NCBI GenBank assembly: GCA_031277035.1
Contig: JAISLY010000060.1
Location: 22,446 to 86,445 of the forward strand
DNA length: 64,000 bases
Direction: 5' to 3'
Source of the DNA: Coriobacteriales bacterium
GTDB lineage: Bacteria; Actinomycetota; Coriobacteriia; Coriobacteriales; UBA8131
Numbering within the stretch: the stretch's first letter is position 1; each line of letters opens with the position of its first letter. Made by a program: the position numbers and the translations under genes. The notes below the pieces were generated by a model. It did no database searches, had not been told where the DNA came from, and worked only from the letters and a program-made list of their open reading frames with translations. Positions 1 to 64,000 of the stretch are shown here, in pieces.

Positions 1-32
1 AAAGATACGTGCGGCAAACGTTCCTGCCCGGA

Positions 33-650
33 TCAGCCAATCGCCTGATCATTGAGATGTCTGCGCAGGATTTTGCGGCTGCGGTACAAACGGCTCTTGA
101 CAGCAGGAACAGTCGTCTCGGCCGCAGCCGCAAGGTCGCGCAGACTTTCGCCGTCAAGGTAGTGACGCTCAAGCAGCTCTCGCTCCATGTGTGGAAGCGT
201 TTCGAAGGCGGAGGGCGATCCGTCAGGGCCATCGGCCATCTCAAGGTGCGCCCTGTCAGCGACCGTGCCTGGGTGCTCCCTGTCAGCGACCGTACCAGGG
301 TGCGCCCTGTCAGCGGCCGTGCCAAAGTGCTCCCTCTCGAGGTTCTCCATATCGCCAACCGCCAGTTCCGGTCGCAGTGAGCGCAGTCGTTTGAGGGCGG
401 CGTTGCGCGTTACCACCGCAAGCCAGGGTTTCAGTCGACTGTCCCTGCGAAGCCGGGACGCGACCGTCCACAGCACGGTAAAGGTATCCGAAGCAAGCTC
501 CTCGGCGTCCTGGCGGCTACCGGCCGTGCCAAGGGTGCGCAGCGCCACCGCCATGACATAGCCGCCGTAGCGGGCAATCGCCGCCTCCAGGGCCCGAGGC
601 TCTCGTTTCTGGAGGCCCTTGAGCAGCTTGCGCTCATCATCGAATCTCAT
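33..650 (-). CDS. RNA polymerase sigma factor, ECF/sigma-70 family, with a 9-aa tandem repeat in the sigma2-sigma4 linker
   Basis: Translation has region-2-like (DAEELASDTFTVLWTVASRLRRDSRLKPWLAVVTRNAALKRLR) and region-4-like (ELLERHYLDGESLRDLAAAAETTVPAVKSRLYRSRKILRRHL) segments; ATG at 650 preceded by AAAGGAG. Confidence 0.88.
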   Translation of the reverse strand: MRFDDERKLLKGLQKREPRALEAAIARYGGYVMAVALRTLGTAGSRQDAEELASDTFTVLWTVASRLRRDSRLKPWLAVVTRNAALKRLRSLRPELAVGDMENLEREHFGTAADRAHPGTVADREHPGTVADRAHLEMADGPDGSPSAFETLPHMERELLERHYLDGESLRDLAAAAETTVPAVKSRLYRSRKILRRHLNDQAIG

Positions 651-804
651 ATGGGCGGACTCCTTTCCTGGACGAATCCCTCTGCGCTGCACGAATCGTT
701 TCACGCTGGACGAATCCCTCTCAGAAAACGCCCCCAACGCAGCCTACTGCTTTGCCGGCACTATAGGAAGCCAGAAATGCCGCAAAAAGTAGCACGAGGC
801 GAAT

Positions 805-925
805 CTGGTATCGACGGGATGACGGCACGGCATCGCTATATGACAGCGTGGCGTCGCTACATAACGGCGCGGCATCGCTACATAACGGCGTGGCATCGGC
901 ATATAACAATGCGGCATCGGTACGG
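805..925. repeat. Degenerate ~21-bp tandem repeats (ggcatcgctacataacggcg-type)
   Basis: Visible repeated units between the sigma factor and ABC exporter genes. Confidence 0.75.
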
Positions 926-1115
926 TAGCATCCCCTGAAAGCGGGTGGCCTGCCCCCGCTGCTCCGATAGACTGGATAAATGAACGTACGTTTATTTAAT
1001 TGAGCGTGCGTTTCTTTTATGGCCTTGTATGGCTTCCGGTATGGTTTCGTATGGCTTCCGATGTGGCTTCCAGTATGCTTGCCCGCGGATGCCGAAGCTC
1101 TCGAAAGGAGGGATC

Positions 1116-2105
1116 ATGGGGCGGACTATTCTGCAGACTCACGATCTCATCAAGCGATATGGCGACTTCACCGCGCTGAAACGCGTATCGCTGTCACTGT
1201 ACGAAGGTGACATCTACGGCCTTGTCGGGCGTAACGGCGCGGGAAAGACGACCTTCTTCAAATGCGTGATGGGCCTTGCCCGGCCAAACTCGGGAAGCAT
1301 CGTCATCGGAGAGGCGGGCGACAAGCTCAATGCCGCACGGCATCGTATGGGCTTTATGATTAACGCCTCGTTTTTTCCCTACCTTGGCCCCCGGGAAAGC
1401 CTGGAGTATCTCTGCCGTGTTAAAAAGATACCAGCGCGGCGCGAGGAGGTCACCCGTCTGCTCAAACTCGTGGAACTCGACACCGTAAAAAAACCGTTTA
1501 AGACCTTCTCCCAGGGCATGAAGCAGCGTCTGGGCATTGCGGGAGCCCTGCTTGGCTCCCCTTCCATCGTGGTTCTCGACGAACCTATCAACGGGCTTGA
1601 CCCCCAGGGTATCGCCGACATTCGCGACATCATCAAAAGCGCACACCAGGTCTCGGGCGCGACCTTTATCATCTCCTCACACATCCTCAGCGAACTCGAC
1701 CTGGTGGCCACTCGCTTTGGCTTTATAGAGCAGGGCGTGCTGCTCAGGGAGATTACGCACGAGGAGCTGCACGCGCAGACCAAAAAATCGCTGACGCTCA
1801 GGGTCAGCGACGCAGTGCGGGCGCAGGCGCTCCTCCAATCGCAGCCTGGCGGCATTCAGGTAAGCAGTTCGGGAGACTGCCTGACCATCGAATCGCATCT
1901 CGATGAACCGCAGCTCATCTCCCGCATGGTGGTGGAAGGCGGAATAGAACTCTTTGAGATGCGCCACGCACAGACAACGCTGGAAGACTACTTTATCCAT
2001 TTGATACGTACTGCCGAGGCGGCTGGCCTGACCAACGGTGAGGATGGGTCGGGCCTCACAAATCGAAGCGGCAAGAAGGGAAGGAGAGGTGCGCATTATG
2101 CTTAG
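1116..2105 (+). CDS. ABC transporter ATP-binding protein (ABC-2/multidrug-type exporter)
   Basis: Walker A GRNGAGKTTFFK, signature FSQGMKQRLGIAGALLGSPSIVVLDEPINGLDPQG; ATG at 1116 after GAAAGGAGG. Confidence 0.92.
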   Translation: MGRTILQTHDLIKRYGDFTALKRVSLSLYEGDIYGLVGRNGAGKTTFFKCVMGLARPNSGSIVIGEAGDKLNAARHRMGFMINASFFPYLGPRESLEYLCRVKKIPARREEVTRLLKLVELDTVKKPFKTFSQGMKQRLGIAGALLGSPSIVVLDEPINGLDPQGIADIRDIIKSAHQVSGATFIISSHILSELDLVATRFGFIEQGVLLREITHEELHAQTKKSLTLRVSDAVRAQALLQSQPGGIQVSSSGDCLTIESHLDEPQLISRMVVEGGIELFEMRHAQTTLEDYFIHLIRTAEAAGLTNGEDGSGLTNRSGKKGRRGAHYA

Positions 2106-2844
2106 TTACTTCCGAGGCGAAGTCTATCGTCTGCTCCACAAGCGGAGTATGTATCTCTACTTTGGCATCCTGGCAGTGGGATACTGCCTGCTCTCCTTCG
2201 CCCGCTCTGACACCTTTACTGCCGGCTCGATTCTCTCCGACGCAGAAAACCTCTACTCATATCTCCCCGCGCTGGCAGGCGGTTTTTTGTTCGCGGCGGT
2301 GTTTACCGACGACCTGCAGTCAAAGAACCTTGCGACGCTCGTGGGCTTTGGTATGAATAAGGCCATGATCGTGGTGAGCAAATTCATCCTGATGCTTCTG
2401 CTCAGCGTCATCGTCTATGCAGGCGTCATGCTCCTTACCTGGGCGATACACGCCGCCTTTGGTTGGCCGCCTTCCGCAGACACGATGGGGCTCGTCGGCC
2501 TGTTTGCCCTGCGAAACCTGCTTACGACCGTCGCCTTCGCCGCAGTCGCGGGCATCCTGGTCTACGGTCTGCAACGAAGCACCTTTGCCATCGTGTGCTA
2601 CCTCATTCTTGTGCTGGGCATCGTCGACGGCCTGCTGGTTCAGGCCTTCATGCTGGACTTCTTTACGGCTATCGCCCCAGACCTTGGCAATCACCTCCTG
2701 GAAAGAATCGCAAACCGTATCCTTGGCGGATTGCTGGAGAGCGGCACGGTGCCACTGCTTGCGGCCATTGAATACGTCATCTATCTCATTGTATCGATTG
2801 CGCTCTCGGTGCTCGTCTTCACCCGCAGGGAGCTGGAGTTCTGA
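2098..2844 (+). CDS. ABC-2 family transporter permease
   Basis: Multi-TM protein overlapping the end of the ATPase gene; start ATG 2098. Confidence 0.8.
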   Translation: MLSYFRGEVYRLLHKRSMYLYFGILAVGYCLLSFARSDTFTAGSILSDAENLYSYLPALAGGFLFAAVFTDDLQSKNLATLVGFGMNKAMIVVSKFILMLLLSVIVYAGVMLLTWAIHAAFGWPPSADTMGLVGLFALRNLLTTVAFAAVAGILVYGLQRSTFAIVCYLILVLGIVDGLLVQAFMLDFFTAIAPDLGNHLLERIANRILGGLLESGTVPLLAAIEYVIYLIVSIALSVLVFTRRELEF

Positions 2845-3093
2845 GAGGGGCGGGGGCTTCGCCTTCGCCCGCAGGTGAGCCCTCCGCTGCCCGGGGAAGT
2901 GCCGCTGTGTGCATTGCGCGCCCTCGTGCGGCCAGGCAATGAATCGGCACATCCCAAGGGAAGCGCCTGCAGATTATAATAACCGTTGATTTTGGGTTTC
3001 TCGTTATCGAAGAGGCAGTGTTGATAGGAGAACTCCCACAGAGCCCCAAAGAGGTAGGGTCAAGCGCGCTCCCTTTTTACCATCACAAGGGAA

Positions 3094-3152
3094 TGTCGAG
3101 TGTAAGAGACACAGATATTCAATATGTGATAAAATGTCGAACATAAAAGACA
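3094..3152 (+). promoter_or_regulatory. Two dyad operators TGTC-N10-GACA upstream of the DUF4143 ATPase
   Basis: AATGTCGAgtgTAAgAGACA (3092-3111) and AATGTCGAacaTAAaAGACA (3133-3152), 41 bp apart. Confidence 0.5.
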
Positions 3153-3183
3153 TCATGTCCCAATTGTTTTGGAGTTTTGTCTT

Positions 3184-4383
3184 ATGGTCATCAGGGAGTT
3201 CTATCTGAGCAAGGTGCGGCCTTTTATCGACAAGGATGTCGTAAAGGTGTTGGTCGGTATGCGACGGTCGGGAAAGAGCACGCTGCTCGTGCAGCTGCGT
3301 GACGAGCTTGCCGCAAGGGGTGTGCCGGCGAAGAGCATCGTTTTCATGAACTTCGAGTCGGAAGCTCTGGCATCGCTGCGCCAGGACAAGGCGCTTTATC
3401 ATCACATCCGCTCCGTTGCCGACAACGCGGAAGGCAAGCTCTATCTTCTTTTTGACGAAATACAGATCGTCGAGGCGTGGGAGCGCTGCGTCAACTCCCT
3501 GCGGGTGGATATCGATTGCGACATCTACCTCACCGGATCGAACGCACGGCTCCTGGCAGGGGAGCTCGCCACTTTGCTGGCGGGGCGTTATGTCTCCTTT
3601 GAGGTCATGCCGTTCTCGTTTCGCGAGTTCCTGTTGGCCGCACCGAACATCCCACCGCATGATGCTTTTGACATCTACCGCGTCTTTGGCGGCATGCCCT
3701 TCCTGCCGCAGATTCAGTTTGACCCCGAATCGAGTCTCACCTATCTCAACGATGTCTACAACTCCATCGTCCTCAAGGACATCGTCACTCGCCACGCCTT
3801 GCGCGATGTCGAGCAGCTCGACCGCATCGTGCGTTACCTGTTCTCTGAGGTGGGTACGACGCTCTCAGTCAAAAACATCGTCAACCAACTTTTCAATGAG
3901 CGTATCGGCATCTCCCGCGACACGGTCTACCGCTACCTTAATGCTTGTGAGGATGCCCTGCTGCTCACGCGCGTCAAGCGCAAGGACATCATCGGCAAGG
4001 AGCTGCTGCGCGCCGCAGAGAAGGTATACCTCACAGACATCGGTATGCGTGAGGCACTGCTGGGCACCAATCAGACAAGGGTCGACCTGATATTCGAGAA
4101 CATCGTTGCAAACGAGCTGCGGCATCGTGGCTATCGCGTCTACATCGGAAAGCTGGGCAGACGAGAGATAGACTTCGTCGCCGAGCGCCACGACACGACC
4201 ATCTATGTCCAAGTCGCCTACCTGCTGGCAACCGACGAGATGATTCGACGCGAGTTCGCCGCCCTACAGGACATACCGGACAACTTTCCCAAATACGTGG
4301 TGAGTGCAGACGAGGTCGATTTCTCCCAAAACGGTATCCGCCACCAAAACATCAGGGGCTTCCTCCTGTCAACAGAGTATTAG
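3184..4383 (+). CDS. ATP-binding protein, AAA_14 / DUF4143 family
   Basis: GMRRSGKSTLLVQL Walker A, LFDEIQIVEAWE Walker B, C-terminal ENIVANELRHRGYRVYIGKLGRREIDFVA (DUF4143/PD-(D/E)XK-like tail). Confidence 0.9.
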   Translation: MVIREFYLSKVRPFIDKDVVKVLVGMRRSGKSTLLVQLRDELAARGVPAKSIVFMNFESEALASLRQDKALYHHIRSVADNAEGKLYLLFDEIQIVEAWERCVNSLRVDIDCDIYLTGSNARLLAGELATLLAGRYVSFEVMPFSFREFLLAAPNIPPHDAFDIYRVFGGMPFLPQIQFDPESSLTYLNDVYNSIVLKDIVTRHALRDVEQLDRIVRYLFSEVGTTLSVKNIVNQLFNERIGISRDTVYRYLNACEDALLLTRVKRKDIIGKELLRAAEKVYLTDIGMREALLGTNQTRVDLIFENIVANELRHRGYRVYIGKLGRREIDFVAERHDTTIYVQVAYLLATDEMIRREFAALQDIPDNFPKYVVSADEVDFSQNGIRHQNIRGFLLSTEY

Positions 4384-4419
4384 TAAACGTCAATCGCTGT
4401 TTTCGCCATGCTCACACCT

Positions 4420-4442
4420 TTCCATTGTGAGCAACAATGGAA
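4420..4442. terminator. Hairpin TTCCATTGT-gagca-ACAATGGAA downstream of the DUF4143 ATPase
   Basis: Perfect 9-bp inverted repeat just after the stop codon; no T-run. Confidence 0.45.
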
Positions 4443-4582
4443 GGCATTTGCAGTACATTGTTAAACACGCGACACGCTCAGCGACCTTCATTGATACGGC
4501 TCGATGGTAAGGTCATACAATGAATCGACACTTTCCCAGAGCGAGCTGGAGATAAAACGCAACATCGAATAGGTCAGGGAGG

Positions 4583-4637
4583 TGTCGATTGAGCTCCGGA
4601 TTGAGCCCCGGATTGAGCCCCGGATTTAGCCCCGGAT
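4583..4637. repeat. 12-bp tandem repeats (gattgagccccg) spanning the mutY stop codon
   Basis: gattgagctccg gattgagccccg gattgagccccg gatttagccccg. Confidence 0.85.
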
Positions 4638-5657
4638 AGTCCAGCCCTTTGCCTGCTCGACGATAAAACCCTCAGAGGCGAGGGCTGTGAGGATGGCCTG
4701 CAGCTCTTCAAGGGACAGGTCGGGGCGAGAGGCCCGGTGCTCGGCTCGGTTGAGAGAGACACACAACTCCTCAGTCGTCGCCTCGCCCAATGCCAGAAGC
4801 TCCCGCAGAAGCCAGGCCCGTTTCTGCCGCACCGAGCCCTCGAAGCGCGATTGTCGCGTGTGATGCTTTGAGGCACGAGAAGGGTTTGGCAGGGTCTTTT
4901 TGAGATGATTTCCGTAGTCGAGTAACGCGTAGTACCAGCCACGGGGGTCGACGCGGTCGCAGGTGGCTTCGATGAGGGGGATGATTTCGCGGTCATGCAC
5001 CGGGCCGCGCGTTGCGTCGGGTTGTGAGTCGGGCACCGGGCCGCGCTCTGCGTCGGGTTGTGAGCCGGGCGTCGGGCCGCGCTTTGCGTCGGGTTGTGAG
5101 CCGGGCGTCTGGGCGGGTTGCGGGTCAGCCGTCGGGCCAGCCGTTGAGCTGCCCGACGGGTCGAATAACAAGGCGGACTCCGTAAAGAAGTGATGCAGGA
5201 AGACCGCGCGGACATTGGTCTCCAGATAGACCTGGGGCTCGTTGAAGGCAAAGATGCAGACACCCGAGGCGGTCGCGGGCCCCACTCCGGGCAGGGTAAG
5301 GAGGGTGTCGCGCGTCGCAGGTATCGTGCCCTTATGGTCGTAGGCGATACGCTCTGCGGCCCGTTTGAGGGCAAGTGCTCGACGGTTGTAGCCCAAACCC
5401 TGCCAGAAGGACAAAACGTCGGTGGTGGAAGCGGCAGCCAGTGCCTCAGCGGTCGGAAAGGCCGCCGAGAAGCGCGACCAGTGGCGCAACACGCGCGAAA
5501 CCTGTGTCTGCTGCAGCATGACCTCGCTTAACAACACCAGCCAGGGGTCGCGCGTGTTGCGCCAGGGCAGGTCTCGATACAGACGCGCACCCTCTGCTCG
5601 CACGAGTGCACAAAACGCCACAAGGGCCTCTTCGGTCGCGCAAGTCGCCTGCGTCAT
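4626..5657 (-). CDS. mutY: MutY-like HhH-GPD DNA glycosylase lacking the [4Fe-4S] cysteine motif
   Basis: LPWRNTRDPWLVLLSEVMLQQTQVSRVLRHW, LPGVGPATASGVC, ETNVRAVF; no C-x6-C-x2-C-x5-C; contains 12-aa repeats. Confidence 0.85.
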   Translation of the reverse strand: MTQATCATEEALVAFCALVRAEGARLYRDLPWRNTRDPWLVLLSEVMLQQTQVSRVLRHWSRFSAAFPTAEALAAASTTDVLSFWQGLGYNRRALALKRAAERIAYDHKGTIPATRDTLLTLPGVGPATASGVCIFAFNEPQVYLETNVRAVFLHHFFTESALLFDPSGSSTAGPTADPQPAQTPGSQPDAKRGPTPGSQPDAERGPVPDSQPDATRGPVHDREIIPLIEATCDRVDPRGWYYALLDYGNHLKKTLPNPSRASKHHTRQSRFEGSVRQKRAWLLRELLALGEATTEELCVSLNRAEHRASRPDLSLEELQAILTALASEGFIVEQAKGWTIRG

Positions 5658-7948
5658 GTGATGTTTGCCGCCGCATAGAACGCTTCGCGTACGGCCTTGG
5701 TGACCGTGCCCGCTCTTGCGTTGCAATCGCCCACATGAAAGGTCTGTGCGACCAGATTGTCAAAGCGCGCGGCCTGCCGCTCCCTCGGCCGCACCCCGAC
5801 AGAAAGCAGCACGGTGTCGCAGTCAAGCTTGCGGCGCTCTCCTGAGACATCGGCGAGCAGTACGCCGGCCTCAAGCACTTCCTCAAGCCGCATCTTCTCA
5901 AGCGTCTGCACTCCGGCATCGAGAGCCATCTGTCGCAAAGTCGCGCTGATGAGCAGGGAGGTCTGCGGATTTGCGTCAATCTCTGCGATGGTTCGCAGAT
6001 CCACCAGCGTGACCTCATGCCCCTTTTGAGCAAGAGAGACGGCGGTCTCGGTCCCGGTCAGGCCCGCACCGATGATGACGACCCTGCCACCCGGCTGTAC
6101 CAGGCCTGCATCCGCGTCCACCGCCAGTGCCACGTTTGCGCGATTTATGCCGGGGATGCGGGGAATAATCTGCTCGGCACCGATTGCCACAATCAGCGCG
6201 CAGGGCTGCTCAGCAACAAGCGCCTCGGGCGTACCCGGCGTCTCCAGGCGGACGTCGATTGCCACGGCTCTCAGGGTCTCGGCCACCGACCAGTCAAGAT
6301 AGCGTCGCAAATCTCCCTTGATTGGATTGGCCGAGGCCAGGCGCAGGGTGCCACCCAGATGGCCGGTGGCCTCGAGGAGGATGACGCGATAGCCGCGCTG
6401 AGCAGCCCTGCGCGCTGCCTCCATGCCCGCACAGCCACCGCCGATGACAAGAACCTTCTGAGTAGACACGGCTCGAATTGCGGGTGGGGCGAAGGCGAGA
6501 GGTGGGGCCTGCTCAACAGGTGGGGCGAGGGTGGGGGCGGATGCGAGAGGTGGGGCCTGCTCAACAGGTGGGGCGAGGGTGGGGGCGGAGGCGAGAGGCG
6601 GGGCCTGCTCAACAGCTGCGACCTGCTCAACAGCTGCAACCTGCTCAATGGACGCGAGGGGGCTCCTCTCAAAGGCATCGAACTCAAGATTGCGACCGCT
6701 TATCGGATTGACCGAACAGCGCAGGGGCTTTGGACAACCATGCGGGTCGTCCCCGGTGCAGATGCAGCAGCGGATACACGGTCGGATTCGCTCACCTTCG
6801 CCACGCCGCGCCTTGTTTACCTGCTCGGGGTCGGCGATAAAGGCCCGTATCATGGCGACCGCATCCGCCTTGCCCTCGGCCAGGGCCCGCTCGGCGAGCT
6901 CCATCGTAAAGGAGCCGACCGTGACCACGGGGATGTCCAGCACCTGCTTAAAGCGTGCGGCGTACGCCACATTGGTCGCAAGCGGCAGATAGGTAGGCTG
7001 GATGACCCGGCTGATTGTCTCCGGCGCCGTCATGTCGCCCACCGAGACGTGGATGAGGTCTATCTTATTTTGGATAATCTTGGCAAACGCCAGGGATTCG
7101 TCTACCCCGACGCCATCGGGCGTCAACTCGTCGGCGCTGATGCGCCACTCGATGGCCATCTGTGCGCCGATGCGCTCGCGCACCGCGTCGAGCAGCTCGT
7201 TTGCAAAGCGGCAGCGGTTTTCCATCGTGTCGGCCCCGTACTCGTCGTCGCGCTGGTTACGGGTGCGTGAGTAGAATGTGGAGAGCACATGGCCGTGCCC
7301 GCCATGAAGCATAATCAGGTCAAAGCCGCCCTTGTAGCAACGCTCTGCGCTCCGGGCAAAATCCGCGATGATTCCCCTGATCTGCTCGCGGCTCAGTTCG
7401 TGCGGCAGGCGTTCGTCGCGCAGGTTGAGTTCGATGGAAGCCAGGGCGCCATAGCGGTGGATGGCGTCGGTCACGCGCACGAGCCCATGCACGATAAAGG
7501 GATCCGACAGGTTGATGACGTAGTGATTGGCCTCGGCGTAGGCCTGATTGATGGGGCTGTCCCCAACGGTCACGATGCCGGCGCCGCCACGCGCCATCGC
7601 CGCGGTGAAGCGGATGAACTCCTCGGTCACCTGGCCGTCTTTGGTGGCGAGAAAGGGCTCCGCCGGTGAAACCTCGATACGGTTTCGGGCGGTGAGTCGG
7701 CCAAAGTGCAGCGGCCTGAAGACGTGTGGATAGTGCTGAGGGCTTGCGCTGTCGAGCGGATGGTGCTGAGGGCTTGTGTCAGGCCGCACATCGCCGCCAT
7801 CACCGGGCCGCGCATCGCCGCCATCGCCGGGCCGCGCGTCGCCGCCATCACCGGGCCGCACATCGCCGCCATCGCCGGGCCGCGCCTTCTCTCCGTCAAT
7901 CTGAACGCTTCCCCCGTCGCTTACGCGGCCTCTGTCGCTTTGCGTCAT
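5654..7948 (-). CDS. NADH:flavin oxidoreductase / 2,4-dienoyl-CoA reductase-like (OYE plus FAD/NAD domains)
   Basis: FRPLHFGRLTARNRIEVSPAEPFLATKDGQVTEEF; Cys-rich CIRCCICTGDDPHGCPKPLRCSVNP; VLVIGGGCAGMEAARRAAQRGYRVILLEA. ATGA overlap with mutY. Confidence 0.9.
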   Translation of the reverse strand: MTQSDRGRVSDGGSVQIDGEKARPGDGGDVRPGDGGDARPGDGGDARPGDGGDVRPDTSPQHHPLDSASPQHYPHVFRPLHFGRLTARNRIEVSPAEPFLATKDGQVTEEFIRFTAAMARGGAGIVTVGDSPINQAYAEANHYVINLSDPFIVHGLVRVTDAIHRYGALASIELNLRDERLPHELSREQIRGIIADFARSAERCYKGGFDLIMLHGGHGHVLSTFYSRTRNQRDDEYGADTMENRCRFANELLDAVRERIGAQMAIEWRISADELTPDGVGVDESLAFAKIIQNKIDLIHVSVGDMTAPETISRVIQPTYLPLATNVAYAARFKQVLDIPVVTVGSFTMELAERALAEGKADAVAMIRAFIADPEQVNKARRGEGERIRPCIRCCICTGDDPHGCPKPLRCSVNPISGRNLEFDAFERSPLASIEQVAAVEQVAAVEQAPPLASAPTLAPPVEQAPPLASAPTLAPPVEQAPPLAFAPPAIRAVSTQKVLVIGGGCAGMEAARRAAQRGYRVILLEATGHLGGTLRLASANPIKGDLRRYLDWSVAETLRAVAIDVRLETPGTPEALVAEQPCALIVAIGAEQIIPRIPGINRANVALAVDADAGLVQPGGRVVIIGAGLTGTETAVSLAQKGHEVTLVDLRTIAEIDANPQTSLLISATLRQMALDAGVQTLEKMRLEEVLEAGVLLADVSGERRKLDCDTVLLSVGVRPRERQAARFDNLVAQTFHVGDCNARAGTVTKAVREAFYAAANIT

Positions 7949-8062
7949 CGCGTATCGCTCCCCTTCCCGTATCGCTCCCATTCGTCTCCCGCGGCTCTCT
8001 CTACTATAGTACTATGGAACCGAGCGTTGCCCCCTTGTCATTGCGTCACTGTTTGGGAATGT

Positions 8063-8719
8063 ATGCCCCGAGAGTCCAAAACAAACAGGCAGATTCGCGC
8101 CCTTGAGGTTGCCCGCCGCATGGATGCGCGCTACCCCCAGGCCGAGTGCGCCCTGCATTTCTCCGACCCCTTTACGCTGGTCATCGCGGTGCTCCTCTCC
8201 GCCCAGACAACCGACGTCGCCGTAAACAGGGTGACGCCTGAGCTTTTTGCCCGCTGGCCCGATGCGCCCGCGATGGCCGCCGCCGCCGCCGCAGACATCG
8301 CCGAGGTCATCCGCAGCATCGGCTTTTATCGCGTCAAGGCCGCCCATTGTGTGCAGCTTGCCCAGATGCTGCTCACCGACTACGACGGGCAGGTTCCCGC
8401 CACGATGGAGGAGCTCATACGCCTGCCCGGCGTTGGCCGCAAGACGGCAAACATCGTCCTCAACAACGCCTTTGGCATCGTTGAGGGCATCGCGGTGGAC
8501 ACGCACGTCTTTCGCATCGCCCATCTGTTGGGCTTCTCACCAAAGAGCTCAAACACGCCGGAGAAGGTCGAGCGCGACCTGCTCAAACTGTACCCTCGCG
8601 AACTCTGGGGCCCCGTAAACCATCAGTGGGTGCTCTTCGGGCGTGAGGTCTGCATTGCCCGCAGGCCACGCTGCTCTGAGTGCCCGCTGCGCGACCTGTG
8701 TCCCAGCGCCACCGGCTGA
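8063..8719 (+). CDS. nth: Endonuclease III
   Basis: LLSAQTTDVAVNRVTPELF, LPGVGRKTANIVLNNAFG, VDTHVFRIAHLLGF, Fe-S motif CIARRPRCSECPLRDLC (C-x6-C-x2-C-x5-C). Confidence 0.96.
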   Translation: MPRESKTNRQIRALEVARRMDARYPQAECALHFSDPFTLVIAVLLSAQTTDVAVNRVTPELFARWPDAPAMAAAAAADIAEVIRSIGFYRVKAAHCVQLAQMLLTDYDGQVPATMEELIRLPGVGRKTANIVLNNAFGIVEGIAVDTHVFRIAHLLGFSPKSSNTPEKVERDLLKLYPRELWGPVNHQWVLFGREVCIARRPRCSECPLRDLCPSATG

Positions 8720-8754
8720 CGAAGCCGCGATGGGAAACGATGGGAAAGGGTGGC

Positions 8755-8935
8755 CTTCAGCTTCTGGATGCCCCTTGATGCCGCCGGGCGCCCCTGAATG
8801 CTGCGTCGGGCGCCCCTGAATGCTGCGCCGGGCGCCCCGAATGCCCCCAAATGCCCCTTGATGCCCCGCCAGGTACCCCGCCGGGCGCCCCTGAATGCTT
8901 CGCTGGATGCCCCCGAATGCTCCGCTGAGAGAATT
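8755..8935. repeat. Degenerate ~21-bp tandem repeats (gccgggcgcccctgaatgctg-type)
   Basis: Multiple copies of gggcgcccctgaatgctgcg between nth and the substrate-binding protein gene. Confidence 0.85.
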
Positions 8936-8958
8936 TCGCACCCGCGCTCCCTCAATTA

Positions 8959-8985
8959 GTGTTACGATTATAAAAGTCGTAACAC
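8959..8985 (+). promoter_or_regulatory. Putative NikR operator GTGTTAC-N13-GTAACAC
   Basis: Perfect inverted repeat GTGTTAC gattataaaagtc GTAACAC upstream of the substrate-binding protein gene; nikR is in the same window. Confidence 0.75.
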
Positions 8986-9042
8986 TCGCAGACACAGAAA
9001 ACGTGTCTGTGGCATCAGGAAAGCATTCAGGAGGTACGCAGA

Positions 9043-10722
9043 ATGAAAGCATTTTCGCGCCGTCGCTTTATGGAATTTGCCAGCGTGGGTGCCCTGGGAG
9101 CAGCCCTGGCCCCGCTCCTCTCCGCCTGCCAGTCATCTACATCGGCAGACGGCACGGGCGGCACGGGCAGCACGGGCACGGACGACGCTGCGGGTGGCAC
9201 CGGCGGTGGCGCCGGTGACAAAGGCCAGGTCATCATCGCAATGGGGACGGGCAATGAGCCGGCGGCCGGCTTTGACCCCTTCTTCGGTTGGGGGGCAAGC
9301 GAGCACAGCCACGAGCCCCTGATTCAGAGCACGCTCATCGCGACCACGGTCGACATGGGTTTTGTCAATGACCTTGCGACCGACTACACCGTAAGCGATG
9401 ACGGACTGCTTGCAAGCTTTACCATTCGCGACGACGTGAAATTCACCGACGGCGAGCCCCTGACCGCACGCGACGTGGCCTACACGCTTAACGGCATCAG
9501 GGCATCGGAGGGCTCTGAGATTGACCTGAGCATGATTCGTGAGGTGAGCGCCCCCAGCGCAACCACCGTCGAGATACACCTGGAGCGCCCCTACAACGCG
9601 CTGCTCTACACCCTGGCGGTCATCGGCATCGTGCCTGAGCACGCGCACGGCGCAGACTACGGCTCCAGTCCCATCGGCAGTGGGCGCTATGTGCTTGAGC
9701 AGTGGGACAGGGGGCAGCAGGTCATCTTTGCCGCCAATCCCGACTATTATGGTACGCCACCCAGGATGCAGCGCGTCATCATCGTGTTTATGGAGGAAGA
9801 CGCCGCACTGGCAGCCGCGCGTGCCGGGCAGGTGGACGTGGCGGCAACCTCAGCGGTCTACAGCAGCCAGGCGATTGAGGGCTATGAGATACTGGCCTGC
9901 AAGTCGGTGGACAGCCGCGGCATCTCACTGCCGACCCCGCCTCCCGGCAACACCACGGGCGAGGGAGCCGAACAAGTGCCGGCCGGCAACGCCGTGACCA
10001 GCGACATCGCTATCCGCCGCGCGCTTAATTACGCCGTCGACCGCGACCTTCTCGTACAGAATGTGCTCAATGGCTATGGCACCGTCGCCTTTGGCGTCTC
10101 GGACGGGATGCCCTGGTCTTCGCCGGATATGCAGGTGGCAGGCAGCATCAACGAGGCGCAGCGCATCCTTGAGGAGGGCGGCTGGATTGCAGGAGCAGAC
10201 GGAATTGTGGAGAAGACTGGCACTAAAGCGAGCTTTGAACTGTGCTATCCTTCAAACGACAGCGTGCGCCAGTCGCTCGCCAACGAGTTTGCCAACCAGG
10301 TGCGCGCGGCAGGAATCGAGGTCATTCCCGTGGGTCTTGGCTGGGACGACCTCTATCCGCGAGCCTATACCGACCCCATCCTGTGGGGCTGGGGCTCCAA
10401 CTCCCCCGCCGAGCTGTATAGCCTCTACCACTCGCAGGGCAGTGGCAACTTTCCGCTCTACAAAAACGCGACCATAGATGCCTACCTTGAGGAAGCCCTC
10501 ACAACGACGCCCATCGAGGAGAGTTTTTCCCTGTGGCAGAAGGCCCAGTGGGACGGCGCCGAAGGTGTTGCCCCGCAGGGCGCGGCGACCTGGGTGTGGT
10601 TTGCCAACATCGACCACCTGTACTTCAAACGCACAGGTCTTGTTGTGGCGGCGCAGAAGCTTCATCCCCACGGGCATGGCTGGGCGGTTGCCAACAACGT
10701 TGACCAGTGGAGCTGGCAGTAA
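9043..10722 (+). CDS. ABC transporter substrate-binding protein, family 5 (nickel/peptide type), predicted lipoprotein with twin-Arg signal
   Basis: N-terminus MKAFSRRRFMEFASVGALGAALAPLLSAC; family-5 motifs DVKFTDGEPLTARDVAYTLNG and IRRALNYAVDRDLL. Confidence 0.9.
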   Translation: MKAFSRRRFMEFASVGALGAALAPLLSACQSSTSADGTGGTGSTGTDDAAGGTGGGAGDKGQVIIAMGTGNEPAAGFDPFFGWGASEHSHEPLIQSTLIATTVDMGFVNDLATDYTVSDDGLLASFTIRDDVKFTDGEPLTARDVAYTLNGIRASEGSEIDLSMIREVSAPSATTVEIHLERPYNALLYTLAVIGIVPEHAHGADYGSSPIGSGRYVLEQWDRGQQVIFAANPDYYGTPPRMQRVIIVFMEEDAALAAARAGQVDVAATSAVYSSQAIEGYEILACKSVDSRGISLPTPPPGNTTGEGAEQVPAGNAVTSDIAIRRALNYAVDRDLLVQNVLNGYGTVAFGVSDGMPWSSPDMQVAGSINEAQRILEEGGWIAGADGIVEKTGTKASFELCYPSNDSVRQSLANEFANQVRAAGIEVIPVGLGWDDLYPRAYTDPILWGWGSNSPAELYSLYHSQGSGNFPLYKNATIDAYLEEALTTTPIEESFSLWQKAQWDGAEGVAPQGAATWVWFANIDHLYFKRTGLVVAAQKLHPHGHGWAVANNVDQWSWQ

Positions 10723-10729
10723 GAGGGAA

Positions 10730-10806
10730 GCCGGGGTAAGCGGGAAGCCGGGGTAAGCGTGAACGCAGGGGTGAGCGGGAAGCCGGGGTAAGCGTGAACG
10801 CACGGC
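10730..10806. repeat. Tandem repeats of gggaagccggggtaagcg(tgaacgca)
   Basis: Three copies of gggaagccggggtaagcg in the SBP-permease gap. Confidence 0.85.
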
Positions 10807-10823
10807 GAGGCGCAAGGAGATAG

Positions 10824-11846
10824 ATGCGGTTTTTCGCAGGTCAACTGTTCAAGTTCATCATGCTCATGGTCGCCGTGAGCATGGTGTCTTTTGCCCTCGT
10901 AAGCCTCTCGCCCACAGACCCGGTGCAGATGAACGTCGGGCAGGTCGCCTATCTCAACATGAGCGAGGCAAAGCGTGCTCAGCTGGCGGAGTACTGGGGC
11001 GTGAACACGCCGCTTTGGGAGCGGTACGCCCACTGGGCGAGCGCGGCCCTGCACGGGGATTTGGGAACATCGCTGCGCTATAACGCGCCGGTTGTGCAGG
11101 TCATCGCTACACGCTTTGTCAACTCGGCCGCGTTGATGAGCGTCGCCTGGCTGACGAGCGGCATCTTTGGCCTGCTTCTCGGCATCCTTGCCGCCGTGCG
11201 CCGTGGCGGCTGGCTCGATCGTGCCGTCAAAGCCTACTGTTTCCTGCTTGCCTCGGTGCCCACCTTCTGGCTTGCGCTGCTCGTTCTCATCGTCTTCTCC
11301 GTCTGGCTTGGCATCTTTCCCCTGGGCTTCAGCGTCCCCATCGGCGTAGCCCCCGCCGACGTGACCCTCGCAGACACGCTTCACCACCTCATGCTCCCCG
11401 CGCTCACCCTGAGTGTTGTGGGCGTCGCCAACATCGCGCTGCACACACGCGAGAAGACCATCGACGTCCTTGAGAGCGACTACGTGCGCTTTGCCCGCAC
11501 GCGCGGCGAGTCCACCGCCACCATCATCTGGCGCCACGGCCTGCGCAACCTCGCGCTGCCGGCGCTCACACTGCAATTCGCATCCATCAGCGAGATTTTC
11601 GGCGGCTCGGTCCTTGTCGAGCAGGTCTTCTCCTATCCGGGCCTCGGCCAGGCGGCGGTCACGGCCGGCCTTGGTGGCGACGCCGCGCTGCTCGTCGGCA
11701 TCGCGCTTATCAGCGCCGCGACGGTCTTTGGCGGCAACCTGATTGCAAACCTGCTCTATCGTCTCATCGACCCCCGTATGCGCCCCGCCTCCCGCCGCCC
11801 CGCCCTCAATCTGATGCGGAGAAAGACGGGTGCCTCCCATGAGTAG
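10824..11846 (+). CDS. ABC transporter permease (NikB/DppB type)
   Basis: DLGTSLRYNAPVVQVIATRFVNSAAL; HGLRNLALPALTLQFASISEIFGGSVLVEQVFSYPGLG. Confidence 0.92.
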   Translation: MRFFAGQLFKFIMLMVAVSMVSFALVSLSPTDPVQMNVGQVAYLNMSEAKRAQLAEYWGVNTPLWERYAHWASAALHGDLGTSLRYNAPVVQVIATRFVNSAALMSVAWLTSGIFGLLLGILAAVRRGGWLDRAVKAYCFLLASVPTFWLALLVLIVFSVWLGIFPLGFSVPIGVAPADVTLADTLHHLMLPALTLSVVGVANIALHTREKTIDVLESDYVRFARTRGESTATIIWRHGLRNLALPALTLQFASISEIFGGSVLVEQVFSYPGLGQAAVTAGLGGDAALLVGIALISAATVFGGNLIANLLYRLIDPRMRPASRRPALNLMRRKTGASHE

Positions 11847-11854
11847 GACACCCA

Positions 11855-12028
11855 GACACAAAGGGGACGGTTTCTTTTGTGTTCCCTGAGAGGTGACAAG
11901 GCGACACAAAGGGGACGGTCTCTTTTGTGTCGCCCCGAAGCTGGGCAAAAGCAAACAACAGAGTGTTCTGGGAACACAAAAGAGACCGTCCCCTTTGTGT
12001 CGCCCTTTGTGTCGCCCTTTGTGTCGCC
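11855..12028. repeat. REP/BIME-like palindromic element, copy 1
   Basis: gacacaaaggggacggtctcttttgtgt ... acacaaaagagaccgtcccctttgtgtc inverted repeats around a core gcaaacaacagagtgtt, plus flanking partial copies. Confidence 0.9.
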
Positions 12029-12926
12029 CCTGTCCCCCTCGCAGCCGCTCCTGCACGCTCCTCGCGCGAGTCGTGCCAACGTTGGCAACCGTCGCCGCAC
12101 GCTTATGACCTTCATCATCGCGGCGCTGCTGCTCGTCGCCATCGTTGTCACCGGCCGTCTGCTCACCGCACCGAGCTCTTTTGAGGTCGGCGGCCTGCCC
12201 ATCGCAACCGCAACCGACTTCACGGCAAAAAACCTTGAGCCGGGCCTTTCCCACCCCTTTGGCACCGACTGGATGGGGCGCGACATGCTCGCCCGCACCC
12301 TCGCCGGGCTCTCGACGAGCGTACTCGTCGGCCTGTTTGCAGCCGGAGCCTCGGCGCTGCTCGCGCTCATTCTCGGCACCGTCGCCGCCCTCGGCGGCCG
12401 TCGCGCCGACGCGCTCATCACCTGGCTTATCGACCTCATGCTCGGCATCCCGCACATCGTGCTGCTCATCCTCATCTCCTTTGCCATCGGCAAAGGCTTC
12501 TGGGGAGTGGCCATCGGCGTAGCGCTCACGCACTGGCCCAGCCTCACGCGCGTCATCCGCGCCGAGATACTTCAGTGCCGCGAGTCGGTCTTTGTCGCCC
12601 AGGCGCGCAAGCTCGGTGCCGGACCCTTTACCATCGCCCGCAAACACCTGTTCCCGCACGTTTTTCCGCAGTTCCTCGTCGGGCTCGTGCTGCTGTTCCC
12701 TCACGCCATCCTGCATGAGGCATCCATCACCTTCCTCGGCTTTGGCCTGCCGCCCGAGCAGCCCGCCATCGGCATCATCCTGAGCGAGTCCATGACCTAT
12801 CTCAGTGCCGGTTTCTGGTGGCTTGCGCTGTTCCCGGGCATCGCGCTCATCGCCACGGTGCTGCTGTTCGACCGCGCCGGCTCCAATCTGCGCCGCCTCA
12901 TCGACCCCCATCGTTCGCAGGAATAA
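11877..12926 (+). CDS. ABC transporter permease (NikC/DppC type); true start uncertain, likely at or before 12105 (N-terminal ORF overlaps REP element)
   Basis: HPFGTDWMGRDMLARTLAGLSTSVLVG; ITFLGFGLPPEQPAIGIILSES. Confidence 0.9.
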   Translation: MCSLRGDKATQRGRSLLCRPEAGQKQTTECSGNTKETVPFVSPFVSPFVSPLSPSQPLLHAPRASRANVGNRRRTLMTFIIAALLLVAIVVTGRLLTAPSSFEVGGLPIATATDFTAKNLEPGLSHPFGTDWMGRDMLARTLAGLSTSVLVGLFAAGASALLALILGTVAALGGRRADALITWLIDLMLGIPHIVLLILISFAIGKGFWGVAIGVALTHWPSLTRVIRAEILQCRESVFVAQARKLGAGPFTIARKHLFPHVFPQFLVGLVLLFPHAILHEASITFLGFGLPPEQPAIGIILSESMTYLSAGFWWLALFPGIALIATVLLFDRAGSNLRRLIDPHRSQE

Positions 12927-12940
12927 GGGAGAGGGACGCC

Positions 12941-14071
12941 GTGGTACCGCATGCGCACGAACACATCGACCACTCCGTTGAGCAGACGCATCACCACCAT
13001 GCTCACGCGCAGACCTCCCATCACGTCGACGGACATCATCTGCTTCAGGTTGAGGGATTGAGCATCAGCTTCACGATGTACGAGTCCGCCGAGCCGCGTT
13101 TCTTCAGGGCACGGCGTATGCCGGTGGAGGTCATCAGCGACCTGCACATCGGCGTGCATGCAGGTGAGCTGGTCGCCATCGTTGGCGCGTCCGGCTCAGG
13201 CAAAACGCTGCTCGCCGACGCAATCATGGGCATCTTTGAGCCAAATGCCACGGTGCGCGGACGCATCTGGTTCAATGGTGTGGAGCAAAACGCCGCCTCC
13301 CTCGCAGCGCTTGCCGGCAACGGCATCTCGCTCGTGCCTCAAAGCGTGAACCACCTCGACCCGCTCATGAAGGTCGGGCGTCAGATACTGGGGCATGCGA
13401 CACAAGGTGCGACACAAGGGGGACGGTCTCTTTTGTGTTCCCCCAAAACCGGGCGAAAGCAAACAACAGAGTGTTTTGGGAACACAAAAGAGACCGTCCC
13501 CCTTGTGTCTGGGAACACAAAAGAGACCGTCCCCCTTGTGTCGCACCCGCAGCCGTCCCGCGCCGAGCGTCTCGCTGAGCTGTTCAAGCACTACGATCTG
13601 CCGCCAGAAGTTGCGGACAAATACCCCCATGAGCTCTCCGGCGGTATGGCGCGCCGCGTCCTGCTCTGCTGCGCACTGATGGACGACCCCCAGGTCATCA
13701 TAGCCGATGAGCCAACCCCGGGGCTCGACCTTGAGCTTGCCAGGCGCGCCCTTGACGACTTTCGCGAGTTTGCCGACAGCGGCAGAGGCGTGCTACTCAT
13801 CACCCATGACATCGAACTCGCCCTTCGCGTTGCCGATCGCGTGGCGGTGTTTGCCGAGGGCACCGTCATCGAAGAGACGGCCGTTGCAAACTTCGCCTCC
13901 CCCGACACTCTGGAGCATCCCTTCACGCGTGCCCTCTGGCATGCCCTTCCCGAACATGACTTTCAGGTTCCCGATGACGCCACAGATGCCGCGACGGCGA
14001 CGGCTGCCGACACCACCTCCACCCCCATTGCCAGCGACACACAATCTGAGAAGAACGGCGAGCCATGTTAG
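12941..14071 (+). CDS. ABC transporter ATP-binding protein (NikD/DppD type) with His-rich N-terminus and an in-frame REP-derived insertion
   Basis: GTG start; VGASGSGKTLLADAIMG, LSGGMARRVLLCCALMDDPQVIIADEPTPGLD; N-terminus VVPHAHEHIDHSVEQTHHHHAHAQTSHHVDGHH. Confidence 0.9.
   Translation: MVPHAHEHIDHSVEQTHHHHAHAQTSHHVDGHHLLQVEGLSISFTMYESAEPRFFRARRMPVEVISDLHIGVHAGELVAIVGASGSGKTLLADAIMGIFEPNATVRGRIWFNGVEQNAASLAALAGNGISLVPQSVNHLDPLMKVGRQILGHATQGATQGGRSLLCSPKTGRKQTTECFGNTKETVPLVSGNTKETVPLVSHPQPSRAERLAELFKHYDLPPEVADKYPHELSGGMARRVLLCCALMDDPQVIIADEPTPGLDLELARRALDDFREFADSGRGVLLITHDIELALRVADRVAVFAEGTVIEETAVANFASPDTLEHPFTRALWHALPEHDFQVPDDATDAATATAADTTSTPIASDTQSEKNGEPC
13399..13542. repeat. REP/BIME-like palindromic element, copy 2, inside the ATPase coding sequence
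   Basis: gacacaagggggacggtctcttttgtgttcccccaaaaccgggcgaaagcaaacaacagagtgttttgggaacacaaaagagaccgtcccccttgtgtc; same core as copy 1. Confidence 0.92.
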
Positions 14072-14655
14072 AGGCCCGCGACCTTCACTTTGCCTACCCG
14101 GGTCAGGCCGAGCTGTTCGGCGGACTTACGTTTTCTGCAAAGCCGCAGGAGCGTGTGGCGCTCGCCGCCCCTTCGGGCGCGGGCAAGTCCACCCTCTGCA
14201 AACTGCTTGCCGGCTACCTCACCCCGCAAAGCGGCGCCATACTCATTGACGGCAAGCCGCTGCCAAACAGAGGCGTCTGCCCTGTACAACTCGTCTGGCA
14301 GCACCCCGAACAGGCCGTCGATTCTCATATGCGTATGCAGGCCATACTGGACGAAGGCGGTACCGTCACGCCACAACTGCGCGAAGAGTTGGGGATACGC
14401 GACGAGTGGCTTGTGCGCCACCCCCACGAACTGAGCGGTGGTGAGCTGCAACGCTTCTGCATCGCCCGCGCACTGGCCGCCAATCCGCGCTATCTCATAG
14501 CCGATGAGATCAGCACCATGCTCGACGCGGTGACCCAGGCTCACGTCTGGCAGATGCTGCTTCGCGCCTGCGACGCGCGCGGCATCGGCCTCATATTCGT
14601 CTCGCACTCCCCCGCCCTCACCCGCCGCCTCGCCACCCGGGTCATTGAGCTGTAA
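14065..14655 (+). CDS. ABC transporter ATP-binding protein (NikE/DppF type)
   Basis: APSGAGKSTLCKLLAGYL, LSGGELQRFCIARALAANPRYLIADEISTMLD; overlaps the previous gene. Confidence 0.9.
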   Translation: MLEARDLHFAYPGQAELFGGLTFSAKPQERVALAAPSGAGKSTLCKLLAGYLTPQSGAILIDGKPLPNRGVCPVQLVWQHPEQAVDSHMRMQAILDEGGTVTPQLREELGIRDEWLVRHPHELSGGELQRFCIARALAANPRYLIADEISTMLDAVTQAHVWQMLLRACDARGIGLIFVSHSPALTRRLATRVIEL

Positions 14656-14659
14656 CGTC

Positions 14660-14800
14660 CTGGCCTGCTCTGACCGGTTCTACCCGGTTCTGCCCTGCCC
14701 GTCCCGTCCTGTCCTGGCCCTGTCCTGACCGGTACCGTCCTGCCCGGTCCGGCCCTGCCCTGACCGGTTCCCTCCTGCCCGTCCCGTCCTGTCCTCTCTC
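14660..14800. repeat. Degenerate pyrimidine-rich tandem repeats (ctgaccggttc/ccgtcccgtcctgtcct)
   Basis: Repeated gaccggtt and cgtcccgtcctgtcct blocks. Confidence 0.75.
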
Positions 14801-14899
14801 CCCAAGGGTTTAACGAAGCTGTAATAGGTGGGTAACGAGGGCGTTTTTCTGCGCCCCTATAGTTGGACTTCCAAGACTCAAGACGGGAAGGGACGGACT

Positions 14900-15208
14900 A
14901 TGATCGCACCGAAACATCACATCCTCATCTGCGCTGGCACCAAGTTCGTAGGCGATACGCTCGGAACCTGCCATTCCCGCAACGCAGCGGGGCTCGTGCA
15001 GCATCTCATCATGGAGCTTGAGGACCACGACCTCGCAAGCGATGTCATCGTGAGCACCACAAGCTGCTATGGCATATGCGACAAGGGGCCCATCATGGTG
15101 GTCTATCCCGACGGCGTCTGGTACGGCAGGCTTGACACCGATGCCATTGAGGCCATCGTCGAGGAGCATCTTGAGGGAGGCAGTCCGGTGGCACAGTACC
15201 AGATATGA
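14900..15208 (+). CDS. (2Fe-2S) ferredoxin domain-containing protein (thioredoxin-like ferredoxin)
   Basis: HHILICAGTKFVGDTLGTCHSRNAAGLV...SCYGICDKGPIMVVYPDGVWYGRL. Confidence 0.8.
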   Translation: MIAPKHHILICAGTKFVGDTLGTCHSRNAAGLVQHLIMELEDHDLASDVIVSTTSCYGICDKGPIMVVYPDGVWYGRLDTDAIEAIVEEHLEGGSPVAQYQI

Positions 15209-15264
15209 CGAAGCATCAAACCAACGGGATGCGGGAGAGAAACGCGGCGCCCTGAAACGCGGCG

Positions 15265-15478
15265 CCTCTTTCTCTCTCCTCTTCCCCTGTCTCATCTCTC
15301 CCCTCTCCCTCTCTTCTTTCTCCTCTCCCTATCCCTCAAATCCCATTCCGCCCATCTCTCCCTCCTACCTCCAAATCCCAACAAAACCATCCCTCCTCTC
15401 TCCTCTTCCCCTGTCCCGTTTCCCCCCCCTCCCTCCTATCCCAGTCCTCCTCTCCCTATCCCTCAAATCCCAACAAAA
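15265..15478. repeat. ~215-bp near-homopyrimidine tract containing a diverged ~125-bp direct repeat
   Basis: CTCTCTCCTCTTCCCCTGTC at 15272 and 15396; TCCTCTCCCTATCCCTCAAATCCCA at 15321 and 15448. Confidence 0.85.
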
Positions 15479-15480
15479 TG

Positions 15481-15494
15481 AACAAACGTTTGTT
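15481..15494. promoter_or_regulatory. Perfect 14-bp palindrome AACAAACGTTTGTT (possible operator)
   Basis: Direct reading; AT-rich context between pyrimidine tract and hairpin RNA candidate. Confidence 0.35.
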
Positions 15495-15593
15495 TCTTCA
15501 CAAAAAAATCACACCTTACCCCCTAGCAATGCGTTTGCAAACCTGTCATACTGTACTCACCTTGACAGAGAGGCGCGCAGGATGCCTCGATGT

Positions 15594-15684
15594 AAACGAG
15601 GAAGAGCACATTGGTTGCGAGCAGGATTGAGAGATCCTGCTACGACGCCCCTCGCTTCCAGTGTGCTCTTCCTCGTTTTTTATT
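15594..15684 (+). ncRNA. Candidate structured RNA / strong terminator: 21-bp stem with inner stems, followed by a T-rich run
   Basis: AAACGAGGAAGAGCACATTGG (15594) pairs with CCAGTGTGCTCTTCCTCGTTT (ends 15678) with one G-U; inner GCGAG/CTCGC and CAGGAT/ATCCTG; then TTTTATTT. Confidence 0.55.
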
Positions 15685-15943
15685 TCCTCACGCCTACACC
15701 CCCCTGGTACCGCCCTGACCGCGCCCTTAACAGCGCGCCCACTCCACCGCCCACGCTCCGGGTTATAGGAGGCTTATAGGGTTATAGGACAAAACGTGGG
15801 CTTATAGGACAAAACGTGTGTCCGATTTTGAGCTATATCTGCTGGTAAACCTTCAAAAATCAAGCGTTTATAATTTCTGGAGGTTTTAAACGGCGAACCA
15901 CCGGGCGCCGGACAGCTCAGCTTGGCCTGCCGAATTCGGTTGC

Positions 15944-16219
15944 TCATACCTTATACATGAACTCAAAGACGTCCTCACGTTGCAGCGTAATCTGCAGACC
16001 AAGCCTCTCGCCGTCGGCAGCCAGGCGCTCCTGCAGGTCGTTAAAGGCGCACTGCTCCTCATCCATCGTCACCAGCATCGTCATGGAAAACATCTCGCCC
16101 AGAAGCGTCTGCTGAATGTCGTCGATATTCGCACCGGCCTCATAAAGCGTGGTTGCGACCGCAGCGACGATGCCCCTGCGATCCTTTCCCAATACACTGA
16201 GCACGGTTTTTGTCTTCAT
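15944..16219 (-). CDS. ACT domain-containing protein (UPF0237-like)
   Basis: KTVLSVLGKDRRGIVAAVATTLYEAGANIDDIQQTLLGEMFSMTMLV. Confidence 0.88.
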   Translation of the reverse strand: MKTKTVLSVLGKDRRGIVAAVATTLYEAGANIDDIQQTLLGEMFSMTMLVTMDEEQCAFNDLQERLAADGERLGLQITLQREDVFEFMYKV

Positions 16220-16282
16220 GAGTTGCCTTTCTTCAATCGTCAAGACCCTCTGCCGATGCCCTCCAGAGGCGGGCGCTCTCCC

Positions 16283-19072
16283 CTACTGCTTCGTTACCGC
16301 ATAGTCCATGCGGTCGTTCAGGTCGATGCGCACCTCGTCGCCCTCGTGGATGCTTCCGGCAACAATCTCGTTGGCCAGCAGATCCACGATGTTGCGCTGG
16401 ATCAGGCGCTTTAAGGGCCGTGCGCCAAAAACCGGGTCAAAGCCGTCGATGGCCAGCTGCTCGGCGGCGGCGCGTCCAATCTCGACCGTTATCTTGCGAT
16501 CAGCCAGGCGTTTGCGTACATCGGCAAGCTGGAGCTCAACAATCGCGTCGATATTTTCCATAGCAAGCGAGTGAAAGATTATAATATCATCAATGCGGTT
16601 CAGGAACTCCGGACGGAAGGTTGCCCGAAGCGCCTCGTCGATGGCGCGTTCCAGCTGCTTCTCATCGTCAAGCTCAGTGTGCGTCTCCCGCTTTTTAGCG
16701 GGCTTCTTCCGGCCTTCAATCGACTGGCCCAACTCTTCCATCATCTCGTTCATAAGCGTGTCGATGCCGCCCTCGGCGCTCACTTTTGCCGCCAAATCGC
16801 CCTTGTCGCTGGTGGTCGCCAGACCCGCCAGCTTGCCACGGGCGCTCTTCTCGCCAATGCCGCGCGCGTTAAACTCACGGATAAACTGCGAACCAACATT
16901 GCTCGTCATGATGATAATCGCGTTGCGAAAACTGACGACCCGGCCCTGTCCATCGGTCAGGCGGCCATCGTCAAGCACCTGCAAAAGGATGTTAAAGACG
17001 TCGGGGTGCGCCTTTTCTATCTCGTCGAGCAGAATGACGCAGTAGGGCCGGCGCCGCACAGCCTCGGTCAGCTGGCCGCCCTCGTCGTAACCCACGTAGC
17101 CGGGAGGCGCACCGATGAGCCGCTGGACGCTGAACTTCTCCATATACTCGCTCATGTCGATGCGCACCATCGCGCGCTCGTCGTCAAAGAGAAACTCCGC
17201 GAGCGTCTTTGCCAGCTCGGTCTTGCCAACACCGGTGGGGCCCAAAAACAGGAAGGTGCCGATTGGCTTGTCCGGGTCGGAGAGCCCTGCCCGCGAGCGG
17301 CGAATGGCCCCGGCGACGGCCGCGACGGCCTCATCCTGACCAACCACCCGTTTGTGCAGTTCGTCTTCGAGATGGACGAGTTTTTCCAGCTCACCCTGCA
17401 TCATCTTACTCACGGGGATGCCCGTCCAGGTGGCGACAACCGCGGCAATCTCCTCCTCGGTAACCTCCTCCTTGAGCAGGCCGCCGCCCGCCTGCCGGTC
17501 TTCAAGCAGTTTTGTAGCAGCAGCAAGCTCGCTCTCCAGCTGCGGAATCGCGCCGTAGCGCAGCTCGCTTGCCCGCTGGAGGTCGTTTTCGCGCGCGGCG
17601 CGGTCATAGTCAATCTGCGCCTGCTCAAGCTCGGCCTTCAGAGTCTGCACGCGCGTGATGGCGTCCTTCTCGTTGGACCAGGTGGCCTTTACCGAATCAA
17701 GGCGGTTTTGCGTCTCTGCCATATCGTGGCGCAGGGCCTCCAGGCGCTCAACTGAGGCGGCGTCGGTCTCCTTGAGCAGTGCCTGCTCCTCTATCTGCAT
17801 CTGAATCAGCTGGCGATCCACCGTGTCTATCTCCTCGGGCATCGAGTCGATTTCGATGCGCAGGCGGCTTGCGGCCTCGTCCATCAGGTCGATGGCCTTG
17901 TCCGGCAAAAAGCGGTCGGCGATATAGCGGTTGGAGAGTTCGGCGGCCGCGACGATGGCGGCGTCGGTGATGCGCACGCCGTGGTGGATTTCGTATTTCT
18001 CCTTGAGACCGCGCAGGATGGAGATGGTGTCCTCAACCGTCGGCTCGCCCACATAGACCGGCTGGAAGCGTCGCTCAAGGGCGGCGTCCTTCTCGATATA
18101 TTTCCGGTACTCGTCAAGCGTCGTCGCGCCGATGGCGTGCAACTCACCGCGCGAGAGGGCCGGCTTGAGCATATTGCCCGCGTCAAGCGAGCCCTCGCCG
18201 CCAGCGCCTGCGCCGACGATGGTGTGCAGCTCGTCGATGAAGAGGATCACGCGGCCCTCGCTCTGCTCCACCTCGCGCAGCACCGCCTTGAAGCGGTCCT
18301 CAAACTCGCCACGGTATTTGGCACCGGCGAGCATCGCGGCGATGTCGAGCGCGACGATGTCGCGGTCTTTGAGCGAGGAGGGCACGTCGCCGGCAACGAT
18401 GCGTTGAGCCAGACCCTCGACGATGGCGGTCTTGCCGGTGCCCGGCTCGCCGATGAGCACGGGGTTGTTCTTCGTACGGCGGCTGAGCACCTGGATGGTG
18501 CGGCGAATCTCCTCGGCGCGGCCGATGACCGGGTCGAGCTTGCCGGCACGCGCCGCCTCGGTGAGGTTGCGGCCGTAGTGCTCAAGAGCCTCAAACTGCG
18601 CCTTGGCGTCGCGCTCAAGCACCCGGGTATCGCCGCGCAGCTCCTCGTAGGCCTGTTCGAGTCGGGAGCGCGTCACGCCCGCGACCGAAAGCGCCTTGCC
18701 TGCCGACCCCTTGTCCTCAGCAAGCGCGATGAGCAGATGCTCGGTCGTGGTAAAGCTGTCCTCCATTTTGGCCGCGACCTTCTCCGCAGCATCAATAACC
18801 TGCGTAAAGCGTGGAGAGGGCGGCGTGATGCCCATCACCTTGTTGCCGGTGACCCTGGGAGCAGCCTCCAGCTCAGCGGTGATGGCCTTGTTGAGGGCCT
18901 CGGGGTTGGCGCCCACGCGCTCGATGATGCTGTTGAGGTTGCCCTCATGCGAGTCAAGCAGGGCCTTGAGCAGATGTTCGGGCTCAAGTGCCGCAGCGTC
19001 GAGGTCGGAGGCGATGCCCATCGCTTCCTGAAAAGCCTCCTGCGAGGAAACTGCAAGTTTGTCCAAACGCAT
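16283..19072 (-). CDS. clpB: ATP-dependent chaperone ClpB
   Basis: Two AAA+ modules ([98 protein letters not shown]) and middle domain. Confidence 0.98.
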
Positions 19073-19140
19073 TGCCTACTCCTATCTACCAGGGCACAAT
19101 CCACAAGAGGAAAGCCCACACAGAACCGCTTGCTCAATCC

Positions 19141-19212
19141 ACACGATACCCACACGAGGCCCACACGAGGCCCGCTCGGCGCCCCCACAGAGGCGCCCCC
19201 ACAGAGGCGCTA
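19141..19212. repeat. Short tandem repeats (cccacacgagg x2-3; cccccacagaggcg x2)
   Basis: Direct reading of the clpB-hspR gap. Confidence 0.75.
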
Positions 19213-19596
19213 TTCCTTCCAGAGCCGGATGGCTCGCGAATCGCTGCGTGCAAGCGCGGTGATCTGCTCGCGCATCCGGTGTTCATGTACCCGCGCCTCA
19301 AGGCGCACGACGCGCCGACGCAGGTTCTCGATTTCAGCTTCCTTCCTGGCCAGGCGTCGTTCGAGATCGATAATCCGCATCACCCCGGCGAGATTGATGC
19401 CTTCGTCGGTGAGTTGGCCAATCAGTTCGAGCTGTTCGATGTCGGCCTGCGAATAGAGGCGCGTGTTGCCCGAGGAGCGCTTTGGTGTCACCAGGCCCTT
19501 GGTCTCATAGATGCGCAGGGTCTGTGGATGCACGCCCGCGAGTTCGGCGGCCACGCTGATCATATAGAGTGGACGGGTGCGGTCATTTGGGCTCAT
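19210..19596 (-). CDS. hspR: MerR-family heat-shock repressor HspR
   Basis: [68 protein letters not shown]; in dnaK operon. Confidence 0.94.
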
Positions 19597-20639
19597 TGTG
19601 CGCCTCCTTCGATACTTTTCACGATGCCCGGGCGTATGTCGGCGCCCGTCGGGTCGCTCGCGGCCGCAAAGGCGCAAAGCGCCTCCTTCTGCTTCTCGTT
19701 CAGTTCGGCGGGCAGGCTGACGCGTGCCCGCACCTTGAGATCGCCCGAACCCTTACCCTTCACGCGCGGCGCGCCCTTGCCCTTGACAACGAAGGTCTTC
19801 CCATCCTGCGTCCCTGCGGGGATGCGCAGCTTGACTTTTGAGCCGTCCGGCGCGGGCACGACAATCTGGGTACCCAGCGCGGCCTCGGCTATCCCGATAG
19901 GCAGCTCAAGGACAACATCGGCGCCCTTACGGGTATACAGCGGATGCGGTTTGATGGCGGTGACAATCAGCAGGTCGCCCCGCTCACCTCCGTTTACGCC
20001 CTCAGAGCCCTTGCCCTTGTATCGCAGTTTGCCGCCTTCGACCGCACCGGGAGGCACCTTGACCTCTATCTGTTGCTCGCTGCCATCACCCGTGCGAATC
20101 GTCACGCGCTTCTGCGCACCGGAGAAGGCCTCCTCGAAGCTGACCTCAAGGGTCACCTGTACCTCGCGGCCCTTTGTGCTGCGCTTGCCACCGAAGTCCC
20201 ACTCGGTGCCAAAAGCGCCCTCCCCATTCGCCATGCGTGAGAAAATATCCCCGATGCCGCCCAGCCCACCAATATCGACACCGTTTACGACCGTGCGCCA
20301 GGAGCCGCCGGGGCCGCCCGCACCGGGGCCACCGGGGCCGCCCCAGCCAAAGCCGCCGGGGCCACCCGCGCCCCTACCCGCGCCCCCACCCGCGCCCGCG
20401 CCGCCTGCCCTGCCGCCCGCAAAGGCGCCGTATTTGAGCATGGTGTCGTACTCCTCGCGCCGCTGCGCATCGGAGAGGGTCTCGTAGGCCTCGCTGATCT
20501 CCTTGAATTTGGCCTCATCGCCACCGGCATCGGGGTGATGCTTGCGCGCCAGCTTCTTAAAGGCCTTTTTTATCTCATCGGTGGAGGCGGCCTTCTTGAC
20601 GCCGAGCACCTCGTAATAATTCTTCTCAGCTGCAACCAT
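19593..20639 (-). CDS. dnaJ: DnaJ-type co-chaperone (J domain plus C-terminal domain, no Zn-finger; CbpA-like)
   Basis: J domain [32 protein letters not shown], Gly-rich linker, C-terminal domain; ATGA overlap with hspR. Confidence 0.95.
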
Positions 20640-20664
20640 GCCTACCACCTCCTGTCATCATGCC

Positions 20665-21321
20665 TCATCGATCGCTTCTATCGCTCGCCTCACGCTTCGG
20701 GCCCCCACTTGAGACGGCCACCGTAGCCGGGCGCAGCACGCGATTGGCCATTCGGTACCCCTTCTGATACACCTGGGCCACGGTCTCGTCCGGTACCGTC
20801 GTATCCTCCAGCGTGCCGACCGCCTGATGCACGGTCGCGTCAAAGGCCTCGCCGAGAGGATCGATCGCCTCAAGGCCCTCCTTTGCCAGCACTTCGTTGA
20901 ATTTGGAGAAGACTGCCGTGATGCCCTCTTTGAGGGAGGCCCCGTTGACCGTATCGCTGTGGTCGACGGCACGCTCCAAATCGTCGAGAACCGGCAGCAG
21001 TTTTTCCACCAGGCGCTCGGCTGCGCGGCTGCGTTCCTGTTCGCGTTCGGTGGCGATGCGCCTGCGGAAGTTGTCCCATTCCGCCTGCAGGCGGGCGTAG
21101 CGATCGCGCAGTCGCTCAGCCTCAGCCTTCACCGCGTCAAGTTCCGTAAGCTCCGCAACAATCTCTGACTCGACAGCTTCAAAGTCGCGGGCCAGGTCTT
21201 CTATCGCTGCTGCGTCAGCGAGGATGGAGTCGTCTGCGGCCGCAGCTTCGCCTGCGGCTGCGGCCTTATCTGCGGCCGCAGCTTCGTCCATACCATCCTC
21301 ATGTTTCTTTTTCGCAACCAT
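20665..21321 (-). CDS. grpE: Nucleotide exchange factor GrpE
   Basis: YARLQAEWDNFRRRIATEREQERSRAAERLVEKLLPVLDDLERAV. Confidence 0.96.
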   Translation of the reverse strand: MVAKKKHEDGMDEAAAADKAAAAGEAAAADDSILADAAAIEDLARDFEAVESEIVAELTELDAVKAEAERLRDRYARLQAEWDNFRRRIATEREQERSRAAERLVEKLLPVLDDLERAVDHSDTVNGASLKEGITAVFSKFNEVLAKEGLEAIDPLGEAFDATVHQAVGTLEDTTVPDETVAQVYQKGYRMANRVLRPATVAVSSGGPKREASDRSDR

Positions 21322-21472
21322 GCTCACCTACCCTTTCGTCTACCCGGACTACCGTCACAACCAAGCTCGCCGCTCTCAGGCAAGCCAGTGGACGGGGGGG
21401 AGTTGTGGGGGTCGCACAGGAGGAAAAGAGGGGAAGCGCCCTCTCGTTCCCCCCTGTGTCCGCCGGAAGGCC

Positions 21473-23410
<1,938 letters not shown>

Positions 23411-23498
23411 TTTTGCCGCATCCTTTCTGTTGGTTGCCTTCTCCTGCAAACGGTTCGCGCAGGGCTCAGCGGCCCTGCGACTCATGTGCATACCAGAC

Positions 23499-23527
23499 AG
23501 TATAAAATCTAAGTGCGCTATTATCAA
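23499..23527 (-). promoter_or_regulatory. dnaK promoter TTGATA-N17-TATACT overlapping a degenerate HAIR-like element (CTTGATA-N7-ACTTAGA)
   Basis: Reverse strand: CTTGATAatagcgcACTTAGAttttatact about 90 bp upstream of dnaK. Confidence 0.6.
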
Positions 23528-23554
23528 GTTTTGTAACCGATGCGTTGATAAGTA

Positions 23555-23728
23555 TGAGGGCGAAGGCGGGGGGACGAGGGCTCATCAGGCGAAGGCGGAG
23601 GGGCGAAGGCTCATCAGGCGACGGCGGGGGGACGAGGGCGGAGGCGGAGGGACGGTTCATGCGTCCCTCCGCCTCCAACTGCGTTCGGCTTCGTAAACGC
23701 CCCTGTCCGCAGGACGCATGAACCGTCC
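23555..23728. repeat. Tandem repeats (gaaggctcatcaggcg) merging into REP-like inverted repeats
   Basis: GGACGGTTCATGCGTCC (23650-23666) and GGACGCATGAACCGTCC (23712-23728) form a perfect 17-bp inverted repeat; inner GGAGGCGGAGGGACG/CGTCCCTCCGCCTCC hairpin. Confidence 0.85.
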
Positions 23729-23729
23729 A

Positions 23730-24260
23730 CTAAGCTGTCTGGAGAGTGAGCAGAGCATCGCCGACTTTGATAGTGACCCCCTCTCCAACTCCTCGCGTCC
23801 CGCTTAGAGGAATACCGTCGATCAGCGCAGGATGCGTCGAACCATGATCCTCAAGCCAAAGCTGCCCCTGGGCATACCGCAGGGTCAACTGGTGACGGCC
23901 GACCTCGGTCTGCGGAATGATGATATTGTTATCTGCGGCGCAACCGATTCGAAGACTCGCCCCGTCCTGCTGAACGATATAGGTGTCGTAGAGAAAGTGG
24001 CCGGGGAATTCCACGCGGACACGACAGGCAGGCGAGACAGACGATGCCTCCTGGCCTACATCGGGCAACGCTTTGAAAAGGCGCTCGGCCTCGACGGGTA
24101 GCGGCAAGGCGCCCAGCAGGACGCCCGGCAAGACGCCCGGTTCCTCCACCTCTCCCAGAAGCTCCAGATCCTCCCCCGCTTCCATAAAGGGATTCAGACA
24201 GCCAAAACAGACGTCCATGTCATCAAAGGCGGTCGCGCCACACTGCAAACAGGTCTTCAT
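23730..24260 (-). CDS. FHA domain-containing protein with N-terminal zinc ribbon
   Basis: MKTCLQCGATAFDDMDVCFGCLNPF; C-terminal FHA-like RIGCAADNNIIIPQTEVGRHQLTLRYAQGQLWLEDHGSTHPALIDGIPL. Confidence 0.8.
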   Translation of the reverse strand: MKTCLQCGATAFDDMDVCFGCLNPFMEAGEDLELLGEVEEPGVLPGVLLGALPLPVEAERLFKALPDVGQEASSVSPACRVRVEFPGHFLYDTYIVQQDGASLRIGCAADNNIIIPQTEVGRHQLTLRYAQGQLWLEDHGSTHPALIDGIPLSGTRGVGEGVTIKVGDALLTLQTA

Positions 24261-24300
24261 GGCCTTCTCCTCTTCATGGCCTTCTCCCTTGCCTACTGCT

Positions 24301-24615
24301 TCACGTACTGCTCAAACGGATCAGGTCACCGGCTTCATACCAGGCAGCCTGCGGATTGGCGCGGCGTTCAAGCGTTCCGACCGCCTTGCGACACGCGAGG
24401 AGACGGTTGGGTGGCAGATCGCGTGCGACAGAAAGCACCCTGCCCTGCGAGTTGACGAAGGCGACGTCGATCGACGCATCCATACCAAAGGTATGGATGC
24501 GAGAGCAGGGCGTCAGCAGCAGCGCCTCCCCATCACGGCATACCTGTTTGCGCAAAAGCCCACACAGGCGCTCAAACATCGTCGATGCGATTCGGAAGCG
24601 TCCCGAATAGCTCAT
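24301..24615 (-). CDS. DUF192 domain-containing protein
   Basis: LCGLLRKQVCRDGEALLLTPCSRIHTFGMDASIDVAFVNSQGRVLSVARDLPPNR. Confidence 0.8.
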   Translation of the reverse strand: MSYSGRFRIASTMFERLCGLLRKQVCRDGEALLLTPCSRIHTFGMDASIDVAFVNSQGRVLSVARDLPPNRLLACRKAVGTLERRANPQAAWYEAGDLIRLSST

Positions 24616-24616
24616 C

Positions 24617-25192
24617 TCATAACACCTCCACAATCACAGAGCTTCCTGTGGGAATGCTTACACATTGCACAAGCAGAAACGCAGATGCGCCACTCGCAGA
24701 GGGATAACTGAAGCTCAGCGGCACACCGGCCTGCTCACCGAGAGCACCCTGCCCATCTGCATCCTCCAAGTTTCCGCCCCCCAGACCCGCATCCTCCAGG
24801 TTTCCCGCAAACATATCCCCGTCAAGCCGATACCAGCCCTGCGAGAGCAGGAAGTTGGTCACGAGCTGCGTCGCTTCCCCCCGTTGCCAACCGCAACTGT
24901 AGCCGATGACGGATCCGCCTGGAGCAACACCAATCAACTCAAAGCCCAAACCTGCCTGGGCAAGTCCGAGCGGATCTGTGTCGCCTGTCGCAATCGCCCC
25001 ATAGGCCCCATGATTCTCACTTGAGCCATACGCTCCATGCGTCTCGCTGTATAGCGCATCGCCTGACATCGCTTCCAGCAGCGACGGCTGTCGCTGGTTA
25101 ATGCGACTTTGCGCCGCCAGCACAAGCAGAAACGCCACGAAGGCCGCCAGGAAGAGCCCTGCGACCACAAGGCGCCTGCCTGTGCGTCTCAC
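24617..25192 (-). CDS. Hypothetical membrane-anchored protein in the Tad locus
   Basis: N-terminal TM RRLVVAGLFLAAFVAFLLVLAAQSRI; located between TadE-like and DUF192 genes. Confidence 0.6.
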   Translation of the reverse strand: MRRTGRRLVVAGLFLAAFVAFLLVLAAQSRINQRQPSLLEAMSGDALYSETHGAYGSSENHGAYGAIATGDTDPLGLAQAGLGFELIGVAPGGSVIGYSCGWQRGEATQLVTNFLLSQGWYRLDGDMFAGNLEDAGLGGGNLEDADGQGALGEQAGVPLSFSYPSASGASAFLLVQCVSIPTGSSVIVEVL

Positions 25193-25692
25193 AGGAACAC
25201 CCCCGGCCGATAGGGGTCGATGCAAAAGATACGACTGTGCTCGATGCCGCTGAAACTCACGCCGAAGAAGCGGTCGCCAAAGCCCCAGGGACGATAGCGC
25301 ATACGACAGGTGAATTCCTCCTGGTGCGGCAGAAGCGAGAAGGAGGGGCCGCTCGACGTGTCGCCCCCGCCGCCCTCACCGCTACCGCCGCCAAGGATGG
25401 CAGACTCCCGCGCATCCACCTCAAAACTGAGCCAGCCCCGCCCCTCAAAGGACTGCTCAATACGGGCTTGCACCGCCTGCGCACGTGAGATGGTGCCGTA
25501 GGCACCAAAGCCCGGCGAGGCCGCCTCAGTACGCACCGCCTCAGCCGCAACCCGGTCAAAACGCGCACAGTCCCCTAAAAAGACCATCAGATTAACGGCG
25601 ATGCCAACGACGGCCAACAACACGGGAATGGTCACAGCGAGCTCCACCATCATCTGCCCACGAGTAGACAGACTTCTCACGCCCAACATCAT
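25189..25692 (-). CDS. TadE-family pseudopilin
   Basis: STRGQMMVELAVTIPVLLAVVGIAVNLMVFLGDCARFDRVAAEAVRTEAA. Confidence 0.75.
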   Translation of the reverse strand: MMLGVRSLSTRGQMMVELAVTIPVLLAVVGIAVNLMVFLGDCARFDRVAAEAVRTEAASPGFGAYGTISRAQAVQARIEQSFEGRGWLSFEVDARESAILGGGSGEGGGGDTSSGPSFSLLPHQEEFTCRMRYRPWGFGDRFFGVSFSGIEHSRIFCIDPYRPGVFL

Positions 25693-27866
25693 CTCGCCAC
25701 CTGCTCGGGAAGTCGGATGGTGACCGGAATGCTTGGCGCTCCCGGCCAGTCCCCGAGACTGATTGTGAAAAGCCTTACCTCGCGTTCCAGAACTCCGGTG
25801 CCCGGCCGCTGCACCTCCGCAAGCACACCGTCGAGAACATCTGTCGTAAAGTCCCCAGCTCCCGTACCCGGCAGGGAGCCGTAGGCCTCCTTAACCGTAC
25901 CCAGTGCGGCCAAGGCCTGGTTGTCGCCCGCGCGAATGACATGGATACTGTTTACGATGACCGGTTTGGGAGCACCGAGGGCGACTCCCTCGAGCCCGAC
26001 TCCCCGTATCGCCGAGCGCAGGGTTTCCTCCGCCCATGAGGCCAGCGGCGTAGCATTTACCAGTGGTATCGCACGCAAAACATCTCCAACTCCCCGGCAA
26101 AGACCCTCCACCCCCTCGCTGTAGGCCAGAAGCGTATCGCCCCAAATACCAAGGATGCCATCGAAGATGCCAAGCCCCGAACCCCAGGCACTGCCTTCGG
26201 AATTCTCTTTGGCGCGATCGAGGAATGCGGCGAGCACCGTGTTTCCTTCAGAGGCCTCGTCGAGCGCAAGAGCCGCCGCCGAGATCGCCATGCGTGGTGG
26301 TAAAGCAGCATCCCCGGAGACGAACGAACTGCCAAAGGCATCCGGCATTAACCGTGCGCTGAGATCGAAGGCAATGGCAATGCAGCCGTTACGTCCCGGC
26401 GGCTTGGGATGGATACGAGGTGTCTCAAGCGCGGCGAATGCCTCCTCAAAGCTGTCGAAGGCATCCTCAGCCGACTCCTGTGCCGCGCCAGTCGCGTCTG
26501 CAAAGTCGCGCGAGGCAGTCTCATAGCGTTCGGCCGCTGCGGCGACGATGCGATAATGGTACTCAAACCCGTTCTCGATGGACGTTGAGGCACTCGCAAC
26601 CCGTCCAATCGAACTGGCGCTCAGGCCGCATAGCTCACAGGAAGTGTAAAGACCTGATTCGAGCTGGGAGATTGAGCCCCATCCCGCTGCGCCTGCTTCC
26701 TGGTATACGGAACAGGATGTGACTCCATGTAAGACCCCGTTCGCATCCACTGGATAGACGGCATCGGTATACAGGCGTGTCTGCCGTATCTCGGCCGTAT
26801 TACGCGCCAACAGCGGGAAAAACCCCTGGTAGATGCCGTCGGCAGAGGTATGGGAATAGCCCCTCTGCATCTCCTCGATGGCGTAGTGGTAATACTGACT
26901 GCGGATATGAGAGCGCACCTGCTCCTCAAGTGATGTATTGGCAGGTCCTTCCGTCGCAGCGCGCTGACGATAATAGGCCTGTGCCCGTGCCAAGGCATAA
27001 TCAAACTGCCAGGTCTCAACCGAACTGAAAAAGGGGTTTTGCGCGCCGCTGAGATGGGCCAGATGCCCGGCGCGTTCGTACATGCAGTAATTGGGGTTTG
27101 ATCCGCAGTCCGCAAGATAGGCCTCGAGCTTCGCCTGTTCCATCCGTTGACGGGCATCCTCGGCCTCGTCGCTCAGTTCGGCGGTCTCTTCGTTTTGCTC
27201 CCCCACCTCCTGCGCCTTTGCCTCCACTGCTGCGTCGTCGGGAAACGAAAGCTCTTCCCCTTCCCAGGGAACGAGAATCGCCAGTCCATGATAGTCGCTT
27301 GCTCCCTCACGCGAGAAACCGTTTGCCTCAATGGTGGCAACCGCATTGACCGCAGCCAGGAACGGTAGCGCCTTTTGAAGGCCGTTTAACGCTTTTGAAG
27401 CCTGCCGGGCACAGTCGTCTCGCGCCTTGAAGACCTTCTGACCAAACTCCATGAGCTTGGCTCCTATCTCCTGACAATAGGGAATGCAGCTGACAACGAT
27501 GGCAATACCATAGATAAGCAGGCCAAAAAGACTGAGCGAGAGGACAACCGCATCGGCTGTCTGCGCAATGATGTAATACTCCGCGACAAGGTCTTCGGCC
27601 GCCAGCGCGCCCGCATCCGCAGCGAACTGGACGTCCCCGGCCGTCGAGTTCACCCAGTAGACCTGCGCCGAGGTGAAGAGCAGGGCAAGCGTGAGCATCA
27701 GGGCAACCACCACGCCCACACTGCTGAATCCTCCGTCGCCCTCGACAAACCAGAAGGAGCGTGAAGATCTCTGCGCGAGTCGGAATTGAAACATCCTGGG
27801 TTTTCGCGCTCCGTTGCAATCGTGCACAGTATGGCCTGCTTTCCTCAGTCCCATTGCGTCGTCCAA
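25689..27866 (-). CDS. Large TadG-like (Flp pilus-associated) protein
   Basis: N-terminal TM GFSSVGVVVALMLTLALLFTSAQVYWVNSTAGDVQFAADAGALAAEDLVAEY, typical of TadG-like proteins; locus context. Confidence 0.7.
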   Translation of the reverse strand: MDDAMGLRKAGHTVHDCNGARKPRMFQFRLAQRSSRSFWFVEGDGGFSSVGVVVALMLTLALLFTSAQVYWVNSTAGDVQFAADAGALAAEDLVAEYYIIAQTADAVVLSLSLFGLLIYGIAIVVSCIPYCQEIGAKLMEFGQKVFKARDDCARQASKALNGLQKALPFLAAVNAVATIEANGFSREGASDYHGLAILVPWEGEELSFPDDAAVEAKAQEVGEQNEETAELSDEAEDARQRMEQAKLEAYLADCGSNPNYCMYERAGHLAHLSGAQNPFFSSVETWQFDYALARAQAYYRQRAATEGPANTSLEEQVRSHIRSQYYHYAIEEMQRGYSHTSADGIYQGFFPLLARNTAEIRQTRLYTDAVYPVDANGVLHGVTSCSVYQEAGAAGWGSISQLESGLYTSCELCGLSASSIGRVASASTSIENGFEYHYRIVAAAAERYETASRDFADATGAAQESAEDAFDSFEEAFAALETPRIHPKPPGRNGCIAIAFDLSARLMPDAFGSSFVSGDAALPPRMAISAAALALDEASEGNTVLAAFLDRAKENSEGSAWGSGLGIFDGILGIWGDTLLAYSEGVEGLCRGVGDVLRAIPLVNATPLASWAEETLRSAIRGVGLEGVALGAPKPVIVNSIHVIRAGDNQALAALGTVKEAYGSLPGTGAGDFTTDVLDGVLAEVQRPGTGVLEREVRLFTISLGDWPGAPSIPVTIRLPEQVAR

Positions 27867-28414
27867 TCCGCTGGGCCACCGCCGCCGTTGTTTAACACCC
27901 AGGACGGTTGGACAGGTGCCCGAAGCTCGACAGTCTGCGTAAGATAGCCCTCAGCGTCCGTCTGCCCCGCCAGCCTGGCACCCCAACCGAGAAGCGGCAG
28001 GGGGCGCAACCGGTTGACAATGCGAACACAAACCTCTTCACTTCCCTCTCCACCTTCAAGCGTTATATCCCAGGAACGCACGCCTGTTCCCACATGGAAG
28101 ATGTCCGTAAGCGGAATTGCTGTCAGACGGCGAAGAACATATCCTTCGTATTTATCCGCGCTGAAGCTGCCGACATCGGCTCGGGTCGATAACAGGCGGC
28201 AGGCCTCTGCGGCGGCATTTTCCATAACCAGACGGTTGTAGAGAAGGATTGCCGGCTGACAGAGCACCAGGATGAGAAGCATTGTGACCGGCAACAGCAC
28301 AGCGGCCTCAACGGTTGCCTGACCGCGAGAAGAGCGCACGGCCCGCATGCCTTCAGGCGGGCAGAAGGTCTTCGTCGTCTCAGGCGGGCAGACGGTCTTC
28401 GTCGTCTCGGACAT
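27845..28414 (-). CDS. TadE-like pilus assembly protein
   Basis: SSRGQATVEAAVLLPVTMLLILVLCQPAILLYNRLVMENAAAEACRLLSTR; N-terminus carries duplicated ETTKTxCPP. Confidence 0.75.
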   Translation of the reverse strand: MSETTKTVCPPETTKTFCPPEGMRAVRSSRGQATVEAAVLLPVTMLLILVLCQPAILLYNRLVMENAAAEACRLLSTRADVGSFSADKYEGYVLRRLTAIPLTDIFHVGTGVRSWDITLEGGEGSEEVCVRIVNRLRPLPLLGWGARLAGQTDAEGYLTQTVELRAPVQPSWVLNNGGGGPADWTTQWD

Positions 28415-28433
28415 ACGTAATACTTGTAATCTA

Positions 28434-28640
28434 TTAGTAAAGTAAAACATCGCCAACCGTCCCCCAGATGTTTCCCCCCACTGCGTGCGAGGCGCCATCA
28501 GCCGCACGGCTGACAAACAGTCCATCGCCAAGGCGCCCCGCCAACAGGCCGAGTGTCGCTATTACCACCATCAGGGCAAGACCAATAATCAGGTACTCAA
28601 CCGTGGCCTGCCCCCTGGTATTACCGCATCGCGCACACAC
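28434..28640 (-). CDS. Small Flp/TadE-like pseudopilin
   Basis: GTG start with AGGAGG; TRGQATVEYLIIGLALMVVIATLGLLAGRLGDGLF. Confidence 0.65.
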   Translation of the reverse strand: MCARCGNTRGQATVEYLIIGLALMVVIATLGLLAGRLGDGLFVSRAADGASHAVGGNIWGTVGDVLLY

Positions 28641-28650
28641 TGAATCCTCC

Positions 28651-29340
28651 TTAGCGTTTGGGGGGACTGATACGCACAACACTGATTTGCAGACGATTGT
28701 TTTCATTGCGGCCCTGCCCCAAAGCCTGGGGCACCAGCGAAATGACCTGCGAACTGCCATCCGCGCAGGCTACGGTGCAGCCCCAGGCCTCTCCACTCAG
28801 GTCAAGATAGCCCGCCGTAACAAGTTCAACGCCCGCAGCCTGAAGATTCTGGAGAATTCCGCGCGCAACCTCCTCGCAGCCTCCTTCACTCAGGCCACGC
28901 CATCTCTCGGTCGTCGAAGTTCGCTGATATTCAAGCGCCGTCGTGTCCGGAGGCATCGCCACCGGACAGGGGGTCATGGCAAACGAAGCGCTGCCTGGGA
29001 CGGACGATGTGTCGCCGGCGTCTGCGTCGCGGGAGACGGTACCTCCGACATCTGCGTCGCGAGAGGCACCGACACCATCTTCGGCGGCACCGGCACCATC
29101 TCCGGCGGCACCGGCACCGGAGGCTGTTTTGTCGGAAGCCTCACGGTTGTCCTCCATCCCAGAAAGAGCGCCCTGGGCAAGGCAGATCGATACCACGAGC
29201 GACAGCACACAGGCGCCAAGCGGCAGAAATGGCCGTGGCGCATGGGATGGTGCTGCGCTGCTGTCTGCCGTGCGCCTCTCAGAAACCGTCTCCAGCGATT
29301 CTGCTGGGTGCAAAACGGGTATGTTGCCCCCACGCTTCAC
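28651..29340 (-). CDS. Hypothetical secreted/membrane-anchored protein of Tad locus
   Basis: GTG at 29340 overlaps flp stop; single TM RPFLPLGACVLSLVVSICLAQGAL followed by Ala/Gly-rich repeats. Confidence 0.55.
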   Translation of the reverse strand: MKRGGNIPVLHPAESLETVSERRTADSSAAPSHAPRPFLPLGACVLSLVVSICLAQGALSGMEDNREASDKTASGAGAAGDGAGAAEDGVGASRDADVGGTVSRDADAGDTSSVPGSASFAMTPCPVAMPPDTTALEYQRTSTTERWRGLSEGGCEEVARGILQNLQAAGVELVTAGYLDLSGEAWGCTVACADGSSQVISLVPQALGQGRNENNRLQISVVRISPPKR

Positions 29341-29681
29341 AGTCCGTTGATCCCATCTGATATGTTGCCCCAAAGTTCTTGAAGCTTGCCTCTGAAGGCG
29401 ACGACCGCAATGATCGCGATGACAACCAGCACGCCGACGAGAATTGCGTATTCCGTTGTTCCCTGACCCCGTGCATCCCGCAGACAACGATCTCCTCGCA
29501 TCACCACGGTCTTGAGGCCAGCCTGCCAGCGCTCACACAGCGCCACATACCAGGCATGCGCCTTTGCATATGTGGATAAGCCAGTCCTTACCACCGCCGT
29601 CTCCGCGCACCGTGCGCGTACCTTCGCGCAGTGCTCTTGCAGGCGCATAAGCGTACGATTCCCTGTAAACATCTTTCTCAC
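29337..29681 (-). CDS. flp: Flp-type pilin with unusually long leader or internal start
   Basis: GQGTTEYAILVGVLVVIAIIAVVAFRGKLQELWGNISDGINGL class III prepilin core. Confidence 0.75.
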   Translation of the reverse strand: MRKMFTGNRTLMRLQEHCAKVRARCAETAVVRTGLSTYAKAHAWYVALCERWQAGLKTVVMRGDRCLRDARGQGTTEYAILVGVLVVIAIIAVVAFRGKLQELWGNISDGINGL

Positions 29682-30508
29682 CCTATCCTTTCCATCAAAT
29701 CCAATACGATTGGGCCCATCACCAATAACAACATCGCCGGCAAAATCAGTGCGCCGGTTGGCAACAGCATCTTTACCGGAGCCTTTGCCACCAGAGCCTC
29801 GCGCTTGGCCCTGTAGTCCTTGCGAGCCTCGCTTGCCAGGTCCCCAAGCAGGCGCGTCATCGGCGCCCCGTACCGTAAACTCCGAAGCACCGTCGCCACG
29901 AAACGTCCAAAGAACGGAGTGGCCACCTGCTGCCCCAACTCCCGCATACCCGCCTCACGGCTTACCAGACCCCGCTGCCATATCTCCAATGGGCCCTTGC
30001 AGAGACGGGCAAGCGGAGTCTCAAAGCGACAGGTATAGAGCTCAAACGCCTGGTCAAAGCCCATGCCCGCACGCATGCCAAGCGCGATTACCTCAAGCAT
30101 CGCAGGCAAATCCCGTTCGTAATTTGCCTGCATACGATTCTCTGCCTGGCGCTGAGAGAGACGTGCCTGAAGGAATCCGAGGAGAGGTATGCGAGCACGG
30201 CCAGTCGAGAACGCGGCTCGCGAGGAGGGCATATCTGCTGTGCCCAGAGCTGCCGTATCGCGGGCTGCCGTATCGCGGGCTGCCGCGTTGAGGGCTGCTG
30301 TGTCCGAAGCAACCGTGCCCGCAGATTGCGTCGTCGTGGAGCCAGCAGAGAGGGGCAGGCGTCCCAGGCCTCCCAGGCCTCCCAGGCGTGCGTGCATCTG
30401 TTGGCGATTGCGGATGCGCATGCGGTGTTTCAGCAGCTCACCACAACACAGGTATACGGCAACAGCTCCGCTGCCAAGCGCTATCGACAGACACACAGAC
30501 AACCACAT
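29678..30508 (-). CDS. tadC: Type II secretion system F family protein, TadC-like
   Basis: YERDLPAMLEVIALGMRAGMGFDQAFELYTCRFETPLARLCK; C-terminal TMs. Confidence 0.85.
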   Translation of the reverse strand: MWLSVCLSIALGSGAVAVYLCCGELLKHRMRIRNRQQMHARLGGLGGLGRLPLSAGSTTTQSAGTVASDTAALNAAARDTAARDTAALGTADMPSSRAAFSTGRARIPLLGFLQARLSQRQAENRMQANYERDLPAMLEVIALGMRAGMGFDQAFELYTCRFETPLARLCKGPLEIWQRGLVSREAGMRELGQQVATPFFGRFVATVLRSLRYGAPMTRLLGDLASEARKDYRAKREALVAKAPVKMLLPTGALILPAMLLLVMGPIVLDLMERIG

Positions 30509-30536
30509 CAGACTTCTCCTTTCTTCTCCCCTTGCT

Positions 30537-31616
30537 CTATTCCAGGTCGATTCCCAGGATTCGGCGAATGGAAAGTACCCCTGCAAGCTCCATGCCCAAA
30601 GCGACGACAAGAATGGCCAGACCTGCGAAGCTCGAGAAGAAGGCCTGGAGATACCCTTCCATCGCCAGTGAGAGCACAGCGATCAGAACAAGCGGCATAA
30701 GGGCGACAATCCGTGCCGAAAGACGGGCTTGAGCGGTCTGCACGCTCAGCTGGCGACGCAGGTCGCCAGCTGCCAAGACGGCGCTGGCTGCGCTCTCCAG
30801 AAGTTCCTGAAGGCTTCCTCCCGTGCGATGCTGCACCTCCAGGGCGACGATGGCAAAGCGCAGTTCCGCAGCGCTCGTCCGCTGTTCAAGGCTGCCCAGA
30901 GCCTCCTCGATGCTTCGCCCCGCAGCAACATCGCAGACCGCTTGCCACAGTTCTGCGCCCAGAGGGTCAGGCGTCTCAGCCGCTGTCTGTTCCAGCGCCT
31001 GTTGCAGGGAGTACCCGGCTGAGAAGCACAGACCGATGGAGCGCAGGGCCTCGGGTATCTGTTCACGAAGACGGCTTTCCCACTCGCGAAGCGTCCGTTC
31101 GGCGATGTTCGCAGTCAACATGACGAAAAGCACTGCCGCGCAAAGCCCGACGAGGGCAATCCCACTCAAAAGCCAAACGAGGATGAACCCTGCCAATGCG
31201 ATAAGAAGCAGCAGTTCACAGACCTGTTGTGTTCCCGATACGAAACCTCGAATCCGCAGAGCGGAGACCTCCCTCTGCAAAACTCTTGCCACCCGCGCGC
31301 TCCTTATGAGCGCTTGCGCGAGAAGACGAAACGGTCGCACGCCGTTTCTCAACAGGTCGCTGAGCACGATGCCACATCCCGCGGCCACCACACCAATCAT
31401 GCCTTTTGAGCGAGCGCCCAGGTTCCGTACCAAGCTTGCCTGTCGTGTGTCTGCAGCGCCCGCGCTGCCAGGAATACGGGCTCCCTCTTCAAGAAAACGC
31501 GCCCGGGCCTGGGCAATGCGGGCAAACCGTCGCAAGGCAAAAAGCGAGGGTGGGAGAAGGAGCGCTCCGCACGCCCCGGCGGCGGCAATCGAGAGTATCA
31601 ACAGCAGGTGAGACAT
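30537..31616 (-). CDS. tadB: Type II secretion system F family protein, TadB-like
   Basis: REQIPEALRSIGLCFSAGYSLQQALEQTAAETPDPLGAELWQAVCDVAAGRSIEEALGSLEQRTS. Confidence 0.87.
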   Translation of the reverse strand: MSHLLLILSIAAAGACGALLLPPSLFALRRFARIAQARARFLEEGARIPGSAGAADTRQASLVRNLGARSKGMIGVVAAGCGIVLSDLLRNGVRPFRLLAQALIRSARVARVLQREVSALRIRGFVSGTQQVCELLLLIALAGFILVWLLSGIALVGLCAAVLFVMLTANIAERTLREWESRLREQIPEALRSIGLCFSAGYSLQQALEQTAAETPDPLGAELWQAVCDVAAGRSIEEALGSLEQRTSAAELRFAIVALEVQHRTGGSLQELLESAASAVLAAGDLRRQLSVQTAQARLSARIVALMPLVLIAVLSLAMEGYLQAFFSSFAGLAILVVALGMELAGVLSIRRILGIDLE

Positions 31617-33058
31617 GCTCGCCACCTTTCCAACTCCTTCGCCTCAATCTCATCAATCGCAGGAGGCAGAGCAGCATCTTCCAGCCAGGGCGGCACAGCC
31701 CGCCAGAGATAGGCAGCCTGCCTCACATTCCACGAGACCAACGTCTGCAGCTCGACACCAGAACGACCGTGTCCATGTTGCCCAGCGCCCGCGCCCGCAG
31801 CGGCGCCCGCAGCGGCGTCGCCCGATTGCCCAAAAGCGGCGTCGGATGGCTCGGCTCCAGCATCAGCACCGGCGCCGTCCAAACGTCTGGCGTCAGTGCC
31901 GCCTGAACAAAGGCAGACGCTTGTTACTCTTCGTACGCCGTCGGCAGCCCGGTCTATCTGCACAATCAAATCGAAGGCCGTCGCAATCTGCTGCTCGATG
32001 ACCTCGACAGGCAGATCCATGCCAAAGCGCGCCATCATCACCAGGCGGTTTATGACGTCGCCCGGCGAGTTTGCGTGCAGCGTGGTCATCGAGCCATCGT
32101 GGCCGGTGTTCATCGCCTGGAGCATGTCGAGCGCCTCGGCACCACGACATTCACCGACAACAATGCGATCAGGCCGCATCCTGAGCGCATTTGCGACCAG
32201 GTCGCGGATGCTCACCTCGCCCGTACCCTCCGCATTACGCATCCGGGCCTCAAGTCGCACCACATGAGGATGCGTGAGAAAGCGCAGCTCGGCGGCATCC
32301 TCAATGGTGATGATGCGTTCATTGGAGGGAATTTCAACAGAAAGCGCGTTCAGCAATGTGGTCTTGCCCGCGCCGGTGCCTCCGCTGACGGCGATGCTCC
32401 TGCGACAGATGACCGCCCACCTCAGCAACTGGCTCAACTCAAGGCTCATGGTGCCGCGCCTGACCAGCTCCCTCAGCGTATAGGGCGCGTCGCTGAACTT
32501 CCGTATAGTGAGAACCGGCCCGTCGACAGCAAGTGGCGGAATGACAACATTGATGCGATGCCCCTGGGGTAGACGGGCGCTGACAAGAGGGCTCTGCTCA
32601 TCGACCCGCCGCCCCAGCGGCCCGACGATGCGGTCGATAACCATGCGAAGCTGCTGCTCATCGGCAAAAGTCACCGAACTGGGCGCTATCTTGCCTTCGC
32701 GCTCATAGAAGACCGCGTGAGGGCCGTTGACCATGATTTCGGTCACTGAGGGGTCGATGAGCAGCTCCTCAAGCGGACCGAGGCCCAGCGTGAGGTTCAG
32801 TACCTCCGAGATCAACTCTGCGCGACCGCCTGCCTCCATATGCGCGTATTCCTGACCCTGGGCGATCTGTTCAAGGACGGCACTGACCTCCCGCTGGGCA
32901 CGCTGCCGGTCTTCGGCCAGAAGTGCCGCAATCCGTTTGCTTGGCAGGCGTCGATAGAGCAGGTCGCGCAGGCGGGTGCGCTGTTCGGTGCGCTGCGTTC
33001 CCGCGACAAGCTGCGGCGTATCGCAGCCTGGCTGCTCCAGATACTCAAGAAGGGACAT
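31598..33058 (-). CDS. cpaF: CpaF/TadA secretion ATPase
   Basis: [87 protein letters not shown]. Confidence 0.95.
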   Translation of the reverse strand: [486 protein letters not shown]

Positions 33059-34472
33059 GGCCAAGCCTTCCCAAGCCGGAGAAAAGCCCGCCCAGACCAG
33101 CAAGGCGCCGCCCAAAACCTCTGGCCTCATCCGTACTGCCATCACCGGCGTTACGCGCGTCGCGTCTGCCGTCGCGTCTGCCGTCGCGTGGCCCGTCGCC
33201 GACCCTGCCCACCGCGCGACCGCCCTCGACGAACAGGCACTCGACGGTCAGCTGCTCGAACAGGGAATCGAGTGAGGCGACAAAGGCGTTTTTGCTGTGC
33301 GCAAGTTCTTTCGGGCAACCGAGGGAAAGCAGTTCGTCTACCAGGGTGCCCCCATCGGCAAGCTCGCAGACGTCCGCCCCTCCCAGGGCCAGAGAGACAT
33401 CCTGAACGCCGAGGGCCGCATAGCGTCCACAACCGTTGAGGGCGTACAGGAAGCGTGCCTGGGGAACCTGCAGGCGGATGCAGAGATCAGCCGCCTGCCT
33501 GCAGGCGTTTACCGAGGTAGAACGCTGGTCCATCAGAAAGACAAGATGGCTGCACCTGCGGGCGAGCACGGCATGGAGATCGCTCCAGAAAGAGCCGGTG
33601 TTGGCGATGACCAGATCGAAGGCAGACGTAAGGCAGTCGAGGAAAGAGGGGATGTCGGCAAGGAGCACCTCGGCCTGCTCCGGCTGCGATGGAGCCTCGA
33701 CGATGAGTAACTCACCGGTATCGACTCCGCCAGCAGAGAGACGACTGAGTTCTCCCAGGGGAATTTTGCGCAGATGTCCCCGCTCCTCTTTTCCCGCCAG
33801 ATAGGCGATGTCCCCAAACTGCAGGTCAAGGTCGATAAGGGCCGTGCGCAGGCCTCGCCTTTGCGCCACCAGGGCAAGCATCAGGGAAACGGCGCTTTTG
33901 CCAACGCCACCACGCCCTGAGAAGATGCCCGCCAACAGTCCTGGTGACGCTGAGAGCGCGGAGCTTTCTCCAGAAACAGGCACGGCAGAGGGGGCGAGAG
34001 GTGCTGCCGGTGCGGCAACCTGGGGGGAGGTCTTTTCCCGGGAGATGTGCGCCGGGGGTTGTGCAGGAGCAGGCTGCGTTGAGGGTTGTGCAGGAGCAGG
34101 CTGCGTTGAGGGTTTTTGCGTTGAGGACGCCGGCAGCGTGGACTGCCGCTCTCCCGGGAGGAATGGCTCGAGGAGTTGTTCTGCCTGTGCGGGGCTTATC
34201 ACCTCCCGAATGCCCGCAGCCCGGGCCCGACCTACAAGAGCATGCGTCGGTGCCGCTTCAGCAAGATACACGTCACGCTCCGGCGCATCGGCACAAAGCG
34301 CGGCCGCAAGGTTTATGGGAGTAATCTCTCCGCCGGTGCAGACAATTACCGGTGTGGAGGAAGGTTCATTTCGCAGAGCCTCGCGACAGGCGGCGCTGGA
34401 GATAAACGTGCGGGCCTCTCGCAGGGTATCGACCTCGGGGTAAAACGCATAGGCCGCCACAAGACTATTCAC
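33045..34472 (-). CDS. CpaE/TadZ-like P-loop pilus assembly protein
   Basis: GIFSGRGGVGKSAVSLMLALVAQRRGLRTALIDLDLQFGDIAYLAG; N-terminal receiver-like region; GTG start overlapping cpaB stop. Confidence 0.82.
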   Translation of the reverse strand: MNSLVAAYAFYPEVDTLREARTFISSAACREALRNEPSSTPVIVCTGGEITPINLAAALCADAPERDVYLAEAAPTHALVGRARAAGIREVISPAQAEQLLEPFLPGERQSTLPASSTQKPSTQPAPAQPSTQPAPAQPPAHISREKTSPQVAAPAAPLAPSAVPVSGESSALSASPGLLAGIFSGRGGVGKSAVSLMLALVAQRRGLRTALIDLDLQFGDIAYLAGKEERGHLRKIPLGELSRLSAGGVDTGELLIVEAPSQPEQAEVLLADIPSFLDCLTSAFDLVIANTGSFWSDLHAVLARRCSHLVFLMDQRSTSVNACRQAADLCIRLQVPQARFLYALNGCGRYAALGVQDVSLALGGADVCELADGGTLVDELLSLGCPKELAHSKNAFVASLDSLFEQLTVECLFVEGGRAVGRVGDGPRDGRRDGRRDARNAGDGSTDEARGFGRRLAGLGGLFSGLGRLGHVPS

Positions 34473-35478
34473 GGTCAATCCCACCCTCGCCACCAGCGAG
34501 GCCAGCGCCCTCGCCACCGACGCCACCCTCGTCGCCGACGCCACCCGCAAGGCCCACACCCGCGCCACCAACGCCACCCGCGCCCGCCGCACCATCAGCC
34601 GCGCCCTCGTTCGCGTCATCCGCGCCTGTGAGACCCGCGCCGCCAACGCCACCAGCGAGACCAGCGCCCGCGCCGCCCTCGAAATCGCCATTGCTGCCAA
34701 CCGTTCCACTATCGGCGTCTTTGAGCTCCTCTTCGGGGTTACCTGGCTCAGGGTCATCACCGGTCTCAAGATCCTCCAGGCCAATCCCAGTACCGGGCAA
34801 GACGAGATACAGGCTTTTGTCGCGTGAGGCGGCAATCAGTTCCTGCACCCGATGCGGCTCGATGGCAAGAGTCACCCAGGCAAGCGCTTTTCGTGTGGCA
34901 ACGTCTCCAAAAAGGCGAGACCCTGACGAGGTCGCCGCCGATGTGCCATCGATTGCTCCGTTGCTGGTCTCAAGTACCAGAACATCCTCAGCAAGCAGCT
35001 CAACTGCCGAGGGGCCGGCGGCATAGACCATGATGATCGAACCGACACGGATAGCGCCGCCCACCGCAAGCACGTCGTCGGTGGGAATGCTGACCGCACA
35101 GAAGCCCGCGGGCACGCTGAGTGCCTCAGCCGAAGCGCTCCCGTCGCCAAGTTTGGCTGCAACCACCGGTTCGTTGCACAGAAGAGGCAGTGCCAGCATC
35201 TGTCCGAAGACCTCCTTCTGCTCGCCCAAGGCACCCTCGGGCAGCAGATCGCTCAGCCAGAGCTGTGAACTCACGTTATCGGCACTCAGCGTCTCTCCTG
35301 CCGCTATGTCGCGCGTTGCCACAAACACCTCAATCTGATCGCCTCCATAAGAGGTAAGTGCCCGTTGCCTCGACTCGGTTGCCTCAGCACGTATTCCAGA
35401 GGCGTAAAGCGCCATCGCCAACGCAGCTACTGCGGCACAAAGCAGGGCCAGTGCCGTCCTCTTTCTCGACCAGCTCAT
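34465..35478 (-). CDS. cpaB: CpaB/RcpC-like SAF domain protein with Gly-rich repetitive C-terminus
   Basis: EVFVATRDIAAGETLSADNVSSQLWLSDLLPEGALG; N-terminal TM; tail GGVGGAGVGLAGGVGDEGG. Confidence 0.8.
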   Translation of the reverse strand: MSWSRKRTALALLCAAVAALAMALYASGIRAEATESRQRALTSYGGDQIEVFVATRDIAAGETLSADNVSSQLWLSDLLPEGALGEQKEVFGQMLALPLLCNEPVVAAKLGDGSASAEALSVPAGFCAVSIPTDDVLAVGGAIRVGSIIMVYAAGPSAVELLAEDVLVLETSNGAIDGTSAATSSGSRLFGDVATRKALAWVTLAIEPHRVQELIAASRDKSLYLVLPGTGIGLEDLETGDDPEPGNPEEELKDADSGTVGSNGDFEGGAGAGLAGGVGGAGLTGADDANEGAADGAAGAGGVGGAGVGLAGGVGDEGGVGGEGAGLAGGEGGIDRE

Positions 35479-35814
35479 ACCGCTCCCCCTTCTTCTCTCA
35501 ATTCTTGCCTGTCGTCAGGCGAATGAACGGGCGGAGGGCGAAGTATGAAGCACGGGCCTTTCCCAACTCTGAACATCGTCCAAATCGAATCTGACCGAAA
35601 GCCGATGCGTATCCGAACAGAGCCTGTCAGAAGACCGAATCTGCAGCCTCGAAGCGTGAATGCCCTGGCCAACAGGAAGTCTGGCCAAAGAATCAGTTTT
35701 TTACTTTTATACTAGCTTATTGCCAGCTGGTCTATTTGAGGCGCCGAGCGGTTTTACGGCTCGCCCCTCTTGCCAGGCTTCGTGCTTTCGGCTATATTCG
35801 CGGCGAACCGTATG

Positions 35815-35965
35815 AGCCGCATCCCTGAACCCCTTGGGGGTACCCGGTGGACTGGGCTGCGGCCTGTGTGGAATGACGCGTGTGGAATGACGCGTGTGGA
35901 ATTGCACACATGGAATGACACGGTATCCCTGAAACCCCTTGGGGGTACCTTTTGCCTGAGGCTCG
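35815..35965. repeat. Direct repeats: ATCCCTGAA(A)CCCCTTGGGGGTACC x2 flanking TGTGGAATGACGCG x2
   Basis: Copies at about 35822 and 35926 with tgtggaatgac repeats between. Confidence 0.85.
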
Positions 35966-36000
35966 TTGAGGGGTCCACCCTCAGTTGAGAGGAGCACGAG

Positions 36001-36189
36001 ATGCCACATCCGATTATCAACACCGATGAGTGTTCAGCCTGCGGGATCTGCGTTGACGCCTGCCCACAGGATGTGCTTGACATTGTCCGTGACGCGGCGG
36101 CCGTCGTGAACGAAGACAACTGTATCGGCTGCGGAGACTGCATGGAAGAATGCCCGATGGGCGCAATCGAAGAGATTGAGGAGGACTGA
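36001..36189 (+). CDS. 2x[4Fe-4S] ferredoxin
   Basis: CSACGICVDACPQDVL and CIGCGDCMEECPMGAI. Confidence 0.95.
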   Translation: MPHPIINTDECSACGICVDACPQDVLDIVRDAAAVVNEDNCIGCGDCMEECPMGAIEEIEED

Positions 36190-36202
36190 ACACCTGTGCT
36201 AT

Positions 36203-36219
36203 CGGGGGCTTTGCCCCCG
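36203..36219 (+). terminator. Hairpin CGGGGGC-ttt-GCCCCCG after ferredoxin gene
   Basis: Perfect inverted repeat 14 bp after the stop; no clear T-run. Confidence 0.5.
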
Positions 36220-36397
36220 CAAACCCTCCCCTATTCTCCCTATTCCTCTCCTACCCGAAGTGCTAAATGAGGATTCTTCCGCATTTTCGCCCACTTCTCT
36301 GCGGTACTATGTTCACAGACACAAAAATGCTCTGAGAAAAGCGGCTTGAGTGCCGTGCGCCCTGTTGTGGGCGCGCAATCAGAAGGAGGTCGGGAAC

Positions 36398-38803
36398 ATG
36401 GCAATGAGCAGGGAATGGAGACGGGAGAACCCGGACGGCTCAGTCACCGTACGGAGCTGTTGCTGGTCGCCCCCGGGCGATCATCCGGTGGGCTGTGGGC
36501 TTCTGTTGACGGTCAAGGACGGCAAGTTGATCAATGTCGAAGGCGACGAGGAACACAGCATCACCAATGGCCGCCTGTGCATCCGCGCCCTGTCGCTACC
36601 CGAGATTGTCCACTCACCCGAGCGCATTCTGTACCCCATGAAGCGCGATCCAAAGGACCGCGGCAAGGACGCGTGGACGCGCATCAGCTGGGACGAGACT
36701 TTTGACCTGGTCTGCGGCAAGGTCAATTACTTTAAAGACGAGTACGGGGCGCAGTCCATTCTGGTCTTTGGCGGTACGGGACGCGAGGCCTGCATCTACT
36801 ACTACCCTCTGGGCTTTTCCACCCTGCAGACGCCCAATGTCTGCTACGGGCAGTCCGGCTGGTCGTGTTACGGGCCGCGCTGCTCCATCACCGACTATAT
36901 CCTCGGCGCTGGCTACCCTGAGATAGACTTTGCCGGCTATTTTGAGGATCGCTACAACAACCCTGAGTTCGAACTGCCCAAGTATGTGGTCTGCTGGGGC
37001 AAGATGCCGCTGGCCTCAAATGGCGATGGGCTGTTTGGCCATGCCCTTATCGACATGATGCGCCTGGGCACCAAGATTATCATGATCGACCCGCGTATCA
37101 CCTGGCTGGGCGCCATCGAGGGCAATATCAACCTCCAGATCAAGCCCGGCTCGGACGCCGCCGTGGGCCTCGGTCTGGCAAACGTCATCATCGAGGAAGG
37201 CCTGCAGGACCAGGAGTGGATTGACGCCTGGTGCTACGGCTGGGACGAGTTTGTCGAACGCGCAAAGGAGTACCCGCCCGAGCGCGTTGAGGAGCTGGCC
37301 TGGTGTTCGGCTGAGCAACTGCGCAAGGTTGCCCGCTGCATGGCAGAAAAGCCCGTGTCCATCGCCTGGGGCCTGGCCGTCGATCAAAACCCCAACGGCT
37401 CACAGGTCGGCCACATCACCATCATCCTTCAGGCCATTACCGGCAACATCGACATCCCCGGTGGCCTGACACTCGGGCCGCCCTCCGCCCTGCTGGGAAA
37501 GTGGCGGATGGAGACGCGCAAGGACCTCGCCCCCGATCTTTGGGACATGCGCCTTGGAGCCGCGGAATATCCGGCGCTCTCAAACGCGATGGCCACAACC
37601 CATCCCGACTTCACGCTCGATGTGCTTGAGACCGGCAAACCCTACGAGATTAAGATGTGCTGGTTTAACTCCTCCAACCTGCTGGCCCCCACCTGCTCGG
37701 CCGCGCCGACGCGCTGGCACGACGCGCTTATCAAGACCGAGTTCAACGTGGTGCAGGATCTCTTCATGACCCCGACGGCCATGGCCTGCGCAGACGTCTT
37801 CCTCCCCCTGCCAACCGTCGCCGAGCACGATGGCGTCGTCATCACCCACTACGGACGCAACACGGTCTTTCTGGGGGCGATGAACGAGGCGCTGCGCCTT
37901 GGAGAGACCAAAAGCGACATCGAGGTCTGCATCGAGTTTGGTAAGCGACTGAACAACGCAGGGCCCGACGGCAGTTCGACCTGGAATGTCTTTGAGGGCG
38001 ATACGCGTGATCAGTTCGTCCCGGACTTCTTTACCAAGCAGCTTGAGCCGGAACTTGGCTTTGACTTTGACGAGTTGCGCAGAATAGGCTTCTATCAGCC
38101 CGGCTATACCTATCGCAAGTATGAAAAGGGTATGCTGCGCTTTGATGGCGAGCCCGGCTTTAACACGGTCACCGGTATGGTGGAGCTCTACTCCACGCTC
38201 TTTGACGCCTGGGGCGAAGACCCCCTGCCCTACTACGAAGAGCCGCGTTGGAGCCCCGTCAGCCATCCCGAGTTGGCCGAGCGCTATCCGCTCATGATGA
38301 CCACCGGCTCGCGCGAGTACAGTTCCTTTCACTCCGAGCATCGCCAGATACCGACCCTGCGCCACTTCCGCACCTATCCCGACATCGAGATACATCCCGA
38401 TGTGGCCGCACAGTATGGCATCGAGGAGGGCGACTGGGTAGAAGTCGAGAACCCCTTTGGTCGGGCACGGCAGAAGGCTCATCTGGTTATCACCATCGAT
38501 CCTCGCGTCGTCCATTGTCGTCATGGCTGGTGGTACCCCGAGCAGGATGGTGAGGAACCAAACCTCTTTGGCACCTGGAAGTCCAACGTCAATACCCTCG
38601 TGCCGCACTTCGATATCGGAAGGCTCGGCTTCGGAGCACCGTTCAAGAGTGTTTTCTGCTCCATCAAAAAGGTCGATGACCTGGACAGCATCGTGCCCAA
38701 ACGCTCCTACGACATCGTCAAGGAGCAGGACAGGCTGGCAGAGGTCGAGGGTGTGGACCCTGCGAACATCGTGGATATCCACAGAGAGCATCGCATCTAT
38801 TGA
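36398..38803 (+). CDS. Molybdopterin-dependent oxidoreductase (DMSO reductase superfamily catalytic subunit)
   Basis: N-terminal Fe-S region SCCWSPPGDHPVGCG...CIRA; ILYPMKRDPKDRGKDAWTRISWDETFDLV; C-terminal MoCo domain GIEEGDWVEVENPFGRARQKA. Confidence 0.92.
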   Translation: MAMSREWRRENPDGSVTVRSCCWSPPGDHPVGCGLLLTVKDGKLINVEGDEEHSITNGRLCIRALSLPEIVHSPERILYPMKRDPKDRGKDAWTRISWDETFDLVCGKVNYFKDEYGAQSILVFGGTGREACIYYYPLGFSTLQTPNVCYGQSGWSCYGPRCSITDYILGAGYPEIDFAGYFEDRYNNPEFELPKYVVCWGKMPLASNGDGLFGHALIDMMRLGTKIIMIDPRITWLGAIEGNINLQIKPGSDAAVGLGLANVIIEEGLQDQEWIDAWCYGWDEFVERAKEYPPERVEELAWCSAEQLRKVARCMAEKPVSIAWGLAVDQNPNGSQVGHITIILQAITGNIDIPGGLTLGPPSALLGKWRMETRKDLAPDLWDMRLGAAEYPALSNAMATTHPDFTLDVLETGKPYEIKMCWFNSSNLLAPTCSAAPTRWHDALIKTEFNVVQDLFMTPTAMACADVFLPLPTVAEHDGVVITHYGRNTVFLGAMNEALRLGETKSDIEVCIEFGKRLNNAGPDGSSTWNVFEGDTRDQFVPDFFTKQLEPELGFDFDELRRIGFYQPGYTYRKYEKGMLRFDGEPGFNTVTGMVELYSTLFDAWGEDPLPYYEEPRWSPVSHPELAERYPLMMTTGSREYSSFHSEHRQIPTLRHFRTYPDIEIHPDVAAQYGIEEGDWVEVENPFGRARQKAHLVITIDPRVVHCRHGWWYPEQDGEEPNLFGTWKSNVNTLVPHFDIGRLGFGAPFKSVFCSIKKVDDLDSIVPKRSYDIVKEQDRLAEVEGVDPANIVDIHREHRIY

Positions 38804-38880
38804 TCGTCGGCTCATCTCTGGGGTCGTGTCCAAAGCGGCCGCACCCGGAGAAAGGACTCGAAGAGAGAGGTTGAGGGACT

Positions 38881-39252
38881 ATGTCTTACGAGAACTACGG
38901 CCTTCTGGTCGATTACCGGTACTGCTCGAACTGCCATACCTGCGAGGTCGCCTGCAAATACCATCTACAGCAGACCCTTGGCAGAGAGATAGATTTGGAT
39001 AAGACCCCGGGCATTGTCGTGCTGGAGAAGGGGCCCTTCCACCTGGAGGAGGGCAACCCGGATGCCTGGGACTGGAGCTATATCCCCATGCCAACGGCGC
39101 TCTGCGACCTGTGCGTCGACCGTCTGGAACGAGGAGAGAAGCCGTCGTGTGTCAAGCAGTGCCTGGCCGCCTGCATGGAGGTTGGCCCGCTGGACGAACT
39201 GGCCCGGCGTGCGACCGAGATTGGCCACAGGACCCTGATTGTTCGGCCATGA
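38881..39252 (+). CDS. 4Fe-4S dicluster electron-transfer subunit (short DmsB/NrfC-like)
   Basis: YCSNCHTCEVACKYHL, CDLCVDRLERGEKPSCVKQCLAACMEVG. Confidence 0.88.
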   Translation: MSYENYGLLVDYRYCSNCHTCEVACKYHLQQTLGREIDLDKTPGIVVLEKGPFHLEEGNPDAWDWSYIPMPTALCDLCVDRLERGEKPSCVKQCLAACMEVGPLDELARRATEIGHRTLIVRP

Positions 39253-39405
39253 GGCGGAGTGGGGCGTAGGGCGTGGGTTGCGGGGCGGTTGCGGGGCGGT
39301 TGTGGGGTGCAGGTTGTGGGGTGCGGGTTGTGGGCGGGCCGCGGGGTGCGGGCCGAGCGCGAGGTGCGGGCTGTGGGGTGCGGGCCGAGCGCGGGGTGCG
39401 GCTTT
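39243..39405. repeat. G-rich tandem repeats (gcggggtgcgggttgtgg-type)
   Basis: Repeated ggttgcggggcggttgcggggcgg and gtgcgggccgagcgcg blocks on + strand. Confidence 0.8.
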
Positions 39406-39469
39406 GGGCTATGCCTGGTTTTGATCGCAGAACGATGCGTGCCTTTGGACTGAAGACAGGAGGTTTGGG

Positions 39470-39733
39470 ATGACTTTGAATGAACTGCTCGAACTCTCGA
39501 CCGCCGAACAGGAGAAGTGGCTTGCCGACCAACTCGCTGGCGGCAAGACTCCCGAGGAGGTGTATGCCGCACTGGGCACCGACAAAGGTGGCCTGGGAAA
39601 GGTGGGTATCTTCTACGTCCCGCCCAAGAAGGCGTTCATGATCAAACCGATGCGCGGCTATCAGACCACTCGTCTGAGTGGCAATGAGAAGACCGGCGAC
39701 GCTGGCATCCAGGGAGGCCAAACCATCGGATAA
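39470..39733 (+). CDS. Hypothetical protein in Mo-enzyme cluster
   Basis: ATG after CAGGAGG; codirectional with cluster; no family recognised. Confidence 0.6.
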   Translation: MTLNELLELSTAEQEKWLADQLAGGKTPEEVYAALGTDKGGLGKVGIFYVPPKKAFMIKPMRGYQTTRLSGNEKTGDAGIQGGQTIG

Positions 39734-39852
39734 GGCCTTCGGAGAGACTTCGGAGGAGTTCACGGGGATCCAGGCAGATCTCACACGTAGCTCCGAAGCG
39801 CCGTGGGATAGGTTTTGAGAACGACGAGACAGAAGTTTTGGAGGATCAGCGT

Positions 39853-40158
39853 ATGTGTTTCAGACCAGCAGGTGTTGATCTACCCGATCCCGTATGCCCC
39901 GAATGTGGCAAGAAGATGCAGATCATCGGGGGCGTCGTGATGAAGAAGTGCCCATTTTGCAAGGCGGATTTGACCAAGTATGCCGAGCAGTTCGGCTACA
40001 CCGCCGGTGGCGCACAAGCCCCAGGCGCCCCAGGTGCCCCCAAAGCTCCCGGTGCCCCCGGTGCCCCCAAAGCTCCCGGTGCCCCCGCGGCGCCACCAAG
40101 GCCTCCCGCGCCACCGGCGGTGCCTGGAACTCCCGGCACGCCAAAGCCGCCTGCGTAA
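39853..40158 (+). CDS. Zinc-ribbon protein with Ala/Pro/Gly-rich repeat tail
   Basis: CPECGKKMQIIGGVVMKKCPFCKADL followed by APGAPGAPKAPGAPGAPKAPG. Confidence 0.7.
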   Translation: MCFRPAGVDLPDPVCPECGKKMQIIGGVVMKKCPFCKADLTKYAEQFGYTAGGAQAPGAPGAPKAPGAPGAPKAPGAPAAPPRPPAPPAVPGTPGTPKPPA

Positions 40159-40245
40159 CAAAGCCTTTTGCACAAACGTCCTGCGTGTGCGGGAGCGCAC
40201 CGGCGGAACTCTTTGCAAGACGGATGACGAAACGGAAGTTTACCG

Positions 40246-40428
40246 ATGTGTGGATACGGCTGTTCAGGGTGTGGGAGATGCCAGGGGGGATTCGAATCCA
40301 AGATTATCCCCAAGGGCTTTTGTGACCGGTGCCAGACCTTTAACAGCCCTTCTGCAACCGTGTGCAAAAAGTGCGGAGCGCCCATAGACAACGCAAAGGC
40401 CCGGAAGGTGACTCCCGGCACTCGATGA
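40246..40428 (+). CDS. Small zinc-ribbon protein
   Basis: CGYGCSGCGRC...CDRCQTFNSPSATVCKKCGAPI; codirectional small ORF. Confidence 0.55.
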   Translation: MCGYGCSGCGRCQGGFESKIIPKGFCDRCQTFNSPSATVCKKCGAPIDNAKARKVTPGTR

Positions 40429-40455
40429 GGGACGACGACAGCACGGAGAGGCTTT

Positions 40456-41886
40456 ATGACTGAGACAAAACCTGGCTCTGCCCTTCGAACCCGGCGGCTG
40501 CTCTACCTGGCCTTTGCCACCCTGACCCTGCTGGTGCTTGGCCTTATCTATGCCTGGTCGATCTTCGCAACCCCCATTGGTGCGCAGTTCGAAACATACA
40601 AGCCGATGCTTGGACGGGTCTTTCAGGTCTCGATGTTCGCGTTTTGCCTCTCCGCCCTGGCGGGTGCCCAGATAAGTCGTCTGGCATCGTTTCGGGTCGC
40701 CCTCATTGTGTCGGCCGTCCTCCTTGGCGTCGGCTTTGTGACCTGTGCCCTGTTCGCCGCACACGGAGTCTGGGTGCTGTTCGTCTGCTATGGCGTCCTG
40801 GCGGCCTCCGGGGTCGGCATCGCCTATAACGCCATCATATCGCTTGTTAATCCCTGGTTTCCCGACCGCGTGGGCCTCTCCTCAGGCTTCATGATGATGG
40901 GCTTTGGCGTCTCCTCTCTCGTCTTCGGCTCCCTGGCCAGCCTGCTGATAGCGCGGCTGGGGGGTTGGCAGGGGGTCTTTTATCTGGTTGCAGCCGCGGC
41001 CATTCTGGTCATACTCGTCCTGGCATTCATGGTACGGCCGGCCCCGCACAATCTCGAAAAACTTCTTGCCGGTGAGACTGCGGTGGGCAAGGCGGAGGAG
41101 CACGCCTCGCTCAGTGCAAAAAGCGTCAGAGACGCAGGCGAGCCTGGGCAAGGCGCCGCGCCCGCCTTGCAGCCTACCTCGCCGCCCGCCCTGCAGAGTG
41201 CGACACGCAGCCAGCATATCCTGAAAACCAGGGCATTTTGGCTCTATGTGGTCTGGTCCATCGTCGTTGTTGCCTGTGGGCTGATGCTCATCGGCACTGC
41301 CCGGCAGGGTGCCGAAGCACTTGGGGTCGACACTATGAGTGCGGGTCTGCCAATCCTGCTGGTCGGCCTCGTCTCGACGATGAACGGGCTGGCGCGTCTT
41401 ATCAACGGGGCACTTTTTGATAAGGTGGGCCTCGTGCCGGTGATGGTAATCTGCGCGCTGCTCTCCTTTGTGGCGATGCTCGCGCTGGCTCTCTCCTTTG
41501 CCAGTGCTCTGCCGGCGCTCTACGTGGTGGCCGCCATTCTGATCGCCTTTCCCTATGGCGGCGTGCCGGTCATGGCCTCGGCCTTTGCCCGACAGCGCTT
41601 CCGGCCCGAAGATTTTGCAATGAATCTTGGCATCAACAATCTGAGCATCGCTGCGGCCGCCCTCATCAATATCGTCATGGATTCGTTCATCGGGCCCGTT
41701 ACCAGCGTAAGCGGGGCCTCGGCGAGCGCACCGCTCACCTACGGCGTCCTGGCGGCACTTGCCCTTGTTGCGCTTGTCTTTACCTGGCTGTTCAGCCGTA
41801 TCTATCGGACCGATCTCCTCCAGATTGCCAGGGAAGAAGCGTCTGCCAGAGAAGAAGCGGCCGGGCAGGAAGCAGCGACGGCCTGA
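40456..41886 (+). CDS. MFS transporter, OFA (oxalate/formate antiporter-like) family
   Basis: LLVLGLIYAWSIFATPIGAQF, GVGIAYNAIISLVNPWFPDRVGLSSGFMMMGFG; 12 TM pattern. Confidence 0.88.
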   Translation: MTETKPGSALRTRRLLYLAFATLTLLVLGLIYAWSIFATPIGAQFETYKPMLGRVFQVSMFAFCLSALAGAQISRLASFRVALIVSAVLLGVGFVTCALFAAHGVWVLFVCYGVLAASGVGIAYNAIISLVNPWFPDRVGLSSGFMMMGFGVSSLVFGSLASLLIARLGGWQGVFYLVAAAAILVILVLAFMVRPAPHNLEKLLAGETAVGKAEEHASLSAKSVRDAGEPGQGAAPALQPTSPPALQSATRSQHILKTRAFWLYVVWSIVVVACGLMLIGTARQGAEALGVDTMSAGLPILLVGLVSTMNGLARLINGALFDKVGLVPVMVICALLSFVAMLALALSFASALPALYVVAAILIAFPYGGVPVMASAFARQRFRPEDFAMNLGINNLSIAAAALINIVMDSFIGPVTSVSGASASAPLTYGVLAALALVALVFTWLFSRIYRTDLLQIAREEASAREEAAGQEAATA

Positions 41887-41895
41887 AGGCCGCTT

Positions 41896-42023
41896 GCGTA
41901 GACGGCGGAACCTCCAACGAGTTGCGCATTGCGTAGACGGTGGGGCCTTCAACGGATTGCGCATTGCATAGACGGTGGGGTCCCCAACGGATTGCGCATT
42001 GCGCAGGTGACGGGGCCTTCAAC
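41896..42023. repeat. 35-bp tandem repeat, 3.6 copies
   Basis: gcgtagacggtggggccttcaacggattgcgcatt units starting at 41896, 41931, 41966, 42001. Confidence 0.93.
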
Positions 42024-42082
42024 AGGAACGGGTCCGAAGAACGGGCTGAGGAACCTCTGAGAAATGAGCGACAGGATGTGTC

Positions 42083-42775
42083 ATGGATAATCCGACTACG
42101 TACGACTCCTACCGCTATGTCCACGCAAAATCCTCCTGGATGTCTGCACTCGAAGCCTTTCGCCTGGTTGAGGAAGCTGCTAGCCTCGGTGCCAAAAGCG
42201 GCAATATCGACGCGTATCTGCAGGGCCTCGACTACGATGAGAACCAACGCAGGCTTGGCGATATACCCGATGGCACAAGCGACTTCAGAGCCACCGTGCC
42301 CGTGCTGTACCTCTTGACCAATGGAATCGACCTGATGCTCAAGGCCTTCCTCTATGCGGGGCACCCGGATCGCCAGCCGCGTACCGTGCCAAAGACCCCG
42401 GAGCTCGTGGCAGCCTTTGCCGCGGAGTTCAGCGAACTGACCAGCCTGCAGGCCTTTGTGGTGACCTATACCGACAGCGGGCTCCTCCCCGGGCTTTTTG
42501 CCGAATTCCTGGCGGCAAATGAGATGGACATCGCCGCATTTCTCAGTCAACGACGCCACCTGAGCAATACGAGCTTCTTTACCATTTTGGAGCGCTATCG
42601 CTCGTTTCCCTATCGCTGGGAGGACGGGCGGGTATTTTACGCGCAGCTCGCAGAGAAGCTGAAGCAGGTGATTCCGCTGCTCCAGGAACTGCAAACGGAT
42701 ATTGATTCGGATGGCAATCCCGGCGTGAAGGTGCTGGCCCTTAAACGAGAGAATGCGGCGGCACGGCGCGCTTGA
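42083..42775 (+). CDS. Hypothetical protein, possibly HEPN-like helical domain
   Basis: Long ORF with start at 42083; VPVLYLLTNGIDLMLKAFLYAG resembles a HEPN core helix (weak). Confidence 0.5.
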   Translation: MDNPTTYDSYRYVHAKSSWMSALEAFRLVEEAASLGAKSGNIDAYLQGLDYDENQRRLGDIPDGTSDFRATVPVLYLLTNGIDLMLKAFLYAGHPDRQPRTVPKTPELVAAFAAEFSELTSLQAFVVTYTDSGLLPGLFAEFLAANEMDIAAFLSQRRHLSNTSFFTILERYRSFPYRWEDGRVFYAQLAEKLKQVIPLLQELQTDIDSDGNPGVKVLALKRENAAARRA

Positions 42776-43256
42776 GTTGCGCCCAGACGCGTTGTTTGGC
42801 GTTCGCATCACCGAGCGCCTCCTCAAAGCCCGCAACGCTGATGAGGTTGCGTCCCTGCACAAGCGTCTGGGCGCCGGGCGCGAGGACTGTCTCTGGGCCA
42901 AAGGCCGCAGCCAGCGCCTGTCGCGCCGGCTCATCGAGCGCGACGATGACCTGCGGATCTATGATTTCGCAGGTCAGACGGAGCTCGCCGGGCTGAAGCG
43001 AAGCGATGCCCGGCGGCGCGACAGGCGCGACCAGGATGCCGCACCAGCTGCCCTTCGGCCAGCCCAGAGCCACCAGCGCCTTCTCAAGCGCCTCGCCATC
43101 CTCGCCAGAAAAGGGCGCTCGACCGGCCCACTCGGCTGCACCCGCCACCCCCTTGACGAGGACAACATGCGCTGCCACCTCCCCTTTGAGGTAGGGGCGA
43201 TAGGGAGCAAGCTGCGATTCGAGCGATCGCCTGAAATCGAGTGCGGACTTCTCCAC
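42741..43256 (-). CDS. Hypothetical protein, possibly divergent uracil-DNA-glycosylase-like fold
   Basis: FSGEDGEALEKALVALGWPKGSWCGILVAP...LRLTCEIIDPQVIVALDEPARQAL resembles the UDG-superfamily core without catalytic motifs. Confidence 0.5.
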   Translation of the reverse strand: MEKSALDFRRSLESQLAPYRPYLKGEVAAHVVLVKGVAGAAEWAGRAPFSGEDGEALEKALVALGWPKGSWCGILVAPVAPPGIASLQPGELRLTCEIIDPQVIVALDEPARQALAAAFGPETVLAPGAQTLVQGRNLISVAGFEEALGDANAKQRVWAQLKRAVPPHSLV

Positions 43257-43482
43257 GAGAACCCCTTTACCGAGTATGCCAAAATCAACAGGCCCTCATC
43301 CTAACCCAACAGGACAGGAGATTCATCCGGCATCCTGCCAGAACATGTTGGCAGGATGGTCAGTCGCGGGATGAGCGGAGGTGTAAGGTTACGAACGAGG
43401 GGATTCGTGTTATCCTTAGCGCAGCACAACGTCGCGGCCGGCCCTGAAGGCTACGGACGCATCATCATGAAGGGAGCATTCC

Positions 43483-43806
43483 ATGCCCGAACCTGTCGTC
43501 TTGAACGCTTTTAACTTTGAGAGCACCGTCCTGAAGTCCACCACGCCCTTCCTCGTGGATTTCTGGGCAGCCTGGTGCGGGCCATGCCGCGCCGTTGCCC
43601 CCATCGTCGATGAAATCGCCGCCGAGAAGGCTGGCTCGCTGGCCGTCGGGAAACTCAATGTCGATGATCAGCCCGAGATAGCACAGCGCTACAACGTCAT
43701 GTCGATTCCGACCCTGATTCTTTTCAAGGACGGAGAGCCCGCTGCCGTCTCCATCGGCGCAAGTTCAAAAGAGGAGCTCCTCAAGCGCTTTGAGGCCTTC
43801 CTCTGA
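43483..43806 (+). CDS. trxA: Thioredoxin
   Basis: PFLVDFWAAWCGPCRAVAPIVDEIA. Confidence 0.96.
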   Translation: MPEPVVLNAFNFESTVLKSTTPFLVDFWAAWCGPCRAVAPIVDEIAAEKAGSLAVGKLNVDDQPEIAQRYNVMSIPTLILFKDGEPAAVSIGASSKEELLKRFEAFL

Positions 43807-43819
43807 CGCACGACGGGCA

Positions 43820-43912
43820 CACCACGCAGGAGTGCGAACAGGGTGACACCGAGCGAACAGGGTGGCGCCGAGCAGGCAGGGTGACACCGAGCGAACAGGG
43901 TGGCGGCAATCG
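43820..43912. repeat. ~21-bp tandem repeats (cgaacagggtgacaccgag)
   Basis: Four near-identical units after trxA. Confidence 0.85.
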
Positions 43913-43944
43913 GGGACTGAAACCGCAGGGAAAGAGAGGCTTTC

Positions 43945-44196
43945 ATGTGCACAAATGGCGTGAATACCAGTCAGTTTAAGACAAACATCGAGCAGATTGA
44001 CGAGACGGTTGCCCTCACGCGTCGCTGGACGCATAAGGCCTTTCATCTTGCCGACGAAGGCCAGCAGCCAAAGACGGCCGCTCGGCTCAAGGAAGCCCAG
44101 GGCCTCCTTGATGAGGTGCGTGCCCTGCTCAGCGAGGTATCTTCCCTCGTCGAGGAGGAAGCTGGTGCGGCCGGCGTGACCGTCACCGCTGTCTGA
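43945..44196 (+). CDS. Small helical hypothetical protein between trxA and nikR
   Basis: 83-aa ORF with GGGAAAGAGAGG upstream, codirectional with nikR. Confidence 0.6.
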   Translation: MCTNGVNTSQFKTNIEQIDETVALTRRWTHKAFHLADEGQQPKTAARLKEAQGLLDEVRALLSEVSSLVEEEAGAAGVTVTAV

Positions 44197-44215
44197 GACG
44201 CTTCGAGATTATTCC

Positions 44216-44635
44216 ATGAGCGATCTGGTTCGTTTCTCGGTTGCCATGCCCGAGGAGTTGTTGATGCAATTTGACAACCTCGTCGCCCGTCGCGGCTTGG
44301 CAAAAAACCGCTCGGAGGTCATCCGCGACCTCGTGCGCGACGCGCTTGTCGATGAGGAATGGGACGACCCCGACCAGGAAATCGTCGGCACCCTGACGAT
44401 TGTTTTCTCGCACCACGCCGTCGATCTGCAAAACAAGCTCGACCAGATACAGCATTCCCATTACCACACAATCATCTCAGCCATGCACATCCACCTCGAC
44501 GCACACAACTGCCTGGAGGTCGTGGCAATGCGCGGGCGTTCCGACGAGGTACGGGGCATTGCCGAAAGCATTCTCGGGGTCAAGGGCGTCAAGCACGGCC
44601 GCCTGACCACGACTACGACCGGAAGATTCCTGTGA
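44216..44635 (+). CDS. nikR: Nickel-responsive regulator NikR
   Basis: RHH N-terminus LVRFSVAMPEELLMQFDNLVARRGLAKNRSEVIRDLVRDAL; ACT-like metal domain HSHYHTIISAMHIHLDAHNCLEV. Confidence 0.95.
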   Translation: MSDLVRFSVAMPEELLMQFDNLVARRGLAKNRSEVIRDLVRDALVDEEWDDPDQEIVGTLTIVFSHHAVDLQNKLDQIQHSHYHTIISAMHIHLDAHNCLEVVAMRGRSDEVRGIAESILGVKGVKHGRLTTTTTGRFL

Positions 44636-47217
44636 GCCCTCGGCGGGGCGCAGAGCCTCCTGCAGCCGCGCCGCAGGAGGATGCCGCGCCGCGAACCACA
44701 CCGCAGGAGGAGGCCGCGCCGCAGGAGGCCGCGCCGCAAACCGCACAACAAGCCGCGCCGCAGGAGGCCGCGCCGCAGGAGGCCGCGCCGCAAACCGCTC
44801 GTGACCTGCATATTGTGGGCATCGTGCAGGGAGTGGGTTTTCGCCCCTTTGTCTATCGACTGGCACACGAGCAAAATCTGCGTGGATGGGTGCAAAACAC
44901 CGGCGACGGCGTACGTGCGCACGTGGAAGGGGCTCCCGATAATCTGGCTGCCTTTATCTCGGCGCTCAAACGCGAGGCTCCGCCTGCTGCGCGAATCGGT
45001 CGCATCGACACGGCGCCGGCTGCAATCGAGGGGGCCTCGAGCTTCTCCATCCTTCCCTCACGTGAGCGAAGGGGGGCCGAAGCGCACGCCACCGCCACCC
45101 CCGACGGTGCCGAGACGAGCGACATGCTTGCGGGGCACCTTGGGGCGCACAGTACCGCTGTCTCGCCCGACATCGCCACCTGCCCGAAATGCCGCGCAGA
45201 GCTCTTCGACCCCGATAACCGCCGCTTTCATTACCCGTTTATCAACTGCACCGACTGCGGGCCGCGTTTCACCATCATACGTGCGCTGCCCTATGACCGC
45301 CCAAACACTTCAATGGCCGACTTTGAGATGTGCGCACAGTGTGCTGCCGAGTACGCCAACCCGCTCGATCGCCGTTTTCACGCGCAGCCAGACGCCTGCT
45401 TTGCCTGCGGCCCCCATCTGAGTCTGTGGCAGCGCGGCTCCGTTATCCAGGCCCACAGCCGCGAGGGAAGCGATGCCGTGATAGAAACGGTCGCCGCCAT
45501 GCTGAAGGCCGGCGACATCGTCGCCATCAAGGGGCTTGGCGGCTATCATCTGGCCTGCGACGCGACCAATGAGTCGGCGGTCGCACACCTGCGCTCCCGT
45601 AAGCGCCGCACGGACAAGCCGTTCGCGGTCATGGTGCATGACGTACGCGAAGCACGCGCACTCTGCGAGGTCAGTGAGGACGAGGAGGCCGTACTCTGTG
45701 GCACCGTGCGGCCCATCGTATTGCTCAGACGCAGACGCATTGGGCAGGATGGAGAGAGCGCTTCGATTGCCCTGGCTCCCTCGGTTGCAGGCGAGCTGCA
45801 CGAACTGGGCCTGATGCTTGCCTGCACACCCCTGCACCACCTCCTGATGGCTCAGGTTGACGTTCCCCTGGTTATGACTTCGGGCAATCTCAGCGAAGAG
45901 CCGATTATCGCAGACGAAGAGGAGGCCCACGAGGCGCTGGGCGCCTGTGCCGATGCCTTTCTGGACAACAACCGCCCCATCGTATCGCGCTACGACGACA
46001 GTGTCGTGCGGATGGTCGACAGACAGCTTTACCTGGTACGCCGCGCCCGGGGCTATGCTCCCGCGCCCGTGCCCTTTCCTCCATATCTGGAACGCGGAGA
46101 CACCGTTTTGGCAGTCGGGCCCGAACAGAAAAGCACGCTCGCCCTCGTGCGGGAAAGCCAGGCTTTTGTCTCGCAGCACCTTGGAGACCTCGAAAGCGTC
46201 TCGTCGCTGAACGCCTGGCGACAGGCCCTGACACACTACCAGAGCCTCTTTGACCTGCATCCAAACCTTATCGCCTGCGACCAGCACCCCGAGTATCTCT
46301 CGACAAAATGGGCCCGCTCCCAGGATGAGCCGCGCATTGAGGCACAGCATCATCACGCGCACATCGCCAGCGTTCTTGCGGAAAACGGGCTAGAGCAGGC
46401 CATCGGTATCGCTTTTGATGGGACGGGCTTTGGAGATGACGGCACGATCTGGGGCGGCGAGGTGCTGCTTGCGACCTGCGTTGACTATGAGCGTATCGCC
46501 TACCTGCGACCCGTACCGCTGCCAGGGGCAGCGGCGGCCATCGAGCATCCTGAACGCATGGCCTGGTCCTATCTGTTCAGCCTCGGCCTGAGCGAACATG
46601 AAGGAGCGGCGGCGCTTGGCAGGCGCATTGGCCCTGATCGTCAGGCTTTGCTGGAAGGCATTATCGCTGGTAAGCTGAACAGCCCGCTCACGTCCTCGAT
46701 GGGGCGTCTGTTTGACGCAGTGAGCGCCCTGCTGAACATCTGCACCAGGCCAAGCTATGAAGGGCAGCCCGCCGTCGAGTTGGAAGCGGCGCTGTATGGA
46801 GCCTGTGAAGAGACGGACGAGACGAGTGAGAACGCGGCGGATCGCTACCGCTTCACGCTCGATATGCCACATATCGACCCCACCTCGCTTCTGTGCGCCA
46901 TCCTTGAGGATTTGGCGGCGGGCGAGCAGGTCGCTGCCATCTCCCTGCGCTTTCATCAGGCTCTTGTGCGGATGATTGTCGAGGTCTGTACGGCGGCGCG
47001 CCAGGCGAGTGGCATTGCGGCCGTTGCGCTCTCAGGGGGGGTCTTCATGAACCGCTATCTGCTTACCCATACCGTGCCCGCCCTGCGCGCCGCCGGCTTC
47101 TCTCCCGCCCTGAATCGCGATCTGCCTGCCAATGACGGCTGTATCGCCTACGGTCAGGCAGTGATTGCCGCCGCACAACTGGCGCAACTGCGCACAGAAG
47201 GCATAGAGTTGCTCTGA
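44632..47217 (+). CDS. hypF: Carbamoyltransferase HypF
   Basis: Acylphosphatase domain GIVQGVGFRPFVYRLA, zinc fingers CPKCRAELFDPDNRRFHYPFINCTDCGPRFTI, HHHAHIASVLAENGL; GTG overlaps nikR TGA. Confidence 0.96.
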   Translation: MSPRRGAEPPAAAPQEDAAPRTTPQEEAAPQEAAPQTAQQAAPQEAAPQEAAPQTARDLHIVGIVQGVGFRPFVYRLAHEQNLRGWVQNTGDGVRAHVEGAPDNLAAFISALKREAPPAARIGRIDTAPAAIEGASSFSILPSRERRGAEAHATATPDGAETSDMLAGHLGAHSTAVSPDIATCPKCRAELFDPDNRRFHYPFINCTDCGPRFTIIRALPYDRPNTSMADFEMCAQCAAEYANPLDRRFHAQPDACFACGPHLSLWQRGSVIQAHSREGSDAVIETVAAMLKAGDIVAIKGLGGYHLACDATNESAVAHLRSRKRRTDKPFAVMVHDVREARALCEVSEDEEAVLCGTVRPIVLLRRRRIGQDGESASIALAPSVAGELHELGLMLACTPLHHLLMAQVDVPLVMTSGNLSEEPIIADEEEAHEALGACADAFLDNNRPIVSRYDDSVVRMVDRQLYLVRRARGYAPAPVPFPPYLERGDTVLAVGPEQKSTLALVRESQAFVSQHLGDLESVSSLNAWRQALTHYQSLFDLHPNLIACDQHPEYLSTKWARSQDEPRIEAQHHHAHIASVLAENGLEQAIGIAFDGTGFGDDGTIWGGEVLLATCVDYERIAYLRPVPLPGAAAAIEHPERMAWSYLFSLGLSEHEGAAALGRRIGPDRQALLEGIIAGKLNSPLTSSMGRLFDAVSALLNICTRPSYEGQPAVELEAALYGACEETDETSENAADRYRFTLDMPHIDPTSLLCAILEDLAAGEQVAAISLRFHQALVRMIVEVCTAARQASGIAAVALSGGVFMNRYLLTHTVPALRAAGFSPALNRDLPANDGCIAYGQAVIAAAQLAQLRTEGIELL

Positions 47218-47315
47218 GACGGATAGACTGCGTACAGAAAACCGAGAGTGACTCTGGGGCGTGGCGCAGACGGAGTGCTCCGGGGCTCTGAGATTGATTG
47301 TGAGGAGGACGGCAT

Positions 47316-47549
47316 ATGTGTTTGGCGATACCAGCCCGCATAGAAAGCATCGGCGATAACCGGCTCGCGGTAACCGACGTGCTCGGCGTCAAGCGCCAGG
47401 TTGCCCTGGACCTCGTGCCACAGGCAAAGGTAGGCGACTTTTTACTGGTTCACGCGGGCTATGGCATCGAAGTCATAAGCGAGCAGCTCGCGCAGGAGAC
47501 CCTGGATCTCATTCGCGAAATTCCCGAGTTGGTGGGAACCGAAGCATGA
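47316..47549 (+). CDS. hypC: HypC/HybG/HupF family hydrogenase chaperone
   Basis: MCLAIPARIESI...GDFLLVHAGYGIEVI. Confidence 0.96.
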   Translation: MCLAIPARIESIGDNRLAVTDVLGVKRQVALDLVPQAKVGDFLLVHAGYGIEVISEQLAQETLDLIREIPELVGTEA

Positions 47550-48667
47550 CGATGCCTGATATGGCTCTGCTCGACTCCTTTCGCGATCCTCTGCTTGCCC
47601 GCAGACTGCTTGCGGCCATACAAAACAGAGCGGCACATCTTGCCGAACACACGAAGCGGCCCGTGCATCTCATGGAGGTCTGCGGCACGCACACCGTCGC
47701 CATCGCCCGATCGGGATTCTGCTCGGTACTGCCCGAGAGCGTCCGGCTCATCAGCGGGCCGGGTTGCCCCGTCTGCGTAACCTCGAACAGCGACATCGAC
47801 CGCATCATCGCGCTGACCCGCATACCCGGTGTGACCCTGGCAAGCTTTGGTGATATGATACGAGTACCCGGATCGAGCAGCTCCCTGCAGACGCGCAAGG
47901 CCGAGGGGGCCGACATAGAGGTGCTGTACTCGCCCCTTGACGCACTGCGACTTGCCCAGGAGCGTCCTGAGCGGCAGATTGTCTTCGTCGGTGTCGGTTT
48001 TGAGACAACCGCGCCGCTGATAGCCGCGACTGTCGAGCGAGCGGTCGCGCAGGGTGTGGAGAACTTCAGCGTCCTTGTGGCGCACAAGCGGGTGCCGCCT
48101 GCCCTGGCGGCCCTCGTCAACGATACCGAAGTCGCCCTCGACGCACTCATCCTGCCCGGGCATGTCAGCACCGTGATTGGCAGTGAGCCCTATCGCTTCC
48201 TGGCCCGCGACCACAACATCCCCGGGGTCATCACCGGCTTTGAGCCCCTCGACGTGCTCCAGGGTATCGCGCAGCTGCTGGAACTGCTCGCGGCGGGGCG
48301 GGCGGACATCGAGATAGCCTACCGACGCGCCGTCCATGTTGAGGGAAACCCGACCGCGCTGGCTGCCCTGGAACGGGTCTTTGAGCCATCGGATGCCACC
48401 TGGCGCGGACTTGGTCGGATTGCGCAGAGTGGCTATGTGCTGCGCGAAGAGTTTGCCGCCTTTGACGCATTGCGCCGCTTCTCACCAGAAGTCGAGCCGA
48501 CCGTCGAGCCCCAGGGTTGTCGATGTGGAGAGGTGCTGCGCGGTGTCATGGCGCCGGGCGACTGCCCTCTGTTCGCGCGCGTGTGCACACCCGCACACCC
48601 CGTTGGCCCCTGCATGGTCTCCTCGGAGGGCAGCTGCGCGGCGCATTATCGCTATCGGAGGGGATGA
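47546..48667 (+). CDS. hypD: Hydrogenase formation protein HypD
   Basis: LMEVCGTHTVAIARSGFCSVLPESVRLISGPGCPVCVT; GVGFETTAP. Confidence 0.97.
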   Translation: MTMPDMALLDSFRDPLLARRLLAAIQNRAAHLAEHTKRPVHLMEVCGTHTVAIARSGFCSVLPESVRLISGPGCPVCVTSNSDIDRIIALTRIPGVTLASFGDMIRVPGSSSSLQTRKAEGADIEVLYSPLDALRLAQERPERQIVFVGVGFETTAPLIAATVERAVAQGVENFSVLVAHKRVPPALAALVNDTEVALDALILPGHVSTVIGSEPYRFLARDHNIPGVITGFEPLDVLQGIAQLLELLAAGRADIEIAYRRAVHVEGNPTALAALERVFEPSDATWRGLGRIAQSGYVLREEFAAFDALRRFSPEVEPTVEPQGCRCGEVLRGVMAPGDCPLFARVCTPAHPVGPCMVSSEGSCAAHYRYRRG

Positions 48668-48761
48668 GCATGGGCGATACCGTCCTTTTGCCTCCGCACT
48701 TGATGTTAAGTAATGATTCAGCACATCGGAGGGGATGAGCATGGGCGATACCGTCCTTTTG
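48654..48761. repeat. 37-bp direct duplication of hypD/hypE junction (48654-48690 and 48725-48761)
   Basis: ATCGGAGGGGATGAGCATGGGCGATACCGTCCTTTTG present twice, 71 bp apart. Confidence 0.97.
48664..48738 (+). CDS. Candidate 24-aa coupled mini-ORF created by the duplication (MSMGDTVLLPPHLMLSNDSAHRRG)
   Basis: Starts in ATGA overlap with hypD stop and ends in ATGA overlap with hypE start. Confidence 0.4.
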   Translation: MSMGDTVLLPPHLMLSNDSAHRRG

Positions 48762-49964
48762 GCGCATGGTTCTGGCGGCTCGATGATGCGAGAGCTCATC
48801 GAGGGCCTGTTCTTTGATGCCTATGGCTCCGCAGAACTATTGCGCGGCGACGACGCGGCGATTCTTGAAACGCTGGCGGCAGGTGGTGCAGATGCCGGAC
48901 GACTGGCGCTTTCTACCGATACCTTTGTGGTCAGTCCGTATTTCTTCCCCGGAGGAGACATCGGCCGCCTCGCTGTCTGCGGCACGGTCAACGACGTGGC
49001 GACCTCCGGAGCCGTCCCCCTGTGGCTTTCGGTCGGCTTCATCCTGGAGGAAGGCCTGCCGCTGGCTGACCTCAGAGGTATCTGTGCCTCGATGGCCGCT
49101 GCCGCGCGCGAGGCCGGCGTGCGAATTGTCACCGGCGATACGAAGGTGGTCGAGCGGGGGCATGGCGATGGCATCTACATCAACACGACGGGCGTTGGCC
49201 TGTTTGCGCCGGCCCTCGGGTACGCGGACAGCGGCCATCGAGGCACACGGCGGGCCCTCTCGGGGGCAGACTGTCAGCCCGGCGACCGCGTCCTGCTCTC
49301 GGGGACACTCGGCGACCACGGCATCGCCATCGTCTCGGCCCGTGAGAATCTGGGATTTACTTCGACGATTGAAAGCGATGTCGCACCCCTGAACCATCTG
49401 GTCGCCGACGTGCTTGACCTTGCCCCCCATACGCGATGCTTTCGCGATCCAACCCGCGGCGGCCTGGCCTCGACGCTCAATGAGCTGGCGATGCAAAGTC
49501 AGGTCGCGATTATTGTTGAGGAGGAGGCCGTACCCGTACACGACGCCGTGCGAGGCGCCTGCGAGATGCTTGGCTATGACATCTTCCAGGTGGCCAACGA
49601 GGGCAAGATGGTGGCCGTCGTGCCTGCGCAGGAAGCCGAGGCGGCGCTTTGTGCGATGCGGGCGAGCCGTTATGGCAAAGACGCCGCGCTCATCGGCGAG
49701 GTCGCTGCGATTGAGGGCGGCGCTGTGGACGGTGTGAGCGCTGCGAGCGCTGTGGGCAGTGTGGGCGCGGCGGGTGCGGCGGGCGGAGACGGCGGGGGCG
49801 CTGTGGGCGCTGTGGGCGCGACGGGCGGAGACGGCGGGGGTGGTGGCAGGCGAACAGACAGAGCATATGCGGGAGCCGAGCCACTTGTCACCGTCCGCAC
49901 CGCCTTCGGCTCACAGCGCGTTCTCGACATGCTGGTCGGAGAGCAACTTCCCCGCATCTGCTGA
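48735..49964 (+). CDS. hypE: Hydrogenase expression/formation protein HypE
   Basis: LLAHGSGGSMMRELIEGLF; FRDPTRGGLASTLNELA; C-terminus ends LPRIC as expected for HypE. Confidence 0.96.
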   Translation: MSMGDTVLLAHGSGGSMMRELIEGLFFDAYGSAELLRGDDAAILETLAAGGADAGRLALSTDTFVVSPYFFPGGDIGRLAVCGTVNDVATSGAVPLWLSVGFILEEGLPLADLRGICASMAAAAREAGVRIVTGDTKVVERGHGDGIYINTTGVGLFAPALGYADSGHRGTRRALSGADCQPGDRVLLSGTLGDHGIAIVSARENLGFTSTIESDVAPLNHLVADVLDLAPHTRCFRDPTRGGLASTLNELAMQSQVAIIVEEEAVPVHDAVRGACEMLGYDIFQVANEGKMVAVVPAQEAEAALCAMRASRYGKDAALIGEVAAIEGGAVDGVSAASAVGSVGAAGAAGGDGGGAVGAVGATGGDGGGGGRRTDRAYAGAEPLVTVRTAFGSQRVLDMLVGEQLPRIC

Positions 49965-50051
49965 AGCGTGCGCACGGTTGCCCCTGCCCCTGCCCCGCTT
50001 CTGCTCCTGCTCCGCCCCTGCTCCTGCCCCCGCTGGCACTCACCAAAGCGC

Positions 50052-52181
50052 CTATAACAGCTCGCATATCTCCTGAGCATAGGCTATCGGATCGTCAAGC
50101 GGTAAGCCCTCGATGAGCAGGGCCTGGCCGTAGAGCACCTTGGTGTAGCGGGCAAGCTCCTCGCTGCGCTCCTCCGCAAATGCTGCCTTGAGCTTGGCAA
50201 ACACCGGATGGGCGGCATTGATCTCAAGGACGCGTTCGGCCTTTGGCTTCTCCTCGCCGCCTGGCATTCTTGCAAAGGTCTTCTCCATCTCAAGCGAAAT
50301 CGGTCCTGACGAGCTTATGCAGACAGGAGCATCGGCAAGGCGTGTGGAGACAATCACCTTCCCAACGGCACCGTCCAGGGCCCTGGCCATCGCCTCGAAC
50401 AAAGGCTCGTTGTCCTTTTCCACCTGCTCGGCGGCGGCCTTCTCCTCTTCAGTGCCCAGATCCAACCCCTCGCTCATGATATTTTTCAGGGTATAGCTCC
50501 TGGGGACGCTCGTGTCGTTCCTCCCGACATCCGAGGCGCTGTCGCTTCCCTCCGCAGCCGCGTCCGCAGCAGAGCCGGACGCATCCGCATCAGCTGCACG
50601 GCTGTACTCACCGAGCATCATGAGGGCAAACTCATCGACCTCCGCATCGCCCAGTAACACGTCATAGCCCCTGGCAAGTGCGCTGGTCACCACCGGCAAC
50701 TTCTTCAGGCGCTCCAGCGAATCGCCCACGGCATACAGGATGTGTTCCTGGTCCTCGCGGACATCCGTCAGGTACTCGTCCAGGGTCACCATCCGCTCCT
50801 GCTTTGCGGAGTAGTACAGCAGCAGGTCGGCCAATACCTCGCGGTTCTGCCCATAGCTGCTGTAGATGCCAAATTTCAGCGACTGGCCAAAATCGTGGAA
50901 GAAGGCCTCGTACGAATCGCGGTCATTGGCGCAAAAGTCGAGCAGCTCCTGCTTAATCCTCTTGGCTACCCGCTTTGAAATCGCACGCAGCTGATGGTTG
51001 TGCTGCAGGGTCTCACGGCTGATATTGAGCGTGAGGTCAGGCGAATCCACCACGCCTCGGACAAAGCCAAAGTAGTCGGGCAGCAGCTCCTCACAGCGCT
51101 CCATAATCAGGACGTTGTTGGTATAAAGGGCCAGGCCGCCCCGGTAATCCCTGCTGTAGAAATCATAGGGTGCATGGGCGGGCACAAACAGCAGGGCATC
51201 GTAGGTAAGCGCACCTTCCACATGCAGTGAGACGCGGCGCGCCGGCGCGTTGTAGTCGTGAAACTCCGCCCTGTAAAACTCCTCGTACTCCTCGTCGCTG
51301 ACCTCGCCTTTGCCCCGTTTCCAGATTGGCGTCATCGAATTGAGGGTCTCAAGCTCCAGCACATCCTCATACTCGATCTGGTAGTCATCTGGCGCGTCGT
51401 CAGGCTTGGGCTTGGCACGGTGACGCTCAAGCTCCATCTGGATGGGGTAGCGCACATAATTGCTATATTTTTTAACAAGTTCTTGGATTGTGTAGGGTTC
51501 GAGAAAAGCGCTGTAATTCTCCTCTGCCCCGTCTTCCTTGAGGGTAAGAATCACATCGGTACCCGCCTGCGCTCGCTGCGCCTTGCGCACGCTATAGCCT
51601 TCCCTGCCATCGCTTTCCCAGGCAAATGCCTCATCGCAGCCCTGGGCGCGTGAGACCACCCGTACCGCGCTGGCCACCATGAAAGCAGAATAAAAGCCCA
51701 CACCAAACTGACCGATGATGCTGATGTCCGAGCGTGCCGCGCCTTTTGGCGAACTGCCTGCTCCCCCACTCGCCGCATCCGTCGCGTCTGCCGCATCCGT
51801 CGCCGCGCCGTTTGTCGCATTCGTCGTCGCGTCTGCCGCGTCCGTCGCCGCGCCGTTCGCGTCGATTGCGTTTTGCTCCAGGAAGTCCAGGCTGCCGGAA
51901 TGGGCAATGGTGCCGAGGTTCTTCTCCAGATCCTCGCGCGTCATGCCGATACCGTTGTCGGAGATGGTGATGGTGCGCGTGGCCTTATCCGGCGTGATGC
52001 GGATAGCCAGAGAATCCCGGTTCAGCGAGATGCTGGTGTCGGTGAGGCTTCGAAAGGAGAGCTTGTCGATGGCGTCCGAGGCGTTGGAAATCAACTCACG
52101 CAGGAATATCTCCCTGTTGGTGTAGATTGAGTTGATCACCAGATCCAGCAGGCGCTGGCTTTCCGTTTTGAACTTCTTCAT
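50052..52181 (-). CDS. htpG: Molecular chaperone HtpG (Hsp90)
   Basis: ESQRLLDLVINSIYTNREIFLRELISNASDAIDKLSF; QFGVGFYSAFMVA. Confidence 0.97.
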   Translation of the reverse strand: MKKFKTESQRLLDLVINSIYTNREIFLRELISNASDAIDKLSFRSLTDTSISLNRDSLAIRITPDKATRTITISDNGIGMTREDLEKNLGTIAHSGSLDFLEQNAIDANGAATDAADATTNATNGAATDAADATDAASGGAGSSPKGAARSDISIIGQFGVGFYSAFMVASAVRVVSRAQGCDEAFAWESDGREGYSVRKAQRAQAGTDVILTLKEDGAEENYSAFLEPYTIQELVKKYSNYVRYPIQMELERHRAKPKPDDAPDDYQIEYEDVLELETLNSMTPIWKRGKGEVSDEEYEEFYRAEFHDYNAPARRVSLHVEGALTYDALLFVPAHAPYDFYSRDYRGGLALYTNNVLIMERCEELLPDYFGFVRGVVDSPDLTLNISRETLQHNHQLRAISKRVAKRIKQELLDFCANDRDSYEAFFHDFGQSLKFGIYSSYGQNREVLADLLLYYSAKQERMVTLDEYLTDVREDQEHILYAVGDSLERLKKLPVVTSALARGYDVLLGDAEVDEFALMMLGEYSRAADADASGSAADAAAEGSDSASDVGRNDTSVPRSYTLKNIMSEGLDLGTEEEKAAAEQVEKDNEPLFEAMARALDGAVGKVIVSTRLADAPVCISSSGPISLEMEKTFARMPGGEEKPKAERVLEINAAHPVFAKLKAAFAEERSEELARYTKVLYGQALLIEGLPLDDPIAYAQEICELL

Positions 52182-52816
52182 GCGGCGATAAGCTCGGCAG
52201 CCTTCGCAGCAGCAGAACCTGCGTCGGGCGTGTAGCCATCGGCTCCGATCTGATCTGCGAGTTCCTGCGTAACCGGCGCGCCGCCAACCATGATTTTCAC
52301 CCGGTCGCGCAGGCCGGCCTCGTCAAACGCCTTGACCGTGGACTCAAGGGCGGGCAGGGTCGTGGTCAACAGTGCGGAGAGCGCTACGAGGTTTACGTCC
52401 TTGTGAGTCTGCACATACTCGACAAAGGTCTCCGGCGCAACGTCCACACCGAGATCCTCAATCTCGATACCCTTGCCTTCGATCATCATCTTCACGAGGT
52501 TCTTGCCAATGTCATGCATATCGCCCTGAACCGTGCCGATAACCGCCCTGCCGAGCGGCTCGTTGCCCTCGCCGGCAAGCAGCGGTTTGAGCAGAGCGGT
52601 GCCGGCGTTCATCGCACGGGCAGCCACAAGAACCTCGGGCACGAAAATCTCATTGTTCTTGAATTTGGGGCCGATGATGTCCATCGCGGCCAGCAGAGCG
52701 CCGTTCAGTATCTCGTGAGCCGAGATGCCTTCGTCAATCGCCTGCTGCACAAGCGCCTCGACGTCCCTTCTTTTGCCAGCCTGCACCGCTGCGGAAATAT
52801 CGTCAAGAATTGCCAT
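52178..52816 (-). CDS. Corrinoid (B12-binding) methyltransferase protein
   Basis: Cap domain plus B12 motif TVQGDMHDIGKNLVKMMIEGKGIEIEDLGVDV; GGAPVTQELADQIGADGYTPDA. Confidence 0.93.
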   Translation of the reverse strand: MAILDDISAAVQAGKRRDVEALVQQAIDEGISAHEILNGALLAAMDIIGPKFKNNEIFVPEVLVAARAMNAGTALLKPLLAGEGNEPLGRAVIGTVQGDMHDIGKNLVKMMIEGKGIEIEDLGVDVAPETFVEYVQTHKDVNLVALSALLTTTLPALESTVKAFDEAGLRDRVKIMVGGAPVTQELADQIGADGYTPDAGSAAAKAAELIAA

Positions 52817-53060
52817 AGTTTTCTCCCCTTTCTGGGAAAGTCGTCTTCACGGCGGCTCTCTTTGACAGACCGCCTGAAGCGTACTGTTCCATGGTAGACC
52901 TCGCGGCCTTCTCGCGCAGCGCAAGTGCCATACAATGTGCCGACTGCACACAAAGTCTCCCATAGACTGGACACCCCTGCCTTCAACCGTTTGCGCCTTC
53001 CCACCGGGTGTGAAGAGAGGGTATGATGTGCCGACCGACCGATTGCAGAAATGGAGCAGA

Positions 53061-54806
53061 ATGACAGACCGACTCGTCACCATACGACGGGGCACGACAA
53101 GCCAAAATCTTTCGATGTGCGAGGGCCAGACCGCGTTGGAGCTGCTCCGCGAACAGGGCATTCGCTTCTCGGCGCCCTGCGGTGGCAAAGGCACCTGTGG
53201 CAAATGCGGCCTGTTTGTCCGTGATGGAGAGGGCCTGCGGTTTCTTCTTGCGTGCAAGACCCCCCTGGTCGATGGGATGATTCTTGAGCTGGGCGAGGAA
53301 TCGCCGATGCTCATTGAGGATGCCGGGCTGTCGCTTGCCGGCGTTTTTGAGCCTGATGCGAACGCGGAGGGCCTTGGTGTCGCCTTTGACATTGGAACGA
53401 CGACTTTGGCCTGCCGCCTCTTTTGTCTGGGCGGCACTGCTACGCAAGGCCCCCGCCTGCTGGCAACCGCAACGCTGGTAAACCCCCAGGCGGTTTTTGG
53501 AGCCGATGTGATCAGTCGCATCGATGCCAGCATGGCCGGACATCTGAGCGCGATGGAGGACGCTATCGCGCTCGCCCTTTCTCAACTTGCCCTGCGCCTG
53601 CGGGCCGAGGCACAGGTTGGGGCCGAGGCGGGCGGGCAGGCCAAAGGGGCGAGCGGAGCACAGGTTGGGGCCGAGACGGGCGGGCAGGCCAAAGGGGCGA
53701 GCGAGGCGCAGGTTGGGGCCGAGGCGCAGGTTGGGGCCGAGCGCATCACGCGCATCACGCTTGCGGGAAACACGGTCATGCAGCATATCGTCTGTGGCCT
53801 TGCGCCCGACTCAATCGGCGTTGCCCCCTTTAAGCCCCTGTCCCTGTTCGGCGAGCTGCGGCCGGTAAAGGGCCTGGATGTCCCCGCCTGGCTTGCACCC
53901 TGCGTGGCCGGCTACGTGGGCGGCGATATTACCTGTGGCATACTCGCCTGCGGCCTGTATGCCAGCGAGCGTCCGCAACTTCTCATCGATCTGGGCACGA
54001 ACGGCGAGATGGCTCTTGGAGATTGCACGGACATCGTCAGCTGCGCGACCGCGGCTGGCCCGGTCTTTGAAGGCGCGAATGTCCACTTCGGCATGCCGGC
54101 GCTGCCCGGGGCGATACAGGCCGTGCGTGAACAGGATGGGGCGCTTGAGATTGAGGTGATTGGAGGGGGTGAGCCGATTGGCATCTGCGGCACCGGCCTG
54201 ATTGACCTGATTGCCGTCCTGCTGCGCCGCGGCATCATCGACGAGAGCGGCCTTTTGCTGGGGCCTGACGAGCTTTCTGAACTGCCCGACCTGCCCGAGA
54301 ACCTCAGGCGTCGCGTTGGGCTTGAGGACGGCTATCCCGTCTTTTCCCTCACCGATGCCTCCGATTCCCACGCCCCCGACCACACCGCCACCTCTGACTC
54401 CACCGACCCCACCCCCACACCCGCACCCGGACGCGCCCTCTACCTCACCCAGGCCGACGTGCGAAACGTCCAGCTCGCAAAATCCGCCATCTATTCCGGC
54501 GTCATGGTGCTGCTCACAGATCGCGGCCTTGCGGCTTCTGACCTCGACGCGCTTTTCATCGCCGGCGGTTTTGGCAAGCGCCTCAGCCTCGCCAACGCCG
54601 CGACCGTGGGGCTCTTCCCAGCCGAACTTCTCAGTCGGGCCCGAGCCGTGGGCAACACCTCGATTGAGGGCGCGAGCGCCGCGCTCCTCTCCCAACAGGC
54701 CCGCGATACCCTGCAGGCGCTCACGGAGCGTTGCCGCTACCTCGAGCTTTCGGTGAACGCAAACTTCAATCAGTTCTTCACAGACTACATGACATTTGGC
54801 CTGTGA
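53061..54806 (+). CDS. ASKHA/DUF4445 corrinoid activation protein, RACo/RamA-like, with N-terminal 2Fe-2S domain
   Basis: CGGKGTCGKCGLFV...LACKTPL; GVAFDIGTTTLACRLF; LIDLGTNGEMALG; LFIAGGFGKRLSLANAATVGLFP. Confidence 0.9.
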   Translation: MTDRLVTIRRGTTSQNLSMCEGQTALELLREQGIRFSAPCGGKGTCGKCGLFVRDGEGLRFLLACKTPLVDGMILELGEESPMLIEDAGLSLAGVFEPDANAEGLGVAFDIGTTTLACRLFCLGGTATQGPRLLATATLVNPQAVFGADVISRIDASMAGHLSAMEDAIALALSQLALRLRAEAQVGAEAGGQAKGASGAQVGAETGGQAKGASEAQVGAEAQVGAERITRITLAGNTVMQHIVCGLAPDSIGVAPFKPLSLFGELRPVKGLDVPAWLAPCVAGYVGGDITCGILACGLYASERPQLLIDLGTNGEMALGDCTDIVSCATAAGPVFEGANVHFGMPALPGAIQAVREQDGALEIEVIGGGEPIGICGTGLIDLIAVLLRRGIIDESGLLLGPDELSELPDLPENLRRRVGLEDGYPVFSLTDASDSHAPDHTATSDSTDPTPTPAPGRALYLTQADVRNVQLAKSAIYSGVMVLLTDRGLAASDLDALFIAGGFGKRLSLANAATVGLFPAELLSRARAVGNTSIEGASAALLSQQARDTLQALTERCRYLELSVNANFNQFFTDYMTFGL

Positions 54807-54873
54807 GGACAGGCACAGTCGCGGCAGCTAACAGATATGTGGAGAAGGCAGACCCCTGAAGGAAAGGCCGAAC

Positions 54874-55416
54874 ATGGATGAGCACCTTGGCGAGAGACTG
54901 AAAAAACTGATTGAGAAAAGCGGCTTTGAGAGCATCGGTGCCTTTAAGGCGGCTGAGTTGAAGGTCGAGCCCGAGGTTCGAGCGATGTGCGCAGTCAACA
55001 CGTGCCAGGCCTACGGTAAGAACTGGGCCTGCCCGCCAGCCTGCGGTAGTCTTGAGGAATACGAGGAGCGCTTCTCGCACTATCTTGACGGCTACGTGTT
55101 TCAGACCATCGCGCAGATGGAGGATGCCTTTGATTTTGAGGCAATCGAGGCAGCTGGGGCCGAGCACAAACGCCGCTTTCACCTGCTGGTTGATGAAACA
55201 CGCGATTTTGGCTCAGCCACCTTGCTGCTCGGAGCCGGCCACTGCTCAATCTGCCCTGAATGCAGCTGCCCCGACGCACCCTGTCGCTTCCCGGACAAGG
55301 TCTACCCCTCAATGGAGGCCGCTGGCCTGCTGGTTTCGGCGGTTTGCAACCTGGCCGATGTGCCGTACTATCACGGCCCCGGTACTGTCGCCTTCTGCTC
55401 CGCCGCCCTGTACTAG
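54874..55416 (+). CDS. DUF2284 metal-binding protein
   Basis: CAVNTCQAYGKNWACPPACGSLEE...CSICPECSCPDAPCRFPDKVYPSMEAAGL. Confidence 0.85.
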   Translation: MDEHLGERLKKLIEKSGFESIGAFKAAELKVEPEVRAMCAVNTCQAYGKNWACPPACGSLEEYEERFSHYLDGYVFQTIAQMEDAFDFEAIEAAGAEHKRRFHLLVDETRDFGSATLLLGAGHCSICPECSCPDAPCRFPDKVYPSMEAAGLLVSAVCNLADVPYYHGPGTVAFCSAALY

Positions 55417-55504
55417 CAGCCGTTTTGCAGTGTCAGTCTTCAGAGGATTTCATTTTTTGCAGGCGTCGTTTACATCGAATTCTAAGGAGTAGCAGGGTCA
55501 TCCA

Positions 55505-55612
55505 GCGCAAACATCTCGCGAAGCGGCTGGCAAAGCGGCTCGCAAAGCGATTGGCTCAGCGATTGGCTCAGCGGCTCGAAAATCGGTTGGCTCAACGGCT
55601 TATCAGCCTACC
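55505..55612. repeat. 12-bp tandem repeats (gcggctggcaaa / gcgattggctca)
   Basis: At least 7 consecutive 12-bp units after the DUF2284 gene. Confidence 0.9.
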
Positions 55613-55631
55613 GGCTCTCCGCCAAAACCAG

Positions 55632-56369
55632 CTACGCCAAAACCAGGCCCTCCAACTCGCTGAGGCTGTGGATGACAGCAAAGTCGCCCTGCGCACCAGA
55701 TGCGGCAGAGGCCGAGGCGTCAAAGCGATGATCCCGGTCGAGCAGGACGGGGCGCAGGCCGGCAGCGCGGGCGCCGCCGACATCGGCCTGCAGATGGTCG
55801 CCCACGTGGACGGCCGACCTTGCGTCAAGCCCGAGGCGCTCTAAAGCGAGGTCGAATATCTGCCGCTGCGGCTTGTGCGCACGCACGACGGTGGACGCAA
55901 GGATGACGCTGAAGTAATGGTCAAGCCCCATACCCACGATAATCGATTCCAGGGAGCTGTCCCAGTTTGAGATAAGTCCCAGTCTGAGTCCGCGGGCGGC
56001 AAGCGCATCGAGCGTTGGGAGGGTATCGTCAAAGGGTTTCCAGGCGCCGGGGGCAAAGTAGGTCTGGTGCACCCGTTGAGCGATGCGATGAGCATGATCG
56101 GAGAGGCCGGCCAGCTCGGCAAGATATGCGTACAACTCAAGCCAGAGCGTTGTGGCCCGCTCCTCGTCAGCCCAGAAGGAATCGTCGCGCGCATACAACT
56201 CCTCGTAGCGCGCATAGACCTGCGGCATGAGGCGCGTAACGTCTGCGGCATCAAGGTGCGCGCCCACCGAGGCAGCGGCCTCAACAAAAGAGACCTCCTC
56301 GGGGATGCCCAGCGTAAGCAGCGTCTGCCCAACGTCAAAAAAGACGGCTTTGACCGGTTCGCTGCTCAT
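55632..56369 (-). CDS. HAD family hydrolase (HAD-IA, YjjG-like)
   Basis: VKAVFFDVGQTLLTLG; LGLISNWDSSLESIIVGMGLDHYF; VHVGDHLQADVGGARAAGLRPVLLDR. Confidence 0.92.
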   Translation of the reverse strand: MSSEPVKAVFFDVGQTLLTLGIPEEVSFVEAAASVGAHLDAADVTRLMPQVYARYEELYARDDSFWADEERATTLWLELYAYLAELAGLSDHAHRIAQRVHQTYFAPGAWKPFDDTLPTLDALAARGLRLGLISNWDSSLESIIVGMGLDHYFSVILASTVVRAHKPQRQIFDLALERLGLDARSAVHVGDHLQADVGGARAAGLRPVLLDRDHRFDASASAASGAQGDFAVIHSLSELEGLVLA

Positions 56370-59128
56370 GCGGAAACCAGCAATCGGGCCTGTTCAAGCG
56401 CCGTATCGATACCTGCGGCGTCCTGACCGCCAGCCTGTGCCATACCCGGTTTGCCGCCGCCGCCGCCTTTGATGAGTGGAGCAATCTGTTTGATCAGAGC
56501 GCCGGCATCAAAGCCCTTCTCAACAGCGGCCTGCGTACCCGCCGCAAGCAGAAGCGGCCTGCCACTTTTGCCTGTACCCCCCAAAACCAGAGCGCTCGCG
56601 TCGCCGAGGCGCGGGCGCAAGGCATCCCACAGAGTGCGCATGTCCTCAACCTCATTGCCATCCATCCGCGCAACAACGACCCGGTATCCCACATCAAGCG
56701 CCGCTGCCGCCATCTGCTCGATGTCGTCGAGCGCGGCCGCGCGGCGTTGTCGAGCAAGTTCACTTTCGAGCTCCTGAACACGGGCTTGCAGCGCCTCAAC
56801 GCGCCCGGCGAGCTCCAAGGGCGCTACTTTGAGCCGCGCGGCCGCGCGCTTCAGCTCTGCCTCCATGCGGTTTACGGAGGCCAGGGCGTCAAAGCTGGTC
56901 ACCGCCTCGATGCGGCGCAGGCTGGAGCCGATGCTCTGCTCGCTGATAATCTTCATGAATCCAATCTGCGCGGTGTGGGTGACATGCGTTCCACCGCACA
57001 GCTCACGGGAGGCAGGTCCGGCCTCAAGCACCCGCACCGTCTCCCCATACTTCTCACCAAAAAGCGCGGTCACGCCGTCGGCGCGGGCCTCGTCGAGCGA
57101 GGTCTCGTGGGCAGAAACGAGGGAGTCTTCCATGATGAGGATGTTCACAAGCTCCTCAACCTGGGAAAGCTGCTCGGACGTGAGGGCCTCAAAGTGTGTG
57201 AAATCGAAACGTAGACGATCCGGGGCAACAAGCGAGCCGGCCTGCTTTACATGCTCGCCCAGTATCTCGCGCAGCGCATGGTGCAGCAGATGGGTGCCCG
57301 TGTGGTTGCGCTCAATGCGCTCGCGCCGCATCGTGTCGATACGCGCGCGCACCACGTCGCCGACCGCCAGGGTTCCGTCGATGCGGCCGATGTGGGCATA
57401 GATTGCCTTCTCGTGAACCTGCGTATCCTCGACGGTAAAGACGTCCCCACTCGACGTCACCAACTCGCCGGTGTCGCCCACCTGCCCCCCCATCTCTCCG
57501 TAGAAGGGGGTGCGATCTAAGACGACCTGAGCCTGTTGGCCGTCGCTGATGCGCTCGATGGCAACGACGCGCCGCTCGCCCGTGCCCGTGCCTTTACCCT
57601 TGCCCTTGCCGTCGCCTGGGCCCTTGCCGTCGCCTGCGCCCTTGCCGTCGCCTGCGCCCGCCCGACGCGAACGCTTGCTCTCGTCACGCCCGTCCTGCTC
57701 CTCAACGATAATCGCAAGAACTCGCGCCTCGGGCAGTTCGGTATGCGCATAACCCTCAAAGCGCGTCGCGCCCTTCTCGCGCAGGATGTCAGAGAAAATC
57801 GAGCCAATCGTTGCCCAGGCATCATCCTTCAGTGCGCCACGTGCCCGTTCGCGCTGCGTGCGCATATGAGCCTCAAAGCCCTCGCGATCGACCGCAACGC
57901 CCTGCTCGGCGGCAATCTCAATCGTCAAATCGAGGGGAAAACCATATCGGTCATGCAGCTCAAAGGCGATGTTGCCGGCCAGGACGGGAGAAGTCTCGGG
58001 CGCCAGGGAGGCAAGATGGTCGTCGAGGTAGGCCTGGCCCGTGCGGATGGTGGCCGCAAAACGCTCCTCCTCAGCACGGACGATACGCTCGATAAGCACC
58101 CTGTTCTCTCTGAGCTCAGGGTAGGGGCCGCTCATCTCCTCGATAACAGCCTGCACATACTCGCCAAGGAAGGGTGGCTCGATGCCGAGCAGTTGGCCGT
58201 GACGCACGGCTCGTCTGAGCAGGCGACGCAGCACATAGCCCCGCCCCTCGTTGGCGGGCAGGATGCCATCGGCAATCATGAAGGTGACTGCTCGGGAGTG
58301 ATCGGCGCAAATCCGCAGGCTCAGATCATCCGAATCCCGAGAGCCGTAGGTCTTTTTGCTCAGACGCTCACCGATGGTAATCAGGCCACGGAGGATGTCG
58401 GTCTCATAATTGGAAGGCACGTTCTGGAGCAGAGCCGCGGTGCGCTCAAGGCCCATGCCGGTGTCGATGTTCTTCTTGGGAAGCGGCACGAGCGTCCCGT
58501 CCTCCTGCCGATCGTACTGGGTAAAGACAAGGTTCCAGTACTCGAGAAAGCGGTCGCAGTCGCAACCGGGGCCGCAGTCGGGCCGGTCGCAGCCAAAGGC
58601 GGGGCCCTGGTCGTAATACAGCTCGGAGCTCGGCCCGCAGGGGCCCGTGGGGCCGGCGACCCAGAAATTATCCTCGGCACCAAGGCGGCTGATGTGGCTC
58701 TCTGGCACGCCAAGCGACTTCCATATCTCAAAGGTCTCGTCATCGTCCAGATAGATGGTGAAGTAGAGTAGTTCGGGGTCAAAGCCAAGCACCTCGGTGG
58801 AAAACTCATAGGCCCAGGCACACATCTCCTGCTTAAAATAGGCCCCGAAGGAGAAGTTGCCCAACATCTCAAAGAAGCTCAGATGACGCCCCGTGCTGCC
58901 GATGATGTCGATGTCGGTGGTGCGGACGCATTTCTGAACGGTCGTCGTGCCGATAAAGGGGGGTTCAAGCTGGCGTTGCTGGAGAAACCAGGGCTTGAAT
59001 TGAACCATACCGGCACTGGTCAGAAGCATTGAGGGGTCATCTGGCACCAGCGAGGAGGAGGGCTGGCGCTTGCAGCCCTTCTGCTCAAAGAAGGCAAGGT
59101 ACTTCTCACGAAGCTCTGCGCTTTTCAC
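56366..59128 (-). CDS. alaS: Alanyl-tRNA synthetase
   Basis: MKSAELREKYLAFFEQKGCKRQPSSSLVPDDPSMLLTSAGMVQFKPWFL; CGGTHVTHTAQIGFMKIISEQSIGSSLRRIEAVT. Confidence 0.98.
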   Translation of the reverse strand: MKSAELREKYLAFFEQKGCKRQPSSSLVPDDPSMLLTSAGMVQFKPWFLQQRQLEPPFIGTTTVQKCVRTTDIDIIGSTGRHLSFFEMLGNFSFGAYFKQEMCAWAYEFSTEVLGFDPELLYFTIYLDDDETFEIWKSLGVPESHISRLGAEDNFWVAGPTGPCGPSSELYYDQGPAFGCDRPDCGPGCDCDRFLEYWNLVFTQYDRQEDGTLVPLPKKNIDTGMGLERTAALLQNVPSNYETDILRGLITIGERLSKKTYGSRDSDDLSLRICADHSRAVTFMIADGILPANEGRGYVLRRLLRRAVRHGQLLGIEPPFLGEYVQAVIEEMSGPYPELRENRVLIERIVRAEEERFAATIRTGQAYLDDHLASLAPETSPVLAGNIAFELHDRYGFPLDLTIEIAAEQGVAVDREGFEAHMRTQRERARGALKDDAWATIGSIFSDILREKGATRFEGYAHTELPEARVLAIIVEEQDGRDESKRSRRAGAGDGKGAGDGKGPGDGKGKGKGTGTGERRVVAIERISDGQQAQVVLDRTPFYGEMGGQVGDTGELVTSSGDVFTVEDTQVHEKAIYAHIGRIDGTLAVGDVVRARIDTMRRERIERNHTGTHLLHHALREILGEHVKQAGSLVAPDRLRFDFTHFEALTSEQLSQVEELVNILIMEDSLVSAHETSLDEARADGVTALFGEKYGETVRVLEAGPASRELCGGTHVTHTAQIGFMKIISEQSIGSSLRRIEAVTSFDALASVNRMEAELKRAAARLKVAPLELAGRVEALQARVQELESELARQRRAAALDDIEQMAAAALDVGYRVVVARMDGNEVEDMRTLWDALRPRLGDASALVLGGTGKSGRPLLLAAGTQAAVEKGFDAGALIKQIAPLIKGGGGGKPGMAQAGGQDAAGIDTALEQARLLVSA

Positions 59129-60426
59129 TCTCTTCCATCCCCCTCATCCAACAGATCCTTCTCGGTCAGTACCGCACCGGTGGCATCGGCCACTGGGTCA
59201 AAGGTGTCTTCTGCGTCGACGCCCGTGCCCGTGTCGGCACCCTTCGCATCCGCGTTCTCTCCCTTCGCCTTTTTGCCCCGTTCCCGGTTGCTGCGAAACA
59301 GCGCGCCGTTCTCCGAGACAAGCCTGCGGCCCGTATGCCGCTCAAAGTAATAGACAAAGACACTCTTGGCGGTTGCAAGGAGCGGTATGGCGGCAACCAG
59401 GCCGAGGACGCCGCCGAGGGCACCGCCTGTGAAGATGCCGACCAGCACGATGGCCGGATGAAGCTCGACGACGGCCGACATGACGCGCGGCGTAACGAAG
59501 TTATCGACAAGCTGCTGCGCGACGAGGATGGTCATGATGGCAAGCAGGGCGGCCAGCGGAGAGACAAACAGGCCAAAAAGGCCGCAGGTAGCCGCAGCGA
59601 CCCAGGGCCCAACGATGGGAATGAAGTTCATCAGTCCGACAAACAGGCCCAAAATGGCCGGGTACGGAAGGCCAATCAACGAAAAGGAAATACCGGAGAT
59701 AAGGCCCGAACAGGTGCCCTGCACAAGGATGCCGCGCAGATAGCCGCCAACGGAGCGGGCGAAGGTCGAGGAGATGAAGAGCACGTCCTCCTCAAAACGA
59801 GGCCCGATGATGACGCGCAACTCATGTCCGATGCGCGGCAGGTCCTTCAGCACCCAAAAGCCGACAACGAGGGCAACGAATGTTCCGATAAGAGCCGCGA
59901 CCATGCCCGTCCCGATGGTGATGAACTGCGAGGCCGATTCTCGCATCATGTTGACCGCCCAGGAGGAGAGCGTTCCGCCCAGCGAGGAGACGATCTGCTG
60001 GACGTTGCTGTCCTCAAGCAGGTATTGATACTGAGCATAGAACTGCTGCCACCACACGCCAGCCTGATTGATATAGCCCGGGATTAGACTGAGGAGACCC
60101 ATCAGCTGCTTCCAGATGACGGGGATGAACACCAGAATAAGAACGCCGATAATCAGGAACATGCCCGCATAGGCAATGAGGGTACCTGCCCAACGGGGCA
60201 CGCGATGGCGTGCGAGCCAGGCAACGGGGGTGCGCAAAATGAAGATAACCAGGGCGGCAATGAGAACGATGGCAATGGCGGGCAGGACGGAGCCCAGCAC
60301 ATAGCCCACCGCCACGAGCAGCGCGACGATGCCGATAATCGACCAGACGACCGCGAAGAGCCACTTGGCCCGCTCAAGGCGATCGGAGGCTTCAGAGGGG
60401 GATCGTTGGGATCTTGGTTTCGGCAT
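59125..60426 (-). CDS. AI-2E family transporter / PerM-like permease
   Basis: GLPYPAILGLFVGLMNFIPIVGPWVAA; QQLVDNFVTPRVMSAVVELHPAIVLVGIFTGGALGGVLGLVAAIP; upstream ORF extension to 60747 is likely spurious. Confidence 0.88.
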   Translation of the reverse strand: MPKPRSQRSPSEASDRLERAKWLFAVVWSIIGIVALLVAVGYVLGSVLPAIAIVLIAALVIFILRTPVAWLARHRVPRWAGTLIAYAGMFLIIGVLILVFIPVIWKQLMGLLSLIPGYINQAGVWWQQFYAQYQYLLEDSNVQQIVSSLGGTLSSWAVNMMRESASQFITIGTGMVAALIGTFVALVVGFWVLKDLPRIGHELRVIIGPRFEEDVLFISSTFARSVGGYLRGILVQGTCSGLISGISFSLIGLPYPAILGLFVGLMNFIPIVGPWVAAATCGLFGLFVSPLAALLAIMTILVAQQLVDNFVTPRVMSAVVELHPAIVLVGIFTGGALGGVLGLVAAIPLLATAKSVFVYYFERHTGRRLVSENGALFRSNRERGKKAKGENADAKGADTGTGVDAEDTFDPVADATGAVLTEKDLLDEGDGRE

Positions 60427-61126
60427 CGGGCTCCACGACATCGGAATCGTCCAGGTCGGGTACCTGGTCTGTGGCGGGGGTCTGAGAGACGGGCGGGGTT
60501 TGAGAGGTGGGCGGGATTTGAGAGGTGGGCGAAGGGGACGGAGATGGGGCCGGGGCCGGGGACGAGGCAGGGGCCGGGACAGGGGTCGGCTCATCTGGAA
60601 TGGGGGCCTGGTCGGGGGCAGAAGCCGGGGGGACAGGAGCGGACGAGGCGTCTGGCGTGGGGGCAGGCGCAGGCGTGGGGGCGGGCGCAGGCGCAGGAGC
60701 GGGCGGAATGGTCTTCTGTATCGCCTTGTCTGCCTTACGGTCAGCAAAGAGGCTTCTGACCTTATCGGTCGCGCTGGTCAGCAGATTCAGCGGGGCATCG
60801 GTGATGTCGGAGACCTTTTTCACGGCACCGGAGGCGATGTTCGTGACATCCGAGACATCCGCAAGTATCTGATCAGCACGCATGATCTCAAGATTTACCG
60901 CATCGACGGTCAGGGAGACGCGTTCCATGAGCGGATCGACGCGTTTGAAGGCGGGCTCCAGGGTATCGAGGCTGTTGTTCACGCGCTCAACGGTGGGCTC
61001 AAGGTCGTCGATAGTCTTGCGAACCCTGCGAATGGTACGGATGACCTCAATCCCGACGATGATCAGGACGACGACGAGCACCGCCGTGGCACCGATCAGT
61101 ATCTCTCTCAGCAACTCTTCGGTCAT
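60392..61126 (-). CDS. DUF948-type membrane protein with long Pro/Ala/Ser repeat tail
   Basis: TM VLVVVLIIVGIEVIRTIRRVRKTIDDLEPTVERVNNSLDTLEPAFKRVDPLMERVSLTVDAVN; tail APAPAPTPAPAPTP and TSQxPP repeats. Confidence 0.7.
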   Translation of the reverse strand: MTEELLREILIGATAVLVVVLIIVGIEVIRTIRRVRKTIDDLEPTVERVNNSLDTLEPAFKRVDPLMERVSLTVDAVNLEIMRADQILADVSDVTNIASGAVKKVSDITDAPLNLLTSATDKVRSLFADRKADKAIQKTIPPAPAPAPAPTPAPAPTPDASSAPVPPASAPDQAPIPDEPTPVPAPASSPAPAPSPSPSPTSQIPPTSQTPPVSQTPATDQVPDLDDSDVVEPDAETKIPTIPL

Positions 61127-61200
61127 GATGGCAAGCCTCCCCGTTCGATTCGCGTCCGTCGCACGACGCACAGTGTGAATGATAGCAGAGTACGGCCCTC

Positions 61201-62742
61201 TTAGCCCGCAGCTCCGTCCAAATTCGGATCGGAGGTGGGCTTGGAGCTGAGGTTGGGACTGGGATTGGGGCTGGAATCGGAGTCGGGGGCGGGGTCGGGG
61301 GCGGGGTCGGAGTCGGAGTCGGAGTCGGGAGCGGAGTCTGGCTGGAAGCCGGGATTGGAGTTTGAGCTGGGGCTGGCATCGGGGGTGGGGGTCAAAGCGG
61401 GCCTGTCGCGTTGGACGGCCTCGACGCGCCAGGCCTCCCAACCGCGTTCGCCGGGCGCATAAAAGCTCCCACGCTGAAGGCCATCGGGCAGATAGTGCTG
61501 CTCCACATAGCCACGCGCGTCGAGATGCGGATAGTGATACTTCCCATAGCCCTCTGAGCCGGGACGATGGCGGTCGCGCAGATGATTGGGGACCGCGCGA
61601 AGAGGGCCTGAGCGCACTTCGCCCAGTGCGGCAAAGATGGCATTCGTCGCAGAGTTTGACTTGGGCGCAAGCGCCAGGTAGATGGCCGCCTGGGCGAAGT
61701 TCAACTGACATTCAGGGTATCCGATACTTTCCGCCGCCTTGAAGGCAGCCTGTGCGATGAGCAGGGCCTGTGGGTCGGCGTTGCCAACGTCTTCACTCGC
61801 AAAGATGAGCATTCGCCGCGCGATGAACCGGGGATCCTCTCCGCCTTCAATCATGCGCGCCAACCAGTACACGGCCGCGTCCGGATCCGACCCGCGCATG
61901 CTCTTGATGAAGGCGGAAATCACATCGTAATGGACATCGCCTTTCTTGTCGTAGGGCAGGGCGCGGCGGGGCGTGGCGCCAAGCACATCGTCGAGGGTGA
62001 TGACCGCGAGCGGCAAAACGCCGGGGGCGTGTGCCAGGCTCTCGTCGGGGGCGTGTGACAAGGCGCTGGTGGCAAGCTCGGCGGCAAGCTCCAGAGTCGT
62101 CAGCGCTGACCGGGCGTCCCCTCCTGCCATGTTGATGATGGCCGCACGCGCCTCATCGGTAAGCTCGCAGACGCCCGCCAGTCCCCGCTCGTCAGAAAGG
62201 GCGCGGTCAAGGACAAGGGAGACGTCCTCGTCGGTAAGCGTCTTGAACTCGATGACGCGGGAACGCGAGATCAGGGCGCTGTTTACCTCGAAAAAAGGGT
62301 TTTCTGTCGTGGCGCCGATGAGAATGACAATGCGATCCTCAACCGCGTGCAGCAGCGCGTCTTGCTGTGAACGTGAGAAGCGGTGTATCTCATCGACAAA
62401 AAGGATGGTGCGCTGTTCCTGGAGCGTGAGGTTTCGTTTGGCCTCTTCGATAACGCGGCGCAGGTCGCTTACGCCGCCGGAGATTGCACTGACCTCGGTG
62501 AAGTTCGCCCTGGTCATGCCGGCGATGATGCGTGCAAGCGTGGTCTTTCCGGTACCAGCCGGACCGAAGAGAATGATGGAGGAAAGCGTGTCGCCCTCAA
62601 TGGCTCCACGCAGCCACGTGCCTTCTCCAACGACCTCGCGTTGCCCAACCAGATCGTCAAGTGTCCGAGGACGCATGCGTACGGCCAGCGGCGCGACGCT
62701 CAAAAGCGCCTCGTTCTCGATGGGTGTGAACAGGTTATCCAT
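61201..62742 (-). CDS. rarA: Replication-associated recombination protein A (AAA+)
   Basis: [81 protein letters not shown]-like; repetitive Asp/Ser/Pro C-terminal tail. Confidence 0.95.
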   Translation of the reverse strand: [513 protein letters not shown]

Positions 62743-62901
62743 GAGATGTATTGTACAACGAGCCCGTGGGGGCATGGATGGCAATTCGAAAACGGGATAG
62801 ATCATCTGATGAGGCTGGCAGGAAGGCTGCAGAAGGGCTGCAGGAGGGCGTTTCGTCCCATACCCCGGGAAGGCTGGCACAGCATGGCGGATACCATGAG
62901 A

Positions 62902-63090
62902 AAGGGTGGCTTGACGCCACCCTTTGTTCTCGGCACCTCACTCCCAAGCCGGAAGGATGAACCCACCTCAAAAAGGTGGGTACCCGCGCCCGGTTTCCAG
63001 CTTCCCCAGCAAGGAGGATACCTGTCTACCAAGGTATCTGGGCTCCCTATTCATAAATGTCGGTCCATCTAATAGACCGGACTCGAGAAT
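62902..63090. other. Array of four short hairpins upstream of the transposase gene
   Basis: AAAGGGTGGC/GCCACCCTTT; CCCACCTCAAAAAGGTGGG; GATACCT/AGGTATC; CGGTC/GACCG. Confidence 0.55.
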
Positions 63091-63318
63091 GAGGCTGCCT
63101 TTAAGCCTAGCACTCCTCAATGCCGGATGGAACACCGTTCACCGAACTCTGCCGCCTCTTGTCAGCGCAGTGCCGAATGAAATCCTTAGCGCAAATCCCC
63201 TTGCACTTAGTCTGTCGCGCACTGATGCCTCCCCACGTGGGCGAAATCCCCTATCCTTGACTGCCTGTCCCCCTGGCAGGCAGGCGGCTTTCACGCGCAG
63301 ACATACGGATAGAAGGGA

Positions 63319-64000
63319 ATGAACGATATGCCAGGAGAGACAAGCTACAGCCACCTCGACTTTGAGAGGAGATGTACGATAGAGAAGTACCTGAACCACG
63401 GGATGACATTGAGTTGGATAGCCAACGAGGTCAACATGCCGCTGTCGACGATAAGCCGTGAGGTGAGGCGTAACAGGCGCGATGACGGTTTTACCAAGAC
63501 AGAGAAGGTGACCAACATCTGCAGGCACAGGAGAAACTGCGCCGTCAGGCTTTTGTGCAAGGGCAGGAGGTGCCGGCGGAGGTGCTCGGCATGCCAGGAG
63601 GTGCGCTGCTCAAACACCTGTGGGCACTACGAGGCGGAGGTGTGCCAAAGGACGGCGCGGGCGCCTTGGGTCTGCAACGGCTGCCCAGGGACCTGGGGGT
63701 GCAAGCTGCACCGCTTTCGCTACGACGCAAAGGTCGCCCAAAGGTCTGCCGATGGCAGGCTCAGCGGCTCACGCAAGGGCGTGAACAAGACCGAAGATGA
63801 GTTCAAGGCGATTATCGATACCGTAAAGCCCTTGCTGGACAAGAAGATAGGCCTTGACGCCATCTGGTGCAAGCATGGCGCCGAGCTCGGCATATCCAAA
63901 CGCACGCTGTACCGCTGGGCAGAGGCAGGATACGGGCTTTGCAACATGGATTTGCCTAAGAAGGTCTCCTACAAGCCGAGAAGATCCACCCAAAGCACCA
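63319..64000 (+). mobile_element. IS30-family-like transposase, N-terminal part; open reading frame runs off the window
   Basis: No stop from ATG 63319 to 64000; SHLDFERRCTIEKYLNHGMTLSWIANEVNMPLSTISREVRRNR (HTH_38-like), Cys-rich zinc-finger region, second HTH ISKRTLYRWAEAG. Confidence 0.82.

Follow-up and report, generated by a model that had tools for sequence, protein, structure and literature searches.

What does a five-gene ABC importer that homology alone labels an 'oligopeptide/nickel' transporter carry, and what switches it on? The importer lies in the window, by which we mean the whole stretch of 64,000 nucleotides analysed from a Coriobacteriales bacterium, downstream of a palindrome that an initial annotation had read as an operator of the nickel regulator NikR. 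We consider it very probable that this dyad is a NikR operator controlling a nickel importer of the YntABCDE/NikABCDE type, and that the imported nickel feeds a [NiFe] hydrogenase; binding, nickel dependence, repression and substrate are each predicted from sequence comparison. By way of its operator, the transporter becomes assignable to nickel, and a NikR regulon can be predicted across an order of anaerobic gut bacteria, with Eggerthella, Gordonibacter, Adlercreutzia and Collinsella as relatives. Such a regulon would tie nickel supply to hydrogenase, and it predicts new nickel genes.

A Perfect Dyad Upstream of the Importer

A pattern scan of the window finds GTGTTAC-N13-GTAACAC, with no mismatches, at 8959-8985, where the initial annotation had described a perfect dyad upstream of the binding-protein gene. 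Both 7-bp arms and the spacer of 13 agree with the operator class GTGTTAC-N13/14-GTAACAC. The full 27-mer is GTGTTACGATTATAAAAGTCGTAACAC, and its symmetry reaches 9-bp arms, GTGTTACGA-N9-TCGTAACAC. The dyad ends 57 bp before the ATG of a family-5 solute-binding protein gene (9043-10722); between it and the upstream gene lies a GC-rich repetitive tract of GCCCCTGAATGC units (about 8760-8930).

8953..8958, + strand: CAATTA, at the position of the -10-like TATAGT of most orthologous promoters; a poor match in the window
8959..8985, no strand assigned: NikR-type operator GTGTTACGA-TTATAAAAG-TCGTAACAC, N13 class, arms inward (exact scan, and conservation upstream of 15/15 family orthologues)
8969..8974, + strand: TATAAA in the dyad spacer, the -10 proposed in the initial annotation; orthologues have TATAGT abutting the dyad instead
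9029..9035, + strand: AGGAGGT ribosome-binding site of the binding-protein gene (sequence)

When up to three mismatches are allowed, the window contains three dyad matches against a shuffle mean of 0.71, and the one at 8959-8985 is the sole exact match among them. The whole draft genome (1,823,099 bases, or 1.82 Mb; 72.7% complete) contains two exact copies and a third with two mismatches; copies with a single mismatch are absent. The second exact copy lies on a different contig and precedes the small-subunit gene of a [NiFe]-hydrogenase operon by 189 bp; this operon encodes the small subunit, the large subunit, a cytochrome b and a maturation protease. The two-mismatch copy, on contig C52, was considered as a NikR site and is taken as a chance match, as no clear nickel gene adjoins it.

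The Importer Operon

Pfam assignments bear out the five-gene ABC importer of the initial annotation, with a binding protein (SBP_bac_5) followed by two BPD_transp_1 permeases and two ABC ATPases in one operon, the layout of YntABCDE. The gene order is identical in relatives.

9043..10722, + strand: predicted YntA/NikA-type extracytoplasmic nickel-binding lipoprotein (SBP_bac_5; Pfam; best solved relative Yersinia YntA, 4ofl)
10824..11846, + strand: permease 1, NikB/YntB-like (Pfam, NCBIfam)
12105..12926, + strand: permease 2, NikC/YntC-like (ORF open from 11877; start placed past an upstream repeat element)
12818..14071, + strand: ATPase 1, NikD/YntD-like (exact start uncertain; conserved N-terminal tail rich in His, and a repeat inserted in frame at about 13397-13547)
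14065..14655, + strand: ATPase 2, NikE/YntE-like (ORF, Pfam, NCBIfam)

Compared with proteins of solved structure, the binding protein has YntA (4ofl) as its best match (335 bits, E 6e-99), ahead of the next different chain at 162 bits and of E. coli NikA at 92-95 bits; most peptide-binding proteins of solved structure score lower than NikA. The NCBIfam equivalog models for NikA/B/C/D/E are matched below their cut-offs only (TIGR02294, 125.6 versus 393), and since this includes NikA, the binding protein is filed as YntA-like. Being far closer to YntA than to peptide-binding proteins, it supports the earlier proposal of a nickel importer rather than an oligopeptide transporter, and the assignment of the operon as a predicted nickel system is strongly supported.

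Several features of the operon are of separate interest. The N-terminus of ATPase 1 (window about 12900-13010) carries a His-rich stretch, HHHHAHAxTSHHVxGHHLLQVE, which is kept in all seven proteins aligned and is possibly a nickel-binding or sensing tail. A palindromic repeat, GACACAAAGGGGACGGTCTCTTTTGTGT plus its complement, occurs at 11855-12004 and 13397-13547, with about 20 half-elements genome-wide; one copy stands ahead of permease 2 and the other in frame within the ATPase 1 gene, where it lengthens the coding sequence between the Walker A and ABC signature motifs. At this position relatives from a second family have no insertion, and other members of the window's family have unrelated extra residues. 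A short ORF 3' of the importer (14900-15208) resembles a [2Fe-2S] ferredoxin of the thioredoxin-like kind; in nine relatives whose loci were checked, the importer has no homologue of it alongside.

NikR and the hyp Genes

A gene encoding the predicted regulator lies in the same window, directly followed by hypF as the initial annotation had it, together with further hydrogenase maturation genes.

44216..44635, + strand: NikR, predicted regulator (NF003381, 188 bits versus a cut-off of 105)
44636..47217, + strand: HypF, hydrogenase maturation (start placed at about 44636; the open frame from 44359 overlaps nikR)
47546..48667, + strand: HypD, hydrogenase maturation (TIGR00075)
48735..49964, + strand: HypE, hydrogenase maturation (TIGR02124)

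The protein exceeds the equivalog cut-offs of both NF003381 and NF002815 and falls below that of TIGR02793 (nikR; 104.7 bits versus 175.45). It aligns over its full length with the NikR structure 2bj1 from Pyrococcus horikoshii and is predicted to combine a ribbon-helix-helix with a nickel-binding His3-Cys domain. Residues H80, H91, H93 and C99, invariant in 29/29 NikRs of the family, align with the nickel ligands known from E. coli NikR. The arrangement with hypF is likewise conserved: of 28 family genomes, 27 have hypF directly 3' of nikR, and in the remaining one the sequence stops at a contig edge.

Conservation of the Dyad across the Order

According to the initial annotation, a lack of the dyad upstream of orthologous importers would speak against its reading, which withstands this check. 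Within the window's family, 23 of 33 genomes contain the dyad at no more than one mismatch, and an orthologue of the binding protein (at least 60% identity to that of the window) occurs in 15 genomes, in all of which the dyad lies directly upstream. A further set comprised 80 named loci that encode a protein related to the binding protein; the 26 of these from Coriobacteriales/Eggerthellaceae, a count that leaves out Collinsella, include 24 with the dyad at up to one mismatch, and one of the two exceptions is a form with a flipped arm (see below). As the dyad is found in 0/47 Firmicutes loci of this set, the substrate assignment draws on the Coriobacteriia. Several importer promoters carry tandem dyads 50-53 bp apart, about five helical turns (L104-L107, L111, G001:C54:10959-11035).

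Across 301 genomes of the order, many of them incomplete metagenome-assembled genomes (MAGs), the exact N13 dyad is present in 66 and a reversed control pattern in none. NikR was found in 203, including all 66 with the exact dyad, a co-occurrence with a hypergeometric probability of 7e-14, calculated over kin genomes that are not independent and with no correction for phylogeny. The use of NikR-negative genomes as a clean negative group is limited both by MAG incompleteness and by phylogeny, family f5 being mostly devoid of dyad and regulator alike. Two genomes of family f1 (G012 and G013), both less than 80% complete, contain the importer and the dyad with NikR not detected.

Matching operator sequences suggest that family f2 is Eggerthellaceae-like and family f10 Collinsella-like. 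NikR occurs in many genomes of f10 and the exact N13 site in none, so that the presence of NikR failed to predict the dyad there until N14 spacers and flipped arms were scanned.

Predicted Targets of the Operator

Sorted by neighboring gene, sites with exact arms lie upstream of importers of the window type, NikM/CbiM with a PDGLE domain, proteins with an FmdE domain, BtuF-like binding proteins, [NiFe] hydrogenase genes or the gene of a new small membrane protein, with 8-9 distinct sites left without a class; several of the loci were retrieved by the motif itself, which biases the class proportions. In f2 most sites precede the window-type importer, and further ones precede NikM or a gene for a BtuF-like protein; in f10, all 20 N14 sites retrieved are upstream of CbiM/NikM homologues.

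The strongest argument that the importer carries nickel is that it and NikM largely replace each other under a common operator. Most genomes that lack the importer encode NikM in its place. Within the family, 15 genomes encode the importer and 12 a nickel-type NikM, with an overlap of one (Fisher p = 0.0014), and 11 of the 12 nickel-type NikM promoters have the site when variants are counted. A second group of CbiM proteins, presumed to serve cobalt, has the site in 0/7 promoters. Genome G002, from the same genus as the window genome, lacks the importer and encodes a NikM with a two-mismatch site.

Other targets were noted in the course of the survey. FmdE-domain proteins recur downstream of the dyad (L078, L081, L085, L297, L300, L303, L304, L308, L309), which suggests a role in nickel handling for this FmdE subfamily and its transporters; in one locus, an FmdE-domain protein adjoins a BtuF-like binding protein. 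In at least four genomes, which belong to three families, NikR-type operators precede the genes of a pair of small membrane proteins of about 135 and 100 amino acids ('MACFLV...WHGEVV.PPFLTAM' and 'MTLIITA...'; L307:1547-2256, L299, L296, L083:3874-4650). The pair, which has no significant family in Pfam or NCBIfam, is a predicted NikR target. Two f2 genomes (L262:2788-3150, L264:2446-2808) have two N14 dyads, 335 bp apart, upstream of a gene resembling an electron-transfer-flavoprotein subunit, a possible further target.

Promoter Architecture and Proposed Mechanism

The initial annotation held that the dyad spans a TATAAA-like -10. The TATAAA is indeed within the spacer; its role as a -10 is not borne out by orthologous promoters, which have TATAGT at the dyad edge. 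Among 48 distinct importer promoters, 27 have a TAnnnT box, in most cases TATAGT, that stops right at the 5' edge of the dyad, compared with a mean of 1.5 at other offsets. The overlap of operator and promoter is clear in the orthologues, while the hexamers of the window itself are weak. A -10-like box abutting the dyad would place the transcription start inside it, such that bound NikR would block transcription, and we infer repression by nickel.

According to this model, when nickel is sufficient, Ni(II) would occupy the conserved His3-Cys site of NikR, and the two ribbon-helix-helix dimers of Ni-NikR would settle on the two GTGTTAC arms, covering the transcription start and silencing the importer operon. 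Under nickel scarcity, NikR would leave the operator and the importer would be made. Imported nickel would then supply the [NiFe] hydrogenase, in keeping with the presence of hypF, hypD and hypE beside nikR and of the genome's other exact dyad at the hydrogenase promoter.

Sites in hydrogenase promoters are arranged differently: they lie about 160-290 bp from the start codon, have no box at their edge and mostly have a 14-bp spacer. Of 28 hydrogenase promoters searched over 400 bp, 16 contain an N14 site at up to three mismatches (shuffle mean 0.45), and one contains an N13 site, namely that of the window genome. Exact N14 sites precede the hydrogenase in two genomes of a second family. A general rule of N13 for importers and N14 for enzymes was considered and dropped, as the NikM importers of f10 use N14. 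Alignment of the hydrogenase promoters reveals a conserved block downstream of the dyad and no convincing -35/-10. This block, approximately ACCATTTGCCCGCTGC-N4-ACCGCTTACCGAG, is just downstream of the NikR site (L224, L226, L227, L228, L230, L231, L222); in L230 it is also found without a NikR site.

Alternative Explanations

It is conceivable that the operator belongs to NikR but the main substrate of the importer is another metal or complex, such as cobalt or a nickel-metallophore chelate, and not free or histidine-bound nickel. Peptide/nickel importers of this family are known to be promiscuous, some relatives have metallophores, and the importer has weak NCBIfam matches to the staphylopine-metal protein CntA. 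Set against this are the nickel-binding YntA as the nearest solved structure, the absence of the operator from the seven promoters of the presumed cobalt CbiM group, and the way in which the importer largely alternates with NikM under a common operator, and we judge a different main substrate to be unlikely.

It is more improbable still that some other repressor, co-occurring with NikR by coincidence, reads the dyad. The absence of the exact N13 site from f10, despite its many NikR genes, would fit such a repressor, but in f10 NikM and the importer are preceded by sites with an N14 spacer or a flipped arm, all 66 exact-dyad genomes encode NikR, and the consensus is that published for NikR in delta-proteobacteria (PMC545781). 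That no regulator is involved, the dyad being a chance palindrome or an RNA hairpin, for instance one that terminates the upstream gene, has a negligible probability. The dyad is an inverted repeat downstream of a gene ending at 8719, as a terminator would be, but no T-run follows it; the 48 distinct importer promoters keep the arms while the AT-rich spacer varies, the arms recur at unrelated nickel genes, and the control pattern is found in 0/301 genomes. Conservation refutes chance, and the exact matches exhibit no arm variation, whereas a role in RNA calls for compensatory changes. The reading as a NikR operator upstream of a nickel importer is the one we retain.

Relation to Known Nickel Systems

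The initial annotation had given GTGTTAC-N13/14-GTAACAC as a NikR consensus of several non-enterobacterial lineages, and it is in fact published for delta-proteobacteria, in which NikR control of importers and a hydrogenase was predicted (PMC545781). The operators of Geobacter and Desulfovibrio (Rodionov et al. 2004, PMC545781) resemble that of the window in their arms, their N13/N14 spacers and their nickel importer and hydrogenase targets. The targets differ in kind: nikMNQO and an iron-only hydrogenase in delta-proteobacteria (PMC545781), as against a [NiFe] hydrogenase and an importer of the YntABCDE type in the Coriobacteriia. NikR control of [NiFe] hydrogenase had been predicted earlier in other organisms (PMC2667541).

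The importer shares the order SBP-permease-permease-ATPase-ATPase with Yersinia YntABCDE (4ofl/4ofo), its binding protein aligning with YntA over residues 66-558 (335 bits). Yersinia ynt is linked to urease; the window importer, unlike ynt, has a NikR dyad, hydrogenase genes nearby and the conserved His-rich N-terminal tail of ATPase 1. With E. coli NikABCDE-NikR the window system has in common the transporter superfamily and the regulator family. E. coli NikR is a tetrameric ribbon-helix-helix protein that represses in a nickel-dependent manner. In the window, unlike in E. coli, nikR adjoins hypF and not the importer, and the binding protein is distant from NikA; the E. coli operator is GTATGAT-N13/14-ATCATAC (PMC545781). 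The window NikR aligns with that of Helicobacter pylori at about 100 bits. The Helicobacter regulator differs in operator motif and target set from what we describe here; it both activates and represses genes (PMC9860126). The literature library searched yielded no paper on NikR in the Coriobacteriia, and this nickel-control switch, although of a known type, does not seem to have been described in these gut bacteria.

Arm Orientation

In many operators of the Coriobacteriia, unlike those of the delta-proteobacterial system, just one arm is flipped; sites with both arms reversed were reported in D. psychrophila, a delta-proteobacterium, in 2004 (PMC545781). The exact pattern GTGTTAC-N13-GTGTTAC occurs in 29 of 301 genomes of the order versus 5 for the control. 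Most of the 30 flipped-arm loci retrieved are upstream of window-type importer, NikM, FmdE or BtuF-like genes. Flipped sites also occur in loci retrieved by protein homology and not by the motif (Collinsella importers, family NikM and family hydrogenases), and are therefore not merely an effect of the search. One example is GTGTTACGAATTTGAAATTCGTGTTAC; others, with N13 or, at hydrogenases, N14 spacers, are in L288-L316; L143, L144, L145, L147; L244, L246, L248; and L268, L271, L272, L277.

An arm is either GT-GTT-AC or GT-AAC-AC, and as GTT and AAC are reverse complements, a flip retains the outer GT and AC. On a simple reading, the NikR tetramer would place one ribbon-helix-helix dimer, itself two-fold symmetric, on each arm. 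We propose, tentatively and with slightly more doubt than confidence, that NikR of the Coriobacteriia reads its arms regardless of orientation by means of such dimers, and that its regulon takes in both the small membrane protein pair, which may handle nickel, and the [NiFe] hydrogenase, which NikR would control, possibly as an activator, from a far-upstream site of mostly 14-bp spacing. These natural operator variants provide material on half-site recognition by a tetrameric ribbon-helix-helix regulator.
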